From contig NZ_JASAUZ010000001.1 in assembly GCF_030162935.1 (NCBI RefSeq), positions 496,001-560,000 of the forward strand: DNA of 64,000 nt, in the 5' to 3' direction. Source of the DNA: Comamonas halotolerans (GTDB lineage Bacteria > Pseudomonadota > Gammaproteobacteria > Burkholderiales > Burkholderiaceae_C). The notes beneath the pieces are model-generated. The model was not told the origin of the DNA. It did not search any database and saw nothing but the letters and a program-made list of their open reading frames with translations. Positions 1 to 64,000 of the stretch are shown here, piece by piece. The first letter of the stretch is position 1; each line of letters opens with the position of its first letter. The translations under genes and the position numbers were made by a program.

Positions 1-1227
1 AACACACGCCAGGTGCGCCATGTCGCACAGCATCGCTCGCAAGTTCCCACCGCTTTTGCCAGCCATATCTCACTGGCAGCCCATCAAAAGGCGGCAGACT
101 ATACCCTGGCCAAGGCGCGCTTTGGGCTGGTGCACATGGCATGGGGTACCGTCATTTTGCTGGGCTGGACCTTGCTGGGCGGCCTCAGCACGCTCAACCA
201 CTTGCTGCTGCACTGGATCGATCCGGGGATGTCCCAGCAACTGCTCCTGCTGGCTACATTTGCACTGATCTCTGGTCTGCTGGAGCTGCCTTTTTCGCGC
301 TATCAGACCTTTGTTCTCGAAGCACGCTTTGGCTTTAACAAAAGCACACTCTCCATCTGGCTGGGAGATTTACTCAAATCCACCCTGCTTGCCAGCATGA
401 TTGGCCTGCCCATTGCCTGGGCCATTCTGTGGTTCATGGGTGCTACTGGCAGTTTGTGGTGGCTATGGGCCTGGGGTATCTGGACCGGTTTTCAGCTGCT
501 GCTGATGTGGATATTCCCCACCTTCATTGCTCCGCTGTTCAACAAGTTTGAACCGCTGGCCGACGAAAGCCTCAAAAACCGGGTCACCGCTTTGATGCAG
601 CGCTGCGGATTTGCAGCCAAAGGCCTGTTTGTGATGGATGGCAGTCGCCGCTCTGCCCATGCCAACGCCTATTTCACGGGTTTTGGTGCTTCAAAACGTG
701 TAGTCTTCTACGACACGCTGCTCAAACAATTGAGCGCTGATGAAGTGGAGGCCGTGCTGGCCCACGAACTGGGGCACTTCAAACACAAACACATCACCAA
801 GCGCATGATTGGCATGTTGCTACTGAGTCTGCTGGGCTTTGCCATTTTGGGTTGGCTGTCACAGCAAGTATGGTTCTACACCGGCCTGGGCGTGACCCCG
901 AGCACCGCTAAGGCTTTTGGCATGCCTGCGCACGATAACGCGCTGGCCTTGCTGCTGTTCATGCTTGCCATGCCAGTTTTTACCTTCTGGATTGCGCCCC
1001 TGATGGCGCACTTTTCTCGCCGCGACGAATTCGAGGCTGATGCCTATGCCTTAGAGCAAGCCAATGGTGGCGCCTTGGCTAGTGCATTGCTCAAGCTTTA
1101 TGAAGACAATGCATCCACCCTTACCCCTGATCCGGTGTATGCCCGCTATTACTATTCACATCCCCCTGCCGTGGAACGACTCGCAAGGATGCCACTGCCC
1201 CACCCAACCTCAGAAAGCGCTGCATGA
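1..1227 (+). CDS. M48 family zinc metallopeptidase, Ste24/CAAX-protease-like (5' partial)
   Basis: The reading frame is open from base 1, so the true start lies upstream; the GTG at 13 is internal. The visible 408 residues match the Ste24 branch of M48 integral-membrane proteases: several hydrophobic segments, the zinc motif HELGH (codons at 763-777) and the third zinc ligand in the E-A-D-A stretch (Glu codon at 1033). The family cleaves membrane or exported substrates; the bacterial substrate is not known from sequence. Its stop overlaps the rsgA start by 4 bases (ATGA), so the two are translationally coupled. Family assignment is firm, the substrate unknown. Confidence 0.93.
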   Translation, partial: NTRQVRHVAQHRSQVPTAFASHISLAAHQKAADYTLAKARFGLVHMAWGTVILLGWTLLGGLSTLNHLLLHWIDPGMSQQLLLLATFALISGLLELPFSRYQTFVLEARFGFNKSTLSIWLGDLLKSTLLASMIGLPIAWAILWFMGATGSLWWLWAWGIWTGFQLLLMWIFPTFIAPLFNKFEPLADESLKNRVTALMQRCGFAAKGLFVMDGSRRSAHANAYFTGFGASKRVVFYDTLLKQLSADEVEAVLAHELGHFKHKHITKRMIGMLLLSLLGFAILGWLSQQVWFYTGLGVTPSTAKAFGMPAHDNALALLLFMLAMPVFTFWIAPLMAHFSRRDEFEADAYALEQANGGALASALLKLYEDNASTLTPDPVYARYYYSHPPAVERLARMPLPHPTSESAA

Positions 1228-2207
1228 GCCGCAGACATAGCAAAGCCGCCATCGTCTCGGAACAAGCCTCCACGGAAGGTTTGGTTGTCGGCAGCCATGG
1301 TCGCCACTGCATCATCGAGACCGCCGATGGTGAACGCCGCATCTGCCACCCTCGCGGCAAGAAAAGCCAGGCGGTCGTGGGTGACCGCGTGCTCTGGCAA
1401 GCACCGCCCCCCGGTCAGGGCGAGGAAGGCACGATTGAAAAAGTTTTGGAGCGCAGCAATTTGCTGTACCGTCAGGACGAAATCCGCACCAAGACCTTTG
1501 CCGCAAATCTGGATCAGGTGCTGATCGTGATTGCAGCCGAACCTGTGTTCTCGGAAAGCCAGTTGGCCCGAGCCCTGATTGCCGCCGAAGATGCAGGCAT
1601 CACCCCAATCATTGCACTGAATAAGTACGACCTGGAAGAGCCATTTGCCATGGCTTGGCAGCGTCTGGAGGCTTACCGCAGCATCCTCAACGACGACGGC
1701 AGTGAGCACTACCCCATCATTCCGCTGAATCTCACGAGCGACGACCCCGAACAAAAAGAAGCACTGATGGCTCTGCTTGATGGCAAACGCACCTTTGTTC
1801 TCGGCCCCTCTGGGGTGGGCAAAAGCACGTTGATCAATCTGCTGGTGCCAGGCGCACAAGCCGCTACCAACGAGATCTCCCGCGTCCTGAACACAGGTAA
1901 ACACACCACAACCACCACCAGTTGGTACTGGATGGACGCTGAGCGCATGACCGCCATCATTGACTCCCCCGGTTTCCAGGAGTTTGGCCTCTACCATATT
2001 TCGGCGACTGACCTGCCTAAATGCATGCCAGATATTGGCGCCCTGGCTGACCAGTGCAAGTTCTACAACTGCACGCATCTGCACGAGCCTGGCTGCGCGG
2101 TGATGGCACAGGTCGATAACGAGGGCAGCCCACACTACATTCATCCCAACCGTTACCGCATTTACACCGAGTTGTTTGAAGAGCTCAACGCTGGATACAA
2201 ATATTGA
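1224..2207 (+). CDS. rsgA: Ribosome small-subunit biogenesis GTPase RsgA
   Basis: A circularly permuted GTPase of 327 residues that acts late in 30S subunit maturation and hydrolyses GTP when bound to the 30S subunit. The sequence shows an N-terminal OB-fold region (about 15-95), the G4 motif NKYD (133-136) ahead of the G1 P-loop GPSGVGKST (194-202), the G3 motif DSPG (247-250), and a C-terminal zinc site with Cys278, Cys283, His285 and Cys291. Length and motif order are typical. It starts at ATG inside the 4-base overlap with the upstream protease gene and is followed by an intrinsic terminator. Confidence 0.97.
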   Translation: MSRRHSKAAIVSEQASTEGLVVGSHGRHCIIETADGERRICHPRGKKSQAVVGDRVLWQAPPPGQGEEGTIEKVLERSNLLYRQDEIRTKTFAANLDQVLIVIAAEPVFSESQLARALIAAEDAGITPIIALNKYDLEEPFAMAWQRLEAYRSILNDDGSEHYPIIPLNLTSDDPEQKEALMALLDGKRTFVLGPSGVGKSTLINLLVPGAQAATNEISRVLNTGKHTTTTTSWYWMDAERMTAIIDSPGFQEFGLYHISATDLPKCMPDIGALADQCKFYNCTHLHEPGCAVMAQVDNEGSPHYIHPNRYRIYTELFEELNAGYKY

Positions 2208-2245
2208 TAGCGAAGCTCAAGCCGTTCACCCATCATCAAAGCAGC

Positions 2246-2279
2246 AAAAAAGCCTGCTGAACAAACAGCAGGCTTTTTT
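2246..2279. terminator. Intrinsic terminator after rsgA, probably bidirectional
   Basis: The inverted repeat AGCCTGCTG/CAGCAGGCT with a 6-base loop is flanked by A6 and T6 tracts. It lies between the convergent rsgA (+) and the CobD/CbiB-like gene (-) and could end transcription from both sides. Confidence 0.9.
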
Positions 2280-2310
2280 GCAGGAGACAAATTAGCAGGC
2301 AATCAGGCAA

Positions 2311-3297
2311 TTAACCCAGAAGACGCGCCAAACTCAGCAGCGCCAGCAACAGCATCCATACCACCACACTGCGCCAGACCAAGCCCACAACCGAACGCAA
2401 GTGACCAATCTCCGCTTCTCGGCCAGGGGTTACGCCGGGTTCTTGCCAAGTGTCTTCATCGTCGTAAATCGGCGCAATTTCGACGTTGTCACGCATCTTC
2501 AGACCCTCTCCACCCAGACGCACATCAATGGCGCCTGCCGTGGCAGCCAGAATCACACCATCGTTGTCATTCGGGAAATGCTTGGTGTGGAAACGCCAGC
2601 CATCAATCGCATCTTCAAAGCTGCCCACAACGGCAAAACTCAGTGCCGTCATGCGGGCTGGCAACCAGTCAATCACCACCCATGCTTGTTTGGCCGATTG
2701 CTGCAAGCGCTCACTCACAGGCGCAGCACCTCCAATGGATGTGCGCGACCAGTAGCGCGAAAGATACTCTGCCAGGCGGTAAAGCACAGCCCCGGCAGGC
2801 CCCAGCCCCAAAGCGGCCAGCAACGCAAACCAGAACAGCACACCAAACACATGACGGTGTGCGCTCAGCACCGAATACTCGATCACATGGCGCACCACTT
2901 CACTGCGCGGAATTTCCGTAGTTTCCACCTGGCGCCAATCGGCCAAAGCTTCGCGAGCGGCCTGCTCATCACCATTGTCAAGCGCATCACGAATGCGTGT
3001 GAAATGGTGACTGAACTGGCGAAATCCCAGCGTGACGTACAGCACACCCACATTCCAGAGCATGGCCACCGGCCAGCCTACCCAGCGCATCAGCAACCAG
3101 TACAAACCAAGCACCAGCAGCATGGGAGGAATGATGGCCAGCCCCCAGGCTACCCAGCCATGGTGTTCTCGACCTGCATCAAAGTTGCGACGCACAGACA
3201 CGGACCAGGCCCGCACACCAGCATGCACAAGATTATCTCGTGACAGCGGTCGGGCTTGCTCCAACAACAAGGCAAGCAAGATGGCAAAGAAACTCAT
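2311..3297 (-). CDS. CobD/CbiB-family integral membrane protein
   Basis: A 328-residue protein with several hydrophobic segments (an N-terminal helix beginning MSFFAILLALLLEQ, two around 60-105, two around 160-195, one at the extreme C-terminus). It resembles the CobD/CbiB and AmpE-like family, whose true CbiB members make adenosylcobinamide phosphate in cobalamin synthesis. No other cobalamin gene lies nearby, so the function may differ. The ATG at 3297 is chosen because homologues start with this hydrophobic helix and an AAGG ribosome site precedes it; the frame is open a further 84 codons upstream. It lies downstream of the CoA pyrophosphatase gene on the same strand. Confidence 0.75.
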   Translation of the reverse strand: MSFFAILLALLLEQARPLSRDNLVHAGVRAWSVSVRRNFDAGREHHGWVAWGLAIIPPMLLVLGLYWLLMRWVGWPVAMLWNVGVLYVTLGFRQFSHHFTRIRDALDNGDEQAAREALADWRQVETTEIPRSEVVRHVIEYSVLSAHRHVFGVLFWFALLAALGLGPAGAVLYRLAEYLSRYWSRTSIGGAAPVSERLQQSAKQAWVVIDWLPARMTALSFAVVGSFEDAIDGWRFHTKHFPNDNDGVILAATAGAIDVRLGGEGLKMRDNVEIAPIYDDEDTWQEPGVTPGREAEIGHLRSVVGLVWRSVVVWMLLLALLSLARLLG

Positions 3298-3352
3298 ACC
3301 TTGATGATACTTGCAAGCATTCGCAAGGCCACCGCAAAGCCTTGGAGTTTGT

Positions 3353-4066
3353 TCAGGCGGCCATGAAATGGTAGAAATTACGCAGCATTCCAGCAGTGGC
3401 TCCCCAGATATAACGCTCACGCCCTGCATCGTCATAAGGCATGGAAAACCACTCCCGCTCCCAGCCCTGCCACTGCAAGCGGTGGCGTTGGTGATTGGCT
3501 GGATTGAGCAAAAATCGCAGCGGCACCTCAAACACATCGGCCACTTCATAGGGATTAGGTCTGAGCGCTACATCTGGCTGCACCAAAGCCACTACAGGGG
3601 TAACGCTAAAGGCAGTGCCAGTTTCATAAACCGGCAAGCTGCCTAACACCTCCACCTGCGCCGCTTCAAGCCCGACCTCTTCTTCAGCCTCGCGCAAAGC
3701 GGTGGCGATTACATCTTTGTCTTCAGGATCTTTCTTGCCGCCAGGAAAGGCCACCTGCCCCGAATGCGTGGACAGCTGCTGCGTGCGCTGTGTCAGCAAA
3801 ACCGTCAACTCCTGGCGCAACACCAAAGGCACCAAAACAGCTGCCTGCACGGGCATACGCTCAACGAACTGTCCTTCCTTGCGCACCTCCGGTTGCCATA
3901 CAGGCGGTCGTGCAAAACGTGCGCGCAAAGCTTGCGGTGTTTGCCCCTGCAAAGGCACGTCCGGCAAATGCTGATCTGTCCCCACAATGGGTACTTTGCG
4001 GGGGTCAAAGTTGGGAATACTGGCGGTCAATGAAGCGGACCGCAGAGGGACTGAAGGGGAAGACAA
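3353..4066 (-). CDS. Nudix CoA pyrophosphatase (NudL-like)
   Basis: The protein carries the Nudix box (about residues 109-133, G-x5-E-x7-R-E-x2-E-E form) preceded by a stretch reading TQRTQQLSTHSGQVAFPGG. That extended motif is characteristic of peroxisomal-NUDT7/YeaB-type hydrolases that split coenzyme A into 3',5'-ADP and phosphopantetheine. I place the start at TTG 4066 (237 residues) because GGAG sits 8 bases upstream and no in-frame ATG or GTG gives a sensible N-terminus; the upstream frame runs through the rplS terminator. It sits just past that terminator and just before the CobD/CbiB-like gene, so it probably depends on readthrough or its own weak promoter. Confidence 0.85.
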   Translation of the reverse strand: MSSPSVPLRSASLTASIPNFDPRKVPIVGTDQHLPDVPLQGQTPQALRARFARPPVWQPEVRKEGQFVERMPVQAAVLVPLVLRQELTVLLTQRTQQLSTHSGQVAFPGGKKDPEDKDVIATALREAEEEVGLEAAQVEVLGSLPVYETGTAFSVTPVVALVQPDVALRPNPYEVADVFEVPLRFLLNPANHQRHRLQWQGWEREWFSMPYDDAGRERYIWGATAGMLRNFYHFMAA

Positions 4067-4086
4067 GAAAGCATCTCCGTCGGCAT

Positions 4087-4121
4087 AAAAAAAGCCGCCA
4101 CAGCGAACTGTAGCGGCTTTT
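4087..4121 (-). terminator. Intrinsic terminator of the rpsP-rimM-trmD-rplS operon
   Basis: Read on the minus strand, AAAGCCGCTACAG pairs with CTGTGGCGGCTTT (one G-U pair) around a TTCG loop and is followed by seven T residues. It lies about 20 bases past the rplS stop codon. Confidence 0.9.
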
Positions 4122-4142
4122 GCCTGAAAAGGCAGACGCGTA

Positions 4143-4532
4143 TTACTCGGCTGCTGCAGCAACAGTCTTGTTAACGCGTTGTGGCAGCTTTTCCTTGATA
4201 CGTGCCGACTTGCCGCTGCGCTCACGCAGGAAGTACAGCTTGGCACGACGCACGTCACCACGACGCTTCACTTCGACCTTGGCGATCAAAGGAGAGTAAG
4301 TCTGGAATGTACGCTCCACGCCTTCGCCGGAAGAGATCTTACGCACGGTGAACGCGCTGTTCAGACCACGGTTACGCTTAGCGATCACCACGCCTTCATA
4401 GGCCTGTACACGCTTGCGCGAACCTTCAACCACGTTCACGGACACGATCACGGTGTCGCCAGGCGCGAAAGAAGGAATGGTCTTGTTCAGGCGAGCAATT
4501 TCTTCTTGCTCAAGAGTCTGGATCAGATTCAT
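4143..4532 (-). CDS. rplS: 50S ribosomal protein L19
   Basis: The 129-residue protein starts [12 protein letters not shown] and contains the L19 core ([19 protein letters not shown], then [13 protein letters not shown] and [19 protein letters not shown]). L19 sits at the 30S-50S interface. It is the last gene of the rpsP-rimM-trmD-rplS operon and is followed directly by a strong terminator. The frame runs far upstream inside trmD, but homology and length set the start at ATG 4532. The C-terminal tail is Ala-rich. Confidence 0.98.
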
Positions 4533-4644
4533 GATTTCATCCAAATCGATCGTGTCCGCGCCAGGATTGGCAAGCCTCGGGATTGAGGCGTAGGCTGCAT
4601 TCAAACCGATGCAGCGGCCGGATATAGGATCGAAGAACCGGTAA

Positions 4645-5415
4645 TTATAGCTTGCCTGCGTTTTTTGCCAAAAACCCTTCGTCTTTGGCATCCAGCAGCC
4701 CCTTGGCGCGCGCTTGCTCCAGCAGCTCAGGGCGGTACTGGCTGGTAATACGCAAGCGATGGTCGCGGCGCCAGCGCTCGATATTCGCGTGGTGCCCCGA
4801 TAGCAATGCTGGTGGCACTTCTTGCCCTTCCCAGACTTCGGGACGTGTGTAATGCGGGCAGTCGAGCAAGCCATCCAGCGCCGGGTTGAAGCTGTCCTGC
4901 TGAAAACTGCCTTCATCATTGAGCACACCAGGCTGCAAACGCGTGATGGCATCCAGCATCACCATCGCAGCCAGTTCTCCCCCCGACAAAACAAAGTCAC
5001 CCAGACTCAGCTGATGTGTGACATGCTTATCAATGAAGCGCTGGTCAATACCTTCGTAGCGACCACACAGCAAGATGGCCCCCTGGCTGTCTGCCCATTG
5101 CGCCACCACCTCATGCTTTAGCGTGGTACCAATCGGCGAAAACAGCACAACAGGCGTCGGCTCAAGTACCCCGACCTCGGCGCGTGCAGCACAGATGGCC
5201 TCCATGCAATGCTGCAACGGCTCCGCCATCATCACCATGCCAGGGCCTCCTCCGAAGGGACGGTCATCCACTCGGCGGTAATTTCCCTCAGCATACTCAC
5301 GAGGATTCCACAAATGCACCGCGACCTGCCCCGAACCATAAGCGCGGCGTGTTACTCCACTCTCAAGGAATGGAGCAAACATTTCGGGAAACAGGGTAAT
5401 GATGTCAAAACGCAT
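4645..5415 (-). CDS. trmD: tRNA (guanine37-N1)-methyltransferase TrmD
   Basis: TrmD methylates G37 of tRNAs with G36, using S-adenosylmethionine, and so prevents +1 frameshifting. The 256-residue protein begins [13 protein letters not shown] and holds the SPOUT knot: the [11 protein letters not shown] and [15 protein letters not shown] motifs are both visible. An ATG six codons upstream exists, but the family start is the one at 5415. It lies between rimM (26 bases upstream) and rplS (112 bases downstream) in the conserved operon. Confidence 0.97.
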
Positions 5416-5441
5416 GGAAGCACAGCCTGCCAAGGCAAGAT

Positions 5442-6011
5442 TTAGTAGTCGGTTTGCCAGTCAGCAATGATGGTCTTGGCCTGCAGATCCACATTGTCGA
5501 TGTAAGCATCCACAAATGGAATCAAGCGCTCACGCTCCTTGCCATCTTCTTCGTAGCCCAGCACCAAGGTTGTCTGCGGGCCGGTCGCCAGCAAATCTTT
5601 GACTACTCCCAGATCCAGGCCTTCACGGTTTCGTACTTGCAAGCCCATCAGATCGACCCAGTAGTACTCACCATCATCCGTTTTGGGAAAATGTTCACGT
5701 GCTACAAAAATGCGTGCCCCCCTCAATGCTTCGGCCGCGTTGCGATCTGGCACAGCGGGAGATGTCGCAACAATGGTGTCCGAATGAGGGCGAGCTTGCT
5801 TGACTGGCAGCAGCACCGTACCTACAAAATTCTTTGCACCTTTTTCAGCAGGCAGCAAAAACCATTGCTTGGCAGTGAACAATGCCTCAGGGTCGGCGCT
5901 GTACGCAATGACCTTGAACCATCCCTTCACCCCCCAAGCATCCGCAATCCGTCCTACCTCCACGGCATCTTCAGGCAGCGCAGCGGATTCAAGTTCAGGC
6001 ATGTGGCTCAT
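5442..6011 (-). CDS. rimM: Ribosome maturation factor RimM
   Basis: A 189-residue protein needed for processing and assembly of the 30S head; it binds S19. Recognisable blocks are the N-terminal [16 protein letters not shown] segment of the RimM barrel and the C-terminal PRC-barrel region with [11 protein letters not shown] and [10 protein letters not shown]. An alternative ATG lies three codons inside. It is separated from rpsP upstream by an intrinsic-terminator-like hairpin, so it and trmD are probably made at a lower level than S16. Confidence 0.96.
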
Positions 6012-6037
6012 GGAAATCTACAAAAAGCAGAGAAAAG

Positions 6038-6079
6038 AAAAAACGGGTTCCGTCAGACTAGCCAACGGAACCCGTTTTC
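6038..6079 (-). terminator. Internal terminator/attenuator between rpsP and rimM
   Basis: On the minus strand, AACGGGTTCCGT pairs with ACGGAACCCGTT around an 8-base loop and is followed by TTTTTTC, so it has the form of a real intrinsic terminator. It lies 14 bases after the rpsP stop and 26 bases before the rimM start, inside an operon. Partial termination here would give excess S16 mRNA over rimM-trmD-rplS. Confidence 0.8.
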
Positions 6080-6093
6080 TATGAGAGTGCTAA

Positions 6094-6348
6094 TTAAGCA
6101 GCAGCCTTAGCAGCAGCTTGCTTGATCAGACGCTCAGCAGTGTCGGAAGCTTGAGCACCAACGCTCTTCCAGTAAGCAACGCGGTCCAGCGCAACGCGCA
6201 GGCCTTCTTCAGCGCCGCGAGCGTTAGGGTTGTAGAAACCCAGACGTTCGATGCACTCGCCGTCACGACGAACGCGCTTGTCAACAGCGATAAGATTGAA
6301 AAATGGACGTGCCTTGGAGCCGCCACGGGAGAGTCGAATAACGACCAT
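6094..6348 (-). CDS. rpsP: 30S ribosomal protein S16
   Basis: An 84-residue protein starting [17 protein letters not shown], typical of S16, with the GFYNPNA block and an Ala/Lys-rich C-terminus. S16 is an early-to-middle 30S assembly protein. It is the first gene of the rpsP-rimM-trmD-rplS operon. A TATAAT box about 104 bases upstream is the probable promoter. The hairpin after its stop codon suggests it is transcribed more than the rest of the operon. Confidence 0.98.
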
Positions 6349-6451
6349 GATTTATCCTTCGGGTGGTCGCAGCAAATTTGCTGCAAGAGTTTTTCACGAC
6401 GTTTGAGACACGCGACATGGCCACCCGGCCAGCGACACGCCGAAAACGTAG

Positions 6452-6457
6452 ATTATA
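6452..6457 (-). promoter_or_regulatory. Probable -10 box of the rpsP operon promoter
   Basis: TATAAT on the minus strand, about 104 bases before the rpsP start. No good -35 hexamer is visible at 16-18 bases, so the call rests on the perfect -10 box and position. Confidence 0.45.
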
Positions 6458-6473
6458 TAGGTTTCTTATTTCT

Positions 6474-6998
6474 ATGCCTACTGTTCGTGCAAGCGAGCCT
6501 TTGGACCTGCCGGCTATTACCGCTATTTATCGCCATCACGTTCTGCATGGAACGGGGACTTTTGAGATCGAACCACCCACACTGGCGGATATGTCAGCCC
6601 GGCGCCAAGACGTTTTGAGCAAAAACCTGCCTTGGCTGGTGGCAGAAAGTGCTGACGGCTCGATCCTGGGCTACGCCTACGCCAACTGGTTCAAACCCCG
6701 CCCGGCATTTCGCTTTTCCGCTGAAGACTCCATCTACATTGCTGATGCCGCCCGAGGACAAGGCATTGGCAAAGCCTTACTCCACGCCTTGTGCAATGAG
6801 TGCGAAGCAGTTGGTGTGCGCAAGCTGATCGCCGTGATTGGCGACAGTGCCAACACCGGCTCCATTGCCCTGCATCACGGCGCTGGCTTCTCCCATGCAG
6901 GCACTTTGAGCAGCGTCGGCTGGAAATTTGACCGCTGGCTGGATGTCGTAATGATGGAGAAGTCCCTAGGTGCGGGAGACCGCAGCTCTCCCGAATAA
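6474..6998 (+). CDS. GNAT family N-acetyltransferase, phosphinothricin/amino-acid sulfone acetyltransferase type
   Basis: The 174-residue protein has the GNAT acetyl-CoA site (ARGQGIGKALLHALC) and the profile of the PAT/MddA subgroup: an N-terminal YRHHVLHGTGTFE block, then GYAYANWFKPRPAFRFSAE, and a late SIALHHGAGF motif. Members acetylate phosphinothricin or methionine sulfone and sulfoximine; the natural substrate here cannot be read from sequence. The ATG at 6474 matches family length. It is divergent from rpsP, with 125 bases between the starts, and lies 7 bases upstream of the TM2 gene, so those two may be cotranscribed. Confidence 0.88.
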   Translation: MPTVRASEPLDLPAITAIYRHHVLHGTGTFEIEPPTLADMSARRQDVLSKNLPWLVAESADGSILGYAYANWFKPRPAFRFSAEDSIYIADAARGQGIGKALLHALCNECEAVGVRKLIAVIGDSANTGSIALHHGAGFSHAGTLSSVGWKFDRWLDVVMMEKSLGAGDRSSPE

Positions 6999-7005
6999 TG
7001 GGCGC

Positions 7006-7452
7006 ATGAAAAACAAGACGACCGCTGCATGGCTGGCCTTCATCGGAGGGCCGTTGGGTCTGCATCGCTTCTATCTGTACGGACTGGGCGACACTTTAGG
7101 CTGGCTACTTCCTGTTCCTACTGCGCTTGGCCTTTACGGTATACAGCGCATGCAGCAGTTCGGTCAGGATGATCAGCTCAGTTGGTTGCTGATTCCACTA
7201 TTGGGCTTCACGATTGCTGCGTGTGCACTGGTGGCGATTGTGTATGGCCTGCGCAGCCCGGAACAATGGAACAGCTGCTTCAATCCCCAGGCCAAGCAAG
7301 ATGCACAGCCAGGCGCCACCAACTGGTTCACCATTGGCGCTATCGCCCTGGCCTTGATGATTGGTGCAGCGGTGCTTATGGCCAGCTTGGCCTATAGCTT
7401 CCAGCATTACTTTGAATACCAGATCGAAGAAGCACGCAAAATTTCACAGTAG
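7006..7452 (+). CDS. TM2 domain-containing membrane protein
   Basis: The 148-residue protein starts MKNKTTAAWLAFIGGPLG; the first 45 residues form a TM2-type hairpin (short helix, GLHRFYLYG turn, second helix). Two more hydrophobic segments follow at about 62-85 and 106-132, giving about four membrane spans. TM2 proteins are widespread and mostly uncharacterised. It sits directly behind the GNAT gene and converges with pitA across a shared terminator. The ATG at 7006 is preferred over an earlier in-frame codon at 6970 because the upstream residues overlap the GNAT gene and are not TM2-like. Confidence 0.75.
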   Translation: MKNKTTAAWLAFIGGPLGLHRFYLYGLGDTLGWLLPVPTALGLYGIQRMQQFGQDDQLSWLLIPLLGFTIAACALVAIVYGLRSPEQWNSCFNPQAKQDAQPGATNWFTIGAIALALMIGAAVLMASLAYSFQHYFEYQIEEARKISQ

Positions 7453-7491
7453 ATGCGGCTCTACACCCAGTCTCCAAACAAGCCCCAAAAG

Positions 7492-7529
7492 CAAAAGGAC
7501 TTCGAAGCCTTTTCGCATCGAAGTCCTTT
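7492..7529. terminator. Terminator between the TM2 gene and pitA
   Basis: The inverted repeat AAAGGACTTCGA/TCGAAGTCCTTT has a loop of about 11 bases. The minus-strand side ends in a T-rich stretch, so it mainly serves the DUF47-pit operon, but it may act in both directions. Confidence 0.7.
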
Positions 7530-7562
7530 GTGTGGAAGCTGTCAGCCCCATGGGAAAACTGC

Positions 7563-8573
7563 TTAGTACAACTGCAGGCTTATCCAGTAAGCAATTGCAG
7601 CCACAAACGCGCTGGCAGGAATGGTCAGGATCCAGGCCCAGACGATATTGCCTGCGACGCCCCAGCGTACCGCGCTCATGCGCTGCGTGGAGCCCACACC
7701 CACAATCGCGCCTGTAATGGTGTGCGTGGTCGAGACAGGCACACCCATCATGGTGGCAGTGAACAAGGTGATGGCACCACCGGTTTCCGCACAGAAACCT
7801 CCAACTGGCTTGAGCTTGGTGATTTTCTGACCCATGGTCTTCACGATACGCCAGCCACCAAACATCGTACCCATGCCAATCGCAGCGTAACAGCTCACGA
7901 TCACCCACAGGGGCGGCGATGTTTCGCCACTGCTCATATAGCCGGTTGCCAGCAGCAAGAGCCAAACAATACCGATGGTTTTCTGGGCATCGTTACCGCC
8001 ATGCCCCAAAGAATACGCACCCGCAGACACCAGTTGCAAGCGGCGGAACCATTTGTCTACCTTGCTGGGGCGGGAGCGGCGACAAATCCAAGCCACCGCC
8101 ACCATCAACAGCGATCCGAACAAGAAGCCCAACATCGGCGAGATGAAGATAAACGCTACCACCTTGAAGATACCGCTGGCAATCAGCGATCCTGTGCCTG
8201 CCTTGGCAATCACAGCACCCACAATGCCGCCAATCAAAGCGTGTGAGGAGCTAGAGGGAATGCCGTAATACCAAGTGATCAGGTTCCAGACGATGGCGCC
8301 AGCCAGAGCACCAAACACCACATGGGTGTCCACAATATCCGGATTCACGATTCCTTTACCCACTGTCGCAGCCACACTCAGGTGAAAGACGAAGATAGCG
8401 ATAAAGTTAAAAAATGCTGCAAAGACCACGGCTTGCGTGGGCTTGAGCACACCGGTTGAGACCACGGTTGCGATGGAGTTAGCCGCATCATGAAAACCAT
8501 TCATGAAGTCGAACACCAGCGCCATCGCCACCAACAAAATGACCACCCACAGAGCGGCTTGTACGGTTTCCAT
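7563..8573 (-). CDS. pitA: Low-affinity inorganic phosphate transporter, PiT family
   Basis: A 336-residue membrane protein of the PiT family, which imports metal-phosphate with protons or sodium. The duplicated PiT signatures are present: DFMNGFHDAANSIATVV near the N-terminus and GHGGNDAQKTIGI in the middle, with about ten hydrophobic segments and the hydrophilic loop (RRSRPSKVDKWFRRLQ) between. It lies 25 bases after a DUF47 gene, the usual partner. The pair sits downstream of a tandem Pho box, so PhoB control is likely; direction (activation or repression) cannot be read from sequence. Confidence 0.95.
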   Translation of the reverse strand: METVQAALWVVILLVAMALVFDFMNGFHDAANSIATVVSTGVLKPTQAVVFAAFFNFIAIFVFHLSVAATVGKGIVNPDIVDTHVVFGALAGAIVWNLITWYYGIPSSSSHALIGGIVGAVIAKAGTGSLIASGIFKVVAFIFISPMLGFLFGSLLMVAVAWICRRSRPSKVDKWFRRLQLVSAGAYSLGHGGNDAQKTIGIVWLLLLATGYMSSGETSPPLWVIVSCYAAIGMGTMFGGWRIVKTMGQKITKLKPVGGFCAETGGAITLFTATMMGVPVSTTHTITGAIVGVGSTQRMSAVRWGVAGNIVWAWILTIPASAFVAAIAYWISLQLY

Positions 8574-8598
8574 GTTCAGGATTCCCTGTGCCGTTCAA

Positions 8599-9246
8599 TC
8601 AGGAGTTCTCGAGGACGATGCCCTCGATGATGTTGGCCACGAATTCGCACTTGTCGGTGATGGTTTCCATCAACTCATACACGGCTTTGAGCTTGATGAG
8701 CTCACGCACATCCTCTTCTTCGCGGAACAGCTTGCTTATTGCAGCACGCAGCACACGGTCGGCATCCGATTCCAGACGGTCAATTTCCTCGCACGTCTTG
8801 AGTGCAGCATCCACTGTAGACTGGTCTGCCAGGTGGTTGAGCAGCTTGACGGCGTCACGCAGGCGCTCACAGCATTTGAGACTCAAGTCCGCCAGACGGT
8901 GGATTTCCTCGGTCATGGTGCGAATGTCATACAGCGCCATGGCCTCCGCCGAGTCCTGAATCAGGTCCGCCACATCATCCATGCTGTTGATCAGGCTATG
9001 GATGTGTTCACGATCGATGGGCGTGATGAATGTCTGGTGCAGCGTTCTGCTCACTTCGGTGGTCACGCGATCAGCAGCAAGCTCGGCGCTATCCACATCA
9101 TTGATGTACTTTTCACGCAAATGGGGATCGTTGTAGTTCGCCACCAGTTGAGAAAAAGCACGTGCTGCCTCAACAATGCGCTCGGCATGTTGATCAAACA
9201 TTACGAAAAAATTGCCTTCGCGCGGCAAGAGCTTGCCAAACAGCAT
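8599..9246 (-). CDS. DUF47 family PhoU-like accessory protein of Pit
   Basis: The 215-residue all-helical protein matches DUF47/YkaA, a distant PhoU relative found in operon with Pit transporters. It contains repeated acidic metal-binding-type helices (SMDDVADLIQD around residue 90, LESDADRVLRA around 155), as in PhoU. The proposed role is regulation of the neighbouring transporter. The start at ATG 9246 has a strong AAGGAG site. It is the first gene of the operon with pitA; a 232-base leader separates it from the Pho box. Confidence 0.9.
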   Translation of the reverse strand: MLFGKLLPREGNFFVMFDQHAERIVEAARAFSQLVANYNDPHLREKYINDVDSAELAADRVTTEVSRTLHQTFITPIDREHIHSLINSMDDVADLIQDSAEAMALYDIRTMTEEIHRLADLSLKCCERLRDAVKLLNHLADQSTVDAALKTCEEIDRLESDADRVLRAAISKLFREEEDVRELIKLKAVYELMETITDKCEFVANIIEGIVLENS

Positions 9247-9478
9247 GAACGCTCCTTAAAGGAATAATGCGAATAAAAGTGGACAACCCACACGCAATCA
9301 ACGTGCAGGCAGCAAAAAAATCTTTGCGTATCCGGCAAACACACCGACGTCGCCCGCAGCCGACGCCTTTCATGCAAGCCATCAACAATGAATAGGCTGC
9401 ATGCTAGCCAAACACTCAGCCCGCATGCATCTGCCGGGATTTTCCATGACAAAGCCATGAAGATTTAATTAAATTTTT

Positions 9479-9508
9479 ATGACAGTCTCATGACAGACCC
9501 TGTAACAG
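9479..9508 (-). promoter_or_regulatory. Probable PhoB-binding Pho box upstream of DUF47-pitA
   Basis: On the minus strand the bases read CTGTTAC, 5 bases, CTGTCAT, 4 bases, CTGTCAT, then an A/T-rich stretch. Two perfect 7-mers at 11-base spacing is the canonical Pho box layout; a third imperfect copy precedes them, and TTTGTCATGG follows near 9445-9453. The 395-base gap 9247-9641 holds nothing else I can name: no open gene and no clear terminator for rarA apart from a short palindrome at 9601-9617. Confidence 0.75.
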
Positions 9509-9641
9509 ACTCTCAAGACGTGAGCACCAACTCTTCTCATGTATCGCTTCTCAGTGCCGATATGAAGCGAGAAAATCGCCAACTCAAACACCCAAGCTTT
9601 TTGTTGCAATGCAACAACAAGAACTGCTCATACGACTGCAA

Positions 9642-10967
9642 TCATGGCTTGCGCTGCTGAGGCGAAGCCGCATTCAATTGCCGCAAATGCTCCAGTTTTT
9701 CACCAATTTTGATTTCCATTCCTCTGGGAACCGGTTGGTAAAAGCGGGGATTCTCCATCCCCTCTGGAAAGTAGTCCTCTCCGGCTGCAAAGCCACCTTC
9801 TTCGTCGTGGGCGTATCGGTAACCCTTACCCCAATCCATGTCTTTCATCATCTTGGTGGGCGCGTTGCGCAAATGCATCGGAATCGGGCGGGTACTTTCG
9901 GTTTTAACCAGGGCTTTCATCTGGTTATAGGCCTTGTAACCCGCGTTGCTCTTCGGCGCGACCGCCAAATACAGCACTGCCTGCGCTAATGCCAGCTCAC
10001 CTTCCGGACTGCCCAAACGCTCATAAGTGGTTGCGGCATCGTTGGCAATTTGCATGGCTCGCGGGTCAGCCAAACCAATGTCCTCCCACGCCATGCGCAC
10101 AATACGCCTTGCCATGTAACGCGGGTCTGCGCCACCATCGAGCATGCGCACCAGCCAATACAAGGCAGCGTCTGGGTCTGAACCGCGCACCGATTTGTGC
10201 AAGGCACTGATGGTGTCGTAGAACTGTTCGCCGCCTTTGTCGTAACGGCGCATGCGCTCGCCCAGCACTTGCAGCAACCAGGCATCGGTGATGGATTCCA
10301 CCTGGGCCTGCTCTGCTGTAATGGACAGTGTCTCCAGCGTATTGAGCAGGCGGCGCGCATCACCATCGGCATAGGCAATCAGGCGCTCCAGCGCATCTTC
10401 GTCAATCGCAGGGACAGCCTGTAACGCCTGCGCTTTGGCCACTATTTGAGCCAAGTCTGCGGGTGTGAGGCTTTGCAGCACATAGACTGCAGCACGACTG
10501 AGCAATGCAGAGTTCACCTCGAACGATGGGTTCTCCGTGGTGGCGCCAATGAAGGTAAAAAGCCCGCTCTCCACATGTGGCAGAAAGGCATCTTGCTGGC
10601 TTTTGTTGAAGCGGTGTACTTCGTCGACAAAAACAATTGTGCGCTGCGGCATCAACCCATTGCGCGCTGCCTCCGCCCTTTCCACCGCCTCACGGATATC
10701 TTTCACCCCTCCCAGCACTGCACTGATGGAGATGAACTGTGCATCAAATGCATCAGCCATCAAACGGGCAATGGTGGTCTTGCCCACACCCGGAGGCCCC
10801 CAAAGAATGCAACTGTGAGGGCGCCCGGACTCAAAAGCCAAGCGCAATGGCATGCCCTCACCCAGCACATGCTGCTGACCTACCACCTCTGCCAGCGTGC
10901 GCGGGCGTAATCGTTCTGGCAACGGCTGATGCAGGGCCGTATCGCCACCTGTTTTGACGTTGGACAA
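9642..10967 (-). CDS. rarA: Replication-associated recombination protein A (RarA/MgsA) AAA+ ATPase
   Basis: RarA is a clamp-loader-like AAA+ ATPase acting at stalled replication forks. The 441 residues show the N-terminal RPRTLAEVVGQQH block, Walker A GPPGVGKT (57-64), Walker B with DEVHRFNKSQQDAF (115-128), sensor 1 GATTENPSFE, and the C-terminal tetramerisation region with GSPEGELALAQ. The start is TTG at 10967 with an AAGGTGA ribosome site 7 bases upstream; no ATG fits better. lolA and ftsK lie nearby on the same strand, but brnQ on the opposite strand separates them from rarA. Confidence 0.94.
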   Translation of the reverse strand: MSNVKTGGDTALHQPLPERLRPRTLAEVVGQQHVLGEGMPLRLAFESGRPHSCILWGPPGVGKTTIARLMADAFDAQFISISAVLGGVKDIREAVERAEAARNGLMPQRTIVFVDEVHRFNKSQQDAFLPHVESGLFTFIGATTENPSFEVNSALLSRAAVYVLQSLTPADLAQIVAKAQALQAVPAIDEDALERLIAYADGDARRLLNTLETLSITAEQAQVESITDAWLLQVLGERMRRYDKGGEQFYDTISALHKSVRGSDPDAALYWLVRMLDGGADPRYMARRIVRMAWEDIGLADPRAMQIANDAATTYERLGSPEGELALAQAVLYLAVAPKSNAGYKAYNQMKALVKTESTRPIPMHLRNAPTKMMKDMDWGKGYRYAHDEEGGFAAGEDYFPEGMENPRFYQPVPRGMEIKIGEKLEHLRQLNAASPQQRKP

Positions 10968-11311
10968 ATCGACTTCACCTTTCAGGGTTGTTTGAGAGTT
11001 TTCCGAATATCAGAAATTCAGATGCGGCAAAATACGTAGTTCAGCGGATCTATGCACTTCTTGCGCGATGGCTACCACCACCAGCTCTGAAGATTGCGTC
11101 ACTCCACCAGCAAGCCACAAGCTTAAATGGTACCGATGCCCGCCTCGTCTGCCTGCGCTGCGATCCACGTTCGGCAACACTCCCAACCTACTGGTTACAC
11201 CCCATTTTGCAACCAGCAAGCACTCTCCTTGATCCGCAAGTTTCTTGAATCACAACAAATTTCCCGCTTGCACGAACACTGCAGCGGTGAATAGGCATTT
11301 CGGTCTTTCCC
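10968..11311. other. Divergent intergenic region between rarA and brnQ
   Basis: This 344-base stretch separates two divergent starts and must hold promoters for both. I see no convincing hexamer pair, no riboswitch fold and no T-box-like leader. An open frame crosses it on the plus strand, but it has no ribosome site and no family resemblance. Confidence 0.4.
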
Positions 11312-12625
11312 ATGAAAATACTCAAGACGCGGGACATCGTCGCCCTCGGCTTCATGACATTTGCGCTGTTCCTGGGCGCAGGCAACATTATTTTTCCACC
11401 GAGCGTCGGCTTGGCGGCTGGTGAATTCCAGTGGTCTGCCGCTTTGGGCTTTTTGCTGACCGGCGTAGGGCTCCCCTTGCTAGGCGTGGTAGCACTGGCG
11501 CGCGTTGGTGGTGGCCTTGACACCCTGACCAGCCCGATTGGCAAACTGGCAGGCTCGTTGATGGGCCTGTCCATCTATCTGACAATTGGCCCGTTCTTTG
11601 CGACACCGCGCACAGCCACCGTGTCATTTGAGGTCGGCATGGCTCCATTTACCGGCAACACGCCCGGCGCCTTGCTGGCCTTCACCATCGGCTACTTCCT
11701 GCTGGTGATGATTCTCTCGCTGTTTCCTGGAAAATTGATGGACAACATCGGCAAGATCATCACTCCAGCACTGATTTTGGTGCTGGCCATTCTGGGAGGA
11801 GCCGCCGCTCTATTCCCCGCCGGAGACATCACCACCCCTGCAGCAGCTTATGCATCCTCGGGCGCTGCTCTGGCTCAGGGTTTTGTACAGGGCTACCAGA
11901 CCATGGATGCACTGGCATCTCTGGTCTTTGGCATTGTGATTGTCGCGTCCATCAAGGCCGCTGGCGTTACCGACTCGAGACTGCACACACGCTACACCAT
12001 CCTGGCAGGCCTGATTGCAGCCACCGGCCTGGGCTTGGTCTATGTTTCACTGATCTATCTGGGTGCCATGAGCGGTACGGTCGTCGCCGCAGACGCCAGC
12101 GGTGTGCAGATTCTGACTTCCTACGTGGAGCGCACTTTTGGCACCAGCGGCATCGTGCTGCTGGCTGCTGTCATTTTGCTGGCATGCCTGACCACTGGCG
12201 TAGGCCTGGTAAGCGCCTGCTCAGCCTATTTCAGCCAATTGCTGGGCGTGAGCTACCGCACCGTCGTGATTGTCATGTCTGTCTTCAGCGCAGCCGTGGC
12301 CAACCAAGGTCTTGCGCAACTGATTGCCGTGGCCGTCCCGGTGCTCTACACCATCTACCCTGTAGCCATTGCACTGATTGCCCTGGGGCTGCTATCCAAA
12401 CTGTGGCGCAACCATCGCCGCGTGTTCATCCCCGTCATGTCCGTGGCCTTGATTTTCGGTTTGATCGATGGCATCAAAGCTGCAGGTTTTGAGAGCATTC
12501 TCCCCTCTGCGCTCACCAACCTTCCAGGCAGCAGCATCGGCCTGGGCTGGCTGATTCCTGTGGCATTGGTCTTGCTGGCTGCAGTCATGCTCGATCGCAT
12601 ACGGTCTAGAGCCAGCACCTCATAA
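11312..12625 (+). CDS. brnQ: Branched-chain amino acid transport system II carrier protein
   Basis: A 437-residue membrane protein of the LIVCS family (sodium- or proton-coupled leucine/isoleucine/valine uptake). It begins MKILKTRDIVALGFMTFALF, with the family blocks FLGAGNIIFPPSVG, YLTIGPFFATPRTATVSFE and the mid-protein FVQGYQTMDALASLVFGIVI. About twelve hydrophobic segments are visible. No Shine-Dalgarno sequence stands out before the ATG. It is a single-gene unit with divergent rarA upstream and a strong terminator 15 bases downstream. Confidence 0.95.
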   Translation: MKILKTRDIVALGFMTFALFLGAGNIIFPPSVGLAAGEFQWSAALGFLLTGVGLPLLGVVALARVGGGLDTLTSPIGKLAGSLMGLSIYLTIGPFFATPRTATVSFEVGMAPFTGNTPGALLAFTIGYFLLVMILSLFPGKLMDNIGKIITPALILVLAILGGAAALFPAGDITTPAAAYASSGAALAQGFVQGYQTMDALASLVFGIVIVASIKAAGVTDSRLHTRYTILAGLIAATGLGLVYVSLIYLGAMSGTVVAADASGVQILTSYVERTFGTSGIVLLAAVILLACLTTGVGLVSACSAYFSQLLGVSYRTVVIVMSVFSAAVANQGLAQLIAVAVPVLYTIYPVAIALIALGLLSKLWRNHRRVFIPVMSVALIFGLIDGIKAAGFESILPSALTNLPGSSIGLGWLIPVALVLLAAVMLDRIRSRASTS

Positions 12626-12640
12626 AGATCTCCCCCCCCC

Positions 12641-12677
12641 AAAAAAGCCCCGCTGGCATAACCAGCGGGGCTTTTTT
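12641..12677. terminator. Bidirectional terminator between brnQ and lolA
   Basis: GCCCCGCTGG/CCAGCGGGGC with a 5-base loop is flanked by A6 and T6 tracts. Directly upstream (12632-12640) is a run of nine C residues. It serves brnQ from the left and lolA from the right. Confidence 0.92.
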
Positions 12678-12695
12678 ATAGCCGATACAAGCTGT

Positions 12696-13331
12696 TTACT
12701 GCTGCATGATGTCCGCGCCCGCAGGTACTTCAAACTTGAAGTGCCCCGCTGGCAGCGATGGCAGAACTTGCAGATTGTTGAAACGGATCACCGAGCGTTG
12801 ACCAAAGCCATCCAGAATGTCCATGGCCGCCAAGGTTTCCCCCTGAAAGCCCACGCGCACATTTTTCAACTGGCCTTCGGCCGCCTTTGGCGTAGCCTCT
12901 ACCCATTGCAGCCCGTCTTCGTCCGGCACCGCCTTCAAGGTGAAATCCTTTTGCAGGCCTGAAAGGTCATTGGCAGAGGCCAAAATGGCAGCAGGTGTAC
13001 TCCCCAAGGCATCGGCCTGCTTGCGCTGTGTGACCTGATTCAAATCCACGTCATACAACCACACCGTATTGCCATCAGCGACGATGGTTTGCTCAAACGG
13101 TTTGGTATAGACGAACTTGAACTGCCCTGGGCGGTGAAACTCAAAATTTCCACTACTGGTTTTGCTGCGCGCAGGCTGCCCTTCTTTTGCAGGCGATGTC
13201 ACTGTCTGTGTGAATTGCGCCTGTCCCGCCTTGGCCGTGCGCATAAAGTGCTCCAGGCTTTGCAGGCCATCAGCCCACGATGCCAGGGGCAAGACACCCA
13301 GTACAGCCAACACGCCTAAGCTTTTCTTCAT
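12696..13331 (-). CDS. lolA: Outer-membrane lipoprotein carrier protein LolA
   Basis: LolA is the periplasmic chaperone that takes lipoproteins from the LolCDE complex to LolB at the outer membrane. The 211-residue precursor has a signal peptide (MKKSLGVLAVLGVLPLASWA, cut before about residue 21) and the LolA fold signatures: GQAQFTQTV, SGNFEFHRPGQFKFVY, and VWLYDVDLNQVTQRK. It lies 39 bases after ftsK on the same strand, a common Burkholderiales arrangement. The inner-membrane partners lolC and lolD are at 50-52 kb in this window. Confidence 0.95.
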   Translation of the reverse strand: MKKSLGVLAVLGVLPLASWADGLQSLEHFMRTAKAGQAQFTQTVTSPAKEGQPARSKTSSGNFEFHRPGQFKFVYTKPFEQTIVADGNTVWLYDVDLNQVTQRKQADALGSTPAAILASANDLSGLQKDFTLKAVPDEDGLQWVEATPKAAEGQLKNVRVGFQGETLAAMDILDGFGQRSVIRFNNLQVLPSLPAGHFKFEVPAGADIMQQ

Positions 13332-13370
13332 TCTTCAGTTCCTTCCTAGTGCCGCACCTGCGGCCACTAT

Positions 13371-15692
13371 TTATTCAGGACGCGCAGGCACCAAAACTTC
13401 ACGTTGACCGCTGCTGGTGAGAGAACTCACCAAGCCCGCACTTTCCATTTGCTCCAGCAAATTGGCCGAGCGGTTGTAACCAATACGCAGCTTGCGCTGT
13501 ACGTACGAGATACTGGCCTTGCGGTCTTTCAAAACAATCTCCACGGCTTGGTCGTACATGGGGTCTTTCTCACCACCTTCACCACCATCACCATCGACGC
13601 CGCCGTCTTCCGAAACAGCGGCTTCCAATACTCCTTCGATGTAATCGGGCTCGCCTTGTTCCTTCAAATAACTCACGACCCGATGTACTTCATCGTCTGA
13701 CACAAAAGCGCCGTGCACGCGAATAGGCAAACCTGTGCCGCTGGCCATATAAAGCATGTCACCCATGCCCAGCAGGCTTTCAGCGCCCATCTGATCTAGA
13801 ACGGTCCGGCTATCAATCTTGGATGACACCTGGAAGGCAATACGTGTCGGAATGTTTGCCTTGATCAAGCCTGTAATCACATCCACGCTGGGACGCTGGG
13901 TGGCCAAAATCAGGTGAATGCCTGCAGCGCGGGCCTTTTGCGCCAGACGGGCAATCAGCTCTTCAATCTTCTTGCCCACCACCATCATCAGATCGGCCAG
14001 CTCATCAATGATGATGACAATGTGTGGCAGACGATCCAGCGGCTCCGGTGACTCAGGCGTCAGGCTGAAAGGGTTACCAATGATTTCGCCCTTTGCCTTG
14101 GCTTCACCAATCTTTGTGTTGTAGCCAGCCAGATTGCGCACACCCAGCTTGGACATCAGCTTGTAGCGGCGCTCCATTTCTGCCACGCACCAGTTCAGGC
14201 CATTGGCAGCCTGCTTCATATCCGTCACCACAGGCGCAAGCAGATGTGGAATACCTTCATACACCGACATTTCCAGCATCTTGGGGTCAATCATCAGCAA
14301 GCGCACATCCTTGGCCTCTGCCTTGTACAGCAGCGACAAGATCATGGCATTGATACCCACAGATTTACCGGAACCCGTGGTACCCGCCACCAGCACGTGG
14401 GGCATTTTGGCCAAGTCAGCAACCACCGGCTTGCCTTCAATGTCCTTGCCCAGTCCCATGGTCAGCAGGCTCTTGGCCTCATGGTAGACCTGAGAGCCCA
14501 GCACTTCGGACAGGCGAATCGACTGGCGCTTGGCGTTGGGCAATTCCAGCGCCATATAGTTTTTCCCAGGGATCGTCTCGATCACACGAATCGACACCAG
14601 TGACAGCGAACGTGCCAGGTCTTTGGCCAGATTCACGACCTGCGAACCCTTCACCCCAGTGGCAGGCTCGATTTCGTAGCGCGTCACCACCGGGCCCGGC
14701 GTAGCCTGCACCACGCGCACCTCGACCCCGAAGTCCTTGAGCTTTTTCTCTATCAGACGGCTGGTCATCTCCAGCGTATCTGCAGACACTGTTTCTTGCT
14801 TGACCGGCGGCGCATCCAGCAAGTCCACTTGCGGCAAGCCCCCTTCATGCATCTGCGTATCTTGAAACAGCGGTTTTTGGCGCTCTTTGAGCACCCGCTC
14901 GCTGGGAGCCGCCGCAGGCGCAGTCGGCGTAATGATCAGCACCGGCTCGTGGTGTGTCTCCTCTATTTCGATGCGCTCTTCTTCCAGCACCTTGGCACGC
15001 GCTTGCGCAGCCTTGCGGCCCTCTGCCAGATCCTTGACCTTTTCACGCTTTTGCTGATTCAGGCGCACCAAAGCTTCGATGCAACCACCCAGCTTTTCTG
15101 CAGAGCGCCCCCAGGAAAACCGGAACACCAGAGACAGCGCCACCACCATCAGCAAAATGCCAATCAGACCCGAGCCGGTAAAGCCCAACCAGCGCACCCC
15201 CGTAAGCCCCAAGGAGTAACCCACCACACCACCTGCATGGCCGGGCAATAGCGATTCAAAGCGGTACAAACGCGACCATTCCAGGGCACAACTCACACCG
15301 ACCAGCAAAAACACGCCAAACCACCATTTCAGGCGCTCGGCCACCGAGATATCCGGCATGCTCAAACCGCGTACCCAGCGCAAAGCGGAACGTGCCAAGG
15401 TATATGCAGCAATCAAAAAAAGCCACCACACCGACATGCCGAAGCCGAAGTAACAGGCATCCGACACCATGGCACCCAGGCGCCCCATCCAGTTGTGCAC
15501 CATGCCGCCATCGCCGCTGCCCGAGGTGGACCACGCCGGATCGACAATGGAATAGCTCAACATCGCCAGCAACCAGAAAAACAGGCCCAGCGACCCTGCG
15601 ATCAAACAAATCTCATGACCAAAGCGCGCCAGACCATTTCGGGGCGCGGATTTGGAAGAATTTGCGTTCAGTGCATTGGAGGAATAAGTCAT
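13371..15692 (-). CDS. ftsK: DNA translocase FtsK
   Basis: FtsK anchors at the division septum and pumps chromosome DNA toward dif. The 773 residues show four N-terminal membrane segments (about 29-50, 82-100, 122-136, 168-190), a short charged linker (about 195-300), the alpha-beta motor with Walker A GTTGSGKS (437-444) and the Walker [11 protein letters not shown] stretch, and a C-terminal winged-helix gamma domain (about 705-760) for KOPS reading. An acidic Gly/Asp/Glu-rich spacer precedes gamma. ATG 15692 matches homologues; the frame is open 63 codons further upstream without family similarity. Confidence 0.96.
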
Positions 15693-17035
<1,343 letters not shown>

Positions 17036-17100
17036 GCTTTAAACGACGCGGGACGGCATGCTAAAACCCTGTCGTCTCACGCCTTTTTTCAGAAAGCCCG

Positions 17101-17106
17101 TATAAT
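17101..17106 (+). promoter_or_regulatory. Probable -10 box for rpmB-rpmG
   Basis: A perfect TATAAT lies about 157 bases before the rpmB start. The -35 region at the expected distance is poor. If used, the rpmB mRNA has an unusually long leader for a ribosomal protein gene. Confidence 0.45.
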
Positions 17107-17263
17107 CGCTGGCTTTGCTGCAATTGGACTGTGCTTGCACGGCACCTGCTGCAACAAATTTGGGTTACCGCCACCCTTTATCTGGCGAGGTGAGGTTGTC
17201 GACACATCTTTGCTCCTGCAAGGTTCCGGAGTCGGCGACCGTTTCAAATATCGGAGTGTCCAA

Positions 17264-17497
17264 ATGGCACGCGTATGTGAAGTTACGGGCAAGAAGCCCA
17301 TGGTGGGCAACAACGTTTCCCACGCAAACAACAAGACCAAGCGTCGTTTCCTGCCCAACCTGCAGTACCGTCGTTTCTGGGTTGAGAGCGAAAACCGCTG
17401 GGTGCGCCTGCGTGTTTCCAGCGCTGCCCTGCGTCTGATCGACAAGAACGGCATCGACTCCGTGCTCGCAGACATGCGTGCTCGTGGCCAGGCTTAA
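17264..17497 (+). CDS. rpmB: 50S ribosomal protein L28
   Basis: The 77-residue protein starts [23 protein letters not shown], a standard L28 N-terminus, and ends with the [19 protein letters not shown] block. ATG 17264 is set by homology; the frame is open upstream to 17135 without family similarity. It forms a two-gene operon with rpmG, with 20 bases between the genes. Its single Cys (residue 5) shows it is not the zinc-ribbon form. Confidence 0.97.
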
Positions 17498-17517
17498 TTT
17501 CCTCAAGGAGCATAAAA

Positions 17518-17688
17518 ATGGCTGCTAAAGGCGGACGCGAAAAGATCAAGCTGGCTTCGACTGCTGGCACAGGTCACTTCTACACCACAACCAAGAACAA
17601 GAAGACGATGCCTGAAAAGATGTCGATCATCAAGTTCGACCCCAAGGCTCGCAAGCACGTCGAGTACAAGGAAGCCAAGCTGAAGTAA
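17518..17688 (+). CDS. rpmG: 50S ribosomal protein L33
   Basis: This 56-residue gene encodes [20 protein letters not shown] and continues with the [20 protein letters not shown] block, which is L33. It has no cysteine, so it is the zinc-independent form. A good AAGGAG site lies 8 bases upstream. It is cotranscribed with rpmB and followed within 20 bases by a strong terminator. Confidence 0.97.
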
Positions 17689-17704
17689 TTCAGCCGGCTC
17701 TCGG

Positions 17705-17744
17705 AAAAAAACCGCCACAGCGCAAGCTGGAGGCGGTTTTTTTA
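17705..17744 (+). terminator. Intrinsic terminator of rpmB-rpmG
   Basis: ACCGCC(A)CAGC pairs with GCTGGAGGCGGT around a CGCAA-type loop (minor mismatch) and is followed by seven T residues. It starts 17 bases after the rpmG stop. Confidence 0.88.
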
Positions 17745-17968
17745 TTCCCAGGCCAATACTTGGGCTGCACTTCACGCACTTCAAGCGCTTCAGCCAGAGC
17801 AAGGCAATCCAGTTCAAGGACTTTGATCACATCATGATTGCACTGGCTGTTCTGCAACAGTTCAGTCGAGATGCATCACACCCATGCAGCAAGCTTTTAA
17901 CGCACTAAAAGGTTGCGGTTTATGCTGATCGCATACGATGGATTGATAATTTTCTAGAGGGAGAGCAT

Positions 17969-18484
17969 ATGGCACGAAGCATCGAGATCAAAGCACGCAT
18001 TGATGACCTTGACATGCTCCGAGGAAGGATCAGCCAGCTCGCCACAGCCGGCCCCGCGCTCATCAGCCAGGATGACACCTACTTCCAATGTAACAACGGA
18101 CGACTCACGCTGCGCCAGTTCAGTGACGGCAACGGAGAGCTGATCTTTTATCAGCGCAGCGCCAAGAGCGGCCCGGACGAATCCATTTTTTCCAAATCAC
18201 CCACCACCCAGCCTGACTCGCTGCGGGCCCTGCTCAGCCATGCTTATGGTCAGATTGGGCGTGTGAAGAAAATGCGCACTTTGTTCTTTGTTGACCGCAC
18301 ACGCGTGCATGTTGACTGGATTCAGGACCTTGGCCACTTCATTGAGATCCAGACTGAACTCGCAGATAACGAGCCCTCATCCAATGGTGCAATGATTACC
18401 GAAATGCTCATGGAGAAGCTCGGGGTTCCGCTGGACTCGCTGCTTCACGAGTCCTATTTGGATCTCATCACCAAAAAGCGGTAA
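17969..18484 (+). CDS. CYTH domain protein (class IV adenylate cyclase / triphosphatase family)
   Basis: A 171-residue single-domain CYTH protein. The N-terminus MARSIEIKARID is the variant of the family ExExK strand in which the first Glu is replaced. Further tunnel residues follow in QDDTYFQ, GRLTLRQF, GELIFYQR and the late HFIEIQTEL strand. CYTH enzymes act on triphosphorylated substrates such as ATP, thiamine triphosphate or inorganic triphosphate with divalent metal; I cannot choose among them. A strong GGGAGAG site precedes ATG 17969. It is monocistronic, between two terminators. Confidence 0.8.
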   Translation: MARSIEIKARIDDLDMLRGRISQLATAGPALISQDDTYFQCNNGRLTLRQFSDGNGELIFYQRSAKSGPDESIFSKSPTTQPDSLRALLSHAYGQIGRVKKMRTLFFVDRTRVHVDWIQDLGHFIEIQTELADNEPSSNGAMITEMLMEKLGVPLDSLLHESYLDLITKKR

Positions 18485-18522
18485 ACATTTTCAACACTCC
18501 TTGCATGCATTTTTTGCATGTG

Positions 18523-18549
18523 AAGCGCCCTCTTTGGAGGGCTTTTTTA
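18523..18549 (+). terminator. Intrinsic terminator after the CYTH gene
   Basis: GCCCTC/GAGGGC with a TTTG loop is followed by six T residues, about 40 bases after the stop codon. It insulates the CYTH gene from the downstream riboswitch promoter. Confidence 0.88.
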
Positions 18550-18562
18550 TTGCATGCGCAAC

Positions 18563-18591
18563 TTGGAACGATCTCCGGCTAGGCATAGAAT
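18563..18591 (+). promoter_or_regulatory. Probable sigma-70 promoter of the riboswitch-ribH transcript
   Basis: TTGGAA, a 17-base spacer, and TAGAAT, with four and five matches to consensus. The predicted transcript start near 18598 puts the riboswitch about 30 bases into the leader. Confidence 0.6.
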
Positions 18592-18626
18592 CAACTTTGT
18601 CGCCGCTTATTGAAAGTAGCGACATA

Positions 18627-18772
18627 CGTTCTCAGGGCGGGGTGAAATTCCCCACCGGCGGTGAGCAACCTTGGTTGCAAGCCCGCGAGCGCTTGCAGAA
18701 GCAATTGTGCAAGGTCAGCAGACCAAGTGAGATTCTTGGGCCGACGGTAACAGTCCGGATGAAAGAGAAACG
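18627..18772 (+). ncRNA. FMN riboswitch (RFN element)
   Basis: The conserved RFN segments occur in order: the 5' P1 strand with CTCAGGGCGGGGTGAAATTC, then CCCACCGGCGGT, GAGCAACCTTGG with GCCCGCGAGCG, GGTCAGCAGACC, GATTCTTGGGCCGACGGT, CAGTCCGGATGAAAGAGAA and the closing P1 strand. It lies 116 bases before the lumazine synthase start. No intrinsic terminator is visible between the aptamer and the gene; a GCGCGC pair at 18814/18844 could form a stem. Control may be by ribosome-site access or Rho. Confidence 0.95.
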
Positions 18773-18888
18773 TGAAGCTAGTCCTATCCAGCTTTTGGAC
18801 AGTGCGCTTGTCTGCGCGCCTGTTCTTGGCTGCGTCTGCCTTCGCGCGCCCTGATTCATTTGTTCTACGTCTTAGAAAGACTCAAACC

Positions 18889-19413
18889 ATGAATCAGACC
18901 TTGACCCCTTCCGCCACACCAGCTGAAACCCAGGCAGCGTTGGCACAGGCCCGTATCGCCATCATCAGTGCCAACTGGCACAGCGATGTGGTGCACAACG
19001 CACGCAATGCCTGTGCCCGGCAACTGCAAATCCTTGGTGCTGCGCCTGCACGCATTCACCAGGTAGAAGTGCCTGGAGCCTTTGAAATTCCGCTCATGGC
19101 GAAAAAACTCGCTGACTCAGGCAAATTTGATGCCGTGATTGGCTGCGCCGTCATCGTCAACGGAGGTATTTACCACCACGAGTTTGTCTCCGCCGCCGTC
19201 GTGGACGGCCTCATGCGCGTGCAACTCGATACCGGCGTGCCCGTGTTCTCGGTGGCACTGACACCCTACAACTTCCAGCCCTCCGAAGATTTGCTCGACT
19301 TTTTCCGCAGCCACTTTGTGAAAAAGGGAGAAGAGGCAGCCAACGCCTGTGCCCAGACTTTGGCCGCACACGCCTCAGTTGATGCACTCTTGGAAGAGTC
19401 CGCCAGCGCTTAA
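18889..19413 (+). CDS. ribH2: 6,7-dimethyl-8-ribityllumazine synthase, type II (RibH2-like)
   Basis: This enzyme condenses 5-amino-6-ribitylaminouracil with dihydroxybutanone phosphate, the penultimate step of riboflavin synthesis. The 174 residues contain ARIAIISANWHSDVV, VPGAFEIPL, and the catalytic stretch GGIYHHEFVSAAVVDGLM (HHEF at 96-99). The form IYHHEFV with LTPYNFQPS is that of the type II decameric enzymes (Brucella RibH2 type), not the icosahedral RibH with YEHVALE-like sequences. It stands alone, without ribB, ribE or ribD, directly downstream of an FMN riboswitch. ATG 18889 follows homologue starts; the ribosome site is weak. Confidence 0.88.
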   Translation: MNQTLTPSATPAETQAALAQARIAIISANWHSDVVHNARNACARQLQILGAAPARIHQVEVPGAFEIPLMAKKLADSGKFDAVIGCAVIVNGGIYHHEFVSAAVVDGLMRVQLDTGVPVFSVALTPYNFQPSEDLLDFFRSHFVKKGEEAANACAQTLAAHASVDALLEESASA

Positions 19414-19433
19414 AAATCGCCTCTCCTGATACA

Positions 19434-19456
19434 TGGTGCCTGTTCATCAGGCACCA
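19434..19456 (+). terminator. Hairpin after ribH2, possible terminator
   Basis: A perfect 9-base stem TGGTGCCTG/CAGGCACCA with a 5-base loop begins 20 bases after the stop codon. There is no T tract, so it may be an mRNA-stabilising end rather than an intrinsic terminator. Confidence 0.45.
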
Positions 19457-19575
19457 ATCGTTACTCCTTTATCTACCAAGCCCATACCCAGTCAGGTGCG
19501 CTACGATGGTGCACTCGTCACGCTGCGCAGTACTTTTCTCAGCAGGAGTGACAACTCTCCCTTTCAAGCCTTGCC

Positions 19576-20139
19576 ATGAACAAGCTGTTATTGACGCTCT
19601 GCGCAGGTGTCATCGTTTTGAAGGTGCACGCATCCAGCACGGAACCGGTAGTGACCACCCTTCTGGTCAAGCCACAAAGGGTAGAACTCATTGATCCGGA
19701 TACGAAAACCAGGCATTTCCGCACCCGATTTGTTGTTGTCAATGAGCGCCTGGAGCCCGCCATTAGGCTTGAACACGCCACCCACAACAGCTTGGGCTAC
19801 ACGCTGCAGGGCAATATTGCATCCGGCGGATTGAGCATCAACCGACTGCAACGCATTCGTACCGAGCAAGAGATTCAAGGCACGCAACTTACCGTGAAGC
19901 ACTGGGTACAGGTACGCCGCATTCCTGGCAAAGAAGCAGCCTTGATCCGTGGGTATAACTACCAGCAATCGCACACGCTCTCGCTGCCAAAGCATGTGCA
20001 GGGTATTCGTATTGAAGCATTGGAGATCCGCACACCTGATGCATCAAATGCCGAGCCTCGCATGCTGGCTGAAATCCATCTGGACTGGCCACTCAAGCGC
20101 CCACTGTCTGCCCCATCCGAAGCACCAGAAAGTCCTTAG
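19576..20139 (+). CDS. Secreted hypothetical protein
   Basis: I do not recognise this 187-residue protein. It has a plausible signal peptide (MNKLLLTLCAGVIVLKVHAS, cut near residue 20) and a mature part rich in beta-type segments (VVTTLLVKPQRVELID, RTRFVVVNERLEPA, LTVKHWVQVRRIPG) with no Cys after the leader, so it is not a lipoprotein. The C-terminus is Pro/Ser-rich. A periplasmic location is the simplest reading. There is no clear ribosome site before ATG 19576. It stands alone, between ribH2 and the convergent SRAP-like gene. Confidence 0.6.
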   Translation: MNKLLLTLCAGVIVLKVHASSTEPVVTTLLVKPQRVELIDPDTKTRHFRTRFVVVNERLEPAIRLEHATHNSLGYTLQGNIASGGLSINRLQRIRTEQEIQGTQLTVKHWVQVRRIPGKEAALIRGYNYQQSHTLSLPKHVQGIRIEALEIRTPDASNAEPRMLAEIHLDWPLKRPLSAPSEAPESP

Positions 20140-20245
20140 GTGCAGCTAATAAATGGTCTGACAGCATCCCTTGCAAAGGGACGGCTCAACCGACATGCTC
20201 TGCACTCCTGCTGCAGCAATATGCAGCCTGCAGACATGCCCTTGG

Positions 20246-21022
20246 TCAAAAAATACCTTTGGGCTTTTTGCCCTGTTTGTTTTCCACAGGGTTGGCCAGC
20301 AGCCAGTTGGCCGGATAGGCTCTCAAGAATTCACGTGCTTTTTCAGGTCGAGCGGTCAACCAAGCGTCATATGTTCCCTCGCCCAAAACAGCGGGCATGC
20401 GCCGATCCGCACCTTGTGGGCCATAACGGCGCATCAATGCATGGCTGTTGGCGTTGACGGTCAAAACGGCATAGCTCAACAACTCAGCACCAGTTTCTGG
20501 ATCTTTCCAGCTGCCCCAAACACCAGCGATCCCCATAGGCTGTCCATCGACACGAGCAATGCGTGTGGGCACAGGCTTGCCAGTACGCAAATCGTCGACA
20601 TAAAACGCCTGCATGGGAATGATGCAGCGTTGTCCTGCCAGCCACGCATCCCGAAAAGCCTGGGCCGTGCTCACGGTTTCATTGAGCGCCACCAATAATT
20701 TTGGGGCACGCAGTTTGGCATCTTTGGCTGACTTCACCCAGCTTGGCACAAAGCCCCACTGAGCACGAACCCACTCCCGTTCAGCCTGGATCGCTTTTTT
20801 ACCCGCCGATGCCAGTCCGGAGGAGCTTTCGCTGAAGACTGCAGGCGCAGGTACTGGTGCAGCAAGATCGGCTGTTGCAGTGTCTGGCTGGGCCTTGGCC
20901 CATATAAAACCGGCCATACGTCGAGCACGCATCTGGCGCTCAGCAGGATGCTCCGAAGGGGTAACTTTGAAAAAATCCCTCCACATATCCAGTGCGGGAA
21001 GGTTTTCGTACTGTGCAGTCAT
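20246..21022 (-). CDS. SRAP domain protein (YedK/HMCES family) lacking catalytic residues
   Basis: The fold markers of SRAP proteins are present: AQWGFVPSW (88-96), FRDAWLAGQRCIIPMQAFY (123-141), IAGVWGSW and a DRRMPAVL strand (206-213). SRAP proteins crosslink to abasic sites through Cys2. Here the start reads M-T-A-Q-Y, so residue 2 is Thr. The usual N-A-R-x-E-T reads V-A-L-N-E-T (Asn to Val111, Arg to Leu113), the Glu of F-Y-E is Val142, and the His before the RMP motif is missing. No in-frame upstream start supplies a Cys. The frame is intact over 258 residues, so it is probably expressed but not a canonical DNA-protein crosslinker. Confidence 0.8.
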   Translation of the reverse strand: MTAQYENLPALDMWRDFFKVTPSEHPAERQMRARRMAGFIWAKAQPDTATADLAAPVPAPAVFSESSSGLASAGKKAIQAEREWVRAQWGFVPSWVKSAKDAKLRAPKLLVALNETVSTAQAFRDAWLAGQRCIIPMQAFYVDDLRTGKPVPTRIARVDGQPMGIAGVWGSWKDPETGAELLSYAVLTVNANSHALMRRYGPQGADRRMPAVLGEGTYDAWLTARPEKAREFLRAYPANWLLANPVENKQGKKPKGIF

Positions 21023-21204
21023 CTGCGGATGGTACGAGGAAGTGCTTGCCCGGGAAGACTCAAGGTTTCGTACACAGCCTGTTCATTGGCCGCCGCTATC
21101 AGTTACTCCTCTGAAGTCATGCAGATGTCACCTCCGTGTCGCCTGCATGTCGTGGTGAGTTTTGCGTTCAGATGGCAGTCTGCGGTGTGACGAAAGGAAT
21201 CTCT

Positions 21205-21672
21205 ATGCACCTCCAGAAACTTAGGCTGCAGCGAGGCTGGTCGCAGCAACAACTGGCCGAACTCAGCGGGCTCAGTGTGCGCACCATCCAGCGTATTGAA
21301 AACGGCAGCATGCCCAGCACAGAATCCCTGAAGTCACTCGCTTCGGTCTTAGAGATCGATTTCTCCATCTTATCGAGTGAAACTGCCATGCCTTCAGCAT
21401 CTACCCGCACCCAAGATGAGCGGATTGCGTTACGCCAAGTACGTCAGCTCAAGAGGTTTTGCCTGCACTTGGTCAAGTACCTCATCGTCATCACTTTGCT
21501 TGCCGCCATCAATCTTTTGGTCACACCCCACATTCTCTGGTTTTACTGGCCAGCTTTGGGCTGGGGAATTGGGATCGCATTCCATGCAGCCGCGACACTC
21601 CAATGGATGCCGTTCTTTGATGCAGCGTGGGAAAAGAAACAGCTCGAAAAGCGCCTGGGGCGCCTCCTCTAG
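21205..21672 (+). CDS. XRE-type helix-turn-helix regulator with a 2TM membrane domain
   Basis: The 155-residue protein has an XRE-type HTH at residues 1-55 (LRLQRGWSQQQLAELSGLSVRTIQRIENG), a short linker, then two hydrophobic segments (about 88-108 and 113-133) and a basic tail. This is the HTH plus 2TM-domain layout, so a DNA-binding domain is tethered to the inner membrane. The ATG at 21205 has an AAAGGA site. It is divergent from the SRAP-like gene (182 bases between starts), which may be its target. The target and the signal are unknown. Confidence 0.78.
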   Translation: MHLQKLRLQRGWSQQQLAELSGLSVRTIQRIENGSMPSTESLKSLASVLEIDFSILSSETAMPSASTRTQDERIALRQVRQLKRFCLHLVKYLIVITLLAAINLLVTPHILWFYWPALGWGIGIAFHAAATLQWMPFFDAAWEKKQLEKRLGRLL

Positions 21673-21813
21673 AAACAAGCACAAACTAAAGCACATACCC
21701 ATTTCAGCGCCCCCGCGAATAGTTAACTTGCGGGGGAACGCTGGCTAGATTGAAGCTGCTGCCCAGCCCTAGGGAAACCGTAGCCTCGCTTCGCATCGGC
21801 GGTGCGCGGCAAG

Positions 21814-22308
21814 TCACCCTTGATTCTGGGTCACGTAGGCCTTGTTCGCTCGCTCCCAGGCTGATTTGACGGCAGGTTCGGCGTCCTGCCACTTCAAGCG
21901 GCCATTGGCGTGCTCTTCATCCCAGCGCCGCTCCCATTCGCTACGGGCATCGTTCCAGTTTTCCTTACCCTCCATGCGGCTGGTATAGCCGGCCCGATAG
22001 GCTGGGGCGTAGTCGTCATAGCTATAGTTGCTGGAGTAGTATGGCTCTTTCGCATAAGCGTCGCGCCAGTACGCATCTTCTTCTGTAGGGTTGATCAACT
22101 CCGCCGCGCCATTGCCAGCCAAGCCACCTACCACCGCACCGACCACGGCACCCACGGCCACGCCGATAGGGCCGCCCACACTACCAATCGCTGCGCCGGT
22201 TAGAGCACCACCTGCAGCCCCCACACTCGTGCCTACAGGGTGTTCACCCAGCTCGCCCTCAAGCGGCGGCACATAAGCTGGGTCTCTGGAATCACTTGGA
22301 TGGGTCAT
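21814..22308 (-). CDS. Glycine-zipper hypothetical protein
   Basis: The 164-residue protein has a Gly/Ala-rich central segment (about 27-66: GAAGGALTGAAIGSVGG and onward) with GxxxG-type spacing, as in glycine-zipper membrane or pore-forming helices. A Tyr/Asp/Glu/Trp-rich soluble part follows (SNYSYDDYAPAYRAGY, then WNDARSEWERRWDEEH). It has no signal peptide. Such proteins are often stress-induced in Burkholderiales; here that is inference. The ATG at 22308 has a perfect AAGGAG site. It is monocistronic. Confidence 0.65.
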   Translation of the reverse strand: MTHPSDSRDPAYVPPLEGELGEHPVGTSVGAAGGALTGAAIGSVGGPIGVAVGAVVGAVVGGLAGNGAAELINPTEEDAYWRDAYAKEPYYSSNYSYDDYAPAYRAGYTSRMEGKENWNDARSEWERRWDEEHANGRLKWQDAEPAVKSAWERANKAYVTQNQG

Positions 22309-22499
22309 GATGCACTCCTTGGTTTGGTTCCACCCATCTGCAGTACAAGGCACTGGCTGGGGTGTCCCAACATGGTGCCCAGGCAATAACCATGAAGGGG
22401 TAGGAGACCTCCATGGTTACCGCTGCACACAAGAAAAGCCAATGGGAACATTCACTCACAAATACAGCAAATGCGTACAGCTGCTGCAATCAACGCTAT

Positions 22500-22533
22500 A
22501 AAAAAAAGCCCTGCAACATGGCGCTGCAGGGCT
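22500..22533 (-). terminator. Intrinsic terminator after the RsmB-like gene
   Basis: On the minus strand AGCCCTGCA pairs with TGCAGGGCT around a 9-base loop and is followed by a tract of seven T residues. It lies 24 bases after the stop codon. Confidence 0.85.
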
Positions 22534-22557
22534 GCTATAGACAGGGAAATACGCGCT

Positions 22558-23829
22558 TTACTTACGCTGCCACACGGCGGCAAAGAAACCATCGGTCTGA
22601 TGGGTATGGGGCCACAGACGCACATATTGCGTACCTGTTTCACCGCCCGCACAAAGTCCATTGGCGTTCTCCACCTTCAACTGGGTCAGCACTTCTCCAG
22701 CATCAAGTGGCACGAAGTCAGGGTGAGCCTTTTGAAAAGCCTCCGCAATGCGCTCGTTTTCTTCAGGCAAAACCGAGCAAGTGGCATACACCAGACGACC
22801 ACCAGACTTCACCATGCGTGCCGCGCTGCTCAGAATGGAGCGTTGTTTTTCATTCAACTCGGCCACAGCCTTTTCGTCCTGACGCCACTTCAAATCAGGG
22901 TTGCGGCGCAAAGTCCCCAAGCCCGAGCAAGGCGCATCCACCAGCACACGGTCAATCTTGCCCGCCAGACGCTTGACGCGCTCATCCCGCTCATGCGCCA
23001 AGGCCGCAGGGTGCACGTTGGACAAACCGCTGCGCGCCAAACGGGGTTTGAGAGCCTCCAGGCGGTGGGCCGACACGTCAAATGCATACAGACGTCCTGT
23101 ATTACGCATTTGTGCGCCGATGGCCAGCGTTTTTCCACCCGCACCAGCACAAAAGTCCACCACCATTTCGCCGCGTTTGGCGTCCAGCAGCAAGGCCAGC
23201 AGTTGCGAGCCTTCATCTTGCACTTCAATACGGCCATCCTTGAAGGCAGCCAGTTTGGTCAGCGCAGGCTTTTCATCCGTACGCAGTCCCCAAGGGGAAA
23301 ACGGTGTGGGCTGCAGCTTCACGCCTTCTGCTGCCAGCTCTTTTTGCACAGCATCACGCTTGGCGCTCAAGGCGTTCACGCGCAAATCCAACGGAGCTGG
23401 CTCCAGCATGCTTGCAGCCAAGGCTTCAAACTGGTCGCCCACCTGCGCTTGCAGAGCATCTGCCATCCATTGCGGCAGATTGTGGCGGTGCTGCGGCAGC
23501 AACTCTTCTGGCTTGACGGCGTCGCAGTCATCAAGCCACTTGGCTTCCTGCTCGCTCAATGCAGCCTTCAGAAAATTGCGCGGCGCGTGAAAGCCCAAAA
23601 TGGCCAGACGACGCTCTTTGGGGCCCGAGCCAGAGCGTGCCAGTGCTTCAAACAAGGTTTTCTTGCGCAGCACGGTATAGGTGGTTTCGGCCAACGTCGC
23701 CCGCTCACGGGGGCCAAGATTGCGGTGATCGCGAAAATAACGGGACACCACGGCGTCAGCGGGGTGCTGGAATTGGAGGGTCAGCTTGACCAGTTCAGCG
23801 CAAGCGTCGAGAAGGGCTTTGGGATGCAT
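22558..23829 (-). CDS. RsmB/NOP-family SAM-dependent RNA cytosine-5 methyltransferase
   Basis: The 423-residue protein has an N-terminal helical region (1-120) and a C-terminal Rossmann methyltransferase. Diagnostic m5C motifs are present: VVDFCAGAGGKTLAIGA (SAM site), LVDAPCSGLGTLRRNPDLKW (motif IV with the PC Cys) and VYATCSVLPEEN (motif VI with the TC nucleophile Cys). Members modify 16S rRNA (RsmB, RsmF) or tRNA; Comamonadaceae usually carry a second copy next to fmt, so I do not call this one rsmB. The start is ATG 23829. It is divergent from the DUF1653 gene. Confidence 0.87.
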   Translation of the reverse strand: MHPKALLDACAELVKLTLQFQHPADAVVSRYFRDHRNLGPRERATLAETTYTVLRKKTLFEALARSGSGPKERRLAILGFHAPRNFLKAALSEQEAKWLDDCDAVKPEELLPQHRHNLPQWMADALQAQVGDQFEALAASMLEPAPLDLRVNALSAKRDAVQKELAAEGVKLQPTPFSPWGLRTDEKPALTKLAAFKDGRIEVQDEGSQLLALLLDAKRGEMVVDFCAGAGGKTLAIGAQMRNTGRLYAFDVSAHRLEALKPRLARSGLSNVHPAALAHERDERVKRLAGKIDRVLVDAPCSGLGTLRRNPDLKWRQDEKAVAELNEKQRSILSSAARMVKSGGRLVYATCSVLPEENERIAEAFQKAHPDFVPLDAGEVLTQLKVENANGLCAGGETGTQYVRLWPHTHQTDGFFAAVWQRK

Positions 23830-23980
23830 AGCCGCTATTGTCCCACTGCCCACAATTCCCGACACAACACTGGATGCTGATGCTGCGCACAGTGAAGGGC
23901 ACTTGATGCGTGCAACCGGGACTTTGCATCCAAGAGGTGCCCAATTAACATCTGGCGCTCACTATTTATGGGTTTCCAGC

Positions 23981-24226
23981 ATGGATTCTGACAACTTACC
24001 CCCGATGATCACAACCCCGCCCGGCTTGTACCGCCACTACAAGGGCATGATGTATGAGGTGATCGACACCGTGCGGCACAGCGAAACACTGGAGCCCATG
24101 ACGCTGTACCGCGCTCTGTATGGAGAGCACGGCTTATGGGTACGCCCTGCTGCGATGTTCAATGAAACGGTGGAGGTTGACGGCATCACGCAAGCGCGCT
24201 TTTCCAAAGTCCAGGCTCCAGATTGA
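23981..24226 (+). CDS. DUF1653 domain protein
   Basis: A small 81-residue protein with the DUF1653 pattern: PGLYRHYKGMMYEVIDTVRHSETLEPMTLYRALYG split over one strand-turn-strand region, then GLWVRPAAMFNETVEVDG. The fold is a small barrel; function is unknown. ATG 23981 fits the family length; the frame is open upstream without similarity. It lies 96 bases before the PaiB-like gene and may be cotranscribed with it. Confidence 0.8.
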   Translation: MDSDNLPPMITTPPGLYRHYKGMMYEVIDTVRHSETLEPMTLYRALYGEHGLWVRPAAMFNETVEVDGITQARFSKVQAPD

Positions 24227-24322
24227 TCGCCGGGACCTAGCTGGATGCCCCCCCTCCCCCGGCCAGCTCATTCTCCAGCATGATGACCTGAATTGTTTGA
24301 AGCCTTACCGCCATCTTCAGCC

Positions 24323-24976
24323 ATGTACATCCCTACGCACTTTGAACCTGCCGATGCGCAAGACGCTCTGAATCTGGTACGCGCCCACCCCTTGGGCGCA
24401 TTGGTGCACATGCACACGGGAGGGCTCGATGCCGACCATATTCCTTGGGAGCTGGAAACCCTGGAGCCTGAAGCTGGTGGCATACGCCTGATTGGCCATG
24501 TCGCCAAGGCCAATCCGCTGGCACAGCGGCTGCACGATGGTGATCAGGTATTGGTGATCTTCAGAGCTGAGCAAGCCTATATTTCACCGAATTGGTATCC
24601 AAGCAAAAAAGCCACGCACCTCCTGGTTCCAACCTGGAACTACCGTGTGGTGCATATCCACGGTCGCGTGCGCCTGCATACTGATCCGCGCTTTTTGTTG
24701 CGAGTGCTTGGCAAGCTCACACGCACACATGAAAACCACATCCATGCACTGCTGCCCGACCCTGCAGGCCCATGGGGGCCTAAAGACATGCCACACGATG
24801 CGTTGCTTGAAAGGCTGGAACACATTGTCGGCCTGGAAGTAGCAGTGGAGCGCGTGGAGGCCAAGTTCAAGCTCAGTCAGAATCGCAGCGATGCGGACCG
24901 CACTGCCGCAACTGACAAGCTATGTGCAACAGGTCAACCCGCGCTTGCTGCAGCCATGAAAGACTGCAAAAGCTAG
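24323..24976 (+). CDS. PaiB-family FMN-binding protein (negative transcriptional regulator family)
   Basis: A 217-residue protein with PaiB signatures: the start MYIPTHFEP, then DHIPWEL, GHVAKANPLAQRL, the SPNWYPSKK block and VPTWNYRVVHIHGR. The fold is a split-barrel flavin-binding domain. Bacillus PaiB was described as a repressor of sporulation and protease genes; in proteobacteria the role is unproven. The C-terminus (KFKLSQNRSDADR) is the family signature for the last helix. The gene ends 43 bases before the convergent purN stop. Confidence 0.87.
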   Translation: MYIPTHFEPADAQDALNLVRAHPLGALVHMHTGGLDADHIPWELETLEPEAGGIRLIGHVAKANPLAQRLHDGDQVLVIFRAEQAYISPNWYPSKKATHLLVPTWNYRVVHIHGRVRLHTDPRFLLRVLGKLTRTHENHIHALLPDPAGPWGPKDMPHDALLERLEHIVGLEVAVERVEAKFKLSQNRSDADRTAATDKLCATGQPALAAAMKDCKS

Positions 24977-25019
24977 TCATGCTGGCCATAACAGCGCGCA
25001 GACTGCAGTCCAAAGATGC

Positions 25020-25604
25020 TCAGGACTGTTTTTGCAGCAATGCTGCAATCGCACGCGGATAAATGATGTGCTCTTGCGTGAGAATGCGCGCAGCCAGCGT
25101 CTGCGCCGTGTCTTCGGGCAGGATGGGCACCACCGCTTGCTCCAGAATGGGCCCCACATCAAGCTCGGCTGTGACGCCATGCACGGTACACCCAGCAAAC
25201 TTGCAGCCCGCGTCAATGGCGCGCTGATGTGTATGCAAACCGGTAAACGCAGGTAGCAAAGAAGGATGAATATTGACCATACGGCCTTCGAAGTGCTGCA
25301 CAAAACCCGGCGTCAAAATGCGCATAAAGCCTGCCAGCACCACCACGGCGGGGTCGTACCGATCAATAACCTGTGCCAATTGCGCGTCAAAGGCCTCTCG
25401 ACTGTCAAACTGCTTGTGATCCAGAACCTCGGTGGCAATCCCTTGCTCCTTGGCGAAAATCAGCCCTTTGGCATCAGCCTTGTTGCTGACCACGGCAGCC
25501 ACGCGCGCGCCATAACGGCGCGCCCAGTCCTGCTGTTTGGCTGCGTTCACAATGGCAGCCATATTGGATCCGCCGCCCGAGATCAAAATCACGATGTTTT
25601 TCAT
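25020..25604 (-). CDS. purN: Phosphoribosylglycinamide formyltransferase (GART)
   Basis: PurN transfers a formyl group from 10-formyl-tetrahydrofolate to GAR in purine synthesis. The 194 residues contain ISGGGSNM (phosphate loop), [16 protein letters not shown] with the catalytic Asn/His pair, and [13 protein letters not shown] with the catalytic Asp. The start is ATG 25604; the frame is open further upstream through yceH but without homology. It is divergent from yceH with only 21 bases between start codons, so its promoter lies at least partly in the yceH coding region. Confidence 0.96.
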
Positions 25605-25625
25605 TGCGCCGCAATTATCCCTGCC

Positions 25626-26285
25626 ATGACCTTCGATCATCAGAACTTTCCCTTGTCTCCGACTGAAGCACGTGTGCTTGCCACCCTCATGGAGAAAGCA
25701 CGCACGGTGCCCGACAGCTACCCCATGACTCTCAATAGCCTGGCAAGTGGCTGCAACCAAAAAACCAGCCGAGATCCAGTCATGACGCTGAGTGACGCAG
25801 AAATTCTGGCTGCGCTGGACAGCTTGCGTGAGCGCCACTTGGTGATTGAGGTGAGCGGCCAGCGAGCCATGCGCTGGGAACACAACTTTGAGCGCGTGCT
25901 CGGTGTGCCCAGCCAATCCAGCGCTCTGCTCGGACTGCTGATGCTGCGCGGCCCACAAACTGCGGCAGAGCTGCGCACGAACGCCGAGCGCTGGCATCGT
26001 TTTGCGGACACAGGCTCGGTTGAAGCCTTTCTGGAGGAGTTGCAGGAGCGCAGCGAAGAAAAAGGTGGTGCCTTGGTGCGCCTTTTACCCAAAGCCCCGG
26101 GAGCACGCGAGGCACGCTGGGCCCAATTGCTGTGCGGCACGCCTGTGCTCCCTGCCTCCAGTGGCGCCGGCGCCACAAACTGCCCCCCCGCCGATGAAGG
26201 TCGTATCGAGGCATTGGAAACCCGCCTGGCTGCACTGGAAGCCCAGGTACAGCGGCTTTGCGCGGCGCTTGGAGATTCCGACTAA
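25626..26285 (+). CDS. yceH: YceH/DUF480 family protein
   Basis: The 219-residue protein has two winged-helix-like domains typical of UPF0502/YceH: the N-terminal [21 protein letters not shown] block and [16 protein letters not shown]-like motif (as [15 protein letters not shown]), then [16 protein letters not shown]. The C-terminus ends in a short coiled coil ([18 protein letters not shown]). The function is unknown; the fold suggests nucleic-acid binding. ATG 25626 is set by homology. It is divergent from purN. Confidence 0.88.
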
Positions 26286-26421
26286 CGGAATTCTCTAGCG
26301 TGCAAGGCACCTAGGCGACAAGTTCTGCGCGTTCCCCCTGTTGTTACGCAGTGGTATACAGCGGCAATCTCTCAGTCATGACGGGCTTGCTGCCCGGACA
26401 GCTAACTAGGAGAGCACTTGC

Positions 26422-27603
26422 ATGGACCTGGCATACACGCCCGAAGAACAGGCCTTCCGCGCAGAAGTACGCGCTTGGCTCAATGACAACCTTGACCCCG
26501 CACTGGCCACCAAAGTGCGCGATGGCCTGCGCCTCAGCCGTGATGACATCCAGGGCTGGGCCAAGGTGCTTGGCAAAAGAGGCTGGCTGGCCTACGGTTG
26601 GCCCAAAGAGTTTGGCGGCCCGGGCTGGGGGGCCGTGCAAAAACATTTGTTTGCGGAAGAACTGGCACTGGCAGGAGCTCCCACCATCTTGCCTTTTGGC
26701 CCCGTCATGGTCGCCCCAGTCATCATGGCCTACGGCACACCCGAACAGCAAAAGCGCTTTCTACCCGGCATTGCCAGTGGTGAAGTCTGGTGGAGCCAGG
26801 GCTACTCGGAGCCTGGATCGGGCTCTGACTTGGCAAGCCTGAAAACCCGGGCCGAGCGACAGGGCGATCACTACATCGTCAATGGTCAAAAAACCTGGAC
26901 CACCCTGGGCCAGCACGGCGACTGGATGTTCAACCTGGTACGCACCAGCAATGAAGGCAAACCGCAGACCGGTATCAGCTTCTTGCTGCTGGACATGAAA
27001 AGCCCAGGTGTGACTGTGCGCCCCATCAAGCTGCTCAATGGAGAGAGTGAAGTCAACGAGGTATTTTTCGACAATGTGAAGGTTCCAGTTGAGAACCTGA
27101 TCGGTGAGGAAAACAAAGGCTGGACGTATGCCAAACACCTGCTGGCACACGAGCGCACCAATATTGCCGACGTGAACCGCTCTAAACGCGAACTGGAACG
27201 CCTCAAACGCATTGCGAGACAAGAAGGCGTGTGGGAAGACAGCCGCTTCCGCGATCAGATCGCCTTGCTGGAGGTGGACATCATTGCGTTGGAGATGCTT
27301 GTGCTGCGCGTGCTGTCTGCAGAGAAGAGTGGCAAGAATTCGCTGGATATTGCGGGACTGCTCAAGATCAAGGGCAGCGAGATCCAGCAGCGCTACACCG
27401 AGCTGATGATGCTGGCCGCAGGCCCCTACAGCCTGCCCTTCATTGAAGAGGCCATGGAAGCTGGATGGCAAGGCAACTTCCCCGGCGGAGCCGTAGGCAA
27501 TGCTCCTCTGGCAGGGGCTTACTTCAACTTCCGCAAAACCACCATCTACGGTGGCAGCAATGAGGTGCAACGCAATATCGTGGCGCAGACCTTGCTCGGT
27601 TAA
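26422..27603 (+). CDS. Acyl-CoA dehydrogenase, large-subunit type
   Basis: The 393-residue flavoprotein begins MDLAYTPEEQAFRAEVR and shows the ACAD signatures: GYSEPGSGSDLASL (FAD/substrate), NGQKTWTTLGQHGDWMF, and the C-terminal YGGSNEVQRNIVAQ. At the site where medium-chain enzymes carry the catalytic Glu (Y-E-G-T), this protein reads Y-G-G-S, so the base must come from elsewhere, as in other ACAD subfamilies. It resembles pimeloyl-CoA dehydrogenase large subunits (PimC). It is followed after 131 bases by a second, smaller ACAD, suggesting a heteromeric enzyme. A strong AGGAG site precedes ATG 26422. The substrate is unknown. Confidence 0.87.
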   Translation: MDLAYTPEEQAFRAEVRAWLNDNLDPALATKVRDGLRLSRDDIQGWAKVLGKRGWLAYGWPKEFGGPGWGAVQKHLFAEELALAGAPTILPFGPVMVAPVIMAYGTPEQQKRFLPGIASGEVWWSQGYSEPGSGSDLASLKTRAERQGDHYIVNGQKTWTTLGQHGDWMFNLVRTSNEGKPQTGISFLLLDMKSPGVTVRPIKLLNGESEVNEVFFDNVKVPVENLIGEENKGWTYAKHLLAHERTNIADVNRSKRELERLKRIARQEGVWEDSRFRDQIALLEVDIIALEMLVLRVLSAEKSGKNSLDIAGLLKIKGSEIQQRYTELMMLAAGPYSLPFIEEAMEAGWQGNFPGGAVGNAPLAGAYFNFRKTTIYGGSNEVQRNIVAQTLLG

Positions 27604-27734
27604 TAGCTCGTGGCAGTCCGCGCCACGTGCGCCCTGACTGCTCCCCTCCGAGAGGAGACTCCGCTTAAATCTTTGCTGGGTTGTCAGGCACAAAGTGCCA
27701 TTGCCCAACGAACACCCAGCAACAGGAGAAATGT

Positions 27735-28853
27735 ATGGATTTCGATTTTTCTGATGACCAGCAACAACTGCGTGATGCAGCCCGCCGCTGGGTGGACAAA
27801 GCCTACACTTTTGAGCACCGCCGTGCAGCCGTCAATGCAGGCGGATTCAGCCGCGATACCTGGAATGCACTCGCCGAGTTGGGACTGACAGCGCTCAACG
27901 TGCCTGCAGAACAGGGCGGCATGGACATGGGTGCCGTAGAGGCCATGGTGGTCATGGAGGAGATGGGGCGCGGCATGGTGCTGGAGCCGGTGGCACAAAG
28001 TCTGATTGCAGCCAAAGTACTGAATCAATATGCACCTGAAGCGCTTCAGGCCGAATGGTTGCCGCGCATTGCCAGTGGTGAAGCAGTGGTGGTAATCGCC
28101 CATCAAGAGCGCCGCGCCCGCTACCGCCTGGATCAGTGCGAAGCACAGGCCACACAAAACGGCGATGGTTATGTGCTGACTGCGCGAAAAAGCCTGGTCC
28201 CTGCCGGCGACCAAGCCGATGCATTCTTGGTTCCGGCCATGCTCAACGGCCAACAGGCGCTATTCTTGGTGGAGCGCACAGCGACAGGCGTCAGCACCCA
28301 GGGCTATATCACTCAGGACGGCAGTCGTGCGGCTGAAGTAGAAACGGTTCAAAGTCCTGCCACCCTGGTCAGCAGTGAAGGCCTGGCTGCGCTGGAATTG
28401 GCTGTTGACACCGGCGGCGCAGCCGTCTGTGCAGAAGCAGTGGGTGTGATGGATCAGGTGCTGAGCATCACGGCTGATTACCTGAATCAGCGCAAGCAGT
28501 TTGGTGTGGCCATTGCCAGCTTCCAGGCCCTGCGCCATCGTCTGGCGGACATGAAGATGCAACTGGAGCTGGCTCGCTCCATGAGCTATTACGCCAGCTT
28601 GCAGCTGGATCAGCCTGCCACACAACGCCGCCGGGCCATTGCTCGTGCACGTGTGCAACTGGGCCAATCCATGCGCTTTGTAGGCCAGCAAGCAGTGCAA
28701 CTGCATGGTGGCATTGGCGTCACCGATGAGTACATCGTTTCACACCAATTCAAGAAGTTGACGCAGCTGGAAATGACCTACGGTGACACGCTGCATCATC
28801 TGGGTGAAGTCTCAGCCCGCATGCAGGAAACCGCTGGGGTTGGCGAAGTCTAA
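27735..28853 (+). CDS. Acyl-CoA dehydrogenase, small-subunit type
   Basis: The 372-residue protein begins MDFDFSDDQQQLRDAARRWV and ends with an ACAD C-terminal domain (RKQFGVAIASFQALRHRLADM, then LHGGIGVTDEYIVSHQFKKL). The middle strand region lacks the usual YSEPGSGSD-type loop and reads IAHQERRARYRLD instead. This is the pattern of small subunits such as PimD that pair with a large subunit. Both genes share strand and close spacing, and a terminator follows only after this one. AGGAG precedes ATG 27735; an ATG at 27731 is out of frame. Confidence 0.85.
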   Translation: MDFDFSDDQQQLRDAARRWVDKAYTFEHRRAAVNAGGFSRDTWNALAELGLTALNVPAEQGGMDMGAVEAMVVMEEMGRGMVLEPVAQSLIAAKVLNQYAPEALQAEWLPRIASGEAVVVIAHQERRARYRLDQCEAQATQNGDGYVLTARKSLVPAGDQADAFLVPAMLNGQQALFLVERTATGVSTQGYITQDGSRAAEVETVQSPATLVSSEGLAALELAVDTGGAAVCAEAVGVMDQVLSITADYLNQRKQFGVAIASFQALRHRLADMKMQLELARSMSYYASLQLDQPATQRRRAIARARVQLGQSMRFVGQQAVQLHGGIGVTDEYIVSHQFKKLTQLEMTYGDTLHHLGEVSARMQETAGVGEV

Positions 28854-28875
28854 ACACGGTTTCAACCCTACCTTT

Positions 28876-28917
28876 CCATACAAAAAAAGCCACCCAAAGG
28901 TGGCTTTTTTTGTATGG
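28876..28917. terminator. 42-base near-perfect palindrome, bidirectional terminator
   Basis: The 19-base arms are perfectly complementary across a 4-base loop, with A7 and T7 tracts built into the stem and GCCACC/GGTGGC at its core. It separates the convergent ACAD operon (+) and bestrophin gene (-). Confidence 0.92.
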
Positions 28918-28931
28918 CCGCAAAGCAGCAA

Positions 28932-29879
28932 TCAAGTGAGTTTGCTGTGCACGGGCTGCATGGGAGCAGGAATTTCCGGATCGCCAAGCAAATGCAGCAA
29001 ATTCATTTCCATGCTGCGGCACATGGCATCCAGCGGCAAATCGTTGTTGTCTGTGCCAAAAGGCTCTTCCAGTTCATCCCCCAAGGCATCCAGGCCAAAG
29101 AAGGTATAGGCCACGATGGCCACCACAAACGGAGTCATAAAGCCTGTGACATCCACCAGACCAAACGGCAACAAAAAGCAATACAGGTGCGCCGTACGGT
29201 GCAGCAGCAAGGTGTACGAAAACGGCATCGGCGTGTGGCGCAAGCGCTCGCACGATGCGGCAGCAAATGTCATGAAGGTCAGGGTTTCGTCCATCTTGTT
29301 GTAGTTGATGGCATCAATACGCCCTTCCCGCATGCTTTGCGTCAAATCATTGGCATTGGCTTGAACAATGGCATCACCACGGTAATTGAGCGGCAGGTCA
29401 CGCACCTTGTCCCAGTCTTCCTGGGTCAGCCAACGCTGCACGGCCCTGTCGTCCATATGGCCGCGCAGTTGCGCACGCAAGGCATGCGCATGGGCCAGGG
29501 TGCGATGCACCACGCGCACCCGCACATCGCCTGCACGATTGCGTGGATCCAGCGGCTGGTCCATATGAATCAGGCTCAGACACTGGCGTGCCATGACTCG
29601 GGCACGAATGTTGAGATCCCCCCAGAGCTTGCGTCCTTCCCAATAACGGTCATACGCTGTGTTATTGCGAAAGCCCAAAAAGATGGCCAGCGGCAGGCCA
29701 ATCAAGGTGAATGGAATAGGTGTAACCGTGATCTTGATGTCGAACAGATACCCATGGGCCAACGTCACCAGCAGCGCCAGCAAGATGTTCAGGCAAAGCT
29801 TCCAGCGGATGCGCTGCAAGATTGACCCCCTCATCATGACAAAGAGGGTGAGCCCATTGGGGCGGTCGTGAACAATCAT
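28932..29879 (-). CDS. Bestrophin-family ion channel (UPF0187/YneE)
   Basis: The 315-residue protein begins MIVHDRPNGLTLFVMMRGSI and has the prokaryotic bestrophin layout: two early membrane helices (about 30-75), the conserved FLGFRNNTAYDRYWEGRKLWG block, a helical cytoplasmic region, a second membrane pair (about 225-270) and the acidic EEPFGTDNNDLPLDAMCR calcium-clasp-like segment. Prokaryotic homologues such as KpBest form sodium-permeable pentamers. ATG 29879 is chosen over one 13 codons upstream by homology. It lies downstream of the HNH gene across a 55-base gap in the opposite reading order, convergent with the ACAD pair. Confidence 0.9.
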   Translation of the reverse strand: MIVHDRPNGLTLFVMMRGSILQRIRWKLCLNILLALLVTLAHGYLFDIKITVTPIPFTLIGLPLAIFLGFRNNTAYDRYWEGRKLWGDLNIRARVMARQCLSLIHMDQPLDPRNRAGDVRVRVVHRTLAHAHALRAQLRGHMDDRAVQRWLTQEDWDKVRDLPLNYRGDAIVQANANDLTQSMREGRIDAINYNKMDETLTFMTFAAASCERLRHTPMPFSYTLLLHRTAHLYCFLLPFGLVDVTGFMTPFVVAIVAYTFFGLDALGDELEEPFGTDNNDLPLDAMCRSMEMNLLHLLGDPEIPAPMQPVHSKLT

Positions 29880-29934
29880 GGTGACGCAAATCCAGGGGAA
29901 AACCCTAGATTTCACCATGCTCTAAATCAAGATT

Positions 29935-30534
29935 TCAGGCATTGCTGAAATATTCAAACTCTTGAGCATGGTCTTTATCCAGCACCAGCCGAGAAGTCTT
30001 AGGCACATGCATGCGTAGAAACTCCATCTGATCTGCCAGGATGCGACGGTTGCGCAAGATGAAGTCTTCCCAGATGCTGGGCACATAAGGCGCATACAAC
30101 AGCGGCATACGCGCTTGCTCCGGTGTGCGTGGGCCTTTGCGATGGTTGCAGCTCTTGCAAGCCGTCACCAGATTCATCCAAGTGTTTTGTCCGCTCTGAC
30201 ACACAGGCACGATGTGTTCACGCGTCAGATAGTCCACATCAAAAGTTTTTCCGCAATAGGCGCACATATTGCGATCTCGGGCGAAAAGCTTGGAGTTGGT
30301 CAGACAGGGTTTGAGTTCATGGGGATTGACGCGTGGTACGCCCCTGGTGCCGATGATGCTGTGCACCTCAATGCAGGACTGCAAACCCGTCACTGCATTG
30401 TGTCCGCCGCGAAAGATGGCGACAGAAGACCCCATGGTCCAGCGCACATCATCAGCGGCATAGTGCAACACCGCCTCTTCCAGCGTGATCCATGACTGGG
30501 GCAAGCCATGGGCGGACAGCTTCAAAACTCTCAC
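29935..30534 (-). CDS. HNH endonuclease
   Basis: The 199-residue protein has a C-terminal HNH domain: CAYCG (Cys91, Cys94), REHIVP with His107, and NLVTACKSCNHRKG with Asn121, Cys126, Cys129, so a zinc ribbon supports a beta-beta-alpha metal active site. The N-terminal half (KLSAHGLPQSWITLEEAVLHY) is typical of a conserved chromosomal family in Burkholderiales, not of phage or restriction HNH enzymes. The start is GTG 30534, with a perfect AAGGAGG 6 bases upstream. It is divergent from ribF. The biological target is unknown. Confidence 0.87.
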   Translation of the reverse strand: MRVLKLSAHGLPQSWITLEEAVLHYAADDVRWTMGSSVAIFRGGHNAVTGLQSCIEVHSIIGTRGVPRVNPHELKPCLTNSKLFARDRNMCAYCGKTFDVDYLTREHIVPVCQSGQNTWMNLVTACKSCNHRKGPRTPEQARMPLLYAPYVPSIWEDFILRNRRILADQMEFLRMHVPKTSRLVLDKDHAQEFEYFSNA

Positions 30535-30692
30535 GTTCAGCCTCCTTGCACAACAGGTGGACGCCCGACGGCCTGCCCTGTGCATCGAGCCAAGCACGTG
30601 GTCTTAGCGCAATATACTTGCTTTCGGTGACAAACTGCCACCACGATGTCATGGGGCAGGTTTTGCAAGCTATAAAAACTTAAGCAATAGAG

Positions 30693-31727
30693 ATGAAGAT
30701 TTTTCGCGGATTCAAGCACCCGGGATTGGCTCCCAAATGCGCTGTCACGATTGGCAACTTTGATGGCGTACACCGTGGACACCAAGCCATGCTGGCTCTA
30801 CTGTCCGCTGAAGCAGCGCAGCGCAGCATCCCGACCTGCGTGCTGACGTTTGAACCACATCCACGAGACTACTTTGCCGAGAAGTTCAAAAAGCCCGAAT
30901 TAGCCCCGGCCCGCGTAGGCACATTGCGCGACAAGCTCTCGCAACTCAAGCTCTGCGGCGTGGATCAGGTGGTCGTGCTTCCCTTTAACGAACAGCTGGC
31001 GAGTCAACCGCCAGAAACATTCATCCAAGAGGTGCTGCTCGAAGGTCTGGGTGCCAAATATGTGCTTGTGGGCGATGATTTTAAATTCGGTGCCAAACGC
31101 GCTGGCGACTATGCCATGCTGGACACTGCTGGTCAGAAGCTAGGCTTTGACGTGGCTCGCATGAACAGCTACGAGGTGCATGGCGAGCGTGTCTCCAGCA
31201 CCACCGTGCGTGCGGCCCTGGCAGAAGGCAATATGGAATTGGCTGCCCAGATGCTGGGCCACCCCTACACCATCTCTGGTCACGTGGTGCATGGCCGCAA
31301 ACTGGGTCGCCAGTTGGCAGAGACCACTCCCGGTGCCCTGGATGGCTTTCGCACCCTGAATTTGCGCTTCAACCACTGGAAACCCGCTGCCAGTGGCATC
31401 TTTGCCGTTCTGGTGCATGGCTTGGATGCAACACCACTGCGCGGTGTGGCCAACCTGGGGGTACGTCCCTCACTGGACCCCAATGATGTCAATGGCGGGC
31501 GGGTCTTGCTGGAGACCCATTGTCTGGATTGGCCGGCTCACCTGGGTGGCGAAGGTGCCTACGGTAAAATCATCCGCGTGGAACTTTTGCACAAACTGCA
31601 TGACGAGCTGAAATACGACAGTCTGGCTGCCTTGACCCAGGGTATCGCCAAAGACTGCGATGACGCGCGCGCGTTCTTCGCTTCGTATACCGAAACCCGT
31701 CGCCAAACCACGCGCGACCGAATTTGA
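30693..31727 (+). CDS. ribF: Bifunctional riboflavin kinase / FAD synthetase
   Basis: RibF makes FMN and then FAD from riboflavin. In the 344 residues the N-terminal FMN adenylyltransferase shows TIGNFDGVHRGHQAML and the VGDDFKFGAKRAGD block, and the C-terminal kinase shows GHVVHGRKLGRQLAETT, a GVANLGVRPS-like motif and LLETHCLDWP. Length is slightly above the usual 310 because of the C-terminus. It is the first gene of ribF-ileS-lspA, an arrangement common in proteobacteria. No FMN riboswitch precedes it, unlike ribH2 in this window. Confidence 0.96.
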   Translation: MKIFRGFKHPGLAPKCAVTIGNFDGVHRGHQAMLALLSAEAAQRSIPTCVLTFEPHPRDYFAEKFKKPELAPARVGTLRDKLSQLKLCGVDQVVVLPFNEQLASQPPETFIQEVLLEGLGAKYVLVGDDFKFGAKRAGDYAMLDTAGQKLGFDVARMNSYEVHGERVSSTTVRAALAEGNMELAAQMLGHPYTISGHVVHGRKLGRQLAETTPGALDGFRTLNLRFNHWKPAASGIFAVLVHGLDATPLRGVANLGVRPSLDPNDVNGGRVLLETHCLDWPAHLGGEGAYGKIIRVELLHKLHDELKYDSLAALTQGIAKDCDDARAFFASYTETRRQTTRDRI

Positions 31728-31829
31728 CGCTCGCCTTCGTCAGCTCGGGCGCCGACATTGCGCTCGGTGCTCCACCCCTGCTTTATTCGCCAGGCTGCAA
31801 TCAGCTTGGCACGCCTTCAAGGTTCCCTC

Positions 31830-34685
31830 ATGTCTGAACAGAAATCGAACAAACCCGAAGCGTCCGCCTACCGTGCGACGCTGAACATGCCTGACACCCC
31901 TTTCCCGATGCGCGGCGATCTGCCCAAGCGTGAACCCGCCTGGGCCAAGGAATGGGATGAGCAAGGTGTGTACAAAAAGCTGCGCGTGGCGCGCGCGGGT
32001 GCACCCAAGTTCATCTTGCACGATGGCCCTCCCTACGCCAACGGCAAGATCCACATCGGCCATGCCGTGAACAAAGTGCTCAAGGACATGATCGTCAAGA
32101 GCCGCCAGCTCGAAGGCTATGACGCGCTGTACGCACCGGGCTGGGACTGCCACGGCCTGCCCATCGAGAATGCCATCGAAAAGCTGCATGGCCGTAACCT
32201 GCCCCGCGACGAAATGCAGGCCAAGAGCCGCGCCTTTGCCACCGAGCAAATTGCGCAGCAAATGGTGGACTTCAAGCGCCTGGGTGTGCTGGGTGATTGG
32301 GACCATCCCTACAAGACCATGAACTACGCCAACGAGGCCGCCGAGCTGCGCGCCTTGAAGAAGGTGATGGAGCGCGGTTTTGTGTACCGTGGCTTGAAAC
32401 CTGTGTACTGGTGCTTTGACTGCGCTTCCTCGCTGGCAGAGTTCGAAATCGAATACGCCGACAAGAAGAGCCAGACACTCGACGTGATGTTCCCCGCCGC
32501 CGATCCGGCGAAGCTGGCGGCAGCATTCGGCCTGCCCAGGCTGGACAAGGAAGCCTTTGTGGTCATCTGGACCACCACCGCTTGGACCATCCCTGCCAAC
32601 CAGGCACTGAACGTCAACCCTGATCTGGACTACAGCCTGGTCGATACCGAGCGTGGCTTGCTGGTTCTGGCTTCTGCACTGGTTGAAAAGTGCCTGGCAC
32701 GCTGGAAGATCGAAGGTACCGTGGTGGCCACTGCCAAGGGCGAGAAGCTTGACCACATGCCTTTCAAGCACCCTCTGGCCCATGTGGACAAGGGTTTCGA
32801 CCGTATTTCGCCCATCTACCTGGCCGAATACGCCACTGCCGAAGACGGTACCGGTATCGTGCACTCTGCACCAGCTTATGGTGTGGATGACTTCAACTCC
32901 TGCGTCAGCAATGGCATGGAGTACAAGGACATCCTGAACCCTGTGCAAGGCAACGGTGTGTATGCAGCCGATCTGCCCATGTTTGGCGGCCAGCATATCT
33001 GGAAGGCTGTGCCCGTGATTCTGGATGCCTTGAAGGTGGCGAACCGCCTGATGGACACCACCAGCATGGAACACAGCTACCCCCATTGCTGGCGCCACAA
33101 GACGCCTGTCATCTATCGCGCTGCCGCACAGTGGTTTATCCGCATGGACGAAGGCGAAGGCGTTTTCACAGACCCCGCCCAAAAGCCTGAAAAGACGCTG
33201 CGCCAGATTGCACTGGAAGCCATCGAGCAAACCAGCTTCTACCCGGAAAATGGTCAGGATCGCCTGCGCGCCATGATTGCCGGTCGCCCAGACTGGTGTA
33301 TCTCTCGCCAGCGTTCATGGGGTGTGCCGATTCCTTTCTTCCTGCATGTGGACACGGGTGCTTTGCACCCTCGCACCATGGAGATCATCGATCAGGCAGC
33401 CGCCATGATCGAAGAAGGCGGCATCGAGGCCTGGAGCCGGGTGACTGCCGAGGAAATCCTGGGGGCTGAGGAAGCCAAGAGCTACACCAAGAGCACCGAC
33501 ATTCTGGAAGTATGGTTCGACTCGGGCTCCACTTTCTGGCACGTGCTGCGAGGCACCCATCCTGATCACCACCACGATCAAGGTCCTGAAGCTGATCTGT
33601 ATCTGGAAGGTCACGACCAACACCGCGGCTGGTTCCACTCTTCGCTGCTGCTGGCCAGCGCCATCTTTGGCCGTGCACCGTACCGCGGCCTGCTGACCCA
33701 CGGTTTTACCGTGGACGGACAGGGCAAGAAGATGTCCAAGTCGGTCGGCAACACCGTGGCGCCTCAAGACGTGTCCAACAAGATGGGCGCTGAAATCATC
33801 CGTCTGTGGGTGGCTTCGACCGATTACTCCGGCGATCTGGGCATTGACGACAAGATCCTGGCCCGCGTGGTGGACAGCTACCGCCGTATCCGCAACACAC
33901 TGCGTTTCCTGCTGGCCAACACCAGCGACTTCGACGTAACCACCGATGCCGTCGCTTATGACGAGCTGCTGGAGATCGACCAATACGCGCTTGCGCGTGC
34001 GGCCGAGCTGCAAAAGGACATTCTGGGCCATTACGAAGTCTATGAATTCCACCCCGTGGTCGCCAAGATCCAGCTCTTTTGCTCGGAAGACCTGGGCGGT
34101 TTCTATCTGGATGTATTGAAAGACCGTCTGTACACCAGCGCCCCCAAGAGCCAGGCTCGCCGCTCGGCACAGACTGCGCTGCACCGGATCACCCATGCGC
34201 TGCTACGCTGGATGGCACCATTCCTGTCCTTCACCGCTGAAGAAGCCTGGAAGATTTTTGGTGACAGTGATTCCATCTTCCTCGAAACCTTCTCCGATCT
34301 GCCCGAAGGCAGCCCAGCCCTGCTGACCAAGTGGAAGCGCCTGTGCGAGATCCGCAACGTGGTCAACAAGGACATCGAGGTGGTGCGTGGCACCGGTGCA
34401 GTAGGCTCATCCCTGCAAGCTGAGGTCACCCTCACCGCCGAACCTGAAGACCTGGCCTTGCTGCAAAGCCTGAAGGACGACCTGAAGTTTGTCTTCATCA
34501 CCTCTTCGGCAACGGTGGTAGCCGGCGATGCGCTGACAACTTCCGTGAAAGCCAGCGAACATGCCAAGTGCGAGCGCTGCTGGCATTACCGTGAGGATGT
34601 GGGCATCAATCCTGCGCATCCGACACTGTGTGGTCGCTGCGATAGCAACCTGCACGGCGATGGTGAAGTACGCAGCAAGGCTTAA
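31830..34685 (+). CDS. ileS: Isoleucine-tRNA ligase
   Basis: A 951-residue class I aminoacyl-tRNA synthetase. HIGH (75-78) follows [16 protein letters not shown] is at 634-638, the CP1 editing domain occupies about 200-400, and a C-terminal zinc site reads [12 protein letters not shown] then CGRCDSN. This is the bacterial IleS1 form. The start is ATG 31830 (an open frame of 24 further codons upstream is not homologous). It lies 102 bases after ribF and 138 bases before lspA. Confidence 0.98.
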
Positions 34686-34774
34686 ACACCGCAGCCAATC
34701 TTTCGGCGCTTCTTTCAAGGAGCGCCGAAATTGCCAGGCTGGAGCTTTGGCCCATGCTGGCAATTGGCTCCAAG

Positions 34775-34802
34775 CAAGGCGGTCACGCCTTCATTTTTTT
34801 CC
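34775..34802 (+). terminator. Terminator-like hairpin between ileS and lspA
   Basis: AAGGCG/CGCCTT with a 4-base loop is followed by CATTTTTTTT. It lies inside the ribF-ileS-lspA operon and could reduce lspA expression. A second hairpin without T tract (CGGCGC...GCGCCG) lies at 34703-34727. Confidence 0.6.
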
Positions 34803-34823
34803 ACTTAACCGGCCACACAAGCA

Positions 34824-35345
34824 ATGAGTTCTTCGGTTCCTCATCCCAGTGATACCTCCCGCAAGCCCGCTTATTGGCCATGGCTGGCATGGGCTTTGGT
34901 GCTGATCGTGGTCGATCAGCTCTCCAAACAATGGATTTTGAGCTTCTTCGAGCATGGAGACTGGCTGCCCGTCACCAACTTCTTCAACTTGGTGCGCGCA
35001 CACAATACCGGTGCAGCCTTCTCGTTTCTGGCTAACCACGGTGGCTGGCAACGCTGGCTGTTTGTCGGCATCGGCATTGTGGCTACGGTGCTGATCGTGT
35101 GGCAGTTGCGCAAGCATCCGCAGCAGAAGTTCTTTTGCTTTGCCATCTCTTGCATTCTGGGTGGCGCTCTGGGCAATGTGATTGACCGCCTCCAGCACGG
35201 CTATGTGGTGGATTTTCTGGATTTTTACTGGGGCAGCTGGCACTATCCGGCATTCAACATTGCCGACATTGCCATCTGCGTGGGCGCAGCCAGCTTGATC
35301 CTGGACGAAATATTGCGCGCCAGACGCAGCAAAAAAGCCGGCTGA
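34824..35345 (+). CDS. lspA: Lipoprotein signal peptidase (signal peptidase II)
   Basis: LspA cuts the signal peptide of diacylglyceryl-modified prolipoproteins. The 173 residues have four membrane helices and the family motifs [20 protein letters not shown], and the catalytic aspartates in [18 protein letters not shown] and FNIADIAI. The start is ATG 34824. Its mature-lipoprotein products feed LolCD and LolA, also encoded in this window. Confidence 0.97.
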
Positions 35346-35646
35346 CTCTTTGTTTTTGCTTCTGCCACCGCAATTTCCGGCGGCTTCTGCACACAACTTG
35401 TGCATACGGCTGCTGCGCTGGCCGCATCAACCAAGCTCGGCGACCCGGTCGATTTTTCGATGTTCAGCTTCAGGCACACTCGCCGCGTTCGGAAACAAAG
35501 GGAAAAAGCAGGCACAAAGCCTGCTTTTTTTATCTCCGTGCTCATCTGCTGTCTACTAAACGCACCCTGTCGTACGTTATTGAATGTGGCTGACGCCATG
35601 CAACAGCAGTGCAGCGTATATTCCTTAGCTCCTTTGTCGAGCATCC
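35346..35646. other. Intergenic region between lspA and the Na/Pi cotransporter
   Basis: This 301-base stretch contains the lspA terminator at 35503-35531 and the promoter region of the Na/Pi gene. I see no Pho box and no gene in it. Confidence 0.4.
35503..35531 (+). terminator. Intrinsic terminator after lspA
   Basis: AAAGCAGGC/GCCTGCTTT with an ACAAA-type loop is followed by a run of seven T residues, 158 bases after the lspA stop. Confidence 0.85.
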
Positions 35647-37299
35647 ATGAAGCATTTACTGAATCTTTTAGCCGCTATCGCCCTTTTGGTCTGGGGCACC
35701 CAACTGGTCCGAACCGGCGTTTTACGCGTATTCGGCGCCAACCTGCGTCAATTCATCTCGCATGGGGTTAGCAACCGGCTCAAAGCAGTGCTCTCTGGCA
35801 TTGGTGTTACGTCCATCGTGCAGTCCAGCACAGCAACAGCACTGATTGTTTCATCCTTCGTGGGTCAGGGCATGGTCTCGCTGACCGCCGCACTGGCAGT
35901 GATGCTGGGTGCTGATGTGGGCACGAGTGTGATGGCGGTCGTCTTTTCGCTGGACCTTTCTTGGCTCTCGCCACTGTTTATCTTTGTCGGCGTGGTGCTC
36001 TTCATTTCCCGCCAGGACACCACGGTTGGCCGTGTGGGCCGTGTCTTCATCGGTCTGGGCTTGATGCTGCTTGCACTTCGTTTGATCACCGAGTCCACCA
36101 CCGTGCTGACGCAAAGCCCCATCATGCTGACACTCCTGGAGGCTTTGACCAGCGACATCACCATGGAGGTGCTGACCGGCGCCATCATTTCCATCATTTC
36201 CTACTCCAGCCTTGCCACCGTGTTGCTGGTGGCCACATTGGCTGCCTCAGGAGGCATTCCCGTGGACGTGGCCTTGGGTCTGGTCATCGGAGCCAACCTG
36301 GGCAGTGGCTTGCTGGCGGTACTCACCACCTTGAAGGCCAACGTACAGACACGCCAAGTGCCTCTGGGCAATCTGATGTTCAAGATGGTTGGTGTGGTGT
36401 TGATGATTCCATTGATCGATCCCTGGAATGAGCACATGCGAGCTTTGACCAGCGATGTGGGGTCCTTGGTGGTGCTTTTCCATCTGGCGTTCAACACAGT
36501 GGTCGCCATCGTATGTATTTTGCTGACCGGAAGAATTGCTGCATTGGTAGAAAAAATTCTGCCTGTACAAGTGGCCTCGCCCTCCACCACACGCCCACAC
36601 CACCTGGATGTATCGGCACTGAGCACCCCCTCCCTGGCTATCTCCTGCGCGGCACGCGAAGCACTGCATCAGGCTGATGTGGTGGAGTCCATGCTGATCG
36701 GCCTGCAACGCGTCTGGCAAACCGATGACCAGCGTCTGGCCGAAGATTTGCGCAAGCTCGATGATGAAGTGGACGATCTGTACTCGGCCATCAAGTACTA
36801 CATGACCAAGATTTCACGTGCCGAGCTGGACGAAGCCGAAGGTCGCCGCTGGACCGACATCATCAGCTTCACCATCAATATGGAGCAGGTAGGCGACCTG
36901 ATTGAACGCGTGCTGGAGGACGTGGAGAATAAAAAGATCAAAAAGGGACGTCAGTTCTCGGAAGCGGGCCTGGAAGAAATCAACAGCATGCACGCGCATT
37001 TGGTTGCCAATCTGCGTCTGGCCATGAGTGTGTTCCTGAACGGCAATGTGCGTGATGCACAAAAGCTGCTGGAGGAGAAGGCACGCTTTCGTGATCTGGA
37101 GCTGGCTTACGCTGCCACCCACCTGGATCGCCTCTCTGACAACACCGTCCAGAGCATCGAGACCAGCTCGTTGCACATTGACCTGATCAGCGACCTCAAG
37201 CGCATCAACTCTCTGCTGTGCTCGGTGGCTTACCCGATCCTGGAGTCGGCAGGTGCTTTGGCTCCAAGCCGTTTGCGTGAACCTCTGGAACACCGCTAA
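35647..37299 (+). CDS. Na/Pi cotransporter family protein with PhoU-like domain
   Basis: A 550-residue protein of the NptA/YjbB type. About eight membrane helices occupy residues 1-300, with the first repeat motif GVTSIVQSSTATALIVSS intact. The second repeat reads SIISYSSLATVLLVATL, so the expected Gln of the QSS motif is Tyr. Residues about 335-530 form a helical PhoU-like tail (EALHQADVVESMLIGLQRV, DDEVDDLYSAIKYYMTK, SFTINMEQVGDLIERV). The family moves phosphate, mostly as an exporter in enterics. It is monocistronic between two terminators. Direction of transport here is not known. Confidence 0.88.
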   Translation: MKHLLNLLAAIALLVWGTQLVRTGVLRVFGANLRQFISHGVSNRLKAVLSGIGVTSIVQSSTATALIVSSFVGQGMVSLTAALAVMLGADVGTSVMAVVFSLDLSWLSPLFIFVGVVLFISRQDTTVGRVGRVFIGLGLMLLALRLITESTTVLTQSPIMLTLLEALTSDITMEVLTGAIISIISYSSLATVLLVATLAASGGIPVDVALGLVIGANLGSGLLAVLTTLKANVQTRQVPLGNLMFKMVGVVLMIPLIDPWNEHMRALTSDVGSLVVLFHLAFNTVVAIVCILLTGRIAALVEKILPVQVASPSTTRPHHLDVSALSTPSLAISCAAREALHQADVVESMLIGLQRVWQTDDQRLAEDLRKLDDEVDDLYSAIKYYMTKISRAELDEAEGRRWTDIISFTINMEQVGDLIERVLEDVENKKIKKGRQFSEAGLEEINSMHAHLVANLRLAMSVFLNGNVRDAQKLLEEKARFRDLELAYAATHLDRLSDNTVQSIETSSLHIDLISDLKRINSLLCSVAYPILESAGALAPSRLREPLEHR

Positions 37300-37320
37300 G
37301 TACGCGCTCCATCACGTATG

Positions 37321-37349
37321 AAAAAAGCCGCTGAATCAGCGGCTTTTTT
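37321..37349. terminator. Bidirectional terminator between the Na/Pi gene and the Nudix gene
   Basis: AAAAAAGCCGCTG/CAGCGGCTTTTTT with an AAT loop, 21 bases after the Na/Pi stop. It also ends the minus-strand qorA-Nudix operon. Confidence 0.92.
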
Positions 37350-37367
37350 TCCATGCCCTCAAACGCT

Positions 37368-38171
37368 CTAGAGTGCCAGGTAATCGGCCAGCACCAAGGA
37401 AGCTTCGGGGGTGAACTGGCCCTGCTCCAACCACTGCAGCAATGTGACCTGGTCAATGCACTGGAACTGCTGCACCTCACCATCCCGGTTATTGGGCTCC
37501 ACCCCTTCTGGCACCGTGGCACTGAACCAGTCGATACGCTCACGCATATAGGCCACACCACCTTTGACCTCATCGCTTGGACAGGCAAAGCTGACCTGCC
37601 CACCATGCTGCAACTGCTGTAGCTGGCGTACGTCCAGCCCAGCTTCTTCCTGGGTTTCGCGCGCCAGCGCACTTTCCAGCGTGTCAGTAGCAGCTACCAT
37701 CCCTCCCATCAATGTGTCCCATTTATTGGGATGATTCGGCTTTTTCTTGCTTCGCTGCTGCACCCATATCCGGCCATCCGGAGACAGGCCAATCAGGTGC
37801 ACTGCATGCGTGGTCACGCCCAGCACACGCACCGCACCACGCTCCACCGTGGCCACACGCTGACCTTGCGGGGTACAGACTGCAATCTGTTCATCACGCC
37901 AAGGGCCGCTGCGCCCTTTTTCCTTCAGCAACTGCGCCAAGGCATTGAGGCCAAACGTCGCATCAGGAGCCACAAAGCTCCAGGCTTCACCCAACCCAGG
38001 CGTCTTCTTGTGCGTAAAGGTAATTCGCTGCCCACGCAGAAAATCTACGTCCACGCTTTCTAAAAATCCCTGCGCCACTGTGCCAATGACCTGCCCGTTC
38101 CACAGCAGTGGCATACGGGGCTGTATGGGTGCGCGCTGTGCGTCATCGCGTAGTTTTTCCAGCCAATTCAT
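37368..38171 (-). CDS. Nudix hydrolase with N-terminal DUF4743-like domain
   Basis: The 267-residue protein has an N-terminal domain (1-115, FLRGQRITFTHKKTPGLGEAW) found in thiamine-pyrophosphokinase-associated Nudix proteins of plants, fungi and proteobacteria, then a Nudix domain (about 115-240) with HLIGLSPDGRIWVQQRS, MGGMVAATDTLESALARET and QEEAGL. These eukaryotic-type enzymes hydrolyse damaged forms of thiamine diphosphate; that role here is inference. It is 18 bases after qorA on the same strand, with an AGGAGA ribosome site. Confidence 0.85.
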   Translation of the reverse strand: MNWLEKLRDDAQRAPIQPRMPLLWNGQVIGTVAQGFLESVDVDFLRGQRITFTHKKTPGLGEAWSFVAPDATFGLNALAQLLKEKGRSGPWRDEQIAVCTPQGQRVATVERGAVRVLGVTTHAVHLIGLSPDGRIWVQQRSKKKPNHPNKWDTLMGGMVAATDTLESALARETQEEAGLDVRQLQQLQHGGQVSFACPSDEVKGGVAYMRERIDWFSATVPEGVEPNNRDGEVQQFQCIDQVTLLQWLEQGQFTPEASLVLADYLAL

Positions 38172-38189
38172 CGTCTCTCCTAAAAAGCC

Positions 38190-39182
38190 TTACACGGTCA
38201 GAATCGTCGACCCCGTGGTTTGCCGTGCTTCCAAAGCTTCGTGCGCTGCACGTACATCTTCCAATGCAAAACGCTGGGTAATATGGATACCGACCTTACC
38301 GCTGGACACCACTTCAAACAAATCATCTGCCATAGCCTGTGTCGCCGAGCGACTATGGGCATAGACAAATAAACTCGGACGTGTCAGATATAGCCCCTTG
38401 GAGGCCAAGGCAGCAAGTGTGATGGGAGGCACGGGTCCTGAAGCGTTGCCAAAAGACACCATCAAGCCAAAACGGCGCAAGCAGGTGAGCGATCCCTCCC
38501 AGGTATCTTTACCCACGCTGTCATAGACCACCTTCACACCTTGCCCAGCAGTGATTTCCTGCACCTTGGCGGCAAAGTCTTCGGTGCGGTAATTGATAGC
38601 ATGCGCAGCGCCATTGGCCAACGCCAATTGGCATTTTTCGTCCGTGCCTGCCGTGGCAATCAACTTCAAGCCCAGTGCTTTGGCCCACTGGCATGCAATG
38701 AGTCCCACACCACCTGCAGCCGCATGGAACAGCACATGGTCGCCCGCGTGCAAACCTTCTGCAGGTACGCATTGCTTGAGCAGGTATTGCGCTGTCAGGC
38801 CTTTGAGCATCATGCCTGCTGCGGTATCGAAGTCGATGCTGTCTGGCAACTTGCATACGTGTGTGGCAGGCATGACCCGACGCTCACAATAACTGCCGGG
38901 AGGGTTGCATGCATACGCCACACGATCACCAATTTGGAGATGACTAACACCGTCACCTACGGCCTCAACCACCCCAGCACCTTCCATACCTAGCTGCAAG
39001 GGCAACGGTAAGGCATACAGCCCAGAACGCTGATAAATATCAATAAAGTTCAAGCCCACAGCATGGTGGCGCAACAAGATTTCGCCTCTGGCGGGTTGCC
39101 CCACTTCTCGCGTCACCACAGTCAAAACATCTGCATCACCATTGCTTGTGATTTGAATAGCTTTGCTAGTGCGGATACTCAT
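38190..39182 (-). CDS. qorA: NADPH:quinone oxidoreductase, zinc-independent MDR family
   Basis: The 330-residue protein has the quinone oxidoreductase (QOR) pattern: NFIDIYQRSGLY, GMEGAGVVEAVGDGV, the nucleotide-binding AAAGGVGLIACQWAKALG, and SFGNASGPVPPI. The zinc-binding residues of alcohol dehydrogenases are absent. QOR reduces quinones with NADPH by one-electron transfer. It is the first gene of a qorA-Nudix pair and divergent from an EamA gene 78 bases away. Confidence 0.9.
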   Translation of the reverse strand: MSIRTSKAIQITSNGDADVLTVVTREVGQPARGEILLRHHAVGLNFIDIYQRSGLYALPLPLQLGMEGAGVVEAVGDGVSHLQIGDRVAYACNPPGSYCERRVMPATHVCKLPDSIDFDTAAGMMLKGLTAQYLLKQCVPAEGLHAGDHVLFHAAAGGVGLIACQWAKALGLKLIATAGTDEKCQLALANGAAHAINYRTEDFAAKVQEITAGQGVKVVYDSVGKDTWEGSLTCLRRFGLMVSFGNASGPVPPITLAALASKGLYLTRPSLFVYAHSRSATQAMADDLFEVVSSGKVGIHITQRFALEDVRAAHEALEARQTTGSTILTV

Positions 39183-39260
39183 GTTCGTATGTCTCCTTTG
39201 TTGCGTTATTCGACGACAAGCTTTCTATCGTGCCATGTTCGTATCGCACCACAATGACAC

Positions 39261-40193
39261 ATGCGCGCTACCATTCCGAGGATGAGTTCCCCATTGACAT
39301 TCAGCACGGTTGCCATGCTGACATTGGCACCCCTGCTTTGGGCGGGTAATGCCATCGTTGGACGACTGGTACACGACCTCATTTCCCCCTTCACCTTGAA
39401 CCTGGTGCGCTGGTGCATTGCATTCATAGTACTGCTACCGCTGGCTGGGTATGTACTACGCAAAAACAGTGCCATTTGGCTATGCTGGAAGCAGTACGCC
39501 GTACTCGGCGTTCTTGGTATCGGCAGCTATAACGCCCTGCTATATCTGGCCCTTAAAACCTCGTCACCACTGAACGTGACACTGGTGGGCTCCAGCATGC
39601 CCATTTGGATGCTGGTAATTGGCCGTATCTGGTTTGGCAATACCATCAGCCCTCGACAAGCCTTAGGCGCCGTGCTGTCAGTACTCGGCGTGGCCGTTGT
39701 ACTGAGCCGCGGCAATGCACAGCAACTTTTGGGATTGCAGTTGGTCCCAGGTGACTGGTTTATTTTGCTGGCCACAATTGTCTGGTCACTCTACAGCTGG
39801 CTGCTAGCACGCAGTGCACAAACCATGTCCAGTCAGTCCGAAATTCGGGGTAACTGGGCGGCTTTTCTCATGGCTCAGATGGTGTTTGGCATTGCGTGGT
39901 CTGCTCTCCTGGCCGGTGGTGAAGTGGCTGCTGGAGACTTCATCCTGCGGCCCAGTTGGACACTGGCTGCAGCCATGCTGTTCATCGTGATGGGACCTGC
40001 CATTCTTGCCTACCGCTTCTGGGGAGAAGGCGTTCGCCGTGCAGGCCCGGCTACCGCAGGCTTTTTTGGCAACCTGATTCCCTTGTTCACAGCACTGCTG
40101 TCCATCCCTTTCCTGGGCCAGATTCCGCAGCTTTACCATGCGCTGGCATTTGCACTGATCGTGGGAGGTATCGTGGTATCTTCACGCCGCTGA
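39261..40193 (+). CDS. EamA-family drug/metabolite transporter
   Basis: A 310-residue protein with ten hydrophobic segments in two EamA repeats; signatures are TLAPLLWAGNAIVGRL, YNALLYLALKTSSPLNVTLVGSSMP and the C-terminal GPATAGFFGNLIPLFTALLS. Members export metabolites such as amino acids; the substrate here is unknown. I list ATG 39261; ATG 39282 is a plausible alternative that better matches homologue starts, though its GAGG lies too close to serve as a ribosome site. It is divergent from qorA and followed by a terminator. Confidence 0.85.
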   Translation: MRATIPRMSSPLTFSTVAMLTLAPLLWAGNAIVGRLVHDLISPFTLNLVRWCIAFIVLLPLAGYVLRKNSAIWLCWKQYAVLGVLGIGSYNALLYLALKTSSPLNVTLVGSSMPIWMLVIGRIWFGNTISPRQALGAVLSVLGVAVVLSRGNAQQLLGLQLVPGDWFILLATIVWSLYSWLLARSAQTMSSQSEIRGNWAAFLMAQMVFGIAWSALLAGGEVAAGDFILRPSWTLAAAMLFIVMGPAILAYRFWGEGVRRAGPATAGFFGNLIPLFTALLSIPFLGQIPQLYHALAFALIVGGIVVSSRR

Positions 40194-40212
40194 TCGGCAC
40201 TGATCCTTCATG

Positions 40213-40239
40213 AAAAAGGCAGCTTAAGCTGCCTTTTTT
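40213..40239. terminator. Bidirectional terminator between EamA (+) and SDR (-)
   Basis: AAAAAGGCAGC/GCTGCCTTTTT with a TTAA loop, 19 bases after the EamA stop and 14 bases before the SDR stop. Confidence 0.9.
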
Positions 40240-40252
40240 ATAGCTGCATACC

Positions 40253-41050
40253 TCAGAAGGTGCCTCCGAACAAGCCGCCATCAGGCAAAATATTCTGCCC
40301 TGTCATATAGCCTGCTTGCTGGCTGCACAAAAACGCACAGATTGCGCCAAACTCGTCGGAATTGCCAAAGCGTTTGGCAGGAATCTGGGCCGCTTGAACG
40401 CGGCGGATATCCGCTACGTCTTTTCCACTCTTGACAGCCGCAGCCTGGTGGGTTGCGGCCAATCGGTCAGTATCGAACTTGCCTGGCAACAAGTTGTTGA
40501 TGGTGACTCCTTGCGCTGCGATGCTCGAACGCGCAAGCCCCGCCACAAACCCCGTGAGTCCGCTACGTGCGCCATTGGACAAACCCAGGATATCAATCGG
40601 AGCTTTCACCGCGCTGGACGTGATGTTGACAATGCGGCCAAAACCACGCGCTGCCATGCCATCCACCGTGGCCTTCATCAGTTCAATGGGAGTGAGCATA
40701 TTGCCATCCACTGCCTTGATCCAGGCCTCACGATCCCATTCACGAAAATCTCCAGTCGGAGGGCCGCCGGCATTGGTGACCACAATGTCAAAGTTTTTAC
40801 CTGGGCCAGATGGCACATTGAACACTGCTTCGCGCCCCTGCGAACTGGTGATGTCGCTCGCAACGGCCAACACCTTGACCTGCGGATTAAGCGCCTGCAA
40901 CTGCACGGCAGCTGCTTGCAGTGCGACCTCTCCGCGCGCGTTGATCACCACGTTCACCCCCTCTTGCACCAGCGCTTTGGCGCAGCCAAAGCCCAGGCCC
41001 TTGCTGGCACCGCACACCAAAGCCCACTTGCCTGCAATTCCCAAATCCAT
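40253..41050 (-). CDS. SDR family oxidoreductase lacking the canonical Tyr/Lys
   Basis: The 265-residue protein has the SDR cofactor loop GASKGLG (14-20), NAGG (93-96) and catalytic-type Ser145/146, with a C-terminal NILPDGGLFGGTF. At the Y-x-x-x-K site it reads L-G-L-S-N (155-159), so both the Tyr and the Lys are replaced. The same LSNGAR sequence occurs in a wider SDR subgroup annotated as 3-oxoacyl reductase-like, so this is not a sequencing error. It is 14 bases after an EamA gene on the same strand, with an AGGAG site, and probably cotranscribed. Substrate unknown. Confidence 0.83.
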   Translation of the reverse strand: MDLGIAGKWALVCGASKGLGFGCAKALVQEGVNVVINARGEVALQAAAVQLQALNPQVKVLAVASDITSSQGREAVFNVPSGPGKNFDIVVTNAGGPPTGDFREWDREAWIKAVDGNMLTPIELMKATVDGMAARGFGRIVNITSSAVKAPIDILGLSNGARSGLTGFVAGLARSSIAAQGVTINNLLPGKFDTDRLAATHQAAAVKSGKDVADIRRVQAAQIPAKRFGNSDEFGAICAFLCSQQAGYMTGQNILPDGGLFGGTF

Positions 41051-41064
41051 ATTTGTCTCCTTCT

Positions 41065-42003
41065 TTATGGTTGCACCGCGCGAGGCTTTCGCGCCCAGCG
41101 CGTAAATACAAAAATACCCAGCACCACCAGACTGGTCCCGGCCACCATATAAGCATTGAGCTGCTCATCAAGCAACCACACGCCCATCAGAATGGTGGAA
41201 AGGGGGCCAATCATGCCGGTTTGCGCAGTCATGTCAGCGCCTATACGCTCAATGGCCATCATGACCATCAGCACAGGAGCCACCGTGCATACCGTGGCGT
41301 TGAGCACTGAAAGCCACAACACCTGCGGAGCCACCTGCATGGCCGACAAAGGCTGCGTGATGAGAAACTGCGCAATACAAAAAAAGCACGCTGCACTGGA
41401 TGCCAGGCCCACCAGACGCAAGGATCCCAGGCGCTTGACCATTTCTCCGCTGTATACCATGTAGATGGCATAGCTGATGGCGCTGGCCAGCACCAGCAAA
41501 GCGCCCCACACAGCGCCAGCACCCTGCGCACCTGCCTCATGACCAAACACCAGCAGCACACCACAATAGCTCAGCAGCATGCCGACAAACTGCCCCCAGG
41601 TAATGCCACGTTTGTAGACGATCCACCCAAAGATCACCACCAAAGTGGGGTTGAGGTAGAGGATCAGGCGCTCCAGAGCCGCCGAAATATAGGCCAGCCC
41701 GGCAAAGTCGAGATAACTGGCTAGGTAGTAACCTGAAAAACCAAGGCCCATGACGCCCAGCCAATCCTTGCGGGCAAGCGCTGCTTTTCCGCGCCCTGCC
41801 CACCACGCCATCAACAAGAACACGGGTAATGCAAACAGCATGCGGTACATCAGCAGTGTGACCGCATCCACACCATAGCGGTAAGCCAGCTTCACAATGA
41901 TGGCTTTGCCGCTGAATGCAATCGCGCCCAGTACGGCCAGCGTCAACCCCAGCGCAATTCCTTTCTGAGACTGCCGTACGGACAAATGCTTAACTACTGC
42001 CAC
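41065..42003 (-). CDS. EamA-family transporter (second)
   Basis: A 312-residue, ten-helix EamA protein unrelated in detail to the one at 39261. It shows GAIAFSGKAIIVKLAYRYGVD, the GYYLASYLDFAGLAYISAALERL repeat motif and the C-terminal TGMIGPLSTILMGVWLLDE. The start is GTG 42003. It lies 43 bases downstream of the DUF3422 gene and 14 bases upstream of the SDR gene, so all three may form one unit. Substrate unknown. Confidence 0.85.
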   Translation of the reverse strand: MAVVKHLSVRQSQKGIALGLTLAVLGAIAFSGKAIIVKLAYRYGVDAVTLLMYRMLFALPVFLLMAWWAGRGKAALARKDWLGVMGLGFSGYYLASYLDFAGLAYISAALERLILYLNPTLVVIFGWIVYKRGITWGQFVGMLLSYCGVLLVFGHEAGAQGAGAVWGALLVLASAISYAIYMVYSGEMVKRLGSLRLVGLASSAACFFCIAQFLITQPLSAMQVAPQVLWLSVLNATVCTVAPVLMVMMAIERIGADMTAQTGMIGPLSTILMGVWLLDEQLNAYMVAGTSLVVLGIFVFTRWARKPRAVQP

Positions 42004-42046
42004 TTTTCAATTCCAACCTGGCCCCATATCCAAAGCATTCGCACAT

Positions 42047-43360
42047 TCAATGCTTGTTACCAAACAAACGATGGTGCAAACGGCGCAGCGACCACCACAC
42101 GCTGAATGCCACCAAGGGGATGGCAATCGCCGCAGTGATCTCAGGTGACAAAGGCCAGCCCATTTTCTGTGCGCCCTTGGTCAGGTAAGTAATCAAGCCG
42201 GTGATGTAGTAGGTGATGGCCGCCACCGACAAGCCTTCCACTGTGGACTGCAGCTTCAACTGCATGCCTTGCCGGTCATTCATCGTGGCCAGAATCTCCT
42301 GATTGCTTTGCTGCTGTTCAATCTCGACACGGGTGCGCAGCAAATTGCTGACGCGTGAGACCCGTTGCGACAAAGCGTTTTGCCGGTGCACTGCCCATTC
42401 GCAGGTACTGCGTGCAGGTGACAAGCGTCGCTCCATGAACTCCTGCATGGTCAGCAACCCCGACAGCCGCTCTTCGCGCAAATCATGGATGCGTTTATCC
42501 ACCAGCTCAAAATACGCCTTGCTGGCCGAAAAGCGGGAATGCGTGGCTGCGTATTCGCTCTCCACCTGTCCGGCCAAGCGCGTCAGCCGATCCAGCAACA
42601 CAGGCTCATCGTCGCGCCCTGCTTCACGGATGGCCTGCGCCAACTCAGCCAGTTCCTTTTCCGCAGTCCCCAGCACTACCGCCGCTTTGCGTGCAGCGGG
42701 TAAACCCAGCAGTGCTGCCATTCGGTAGGTCTCTATCTCCAGCACACGCTGCACCAAACGACCCAGCCGGCGCGCACTGATATTGTCAGAAGGCTTGACC
42801 AGCATGCGTGAATATCCGTCAGCATGGATGGCGAAGTCGGTACAAACTTCGGTATGCCCCACATGCACGGCCGAACCAGCCAAAGTCTCGTCGTTGAGCA
42901 TTTGCTGAACCAGGTGCTTGATGCCACGCCCTTCGCATTGTGCATCTTTGACAATCCACAAATGCACGCTGCTCAGACACTGGCCCGGCAAGTCTTCCAG
43001 CCATTGCTGTGGGACTTCTTCGATGGCGGTCACGGGCGAACGCACATCCAGCGGAGCATCAACAGCCAAAGGCACCATGAACGTCCAGGTGACAAACTCT
43101 GTGTGCAACTCCCAACGCAGGCGGAAAGCCCCGAAATCCATGCGCAGATGCGTGCAATCTTCGTCTGGCCCTGTGCGGTGATGATCGTGCATCAAGGCCG
43201 CCAGATGTGCACGACTGGCTTCGCGCTGTGCCGGATCGGTCAGCATCACCACATGCGTGATCGCAGCCGGTCCGTTGACGGGCTCCGCAGGTCGAGCATG
43301 CACCTCGTTGTGCAATACGGCGCGTAGAGGATGCTGGTTAGGCTGAGGCAGGACTGGCAT
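42047..43360 (-). CDS. DUF3422 family membrane-anchored protein
   Basis: The 437-residue protein begins MPVLPQPNQHPLRAVLHNEVHARP, which is the DUF3422 signature, followed by a soluble region (ALMHDHHRTGP, RWELHTEFVTWTF), a long helical and coiled-coil-like part (about 230-380) and two C-terminal membrane helices (about 385-425). The function is unknown. ATG 43360 is preferred to a TTG eight codons upstream because homologues begin at the proline-rich segment. It starts the DUF3422-EamA-SDR strand run. Confidence 0.85.
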   Translation of the reverse strand: MPVLPQPNQHPLRAVLHNEVHARPAEPVNGPAAITHVVMLTDPAQREASRAHLAALMHDHHRTGPDEDCTHLRMDFGAFRLRWELHTEFVTWTFMVPLAVDAPLDVRSPVTAIEEVPQQWLEDLPGQCLSSVHLWIVKDAQCEGRGIKHLVQQMLNDETLAGSAVHVGHTEVCTDFAIHADGYSRMLVKPSDNISARRLGRLVQRVLEIETYRMAALLGLPAARKAAVVLGTAEKELAELAQAIREAGRDDEPVLLDRLTRLAGQVESEYAATHSRFSASKAYFELVDKRIHDLREERLSGLLTMQEFMERRLSPARSTCEWAVHRQNALSQRVSRVSNLLRTRVEIEQQQSNQEILATMNDRQGMQLKLQSTVEGLSVAAITYYITGLITYLTKGAQKMGWPLSPEITAAIAIPLVAFSVWWSLRRLHHRLFGNKH

Positions 43361-43661
43361 AGAAAAAGCGCAAGACAAAGGCAAACAATCACGTATTGTG
43401 GGGCTTTCCCCAAGTCATGCGACCGCACAAACAAAGTAGCCCCGTATCGCAAAACTACACAACAGCGTCAAAAGCACGCACTAGACATTCCATGGAAGGC
43501 AGCCTTCGTGCCAATCCACACGCCTGCTGCCTACCGTCGTACAGCCATTCTGGTTGAAGTGCACGCACTACCACACCAAACACAGCAGACAATCCCGATA
43601 CAGCCCCCGCTCCCGCAGGCTCTAAAAGGGTTCGCTCAGTAGTCCTCCTTCAGAAAAGCAT
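43361..43661. other. Intergenic region upstream of the DUF3422 gene
   Basis: A 300-base gap before the tctA terminator. It must contain the DUF3422 promoter; I see no convincing hexamer pair, gene or repeat. Confidence 0.35.
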
Positions 43662-43687
43662 AAAAAAAGCGCCCCGAAGGGCGCTTT
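43662..43687 (-). terminator. Intrinsic terminator after tctA
   Basis: On the minus strand AAAGCGCCC/GGGCGCTTT with a TTCG loop is followed by seven T residues, 24 bases after the tctA stop. Confidence 0.9.
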
Positions 43688-43711
43688 CAATTCAGTTTAG
43701 CCAGAAGGCTT

Positions 43712-45223
43712 TTACTCTTCCACAAAGGCTTCTTCGCGTTTGTTCTTCACTGCAGGCAAGCACACGATGATCAACAGGATCACAGCCAAGGCCAGCATCA
43801 CTGCGGAGATAGGACGTGTCACAAACACCGACCAGTCACCGCGCGACAGCAGCAGTGCACGACGCAGGTTTTCTTCCATCATTGGGCCCAGAATGAAGCC
43901 CAGCAGCAGCGGAGCGGGTTCTGTACCCAGCTTGTAGAACACATAGCCCACAAAACCGAAGATACCAACCAGCCACACGTCGAACTCGGAGTTCTTGGTG
44001 CCATATACGCCCACTGCACAGAACAGCACGATGGCAGGGAACAACCAGCGATAAGGCACAGACAGCAGCTTGATCCACATCCCAATCATGGGCAGGTTCA
44101 AAATGATCAGCATGGCATTACCAATCCACATCGAGGCGATCAAACCCCAGAACAGCTCGGGATTGCTGGTCATCACTTGAGGACCTGGCTGAATGTTGTG
44201 GATGGTCATCGCGCCCACCATCAGAGCCATCACAGCGTTCGGAGGAATGCCCAGTGTCAGCAGCGGAATGAACGATGTCTGAGAGCCTGCGTTGTTGGCC
44301 GACTCAGGCGCTGTCACGCCGCGGATATTGCCTTGACCAAAGGGCACTTCACCAGGCTGCAGCTTGGTTTTCTTTTCGATGGTGTAAGCCGCAAAAGCCG
44401 ACAGCATGGCACCACCACCGGGCAAGATACCCAGCGCAGAACCCAACGCCGTACCACGCACCATGGCGGGGAACATGCGCTTCAAATCCTGACCTGTAGG
44501 CATCAGACCCTTGACCTTGGCAGTGAAGATTTCACGCTCGTCTTCAGGCTTGGACAGATTGGCAATGATTTCACCATAACCGAACACACCCATGGCGATC
44601 ACGACGAAGTCGATACCATCGGTCATTTCAGGAATGTCAAAGCTATAGCGTGCCACACCAGAGTTCACGTCGGTGCCGATCATGCCGAACAGCAGACCCA
44701 GCACAATCATGCCAATCGCCTTCAGCAACGAACCCGAAGCCAGCACCACAGCACCGATCAGGCCCAGAACCATCAGCGAGAAGTACTCTGCAGGACCGAA
44801 CATAAAGGCCACTTCGGTCAACGGAGGCGCAAAGGCAGCCAAGATGATGGTACCCACACAGCCAGCGAAGAAGGAGCCAATACCCGCAGCCGCCAAGGCG
44901 GGGCCTGCACGACCCTTGCGGGCCATCTGGTAGCCGTCAATCATCGTCACCACCGACGAAGACTCACCTGGCAAGTTCACCAAAATGGCAGTGGTGGAGC
45001 CGCCGTACTGGGCACCGTAGTAGATACCGGCCAGCATGATCAGCGCAGCCACAGGTGGCAGCGAATAAGTGGCGGGCAGCAACATCGCGATCGTCGCGAC
45101 AGGACCCAGACCCGGCAAGATACCGATCAGCGTACCCAAGATACAGCCGATCAAGCAGTAAATCAGGTTTTGCGCTGTAAAGGCAACGCCAAAACCCATC
45201 GACAAGTGTTCAATCAATTCCAC
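43712..45223 (-). CDS. tctA: Tripartite tricarboxylate transporter permease TctA
   Basis: The large membrane subunit of a TTT transporter, 503 residues with about eleven helices. Signatures are IGILPGLGPVATIAMLLPATY, the GIYYGAQYGGSTTAILVNLPGE loop and the repeat GILPGGGAMLSAF. It uses sodium and an extracytoplasmic binding protein to import carboxylates. The start is GTG 45223 with an AGGAG site. It is 22 bases after tctB. No tctC (Bug-type binding protein) is in the window, so the pair must use a binding protein encoded elsewhere. Confidence 0.95.
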   Translation of the reverse strand: MELIEHLSMGFGVAFTAQNLIYCLIGCILGTLIGILPGLGPVATIAMLLPATYSLPPVAALIMLAGIYYGAQYGGSTTAILVNLPGESSSVVTMIDGYQMARKGRAGPALAAAGIGSFFAGCVGTIILAAFAPPLTEVAFMFGPAEYFSLMVLGLIGAVVLASGSLLKAIGMIVLGLLFGMIGTDVNSGVARYSFDIPEMTDGIDFVVIAMGVFGYGEIIANLSKPEDEREIFTAKVKGLMPTGQDLKRMFPAMVRGTALGSALGILPGGGAMLSAFAAYTIEKKTKLQPGEVPFGQGNIRGVTAPESANNAGSQTSFIPLLTLGIPPNAVMALMVGAMTIHNIQPGPQVMTSNPELFWGLIASMWIGNAMLIILNLPMIGMWIKLLSVPYRWLFPAIVLFCAVGVYGTKNSEFDVWLVGIFGFVGYVFYKLGTEPAPLLLGFILGPMMEENLRRALLLSRGDWSVFVTRPISAVMLALAVILLIIVCLPAVKNKREEAFVEE

Positions 45224-45245
45224 GATTCAGATCTCCTGCAGGCGT

Positions 45246-45734
45246 TTAACCGACGATGAAGGAAGGCCACACAGGGAACTGCAAGCTCAGCGCCCAAACG
45301 AACACCGCATAGCTACCAATGGCCAGCACAGTCGCCAGGATCAATGTTTCTTTGATGTTGGCTTCTTTGCGGGCATAGCTGGCAATCAGCACCAGTGCGT
45401 AGATTGCAACGATCAAGCCAAAGCCTGGGATTCCCAAAGCAGGCACACCCACCAGCAAAATGCCGAAAGCAAAGTTGGCAGCCAAGATGAAGAAAACTTG
45501 GCGCCAGGCCCACTTGCCTACTGGATCACCATCGCTGGGACCATTCAGAGTGGCTTTGAAAGCAATCACCGAGCCGATCAAAGCCAGGAGCACACCCAAA
45601 ATCATTGGAAAGTAGCCAGGGCCCATGCGAGCACCTGTGCCGATGCTGTATTCAGTTGCGCCAATGGCAAAAGCGCCACCGACCACCAAATACATCAAAC
45701 CGGCAAAAAAGTCTTTTTGACTCTTGATTTTCAC
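45246..45734 (-). CDS. tctB: Tripartite tricarboxylate transporter small subunit TctB
   Basis: The 162-residue protein has four hydrophobic helices (about 9-28, 40-60, 78-115 with a short break, 125-155) and the TctB opening KIKSQKDFFAGLMYLVVGGAF with GPGYFPMILGVLLALIG. It forms the membrane part with TctA. The start is GTG 45734 with a GGGAGA site. The upstream region contains the minisatellite at 45922-46040, so the tctBA promoter must lie in the 180 bases between. Confidence 0.93.
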   Translation of the reverse strand: MKIKSQKDFFAGLMYLVVGGAFAIGATEYSIGTGARMGPGYFPMILGVLLALIGSVIAFKATLNGPSDGDPVGKWAWRQVFFILAANFAFGILLVGVPALGIPGFGLIVAIYALVLIASYARKEANIKETLILATVLAIGSYAVFVWALSLQFPVWPSFIVG

Positions 45735-45921
45735 GAAACGTCTCCCATGAGAGGATTTACGACGGTTCGAATTCTGTAAGCAAACTTAAGGTGAATTTAT
45801 GTGGGTACCACCTACGGATAAACCGCTAGTCCCCTCCGAAACAGCCGATATCCAAGTGTTAACCCTAGGCAATCATCTGTGTAAGCAAGCGCACTGGCTG
45901 CAGCAAGATGTTGAATATCGG

Positions 45922-46040
45922 CGCACCACCAACACCACCAACACCACCAACACCACCAACACCACCAACACCACCAACACCACCAACACCACCAACACCA
46001 CCAACACCACCAACACCAACAACACCAACAACACCAACAA
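45922..46040. repeat. 9-bp minisatellite (AACACCACC)n flanked by a 9-bp inverted repeat
   Basis: From 45931 nine exact copies of AACACCACC are followed by three of AACACCAAC (to 46038). The array is bracketed by TGAATATCG (45912-45920) and CGATATTCA (46043-46051), which can pair. The right arm overlaps the gspE stop codon. On the minus strand the array reads GGTGGTGTT, with regular GG tracts that could form two-quartet G-quadruplexes. The 314-base gap 45735-46048 holds this array and the tctB promoter region; no protein is supported, although plus-strand frames read Asn-Thr-Thr or Pro-Pro-Thr repeats. Confidence 0.9.
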
Positions 46041-46048
46041 CGCGATAT

Positions 46049-47857
46049 TCAGCGCAGTGGTGGTGTGGCAGCCATGACTTCAGCCAAAGTAGTCACCCCT
46101 TCAGCCACACGCAAAGCGCCGGAAACACGCAATGGCCGCATGCCGTCCTGTACAGCTTGGCGACGTAATACATCCATGGAAGGGCTTGCGTTGATATGCT
46201 GCTGCAAGGCATCGCTGCTGATCAGCAGCTCATACAAACCCATACGCCCCTTGAATCCAGTCATACGGCATGCTTCACAGCCTACGGCTTGATAGGGTTT
46301 GTAATTGCCGTTGAACTTCCAAGGACGCATCACCTCGGCAAGCGCCTGTGCAGTTGTCTGCTCATCTGGCTGTTTGCACAGTGGGCACAGCACGCGAACC
46401 AGACGCTGCGCCAAGATACCCAACAAAGTTGCGTTGAGCAGATATGGAGGCACGCCCAGTTCCATCAAACGGCTCACTGCGCTGGGCGCATCATTGGTAT
46501 GCAAGGTTGAAAACACCAGGTGCCCGGTCAGCGCCGCTTGCACTGCCATCTCCGCTGTGGCGGTATCCCGGATTTCACCCACCATGATGATGTCCGGGTC
46601 CTGACGCATCAATGCCCGCAAGCCCTCGGTAAAGCCGAAGTCCAGCAGCGGTTGCACCTGGGTTTGATTGAATGCCGGCTCAATCATCTCGATGGGGTCT
46701 TCCACCGTGCTGACGTTGACTTCTTCAGTGGCCACACGCTTGAGCGTGGAGTACAGCGTGGTGGTCTTGCCCGAGCCTGTGGGGCCGGTAACCAAAATGA
46801 TGCCGTGCGGGCGTTGCACCAAAGCTTCCCAGCGCTGGGCATCGTGGGCCATGAAACCTAGCTGATCGAGCTGCTTGATGGTGTTATCAGGATCAAAGAT
46901 ACGCATCACCATCTTCTCGCCAAACGCCGTAGGCAAGGTAGAAAGACGCATTTCAATTTCTTCACCACGCGGATTGCGGGTCTTGATACGTCCGTCCAGT
47001 GGGCGGCGCTTTTCCACCACATCCATGCGCCCCAGCAGCTTGATACGCGCAATCATGGCATTGAGCACCCCCATGGGCATGCGATACACCGCATGCAATA
47101 CGCCGTCTATGCGAAACCGGATCACGCCTTGCTCACGGCGTGGCTCCAGGTGGATATCGCTGGCCCGCTGGTCAAAAGCGTATTGCCACAGCCAATCGAC
47201 CACGCGTATAACGCCGGTGTCATTGGCATCAAGCTGCTTGTTGGTACGCCCCAACTCCACGAGTTGTTCGAAACTGGCCGCCGAAGATGCCCCACCGTTT
47301 TTCTGTGCAGAACGTACCGAGTTCGCCAAGGCGTAGAACTCTGCGGTGCAGCGCAGAATTTCCGCTGGATTAGCCATCACGCGGCGTACGGATTTGCGGG
47401 TCTGACGCTCAACCTCAGCCACCCAGTGCACGACAAATGGCTCCGAAGTTGCCACCACGATTTCCGTGGTACCGACCTGCAAAGGGAGCACCTTGTGTCG
47501 CTGCGCATAAGGCGCACTCATGGCTTCGCCTACACGACCCACATCCACCTTGAGCGGATCAATGCGCTGGTAATCCATGCCGGTGCTGGCAGCCACAAAC
47601 TCTGTCAGCGCCTCTATGTCCAATGGCGCGCCATCTCTTGCTCGCACGACCCCCACGCTAGCCAGCCGCAGCAATGGGTGCTGGCTGCTTTCCGCAGTGG
47701 CACAACGCGCTGACACCCGTTCCGCCTCGGCGGCATCGATCACGCCATCTTCACGCAACCATTGCAGCACCAGGCGCCACTCCAGCGCACATCCACTGTG
47801 GGGTCCGTCTACGGCGCGCAGGGATCGAGAGGAGGAGGGTTTGATGAAATCAGTCAT
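46049..47857 (-). CDS. GspE/PulE/PilB-family secretion ATPase
   Basis: A 602-residue AAA-type ATPase of the type II secretion/type IV pilus assembly class. It has an N-terminal domain (about 20-175, LLRLASVGVVRARDGAPLD and the VLPLQVGTTEIVVATSEP region), the RASDIHLEPR and GVIRFRIDGVL blocks, Walker A GPTGSGKT (358-365), the Asp box VEDPIE, Walker B DPDIIMVGEIRD and a C-terminal zinc motif (CPLCKQ...CEACRMTGFKGR). No other secretion or pilus gene is adjacent, so the partner machine is encoded elsewhere. It lies 47 bases after the spermidine-synthase-like gene. Confidence 0.88.
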   Translation of the reverse strand: MTDFIKPSSSRSLRAVDGPHSGCALEWRLVLQWLREDGVIDAAEAERVSARCATAESSQHPLLRLASVGVVRARDGAPLDIEALTEFVAASTGMDYQRIDPLKVDVGRVGEAMSAPYAQRHKVLPLQVGTTEIVVATSEPFVVHWVAEVERQTRKSVRRVMANPAEILRCTAEFYALANSVRSAQKNGGASSAASFEQLVELGRTNKQLDANDTGVIRVVDWLWQYAFDQRASDIHLEPRREQGVIRFRIDGVLHAVYRMPMGVLNAMIARIKLLGRMDVVEKRRPLDGRIKTRNPRGEEIEMRLSTLPTAFGEKMVMRIFDPDNTIKQLDQLGFMAHDAQRWEALVQRPHGIILVTGPTGSGKTTTLYSTLKRVATEEVNVSTVEDPIEMIEPAFNQTQVQPLLDFGFTEGLRALMRQDPDIIMVGEIRDTATAEMAVQAALTGHLVFSTLHTNDAPSAVSRLMELGVPPYLLNATLLGILAQRLVRVLCPLCKQPDEQTTAQALAEVMRPWKFNGNYKPYQAVGCEACRMTGFKGRMGLYELLISSDALQQHINASPSMDVLRRQAVQDGMRPLRVSGALRVAEGVTTLAEVMAATPPLR

Positions 47858-47904
47858 GGCAGCAAGAAAAAAAGCTCCCTCTACTTTACGAGCTTCTCCT
47901 GCTC

Positions 47905-48696
47905 CTACTTCTGCGCCGAATCAGCCACGCGCTTGAAAACCTTGAGCCATTTGGTTGCTGGCAAATCCCAGCGCGCCTGCACAGCTTCCGACCGCAACTT
48001 CAGTTCATCCCGGGAAAGTGGTGTCGCCACACGCTGTGCCAACACAATGGTATTGCCTTCCCGCGTAGGCTTGAACGCCCAAACGTTCTCAGCACCAAAG
48101 GCCTCGCTGATCTTGTCGAGACTTCGCTGATAGCTGGAAGCACGACCAAACAGATTCACCGTCATGCAACCTTCAGGCGTCAGCATGTTTCGGCAGTCTG
48201 CATAGAACTCCACGCTGTCAAGCACCGGGGCTGCAGCATTGTGGTCATACAAATCCACCTGCAAGGCGTCCACCGCACCCTGCCAGCGTGGCTTCAAGAT
48301 TTCCATGGAAGCGTCGCCCAGCACCACCTCCAGCATTTCGTTATCCGGTGGTAGTTTGAACCAGCTGCGGCAGATGTTGACCACCAATGGGTTGATCTCA
48401 ATCGCCGTGGTGTGCATCTTGAGTTTTTTGTAGTGAAACTTGGTCAGTGCCGCAGCGCCCAGACCCAGCTGTACCGCTTTGCGCTTTGTCAGGCTTTCTG
48501 GTTCCACAAACAGCAGCCAGGCCATCATGCGCTGCACATATTCGAGATCAATCTCGAAGGGAGCCTTGAGCTTCATGGAACCCTGCACCCACGGCGTACC
48601 CAGGTGCAAATAGCGCGAGACACCGTCGTCCGACACGCTCACCTGAGGCATTTCCTCTTCCAGTTGCTTGCTTGAAATTTTCTTGCGTGCTGCCAC
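47905..48696 (-). CDS. Spermidine synthase-like SAM-dependent methyltransferase fold protein
   Basis: The 263-residue protein has the Rossmann core of the spermidine synthase family (AVQLGLGAAALTKFHYKKL, TAIEINPLVVNICRSWF, VVLGDASMEIL and ALQVDLYDHNAAAPVLDS). The aminopropyltransferase GGGDGG loop reads GLGAAAL, so polyamine synthesis is doubtful. The N-terminus is Lys-rich. The start is GTG 48696 with a nearby AGGGAG. It sits between a DNA glycosylase and gspE on the same strand. The real function is unknown. Confidence 0.75.
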   Translation of the reverse strand: MAARKKISSKQLEEEMPQVSVSDDGVSRYLHLGTPWVQGSMKLKAPFEIDLEYVQRMMAWLLFVEPESLTKRKAVQLGLGAAALTKFHYKKLKMHTTAIEINPLVVNICRSWFKLPPDNEMLEVVLGDASMEILKPRWQGAVDALQVDLYDHNAAAPVLDSVEFYADCRNMLTPEGCMTVNLFGRASSYQRSLDKISEAFGAENVWAFKPTREGNTIVLAQRVATPLSRDELKLRSEAVQARWDLPATKWLKVFKRVADSAQK

Positions 48697-48715
48697 AACT
48701 CCCTCTTTCTTTACG

Positions 48716-49264
48716 TTACAGGCCTGCCGCCTGCATTACTTCTCGCCATGCCTGGAGCTTGCGCTCGAAACTCATGGCTGCATTGGCCGGGCTGGTCGAT
48801 GGCAGTTTGTAGACCTTCAGCCCCAAGCCCTGCAGTTTGGCCGCGTGCTTGAAGCTTTCCCCGCCGTTATGGGCCACAGCATGCAGTTGCGGACAACGCC
48901 GTTGCAAGGACGGAAAGTCATTCACCTGCGGCGTTCGAATCGCACTATCCAGGCTGCCCTGGCGCTCACAGCTGTCATAGACATCCCACAAACCCAGGCC
49001 ACGTTCCAGCAACCACTCGCAGCGCGCCGCATAATCACTTCGATCAGGCTGCGCATGTTCTGGCCACAGGGCCGCCAAAATAGGCCACAGCTTGTTTTGC
49101 GGATGTGCGTAATACTGCTGCGCCTGCAGCGAAGCCACACCGGGGAAGCTGCCCAAAATCACCAAACGTGTGCGTGCGTCGGCCACCGGAGGCAGTCCTT
49201 GCAACCGCATCATCTTTTCTGCAAATGCCTCAGTCATGACTGGGCATTGTGCGGTCAAATCCAT
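48716..49264 (-). CDS. DNA-deoxyinosine glycosylase (uracil-DNA glycosylase superfamily)
   Basis: The 182-residue protein has the hypoxanthine-DNA glycosylase pattern: LVILGSFPGVASLQAQQYY and AHPQNKLWPIL, then LWDVYDSCERQGSLDSAI and the KVYKLPSTSPANAAMSF motif. The family removes deaminated adenine (hypoxanthine) from DNA. ATG 49264 is used because an AGGG lies 8 bases upstream; ATG 49237 is closer to the homologous core but has no ribosome site. It lies between tatD and the spermidine-synthase-like gene. Confidence 0.83.
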   Translation of the reverse strand: MDLTAQCPVMTEAFAEKMMRLQGLPPVADARTRLVILGSFPGVASLQAQQYYAHPQNKLWPILAALWPEHAQPDRSDYAARCEWLLERGLGLWDVYDSCERQGSLDSAIRTPQVNDFPSLQRRCPQLHAVAHNGGESFKHAAKLQGLGLKVYKLPSTSPANAAMSFERKLQAWREVMQAAGL

Positions 49265-49335
49265 GCCGCTTGCCCTGGGTGGAGTTTTCATCAGTCCAGC
49301 TCGACGCACTGCGCCAGGCAGCAACCCACCCAGTC

Positions 49336-50163
49336 TTAATGCTTCGCCAGTGCGGGCAAACCGCGCAAGGCAGCACGAGCGTTGCGCCCAGTCGCGTCGG
49401 CCAGCGCATCGGCGCTAATGCCTCGCAGCGCCGCTACTTCCTGTGCAATACGCGGCAGCTGCGCCGGGCTGTTTCGCCCCTGCTGCTTCCCTGCTGCACG
49501 CTCCTGCGCAGTGGTGTAAATCCAGTGTGGCTGAATGTCTGGAGCGTCAGTCTCCATGACCATGCTTTCCAACGGCAGCGTGGCGGCCATCTCTCGCAGT
49601 TTTCGCGCACGCTCGTAAGTCACAGCGCCACCAAAACCGAGTTTGAAACCCAGGTCGATAAAGGTTTTGGCCTGCTGCAAGCTGCCGTTGAAAGCGTGGG
49701 CAATACCGCCTACCACCGGTGCGGCCCGCAAGGTTTTCAGCAAACGATCACTGCTTTTGCGCACATGCAAAATCACAGGCAGCTGAAACTCCTGGGCCAC
49801 CTGAATTTGCTGCTCGTAAAACCAGATCTGCTTGTCTGCATCCAGCCCCGGCACAAAAAAGTCCAGCCCGATCTCCCCCACCGCCACCAGATGGGGGTCA
49901 TCCTTGACCTCGGCCAGCAACTCCCGCAATGCCGTGATATCTGCCTCTTGCGCATGCGGTGTGTACAAGGGGTGGATGCCCAGCGCGTAGCTGTCTTTGT
50001 GACGATGTGCCAGCGCAATGACTTCGCGCCAGTGTGTGCGCTGCACAGCCGGAATGACGATATGGTCCACACCCGCCGCACGCGCATCGGCTCGCACTTG
50101 CGCGCGATCTGCACTGAACTCTGCAGCATCCAGGTGGCAGTGGGTGTCAATCCAGACAGTCAT
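49336..50163 (-). CDS. TatD-family metal-dependent hydrolase
   Basis: The 275-residue TIM-barrel protein begins MTVWIDTHCHLD (the HxH metal motif) and has GEIGLDFF (bridging Glu), LPVILHVRKSS, GGIAHAFNGS and VMETDAPDIQP. TatD proteins are 3'-5' exonucleases or DNases; this branch (YjjV-like) is less studied. ATG 50163 starts at the HxH strand as in homologues. It lies 72 bases after lolD, a conserved neighbourhood. Confidence 0.9.
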   Translation of the reverse strand: MTVWIDTHCHLDAAEFSADRAQVRADARAAGVDHIVIPAVQRTHWREVIALAHRHKDSYALGIHPLYTPHAQEADITALRELLAEVKDDPHLVAVGEIGLDFFVPGLDADKQIWFYEQQIQVAQEFQLPVILHVRKSSDRLLKTLRAAPVVGGIAHAFNGSLQQAKTFIDLGFKLGFGGAVTYERARKLREMAATLPLESMVMETDAPDIQPHWIYTTAQERAAGKQQGRNSPAQLPRIAQEVAALRGISADALADATGRNARAALRGLPALAKH

Positions 50164-50235
50164 GTTCAGACCCCTTAGCTTGCTGGCTTGGCAACGCGGC
50201 TGACAGTGCGCCAACACCAGTCCACGATCGCCTGC

Positions 50236-50916
50236 TTACTCTGACAAGCGCCCTTTGACCAGACGCACCACGCGGTCACATTTGGCGGCCAGGCTTTCGT
50301 CGTGCGTGACCATGACAAAAGCCGTACCCTGTGTGCGCGCCAGCTCCAGCATCAACGCAAACACACCATCTGCGGTGCTGCGATCCAGGTTTCCGGTCGG
50401 CTCATCAGCCAGCACGCAGGCCGGCTGTGTGACCAGCGCCCGCGCAATTGCCACCCGCTGTCGCTCGCCCCCGGACAACTCCGCCGGGCGGTGCGCCATG
50501 CGTGCGCTCAAGCCCACTGCGGCCAGTATGCGCGCTGCTTGTTCACTCGCCTGCTCCTTGCTTTCTCGACGGATACGCAGCGGCATGGCCACATTGTCTT
50601 GGGCACTGAACTCCGGCAACAAATGGTGAAACTGGTAGATAAAACCCAGGTGCAGGTTACGCAACACGCCCTGATTCTTGGGACTGAGCGTGTGAATGGG
50701 CGCCCCCATCAAGTGCACACTGCCTTGCGTGGGCCCGTCCAGGCCACCCAGCAAATGCAGCAGCGTGCTTTTACCGGAGCCAGAGGCTCCCACAATGGCC
50801 AGCGTTTCTCCGGCATGGACCTTCAAGTCCACGTCCTGGAGCACGTGCACATTCAGGTGCCCATCTTCGAAGCGCTTGGAGAGATGGCGCGCTTCCAGAA
50901 CTACTTGATCACTCAT
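50236..50916 (-). CDS. lolD: Lipoprotein-releasing system ATP-binding protein LolD
   Basis: The ATPase of the Lol complex, 226 residues, drives release of outer-membrane lipoproteins from the inner membrane. Visible motifs are Walker [10 protein letters not shown] (43-51), the [15 protein letters not shown] signature, Walker [12 protein letters not shown], and the LolD-type Q-loop region [17 protein letters not shown]. Its first codons overlap the lolC end by 8 bases, so they are translationally coupled. The start is ATG 50916. Confidence 0.96.
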
Positions 50917-52162
50917 AGCGCAACGCCTCCGCAGGATTGACACGGCTGGCACGCCAGCTGGGGTAAAGGGTTGCCAAAAACGCCATCACCAAGGAGATGA
51001 TGGCAATGGGCACGATATCGCTGCTTTGCGGCTCACTCGGCATTTTGCTGATCAGATAAATATCTTTGGGCAAGAAACTGGCCCCCAGCATCTGCTCAAT
51101 AGCAGGCACGATGACATCGATATTCAGCGCCACCAAGAGGCCTAGTGCCACGCCGGCCACCGTCCCGATCACCCCGACCATCGCACCTTGCACCATGAAG
51201 ATGCCCATGATGGAGGCTGGCGAAGCGCCCAGCGTGCGCAAAATGGCAATATCAGCACGCTTGTCTGTCACCGTCATCACCAGCATCGACACCAGATTGA
51301 ACGCAGCCACCGCCACGATCAAGGTCAAGATGATGAACATCATGCGTTTTTCCACCTGCACGGCAGCAAACCATGTCTTGTTTTGCTGCGTCCAGTCACG
51401 CAGATACAAAAACTCCGTGATCATGCCCGTCAGCTCCTGCGTCACACGTGGCGCTTCATGCAGGTCTTTGAGCTTCAGGCGTATACCTGTGGGACCTTCT
51501 AGGCGGAAGATGCGCTGTGCATCTTCGTAGTGCAGCATGGCCATGGAAGAGTCGTACTCGTAGTGCCCAGAGTCAAAAGTGCCTGCCACTGTCATCTGCT
51601 TGAGGCGTGGCACCACACCGGCGGGCGTCACCTGCCCACTGGGCGCGATCAGCGTCACCGTGTCACCTTCAACCACCCCCATCTGTCGCGCCAGTTCCTT
51701 GCCCAACACAATGTTGAAGCTGCCGGGCACCAGTTGCTTGAGCACTTCGGCATTGGTGGCCGCCAGATCGGTCACCTCGCCTTCACGCGCCGGATCAATG
51801 CCGCGCACCAGTGCGCCTTTCATATCTTCGCCGCGTGCAATCAGCCCTTGAGCAGCCACAAAAGGCGCTGCACCCACCACGTCAGGGTGTTGCTTGGCCT
51901 GCATCATGGTGGTGTTCACATCCATCATGGCCTGGCCATTGGGCGCGAAAATCTCAATGTGCGACACCACACTGAGCATGCGATCACGCACTTCTTTCTG
52001 GAATCCATTCATCACGCTGATCACGATGATCAAAGCGGCAACCCCCAGAGACATGCAGAGCATGGAGACCCCGGAGATGAAGGAAATAAAACCATTGCGT
52101 CGTGTGGCGCGGCCAGCGCGCGTGTAGCGCCAGCCCAAAACTAGTTCGTAGGGAATTTTCAT
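50909..52162 (-). CDS. lolC: Lipoprotein-releasing system permease LolC/LolE
   Basis: A 417-residue permease with one N-terminal membrane helix (about 23-47), a large periplasmic domain (about 50-265) and three C-terminal helices (about 270-295, 317-350, 380-400). Signatures are [50 protein letters not shown] and the C-terminal [18 protein letters not shown]. It is the only Lol permease here, so the complex may be a homodimer (LolF-type) instead of LolC plus LolE. ATG 52162 is set by homology. It is divergent from the rpfE-type gene (87 bases). Confidence 0.94.
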
Positions 52163-52249
52163 ACGTAAGCGCCATTGTGGCATTGGCAGCAGGGCAGGCT
52201 TGTCATACAAGGCTGACGAGATGTAGCGGTTTAGGGACAATACAGGTCT

Positions 52250-53254
52250 ATGCCGTCCTCTGCCCTGCCCGTTTTACCTCTGCCATTTGCCGTAGCCAAT
52301 GGCAAAGCCCACCACCAGCACCTCATCTTGCCGTATGCGGCTTTGCAGGATGACAGCTGCCAGCATGTGCTCAAGAACCTGGCATTGCCGCAGCTGGAAC
52401 AATTGTTTCCTTTGCTCACCTCCAGCCATGTGGATGAAGGAACCTCGAGTGACCCCATTCCTCCGCACGAACGTGCTGTGGCCCATTTATGGGGGCTGAA
52501 TCCCCGAGCCCCCGCTTGGGCAGCCTTGGCGCAGACGGAGGCGCCAGCACAAGCCTGTGCATGGATGACACTGTGCCACTGGACTGCCGGTGCTGATCAG
52601 GTACGCATGGATGACCCCGCCACGCTACCACTGGACATGGAACAGGCACAGGCCCTGCACGACGTGCTTCAGCCCTGGTTTGCAGAAGATGGTCTGCGGC
52701 TGGAAATTGTGGCGCCTGGACGCTGGTGCATCCACGGTGAGCCGCTGCAAGGACTGGACACCGCCTCGCTGGACCGCGTACTGCTGCGTGATGTGACCCC
52801 CTGGTTGCCCCAGGTTGCAGCGGCACGCAAACTGCAACGTCTGCACAGCGAAGTGCAGATGCTGCTCTACAACCATGCATTCAATGCCCAGCGCAGCGAA
52901 CGCGGCCAGCCTCCCATCAATGCGTTTTGGCTGCATGGCGCAGGTCAGCTAAGTGTCGATGCCTGGCAGGCAGCACGTACACTGCAAAAAGTGGCCCCCG
53001 TAAAAATCGTGGACAGCCTGCGTCAAGCGGCCTTACGCCAGGATTGGCCTGCATGGAAAGCGGCCTGGATGGCCGCCGACGCCGGCCCGATTGGTCAGGT
53101 ACTGGCGCACGTGCAACTGGGCGGTACAGCCACAGTAACCTTCTGTGGTGAAAACCATGTCCGCAGCTTCACCACCAAACGTCGCGGTTTTGCCGACAAA
53201 ATCAAGAACTATTTCAGCCCCCAGCGCTTTGCTGGATTGCACCAAGCGCTATGA
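52250..53254 (+). CDS. RpfE-type conserved protein (COG4255-like) upstream of recJ
   Basis: The 334-residue cytoplasmic protein is the conserved Burkholderiales/Xanthomonas gene that precedes or follows recJ and is called RpfE in Xanthomonas. It has no known domain with activity; visible segments are PERAVAHLWGLNPRAPAWAA-like (HERAVAHLWGL), LPLDMEQAQALHDVLQPWFAEDG, RSERGQPPINAFWLHGAGQL, and a Cys-free C-terminus with RSFTTKRRGFADKIKNYF. Homologues are sometimes labelled phosphoglycerate mutase-like, but I see no such catalytic motif. Its stop overlaps the recJ start by four bases. Confidence 0.75.
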   Translation: MPSSALPVLPLPFAVANGKAHHQHLILPYAALQDDSCQHVLKNLALPQLEQLFPLLTSSHVDEGTSSDPIPPHERAVAHLWGLNPRAPAWAALAQTEAPAQACAWMTLCHWTAGADQVRMDDPATLPLDMEQAQALHDVLQPWFAEDGLRLEIVAPGRWCIHGEPLQGLDTASLDRVLLRDVTPWLPQVAAARKLQRLHSEVQMLLYNHAFNAQRSERGQPPINAFWLHGAGQLSVDAWQAARTLQKVAPVKIVDSLRQAALRQDWPAWKAAWMAADAGPIGQVLAHVQLGGTATVTFCGENHVRSFTTKRRGFADKIKNYFSPQRFAGLHQAL

Positions 53255-54966
53255 AGATTATCGAGAGAGTGATACCGGAGAGCACCGTACAAAACCTGGT
53301 GCAATCAGGCATCTCCCCTTTGTTGGCCCGCCTGTATGTGGCACGCGGCGTGCAATCCTGTGATGAGCTGGATACCGGCCTGGGCAAGCTGCTGCCCCCT
53401 TCTGGTCTTAAAGGTATCCAGGAAGCAGCCTGCGTGCTGGCCGATGCCATCGCAGCGCAAAAACGCATTTGCATCGTGGCCGACTACGACTGCGACGGAG
53501 CCACCGCCTGCGCAGTCGGAGTGCGCGGGCTGCGCATGCTGGGCGCGCACCATGTCACCTACGAGGTGCCTGATCGCATCACCGATGGTTATGGCCTGTC
53601 CGCGCCCATTGCTCGCCGCGTGCATGCTGCTGGTCATGAGCTGTTGCTGACTGTAGACAATGGCATTGGCAGTGTGGACGGTGTGGCTGAAGCTATGAAA
53701 CTGGGCCTCACGGTGGTGGTAACCGACCACCACTTGCCAGGCGAAGTCCTGCCCACACCACACGCCATGGTCAACCCCAATCAGCCAGGCTGTACCTTCG
53801 AGAGCAAAGCCATGGCTGGCTGCGGCGTGATGTTCTATGTGCTGCTGATGCTGCGAGCCGAACTGCGAGCACGCGGTGTGTTCAACGCGCAGAACCAGCC
53901 CAAGCTGGATACTTTGCTGCCGCTTGTAGCGTTGGGCACCGTCGCCGATGTGGTCAAACTGGATGCCAACAATCGCCGCCTCGTGGCGCAAGGCCTGCAG
54001 CGCATTCGCAAAGGCCATATGCAAGCAGGCATTCGGGGCCTGTATGAAGCTTCTGGCCGCTCCTACCAGCAGGCCTCTACATCTGACTTTGGCTTTGCCC
54101 TGGGTCCACGCATCAATGCCGCAGGCCGTCTGGCTGATATGACGATTGGCATTGAGTGCCTGCTCACCGACAACGATGCTCAGGCGCTGGAACTGGCCCG
54201 TACGCTCAACAGCATCAACCGAGAACGCCAGGAAATGGAAAGCGGCATGCGCATGCAGGCCTTTGCTCTGGCCGATGAGCTGTTTGAGGACGGCACAACG
54301 CCACCTGCGGCCATCAGCGTGTTTGACCCGGACTTTCATGAAGGTGTAGTGGGCATTGTTGCCTCACGCGTCAAAGACCGCTTGCACCGGCCTACCTTTG
54401 TTTTCGCTGCCAGCCAGGCTGAGGGCAAGGCACACGAACTCAAGGGCTCTGGCCGCTCCATCCCCGGATTTCACTTGCGTGATGCGCTGGATCTGGTGGC
54501 AAAGCGCCACCCTGGCGTGCTGCTGCGCTTTGGTGGACACGCCATGGCCGCAGGCTGCACGATTGATGAAACGCGCTTTCACGAATTTGAACGCGCTTTC
54601 GCCCAGGTCGCCCAAGAATGGCTGGATGCCAAAACACTCACCCGTTGCGTGGAAACGGATGGCCCACTCGACCCAAGCTTCCGCCATGCCGCAATGGTGG
54701 AACAACTCAACCTTGAAGTGTGGGGCCAAGGCTTTGCCTACCCCACTTTCAGCGAGGACGTGGAAATTCTTTCCCAACGCCTCGTGGCAGAAAAGCATTT
54801 GAAACTGCAGGTACGCCACCGTGGCGATGTGGTGGATGGCATATGGTTTGGTCGCACCGAGCCCTTGCCCGACTGGGTGCACATGGCGTTTCGTCTGGAC
54901 ATCAATGAATTTCGAGGTGAGCGCAAAGTTCAGTTCTTGATCGAGGGAGCGGAAGGCAAATCCTGA
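53251..54966 (+). CDS. recJ: Single-stranded-DNA-specific exonuclease RecJ
   Basis: RecJ is a 5'-3' single-strand exonuclease in recombination and mismatch repair. The 571 residues show DHH-family motifs: ADYDCDGAT (77-85), VDNGIGS, VTDHHLPG with DHH at 159-161, ALGTVADVV, GPRINAAGRL, then the DHHA1 domain with GSGRSIPGFHLRDAL and GGHAMAAG, and a C-terminal OB-fold. It is translationally coupled to the rpfE-type gene through the ATGA overlap. A terminator for the convergent chemoreceptor gene lies 110 bases past its stop. Confidence 0.97.
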   Translation: MKIIERVIPESTVQNLVQSGISPLLARLYVARGVQSCDELDTGLGKLLPPSGLKGIQEAACVLADAIAAQKRICIVADYDCDGATACAVGVRGLRMLGAHHVTYEVPDRITDGYGLSAPIARRVHAAGHELLLTVDNGIGSVDGVAEAMKLGLTVVVTDHHLPGEVLPTPHAMVNPNQPGCTFESKAMAGCGVMFYVLLMLRAELRARGVFNAQNQPKLDTLLPLVALGTVADVVKLDANNRRLVAQGLQRIRKGHMQAGIRGLYEASGRSYQQASTSDFGFALGPRINAAGRLADMTIGIECLLTDNDAQALELARTLNSINRERQEMESGMRMQAFALADELFEDGTTPPAAISVFDPDFHEGVVGIVASRVKDRLHRPTFVFAASQAEGKAHELKGSGRSIPGFHLRDALDLVAKRHPGVLLRFGGHAMAAGCTIDETRFHEFERAFAQVAQEWLDAKTLTRCVETDGPLDPSFRHAAMVEQLNLEVWGQGFAYPTFSEDVEILSQRLVAEKHLKLQVRHRGDVVDGIWFGRTEPLPDWVHMAFRLDINEFRGERKVQFLIEGAEGKS

Positions 54967-55076
54967 GCACAGTGTGAGAAGTTGCCATCTGCACCAAACA
55001 CCCCCGCTGCGATCTATCAACAGCAAAGAGACATCTGCTTCAGATAAGCCATACTCTTCAACTTGCATTCATCATT

Positions 55077-55103
55077 AAAAAAGGCCTGCAATGCAGGCCT
55101 TTT
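55077..55103 (-). terminator. Terminator between recJ and the chemoreceptor gene
   Basis: AAAAGGCCTGC/GCAGGCCTTTT around a short AAT-type loop. On the minus strand six T residues follow, so it mainly ends the chemoreceptor transcript. Confidence 0.82.
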
Positions 55104-55129
55104 GAGCAGAGCATCAGAGCTTTTGGCTG

Positions 55130-56866
55130 CTAAAAGCTTTCCCAATCGTCGTCAGTGCTCGCTGGCGCAGGCTTAGACGCAGGTGCCAGCTTGGGTATAG
55201 CCATCTTGCTGGCAGGCACGCCAGCCTCTTTTGCGAGCTGCATTTTGGGGGACCTGGCAGGCAGCGACTTGCTCACACTACGCGCAATCACAGATTTGCT
55301 TGCAGGAAGCGGCGACCCAACGCCGCCCACGTTGAAGATCGACACCACCTCCGACAACCGTTTCGCCTGCTCATTCATGGCCACAGCCGCTGCGCTGGAC
55401 TGCTCCACCAAAGCCGCGTTTTGCTGCGTCATCTGATCGAGATTGCTGACCGCCTGATTGACTTGGGCAAAACCATCATGTTGTTCGCTGGCTGCAGCAC
55501 TGAGCTCTCCGATCAAATCCGTTACACGACGCACGCTGTAGACAATCTCTTGCATGCTCTCACCAGCTTGAGCCACTTGCGCAGAACCGGCATCCACATT
55601 GCTGACGCTGTCCGAAATCAATGCCTTGATTTCCTTGGCTGCCTCTGCACTGCGTTGCGCCAATGATCGTACCTCGCCCGCCACCACGGCAAATCCCCGG
55701 CCTTGCTCACCTGCCCGCGCAGCTTCGACGCCCGCATTCAGCGCAAGAATATTGGTCTGAAAGGCGATGCCATCAATCACGCCGATGATGTCGGCAATCT
55801 TGTGGCTACTGCTCGTGATCTGCTGCATGCTGCTGACCACCTGTTCAACCACAGCACCTCCACGCTCTGCCGCCTGTACTGCCGTATTCGACAGCTGATT
55901 TGCCTGACGTGCAGTATCAGCTGCCTGTGACACAGTGGCAGTCAGCTCTTCAATGCTGGCCGCAGTCTCTTCTAGGTTGGCCGCTGTTTGTTCGGTACGC
56001 CCCGACAGATCCTGGTTACCTCCTGCGATCTGACTTGCCGCTGAAGACACGGATTCCACTCCATGGCGAACCTCCGACACTACTGCACGCAAGCGCGCAG
56101 TCATGGCATTCAAGCTGCGCAGCAAAGCACCAAGCTCATCACGGCGGTCATCGCTGATTTCCACGGTCAGGTCTCCTGCGGCAATGCTTTCTGCCAGCTT
56201 CACCGCTTTATCCAGAGGATTGGTGATCTGCCGCACCATCAGCATGGTCAGCAGCAGACCGACCATCACTACCGCTGCAAGCACCAGCCTGCCCAGCAGC
56301 AAGGCCGTATCGCGTGCTTTCTGGCCTTCAGCGTGCAGGCTTTCCCGCAGGCGCTCCTGCAAGCTCACCATCTCAGTTTGTGCCTGGTTGTAAACCGTGA
56401 CTGCAGGCAACACCTGTCCATCCAGCATGGCACGCGCTTGAGACCAGTCCCCCGACTCTCGGGTTTGATGAGTTTTGGCTATCAGCTCAAGCACCTTGGA
56501 CCGCGCTTGTGCAATTTTTTTCAGCTGTTGGTGTCCCTCTGGACTTGCAAGCAGTCGCTCCAGCTGCTCCTGCAATGCCGTAGCCTGAGCAATACCTTCT
56601 TTGATTTTGCTCTGCGCATAAAGGTTCACTTCATCTTCGGACGACATGGTGCCCAGCACCACATGAGCCACAGCAGAATCTGTGACTCCACGCCACTCCA
56701 AAGCCAATCGAATGCGGTTTTCATAGTCCCGCATTTGAAGACGCTCCGTCTCCTCCAGCTGGCTGACATAGTTGCTCATCAAAAAATTAGTAAGCAGCAC
56801 CAGTGAAAGTACGCTGAGAAGCAGCCCCCAAATTTTTTTAGTAACCGACACATTTTTCAATTGCAT
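55130..56866 (-). CDS. Methyl-accepting chemotaxis protein with CheR-binding pentapeptide
   Basis: A 578-residue chemoreceptor. A membrane helix (about 12-32) precedes a helical periplasmic domain with a [19 protein letters not shown] start, a second helix lies at about 190-212, then HAMP (about 213-265), the methylated helix bundle and the signalling hairpin ([21 protein letters not shown]). The C-terminus is a Lys/Pro/Ala-rich tether ending DDWESF, matching the W-x-x-F pentapeptide that binds CheR and CheB. The ligand is unknown. ATG 56866 is used for its strong GGAGG site. Confidence 0.93.
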
Positions 56867-57082
56867 CCCTCCTCCCTCCACCTTTCATAGACTTACCTCA
56901 CGAGCGATCGCCTACCGCATCGTTCACGCATTCTCCGAGGAATTGGCAAGTGTAAGCAAATGTGAGGAGCATGACTACACCGCCTTGCATGAACTCAAAC
57001 ACCGTTGAAAATCAAGTGCACCACTTTGATGCTTTGTGTCGAATGCAGCCGCTTTGAAAAAACTATCATTTCTTTGATTTCT

Positions 57083-57952
57083 ATGCCAATTTCTTTTCAC
57101 GCTGATCTGCATTGCCACTCCACGTTCTCTGACGGCACACTCTCTCCCACAGCCTTGGCGCAGCGTTCCAAGCGCAACGGAGTCACTCTGTGGGCCTTGA
57201 CCGATCACGATGAAATTGCAGGCTTGCCAGAAGCTCGGGATGCGGCCTTTGCGCAAAATCTGGACTTTTTGACAGGCGTTGAAATCTCCGCCAGTTTTGC
57301 CAATACCACCGTACATATCGTCGGCCTGGGTTTTGATACCGACAACACGCAACTGCGACAGGGCTTGCAGGACTTGCGCAACAATCGTGGCCCGCGCGCG
57401 CAGGAAATGGGGCGCCAGCTGGCCGCCGTTGGCATTCCCGATGCTTATGAAGGTGCCTTGAAGTTTGTGGGCAATCCTGCGTTGATTTCACGCACCCACT
57501 TTGCTCGTTATCTGGTGGAAGCAGGCATTTGCAAAGACACCCATGAAGTCTTCAAAAACTACCTGGTGGAAGGCAAACCTGGCTACACCCCCCAGCGCTG
57601 GGCAACTCTCGAAGATGCTGTGCGATGGATTACCGGCGCCAGGGGTGTTGCTGTGATTGCCCATCCCGCACGTTACGGATTTAGTCCAACTGAGGAATTC
57701 GCTTTTTTCAGCAGCTTCAAGTCGTATGGAGGACAAGCTATCGAAGCTGTGACCGGTAGTCATAAGCCCCATGAGTATTCCCATTACGCAGATTTGGCCA
57801 AGGAAATGGGATTGACCATCTCCCGCGGTAGTGACTTTCACAGCCCACAAGAGTCCCACATTGACATCGGAGGCTTGCCCGCTGACCCACCAGGCACCAC
57901 GGGCGTGTGGGAACTGCTGCAAGCACGCATTCAAAAAGCCGTTAGCGCATAA
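57083..57952 (+). CDS. PHP-domain 3',5'-nucleoside bisphosphate phosphatase (YciV/RnmA-type)
   Basis: The 289-residue PHP protein begins MPISFHADLHCHSTFSDGTL (metal ligands His7, His10 and His12 region) and continues with LWALTDHDEIAGL, EISASF, VAVIAHPARYG and SRGSDFHSP, a full set of PHP metal motifs. YciV of E. coli removes the 3' phosphate of pAp and also trims 5' ends of short RNAs. ATG 57083 follows homologues. It is 55 bases before a YciO-type gene, the same pair as in E. coli. Confidence 0.9.
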   Translation: MPISFHADLHCHSTFSDGTLSPTALAQRSKRNGVTLWALTDHDEIAGLPEARDAAFAQNLDFLTGVEISASFANTTVHIVGLGFDTDNTQLRQGLQDLRNNRGPRAQEMGRQLAAVGIPDAYEGALKFVGNPALISRTHFARYLVEAGICKDTHEVFKNYLVEGKPGYTPQRWATLEDAVRWITGARGVAVIAHPARYGFSPTEEFAFFSSFKSYGGQAIEAVTGSHKPHEYSHYADLAKEMGLTISRGSDFHSPQESHIDIGGLPADPPGTTGVWELLQARIQKAVSA

Positions 57953-58007
57953 GCTGAGCAAGCGCGCACAATGCAGCCCAGATAAAAAATAAACAAGGAC
58001 AAGCTCC

Positions 58008-58643
58008 ATGGCCCAATACTTTGAGATCCACCCCGACAATCCGCAGCCACGATTGCTGAAACAGGCAGCTGCCCTCTTGCAAAAAGGCGGCGTATTGGCC
58101 ATTCCCACTGACTCCAGCTACGCCTTGGTCTGCCAGCTGGACGATAAAAATGCCGTGGATCGCCTGCGCCGCATTCGTCAGGTCAACGACAAACACCATC
58201 TCACCTTGCTATGCCGTGATTTGTCTGAACTGGCGAACTACGCCGTGGTCGACAACAAACAGTTCCGCCTGATGAAGCTTGGCACGCCTGGTCCCTACAC
58301 TTTTATCCTGGATGCCACCAAGGAAGTTCCACGCCGCGTCAGCCACCCCTCTCGCAAAACCATTGGCTTGCGCGTTCCAGACCGCAAAGGCACGCAAATG
58401 TTGCTGGAACTGCTCGGTGCACCGCTGCTGGCCACTACCTTGATCGCCCCCGGAGAGGAAGATCCGATGAACGATCCGCAAGCGATTCGCGAACGTTTTG
58501 AGCACGATCTCGATGCTGTGGTCGACGCGGGTGCCTGCCCTCTGCAGCCCACCACCGTGATTGACCTCACTCCTATGGCAAATGGCAGCGAACCCAAGGT
58601 GCTACGCGAGGGCGCTGGCAGCTTGCAAGCAGTGGGTCTGTAA
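58008..58643 (+). CDS. YciO-type threonylcarbamoyladenylate synthase family protein
   Basis: The 211-residue YrdC-fold protein contains GGVLAIPTDSSYALVCQ, KHHLTLLCRDLSEL, KLGTPGPYTFILDATKEVPRRV, and RKTIGLRVPD. YciO proteins resemble TsaC/Sua5, which make threonylcarbamoyl-AMP for tRNA t6A, but YciO itself is a separate branch whose role is less clear. The K-x-x-L-T and T-G-P-Y loop residues are present. It lies in a likely operon with the PHP-domain gene and the S2P gene. Confidence 0.87.
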   Translation: MAQYFEIHPDNPQPRLLKQAAALLQKGGVLAIPTDSSYALVCQLDDKNAVDRLRRIRQVNDKHHLTLLCRDLSELANYAVVDNKQFRLMKLGTPGPYTFILDATKEVPRRVSHPSRKTIGLRVPDRKGTQMLLELLGAPLLATTLIAPGEEDPMNDPQAIRERFEHDLDAVVDAGACPLQPTTVIDLTPMANGSEPKVLREGAGSLQAVGL

Positions 58644-58694
58644 TCCCAAAGCGGGTTTCAGGACAGTCTCAGTGATGTTTGCGACAATTGCACG

Positions 58695-59357
58695 GTGAAC
58701 GAATTAATTCAAACCGTCCTGATCTATGCCTTGCCCGTGTTGTTTGCCATCACGGTGCATGAGGCTGCCCACGGCTATGCGGCCCGCCACTTTGGTGATC
58801 ACACAGCATCCATGCTGGGACGCATCACCCTCAACCCCATCAAGCACATTGACCCTATCGGCACTATCCTGATGCCGTTGCTGCTGTATTTTTCGACTTC
58901 AGGCGCTTTCTTGTTTGGTTACGCCAAGCCTGTTCCCGTGAATTTTGCCAATCTGCGCCACCCCAAACGCGACATGATCTGGGTGGCTTTGGCAGGCCCG
59001 GCCTCCAACTTTTTGCAAGCTATTGCCTGGGCCATCGCCTTGTTACTTTTGATGATCGTTGATACTGGTGAGCGCTTCTTTCTGGAAATGGCGCGCGCCG
59101 GCATCCTGGTGAACCTCGTTATGTGGGCCTTCAACCTGTTTCCGCTTCCACCGCTCGATGGTGGCCGCATTGTGGCTGGACTGCTTCCCACACGTGCTGC
59201 CATCACGTTCTCGCGCATCGAACCTTACGGATTCTTCATCGTCTTGGCGCTGGTGCTTTTGGGCATTGTGAGTAGCATCTGGCTGCTTCCTTTAATGAAT
59301 ATTGGTTACAGCGTCATTGATTTCATCATCCAGCCCCTGCTGAGTGCGCTGCGCTAA
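58695..59357 (+). CDS. Site-2 protease family zinc metalloprotease
   Basis: The 220-residue membrane protein has the S2P zinc motif HEAAH (22-26), the GRITLNPIKHIDPIGTI block, and the second metal motif NLFPLPPLDGGRI. About five membrane helices are visible and there is no PDZ domain. It belongs to the compact family (group III) whose substrates are unknown. The start is GTG 58695. It lies 51 bases after the YciO-type gene and 65 bases before trpS. Confidence 0.9.
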   Translation: MNELIQTVLIYALPVLFAITVHEAAHGYAARHFGDHTASMLGRITLNPIKHIDPIGTILMPLLLYFSTSGAFLFGYAKPVPVNFANLRHPKRDMIWVALAGPASNFLQAIAWAIALLLLMIVDTGERFFLEMARAGILVNLVMWAFNLFPLPPLDGGRIVAGLLPTRAAITFSRIEPYGFFIVLALVLLGIVSSIWLLPLMNIGYSVIDFIIQPLLSALR

Positions 59358-59422
59358 AAACAAAAATATCTGCAGGCATGCACCGAAGCTGTTTCCTGCA
59401 TTTCAGAATTGATTTGAGAAAT

Positions 59423-60730
59423 ATGACTACTACCCGCTTTCTTACAGGCATCACGCCTTCCGGCACCCCGCACCTGGGCAATTACGCGGGTGCTATCCGC
59501 CCTGCTATTGCTGCCAGCCAGACACCTGGCATGGAGAGCTTTTACTTTTTGGCCGACTATCACGCCCTGATCAAATGCCAGGATCCTGCGCGCGTAAACC
59601 GTTCCACTTTAGAGATTGCTGCCAGTTGGCTCGCTTGCGGCCTCGATCCAGAAAAAGTCGTTTTCTACCGCCAGTCTGATGTGCCCGAGATTCCCGAGCT
59701 CAACTGGTTTCTGACCTGTGTCACGGGCAAAGGCGTACTCAACCGTGCCCACGCCTACAAGGCCTCTCAAGACAAAAACGCAGAGGCAGGCAAAGACCTG
59801 GATGATGGCGTTACTGCAGGCTTGTTCATGTACCCGGTGCTGATGGCTGCAGACATTCTGATGTTCAACGCACACAAGGTCCCTGTTGGCCGCGACCAGA
59901 TTCAGCACATTGAAATGGCGCGCGACATGGCGTCCAGCTTCAACCACTTGTATGGCGAGCACTTCACTTTGCCCGAAGTGGTTATTGAGGAAAGCGTTGC
60001 CACCTTGCCAGGCCTGGATGGTCGCAAGATGAGCAAAAGCTACGACAACACCATCCCACTGTTTGCTTCGCGCGAACAGCTCAAGAAACTGATTGGGAGC
60101 ATTGTTACCGACTCTCGCGCACCAGGAGAGCCCAAGGACACAGAAGGCTCCGCGCTGTTCCAGCTCTACCAAGCCTTTGCCACAGAAGCTCAGACCGAAG
60201 CCATGCGCCAGGCTTTTGCCAACGGTATTGCATGGAGTGAAGCCAAACAAATGCTGTTTGAATGCGTTGATGCCGAGCTGGCCCCCAAGCGTGAGCGCTA
60301 TGAAGATTTGATGGCCCACCCTGAAAAGGTTGAAGCGGCCTTGCAAATTGGTGCTGAACGCGCCCGGGCGCTGGCTCGCCCATTCATCGCAAAACTGCGC
60401 GCTGCAGTGGGTTTACGCAGTCTCGCCAGCCAGGATGGTGGCACCAAGAAGGCCAAGCCGGCCACCAAGGTGGCCTTGCCCAGCTTCAAGCAGTACCGGG
60501 AGTCTGATGGCAAGTTCTATTTCAAATTCTTGGCGGCCGATGGCCGGTTGCTGCTGCAAAGCACAGGATTTGATCAACCCAAACTGGCTGGCCAAAGCAT
60601 TGCTCAGCTCCAACAACAAGGCTCTGCAGCACTGAGCACATTGGCTGAGGTGTTGCAATTTGCAGACGGTATCTCTGAAGCTGATGTGACACAAGCACTG
60701 GATTCCTTGCAAGAGGCAGTCAAAGCCTAA
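59423..60730 (+). CDS. trpS: Tryptophan-tRNA ligase with C-terminal DUF1508-like extension
   Basis: A class I synthetase with HLGN (17-20, the HIGH equivalent), DGRKMSKS (about 199-206), NWFLTCVTGKG and the GVTAGLFMYPVLMAADIL block. The catalytic and anticodon domains end near residue 335. Residues 345-435 add a Lys-rich linker and a segment FKQYRESDGKFYFKFLAADG followed by STGFDQPKLAG, which resembles DUF1508/YegP strands. Typical TrpS proteins are about 330-340 residues, so the extra 90 are unusual. ATG 59423 is chosen; the frame runs 15 codons further upstream. Confidence 0.95.
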   Translation: MTTTRFLTGITPSGTPHLGNYAGAIRPAIAASQTPGMESFYFLADYHALIKCQDPARVNRSTLEIAASWLACGLDPEKVVFYRQSDVPEIPELNWFLTCVTGKGVLNRAHAYKASQDKNAEAGKDLDDGVTAGLFMYPVLMAADILMFNAHKVPVGRDQIQHIEMARDMASSFNHLYGEHFTLPEVVIEESVATLPGLDGRKMSKSYDNTIPLFASREQLKKLIGSIVTDSRAPGEPKDTEGSALFQLYQAFATEAQTEAMRQAFANGIAWSEAKQMLFECVDAELAPKRERYEDLMAHPEKVEAALQIGAERARALARPFIAKLRAAVGLRSLASQDGGTKKAKPATKVALPSFKQYRESDGKFYFKFLAADGRLLLQSTGFDQPKLAGQSIAQLQQQGSAALSTLAEVLQFADGISEADVTQALDSLQEAVKA

Positions 60731-60783
60731 GATACGTATATACATAAGCAACCAGCCCCAACGATAGAGAAGGAGCCATCTGA

Positions 60784-61470
60784 ATGCGCATTGCCGTTCT
60801 GGATGATGACCGCTTGCAGCTCGAAATGATGGAGCGTGTGGCCACTGAACTTGGCCACACCTGCCGTCTGCATGAAAACGGCCAAAGCTGTCTACAAGAT
60901 TTGCGTCGTGAAACTTTCGATATGCTGATTGTGGACTGGGAGCTGCCCGACACCAATGGCCCAGAAGTTATACGCTGGGCCCGTGAGCATTTAGCGCCTT
61001 CTCTGCCTATTTTGTTCGTCACACACCGCAGCGAGGAAAGTGACATTGTGCAAGGTCTGCAGTGTGGGGCCGATGATTTCATGACCAAGCCCCTGCGCGT
61101 GCCTGAGCTCAAGGCCCGCATGCAAGCGCTGCTGCGTCGAGCTTACCCGCAATGCACTGACGATGTGCAGAGCTTCGGACCTTACACCTTCAAGCGCTCT
61201 GCGTTGACCGTGACTTTTGGCAGCAAAGAGGTCGTGCTGACCTACCGTGAATTCGCATTGGCTATTTTGCTATTTCAGAATGCAGGTCGCCTGATGTCGC
61301 GTGATCACTTGCGCGAAGCCGTCTGGGGCCAAAACTCGGAAGTGCTGTCACGTTCCCTCGACACGCACGTTTCGCGTTTGCGCCAAGTGCTGCAACTGCG
61401 CCCTGGCAATACCTATTCGATTGCCGCCGTATATGGCTTGGGTTATCGCATGGATGAGCACAGCAGCTAA
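60784..61470 (+). CDS. OmpR/PhoB-family response regulator
   Basis: The 228-residue protein has a receiver domain (phosphoacceptor Asp51, acidic pocket Asp7-Asp9, Thr80, Lys102) and a C-terminal winged helix (YREFALAILLFQNAGRLMSRDHL and DTHVSRLRQVL). AAGGAG precedes ATG 60784. It is followed after 24 bases by a LysM/FecR gene and a CHASE2 gene, so it probably belongs to that signalling operon. No histidine kinase gene is visible unless the CHASE2 protein carries one beyond the window. Confidence 0.92.
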   Translation: MRIAVLDDDRLQLEMMERVATELGHTCRLHENGQSCLQDLRRETFDMLIVDWELPDTNGPEVIRWAREHLAPSLPILFVTHRSEESDIVQGLQCGADDFMTKPLRVPELKARMQALLRRAYPQCTDDVQSFGPYTFKRSALTVTFGSKEVVLTYREFALAILLFQNAGRLMSRDHLREAVWGQNSEVLSRSLDTHVSRLRQVLQLRPGNTYSIAAVYGLGYRMDEHSS

Positions 61471-61494
61471 TCTTCCCTGAACATCAACCGCCCT

Positions 61495-63219
61495 ATGCCA
61501 CACACAGCAGCAGCTTTTTTGCCCCACAAACGCCTGATTCTGCTGGCGGGATTGGTAACGGTTGTTTCGGCTTCAGCCCAGAACAAGCTCACGAGCGAGA
61601 GGACCATCACGCACCAGGTTCTTGCGGGCGACACCTTGGAGCAATTGTCCCGCCGTTACTTGGGAGACGGTTCGCTATGGCCGGCACTGCAAAGTCACAA
61701 CGGTGTGAGCAGCCCCTACCGGCTCAAACCAGGTTCCCTGCTGGAAATCCCTTTGCAGCTCATGCGTGCTGCCACTGCATCTGTGGACTACGTGCAAGGC
61801 ACCGCTCATATTCAGCGCAGCGGTGCTTCAACCGCTGCTACACGTGGCATGCCTTTGCAGGAAGGTGATCGACTCAAGCTCGATCCAGATGCCTTTGTAG
61901 CTGTCAAGCTTGCTGATGGCAGCACTGTGCGTGTTCAAGCGGCCTCGCAAGTTCAGCTCAGCCAACTACGCCGACGAGGCCGTGCAGGCAGCTTGCAGTC
62001 TGTGCTCGAAGTTGAGCAAGGTGGTATCGAAGTGAAAGTACCAGGCAAGCCCGATGCATATCGGCGCCTGGACGTATTGACCCCTGTGGCCGCCACCAGC
62101 GTCCGCGGCACGGAGTTTGATGTCCAACTCGCAAAAGACGGCAGCTCCACCACTGCCGTACTCAAAGGCCGTGTTGCACTGCAATCGCTGCTTGATACGG
62201 AAGGCTCTCGCCCTGCAGCACTGCTGAGTCCTCAGACCGGTGTCAGGGTGAATGCGAACGGCCAGGTTCTAGCAATCACAGATTTGCTCCCTGCCCCCCC
62301 AGCAAGAGAACTACCCTCTTTGAATGAAGATGCACAATGGCTCACCCTGACAATGCCAGCCTGGAAAGAGGCCCAGGGCTGGCGCGCCTTTGTCAGCAAA
62401 GATGCACTGGGCAAGCAAGTGCTGCGCAATGGTCAGTTTGCAGGCAACACTGCTCGATTTGCAGCCATTGAAGATGGTGATTATTTCTTGCATGTCCGCG
62501 CAGTGGACACACAAGGGATCAGTGGCATGCCGGCTACCGTTCCTTTGCGAGTGAAAGCTCACCCTGTCCCTCCACTACCTCAGAGCCCAGCCCCTTCCGG
62601 TGTGCTTGCTCAAGGCGAAGCGCAACTGCAATGCACCCCTGTAGCCGGTGTGCACAATTACCGCCACCAAGTGATTGCGCTGGAGCGCTTGGACAGCCCC
62701 GCTGCGCCCTCCGATTTTGCGCACCCTTTCTTGCAACACAGCAGTTCGGAACAATGCCACCTGGACTTAAGCACATTGCCTGCAGGTACCTATGCATGGC
62801 GAGCTGCCAGTGTGCGCATGCCGGATAACCAGCCAGACCAAGGACCATTTGGAGCCGCCCATATTTTTCGCATTGCGCCCAAACCCTCGGCGCTGAGCCC
62901 GGACGACTTGCAAGTGCAAACACTGATGGGTCGATCCGTCATTCACTGGCAAGGTGAAGCTGGACAGCGCTTTCGCTTGCAAGCTTTCCCCAGTGCTGAC
63001 AGCACTGAGCCCGCACTCGATACCATGTTGGCAGAGCCCCGCTGGACCGCAACTGGACTACCAGCGGGCACCTGGTTCATCCGCATTCAGGTACAAGCCC
63101 CCTCGGGCTTGAGCAGTGCATTTTCACCTGCGCGTAGTGTGCAGGTGCTTGAATTGGTGCAAGACGGATTTGGCAATCCCATAAGCACATCCACTGGCCT
63201 GGGCGTTGAACACCGCTGA
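61495..63219 (+). CDS. Secreted LysM and FecR domain protein
   Basis: The 574-residue protein has a signal peptide (cut near residue 29, SASAQ), a LysM domain (about 39-87: HQVLAGDTLEQLSRRYLG, SLLEIPL), and a FecR domain (about 90-235: VDYVQGTAHIQRSG, GDRLKLDPDAFVAVKLADG, TPVAATSVRGTEFDV). The rest (about 265-555) is built of beta-sandwich-like repeats (GDYFLHVRAVDTQGISGMP, GTWFIRIQVQAPSGL). LysM suggests peptidoglycan binding and FecR a periplasmic signalling role. It sits between the response regulator and the CHASE2 gene. Confidence 0.88.
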   Translation: MPHTAAAFLPHKRLILLAGLVTVVSASAQNKLTSERTITHQVLAGDTLEQLSRRYLGDGSLWPALQSHNGVSSPYRLKPGSLLEIPLQLMRAATASVDYVQGTAHIQRSGASTAATRGMPLQEGDRLKLDPDAFVAVKLADGSTVRVQAASQVQLSQLRRRGRAGSLQSVLEVEQGGIEVKVPGKPDAYRRLDVLTPVAATSVRGTEFDVQLAKDGSSTTAVLKGRVALQSLLDTEGSRPAALLSPQTGVRVNANGQVLAITDLLPAPPARELPSLNEDAQWLTLTMPAWKEAQGWRAFVSKDALGKQVLRNGQFAGNTARFAAIEDGDYFLHVRAVDTQGISGMPATVPLRVKAHPVPPLPQSPAPSGVLAQGEAQLQCTPVAGVHNYRHQVIALERLDSPAAPSDFAHPFLQHSSSEQCHLDLSTLPAGTYAWRAASVRMPDNQPDQGPFGAAHIFRIAPKPSALSPDDLQVQTLMGRSVIHWQGEAGQRFRLQAFPSADSTEPALDTMLAEPRWTATGLPAGTWFIRIQVQAPSGLSSAFSPARSVQVLELVQDGFGNPISTSTGLGVEHR

Positions 63220-63339
63220 TGCCATGTTCAGCCCTCGACACCTGGCATTGGAGCCCTGCGGCAAGGCACACTGCTTGCACACCAAACCTCAGCCCCATGC
63301 GCAAGCCTCTCGACTGCTTTGTGTGGAAACAGTCTTTCC

Positions 63340-64000
63340 ATGAAACGCTCTCTTTCACTGGAATGGCTGCTGATGTCATTGGGCTTGCTGGCTCTGGTGT
63401 TTTGGCTCTCCGGCCCACAGCATTTGCAGCGTGCCAATCTTTGGTTGCAAGATGTTTCGCTGCGCCTGCAAAAACACCAGGCGTCTCCTGATGTAGTGCT
63501 GGTTCTTGCCGATGAGTACAGTCTGGCCAGCATTGGTCGCTGGCCCTGGCGGCGAGCCTTGCACGCCCATGTTATTCAACAGATAAGTGCCGGACATCCG
63601 CAATCCATTGGTTTGGACTTTCTCTTATCCGAAGCAGATCTAGACTACCCCGAGGACGATCTCGCGCTTGCACAAAGTATTGCGCGCAGCGGGCGTGTCG
63701 TACTTCCTGTTGTGCGCGGTTTCAGTGATCAGACCATTACTTTGCCGCTACCCATCTTTACAGAAGCGGCAGCCCGACTGGGTCATGTACATCTTCCCCT
63801 CGATGAGGACGGAGGTGTTCGCAGTTTTTATGCCCTTGAAGGTATCGCTTCCCAGCCTTGGTTGCACCTTGGGCTGTCCATGCTGTGCATCAGCCAGGCT
63901 CAGCGCCCTGAATGCAGCAGCTCTAACGCAGGGAAAACTGCAATTCCCACCGGCCAATGGGAACGCCATGGGCTAACACACATTTCCTTTGCTCAAGGCA
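63340..64000 (+). CDS. CHASE2 domain protein, 3' partial at the window end
   Basis: The first 220 residues begin with a membrane helix (LLMSLGLLALVFWLSG) and continue as a CHASE2 extracytoplasmic sensor (VVLVLADEYSLASIGRWPW, SIGLDFLLSEAD, LPLDEDGGVRSFYAL). In this family the missing C-terminus is typically three further membrane helices and an adenylate/guanylate cyclase, kinase or GGDEF domain; this part is outside the window. ATG 63340 is used; the frame is open without a stop from the end of the FecR gene (63220), but no other start codon gives a better N-terminus. Confidence 0.85.
   Translation, partial: MKRSLSLEWLLMSLGLLALVFWLSGPQHLQRANLWLQDVSLRLQKHQASPDVVLVLADEYSLASIGRWPWRRALHAHVIQQISAGHPQSIGLDFLLSEADLDYPEDDLALAQSIARSGRVVLPVVRGFSDQTITLPLPIFTEAAARLGHVHLPLDEDGGVRSFYALEGIASQPWLHLGLSMLCISQAQRPECSSSNAGKTAIPTGQWERHGLTHISFAQG

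Follow-up and report, generated by a model that had tools for sequence, protein, structure and literature searches.

A SRAP gene devoid of the canonical active-site residues

The DNA analysed here, hereinafter the window, is the whole stretch of 64,000 nucleotides from Comamonas halotolerans. Its minus strand carries an unbroken open reading frame which runs from an ATG to a TGA codon and encodes a protein of 258 amino acid residues. This protein matches the Pfam SRAP family (PF02586) with 105.3 bits at a cut-off of 27.1 and hence belongs to the SRAP domain family; no other PF02586 match is present in the 4.05 Mb genome. The gene is located among a CYTH-domain gene, ribH (18772-19413), an uncharacterised gene, and an HTH/2TM gene, as well as a glycine-zipper-like gene (assigned below the cut-off), rsmB (22558-23865), and a DUF1653 gene. 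The features considered below are the following, with the five codons placed by alignment and their letters checked:

21029..21034, minus strand: TACCAT, a -10-like hexamer 6 bases before the ATG, with a predicted leaderless start (clade conservation; letters checked)
20246..21022, minus strand: gene of a putative SRAP-fold pseudoenzyme, 258 residues (sole PF02586 match in the genome, 105.3 bits; AlphaFold2 pLDDT 85.8; Z 29.4 with 1zn6)
21017..21019, minus strand: codon of Thr2 (Cys2 in canonical SRAPs)
20789..20893, minus strand: low-complexity loop, approximately residues 44-78, variable and of low model confidence (pLDDT <50 at residues 49-56 and 63-74)
20696..20728, minus strand: helix of residues 99-109, bearing the clade-fixed Asp101, Leu104, Arg105 and Lys108, directly ahead of the strand of the former Asn75 (model and column conservation)
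20690..20692, minus strand: codon of Val111 (Asn75 of YedK)
20684..20686, minus strand: codon of Leu113 (Arg77 of YedK)
20597..20599, minus strand: codon of Val142 (Glu105 of YedK)
20420..20422, minus strand: codon of Gly201 (His160 of YedK)

When the window protein is aligned with Cys-bearing SRAPs from its own bacterial family, Thr2, Val111, Leu113, Val142 and Gly201 take the places of YedK Cys2, Asn75, Arg77, Glu105 and His160, respectively, in full agreement with the replacements listed in a preliminary description of this gene; the 'DRRMP' strand mentioned there is also present, and Arg208 is the conserved arginine of that motif. Accordingly, the residues that define a SRAP crosslinker are missing, namely Cys2 (here Thr2) and the active-site Asn, Glu and His (here Val111, Val142 and Gly201), and so is the Glu105 equivalent (here Val142) that defines an AP lyase of the kind represented by the C2A and C2S mutants of YedK. 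Threonine in position 2 permits removal of the initiator methionine under the usual rule. As far as the available parts of the two papers go, Cys2 has been described as 'absolutely conserved' in SRAPs (PMC3765255, 2013) and termed the 'invariant cysteine' (PMC9436759).

The preliminary description had also proposed a structure prediction. The AlphaFold2 model, for which 64 clade sequences served as input (the window protein and 63 of the 74 distinct relatives listed), has a pLDDT of 85.8 and a pTM of 0.82, with pLDDT below 50 at residues 49-56 and 63-74; the loop of approximately residues 44-78 is partly gapped in the aligned near Cys-bearing SRAPs. All 20 Foldseek matches at E <=0.001 are SRAP proteins. 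Likewise, VIA-align listed 15 PDB entries (Z from 17.6 to 29.4), all of them HMCES, YedK or SRAP entries as per PMC3765255, with Z of 29.4 for 1zn6, 25.3 for 2f20, about 23 for HMCES, and about 20 for YedK, including the C2A Schiff-base complex 8d2m. As modelled, the window protein retains the SRAP (BB1717-like) fold.

The Cys-less clade

The window gene is no chance match or artefact, and its orthologues span the genus: a full orthologue is found in 41 of the 53 genomes (the own one included), and a fragmentary copy is present in one more, an incomplete draft (G012). In 26 of the 41 genomes with a full orthologue there is no other PF02586 match (weak second matches were seen in the genus search in three of these 26, namely G007, G014 and G044), which argues that the gene is not kept merely beside an active paralogue. 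Within the family, at least 59 of the 399 genomes sampled match at 203 bits or more, with the next match at 152 bits, this number being a lower bound because at most 6 candidates were scored per genome. At the level of the order, at least 7 of 300 genomes match at 1e-42, of which 6 belong to the family (the own one included) and one (G680) lies outside of it, its match having Ser2; at the level of the class, a profile search at 1e-45 yielded at least 3 of 369 genomes, the own one and two of the same family. With 8 and 7 first-look candidates per genome scored in the order and class searches, respectively, these counts are lower bounds as well. Among the best 80 of the 281 confirmed stretches, the named relatives belong to Comamonas, Acidovorax, Paracidovorax, Delftia, Simplicispira, Giesbergeria, Hydrogenophaga, Rhodoferax, Pseudorhodoferax, Curvibacter and Polaromonas, and the further relatives are draft genomes labelled otherwise or less precisely.

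An origin from a mobile element was considered and is unsupported. Of the matching records, 39 from phages and 590 from plasmids, not one has a single site that spans 80% of the query, and all identities are below 60%; among the matches listed, the best phage record scored 135 bits and the best plasmid record 143 bits, with 51-69% of the query aligned. The clade is chromosomal, vertically inherited, and nearly all of it belongs to Comamonadaceae, a family whose members live in water and soil.

The residue states were compared in 146 distinct proteins of the clade and 19 Cys-bearing relatives of the same family (L044-L049, L051 and L106-L117), with identical proteins, the fragment L043, and the loci L050, L064, L104 and L152 omitted, the last four because of a damaged frame or a missing start. 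In the clade, position 2 is occupied by Ser in 98 proteins, Thr in 36, Ala in 5, Ile in 5, Pro in 2, and Cys in none. The His160 column contains Gln in 77 proteins, Gly in 62, Asp in 3, and Ala, Lys, His and Arg in one each. Asn75 is still present in 103 proteins, Arg77 in 78 (with Lys in another 63), and Glu105 in 92; 64 proteins have lost the Arg in the DEKRM motif. All 92 proteins with Glu105 are among the 141 that have Ser, Thr, Ala or Pro in position 2, with none among the five that have Ile2. The 19 Cys-bearing relatives invariably possess the Asn, Arg, Glu and His, and 18 of them have Cys2 (the start of L112 is unreadable, and L106 is without an ATG ahead of the Cys). As a phylum-wide control, 30 SRAP loci were used out of the best matches across 199 genomes; by pattern, 26 of them start with MCGRF or MCGRY, and the other four with MCGRM or MCGRL.

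The alignment, which had been proposed as a check on whether the substitutions are shared by a clade, shows that the loss of Cys2 is indeed clade-wide, and that few proteins are without all five residues: the identical five-letter state TVLVG is found in 3 of the 146 proteins, those of the window and its two nearest relatives from the same genus. The possibility that an upstream Cys start was lost in the window by a recent mutation is rejected, as no close clade keeps Cys2 (0/146); the short in-frame stretch ahead of the window gene is situated further upstream than the ATG and -10 hexamer which the clade has in common.

Two groups of loci deserve a separate mention. In a draft genome of Hydrogenophaga sp. 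(L064/L152), the frame is without an in-frame start, and a TGC codon stands where residue 2 would be encoded; this is probably a damaged or misassembled copy. The loci L234-L238, L240 and L241 encode long SRAP-like proteins that start with M/V-CYSA, contain a 'GHDR' motif and carry a long insert before the central strands; they are a distinct Cys-bearing subfamily.

Order of the losses

A tree was computed from 47 Cys-less and 19 Cys-bearing proteins, with seven columns of the catalytic region blanked. In this tree, the Cys-less proteins are on a single branch with a support of 100/100 and a long stem of 1.26 (one long outgroup row, L051, was flagged by the program as unsure); in a FastTree of all 165 proteins, the local support of the Cys-less clade is 0.916. 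Parsimony, with ties broken arbitrarily, assigns Ser2, Asn75, Arg77, Glu105 and Gln160 to the root of the clade. In the reconstruction shown, Glu105 is replaced on nine branches, by Val on five, Ala on three and Gln on one, and Asn75 and Arg77 also change repeatedly within the clade. As reconstructed, the loss of Cys2 and His160 falls on the stem of the clade, and Asn75, Arg77 and Glu105 followed later, in parallel. Since the Asn, Arg and Glu disappeared after the stem and several times over, the losses were stepwise and not, as had been supposed in the preliminary description, coordinated, the clade root still retaining these three residues next to Ser2 and Gln160.

Selection, fixed residues and charge

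Over 1183 close pairs (70-97% identity, dS of 0.05-1.5; the pairs are not independent of each other), the median dN/dS is 0.22, and no pair reaches 1. Between the window gene and its two nearest relatives, dN is 0.14-0.15, with dS values of 1.3 and 2.3 that are near saturation. The columns of Cys2, Asn75, Glu105 and His160 change at a rate between the 56th and the 74th percentile of the 222 core columns, and that of Arg77 at the 37th percentile. Invariant in all 146 clade proteins are 35 of the 222 core columns, of which 12 hold residues that are non-canonical as compared to 11 near Cys-bearing relatives, namely Asp101, Leu104, Arg105, Lys108, Phe140, Arg199, Tyr200, Gly204, Gly216, Arg234, Asn244 and Pro245. 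The charge of the core differs as well: over 225 aligned columns, the median net charge is +5 (2 to 9) in the clade versus 0 (-4 to 4) in the 11 Cys-bearing relatives, and the median pI is 9.14 versus 7.17.

The constraint on the clade has changed and is not absent; the frame is under purifying selection. The earlier verdict of a pseudoenzyme and not decay is sustained by the fully supported clade (100/100), the lack of any pair with dN/dS of 1 or above, the 35 fixed columns, and the intact predicted fold; an untranslated frame, which would have spoken against it, did not appear, in that both the frame and a promoter element are conserved at the sequence level. The new role suggested in the same description stands to the extent that it follows from the conservation of the gene without Cys2 across the clade. 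That no clade protein has Cys2, and yet the gene is the sole PF02586 match in 26 of 41 genomes of the genus, means that the fold does something else that is worth keeping.

A predicted leaderless-type start, probably outside the SOS regulon

In 124 of 145 clade genes, a TANNAT hexamer is found 5-8 bases ahead of the ATG, as compared to no more than three genes for any other 4-base slot within 100 bases upstream; a Shine-Dalgarno-like string is found in 19 of the 145. This arrangement is predicted to represent a leaderless-type start, with the transcript starting at or near the AUG. The exceptions include a group from the same genus in which the gene closely follows rsmE. TANNAT is located just before the start in 6 of 17 Cys-bearing relatives too, so that the hexamer may predate the clade. 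No publication on leaderless mRNA in Comamonadaceae was found in the part of the literature covered.

The LexA box was searched for as CTGTn8ACAG, the strict rule being one mismatch and at least 5 of the 8 central positions A or T. Of the Cys-bearing relatives, 10 of 18 carry a box within one mismatch (L046-L049, L106, L111, L113 and L115-L117), 9 of the 10 boxes being located 41-74 bases before the start, and 9 of 18 pass the strict rule, with 0.3 expected from shuffles. Among the 145 clade genes, none passes the strict rule (1.55 expected), and six are within one mismatch, which is about the level of shuffles. In the 150 bases upstream of the window gene, the best match has two mismatches. 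As a positive control, the box is present before recA and lexA of the same genome; within the window, the nearest sites that pass the strict rule, at 10313 and 48498, are away from the gene, and no SOS or polymerase genes are found among the 7 window neighbours scanned. Thus, the window gene has neither the LexA box nor the SOS operon of an SOS-regulated SRAP gene, and the clade appears, judging by its upstream regions, to have left the SOS regulon. The lack of a LexA box suggests that the gene is expressed probably outside the SOS response.

Gene neighbourhood

The neighbourhoods were compared with a codon-usage gene caller, which replaced an ORF-length caller that gave spurious neighbours in GC-rich DNA, and which mis-called the window gene itself. 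There is no neighbour common to the whole clade: the commonest cluster occurs in 28 of the 79 named loci, and groups of genera have some neighbours in common. An operon or a partner gene was looked for and rejected, no neighbour being clade-wide among the 79 loci.

A separate observation is that genes of rRNA modification (rsmE, rsmB, RluE-like) recur upstream in different lineages (L026-L042, Acidovorax loci, and rsmB in the window). Over 174 clade loci, rsmE is located upstream on the same strand in 42 and rsmB in 11; 16 loci have, on the opposite strand, a gene of an RluE-like rRNA pseudouridine synthase, assigned from a match that stayed under the cut-off of the model. In one group from the same genus (L027-L041), rsmE ends just before the gene.

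A second Cys-less lineage

In the alphaproteobacterial family f250, the protein of locus L244 has matches at 1e-20 in 34 of 119 genomes, Cys-bearing relatives included. Of 30 loci, 29 have a start, and 16 of these encode Thr or Pro in position 2 (one of the 16, L260, has CTG in place of the start codon); this Cys-less lineage falls among the loci L248-L265. His is found in none of these 16 proteins, Asn in all 16, and Glu in 10. The 13 Cys-bearing proteins of the same family all have Glu, and 12 have His, L262 combining Cys2 with the lack of His. A similar pattern of losses is thus seen in another bacterial class, and, from these sequences, the f250 lineage seems to be independent of the Comamonadaceae clade. 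The latter is hence not the sole exception to the 'absolutely conserved' Cys2 in the available part of PMC3765255.

What the protein may do

The experimental data on YedK, as given in the available part of PMC9436759, help to interpret these losses. Without the Cys2 thiolate, the stable crosslink to the abasic site is lost, and the N-terminal amine forms a Schiff base followed by lyase cleavage; with both C2A and C2S, the Schiff base can be trapped by borohydride (PMC9436759). In the C2A background, H160Q retains approximately 40% of the lyase rate (a 2.5-fold loss) with full Schiff-base formation, and E105Q decreases the lyase 25-fold and Schiff-base formation 10-fold, so that Glu105 is needed (PMC9436759). 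With Cys2 in place, E105A slows the reaction most, H160A at least 10-fold, and N75A modestly; SRAP mutants in the Glu, His and Asn lose crosslinking and keep DNA binding in vitro (PMC9436759). Going by these rates, it is the loss of Cys2 that is decisive.

Homology, residue losses, monophyly, purifying selection, promoter differences and the charge shift, together with the predicted fold, were established by computation. We believe, with a probability of roughly 0.55, that the window gene encodes a neofunctionalised pseudoenzyme outside the SOS response, probably a non-covalent nucleic-acid binder; the lack of catalysis, the nucleic-acid binding and the constitutive expression are what we infer within this reading. 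The following sequence of events can be envisaged. Cys2, which is the nucleophile of the crosslink, and His160, which is the acid, would have been lost on the stem of the clade, and Asn75, Arg77 and the important Glu105 would then have been lost as well in the Comamonas lineage of the window. By analogy with YedK, a thiazolidine crosslink between the window protein and an abasic site would be impossible, and Schiff-base catalysis very probably so; with Cys, Glu, Asn and Arg all gone, the protein should neither crosslink nor act as a lyase. Its expression would be probably non-SOS, from a promoter that starts transcription at or near the AUG. Binding could proceed via the old cleft for single strands and junctions, now in a more basic core, with Asp101, Leu104, Arg105 and Lys108 of the helix beside the dead pocket being used in it, and the protein, presumably a stable one, might cover or pass on damaged or structured nucleic acid, or recruit a partner. 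The repeated loss of Glu, while the scaffold and new basic residues were fixed, favours non-covalent nucleic-acid binding as the function shared by the clade.

Certain observations speak against this reading. The DNA channel may have changed, given the Leu at the place of Arg77 in the window protein, the Lys there in 63 of 146 proteins, and the loss of the DEKRM arginine in 64. That no neighbour is common to the whole clade counts against it as well. Part of the clade, with Glu105 in 92 of 146, may still do Schiff-base chemistry, and lyase activity is, by analogy, possible for the Glu-bearing members. Finally, the basic shift could serve the binding of RNA or of protein.

Several rival explanations were considered. 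Rather than a binder, the clade may comprise natural AP lyases, in which an exposed Ser, Thr, Ala or Pro and Glu105 let the amine form a Schiff base and cut the strand, with the window protein as a weakened or dead offshoot: the reconstructed ancestor with Ser2, Asn, Arg, Glu and Gln160 resembles the lyase mutants of YedK (available part of PMC9436759), 141 of 146 proteins have a suitable residue in position 2, with Glu in 92 of these 141 and in none of the five with Ile2, and the separate alphaproteobacterial lineage lost Cys and His while Glu was kept in 10 of 16. We consider this improbable, as, by parsimony, Glu was lost on nine branches, its column changes at a median rate, the window protein is without Glu, Asn and Arg, and a constantly used lyase could be harmful. 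Just as improbable is a protein-protein regulator that is built on the SRAP scaffold and binds no nucleic acid. The loss of some DNA-contact arginines would fit, and the fixed Phe140, Arg199, Tyr200, Gly204, Gly216, Arg234, Asn244 and Pro245 may form a partner surface, but the core became more basic, and no clade-wide neighbour hints at a partner.

A still weaker candidate is an RNA- or ribosome-directed protein, that is, a basic SRAP fold that moved from DNA damage to (r)RNA. The core shifted basic, and rsmE, rsmB and the RluE-like gene are found upstream in 42, 11 and 16 of 174 loci, respectively, with rsmB at 22558-23865 in the window; however, the loci are not independent and include some duplicates, the flank lengths differ, 105 of the 174 loci have none of the three genes at these flanks if no locus has two, and the idea is post hoc, having arisen after the neighbours had been noticed, and without a chance control. 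Recent decay, with the gene being a pseudogene before the break of its frame, can be given hardly any weight: there is a broken copy in the G012 draft, and the Hydrogenophaga draft (L064/L152) is without an in-frame start, but the loss of Cys2 is clade-wide under purifying selection, a full copy is kept in 41 of 53 genomes of the genus, and the -10 hexamer is conserved.

Beyond the non-covalent binder proposed for the window gene, one could speculate, although we regard it as unlikely, that the SRAP fold has left covalent shielding at least twice and by the same route, with Cys2 and His160 lost first, which with Glu105 still in place gives a natural AP-lyase genotype, and Glu lost thereafter, such that a non-SOS, non-covalent binder, possibly of RNA, remains, the window protein being an end point. 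The natural variants with Ser or Thr in position 2, with or without Glu105, make the choice between shield, lyase and binder directly testable. Moreover, the name 'SOS response-associated peptidase', where given to genes of the clade, may mislead, as SOS regulation and the ability to crosslink may both be missing. In the part of the literature covered, the term 'pseudoenzyme' together with SRAP or abasic site does not occur among the matches listed, no publication was found on DUF159 or 'SOS response-associated peptidase' in Comamonas, and the latter name together with four genus names is absent among the matches listed; the coverage of the literature being partial, we do not claim that Cys-less SRAPs are unpublished.

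Comparison with known SRAP proteins

Among the solved structures, the window protein is most similar to Q7WLM8 of Bordetella bronchiseptica (1zn6), which is both the top sequence match (3.7e-35) and the top fold match (Z of 29.4 over 209 residues, with 38% identity to the window model). Unlike 1zn6, which has Cys2, Glu115 and His173 according to the available part of PMC3765255, the window protein has Thr, Val and Gly. With YedK of Escherichia coli and its C2A mutant (6nua, 8d2m), it shares the SRAP fold (Z of about 19.5) and differs in being without the equivalents of Cys2, Glu105, His160, Asn75 and Arg77; in addition, the core of its clade is more basic than that of its own Cys-bearing relatives. 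The fold similarity extends to the SRAP domain of human HMCES (5ko9, 6oov; Z of about 23), which is also longer before the Asn strand. The helix before this strand is not claimed as a novelty of the clade, as 2f20 and HMCES are longer there too; as judged from the alignment with the 11 near Cys-bearing relatives, what is clade-specific in it is the fixed residues only. Whereas HMCES crosslinks to the abasic site through Cys2 (available part of PMC9436759), the window protein has the fold without the nucleophile.
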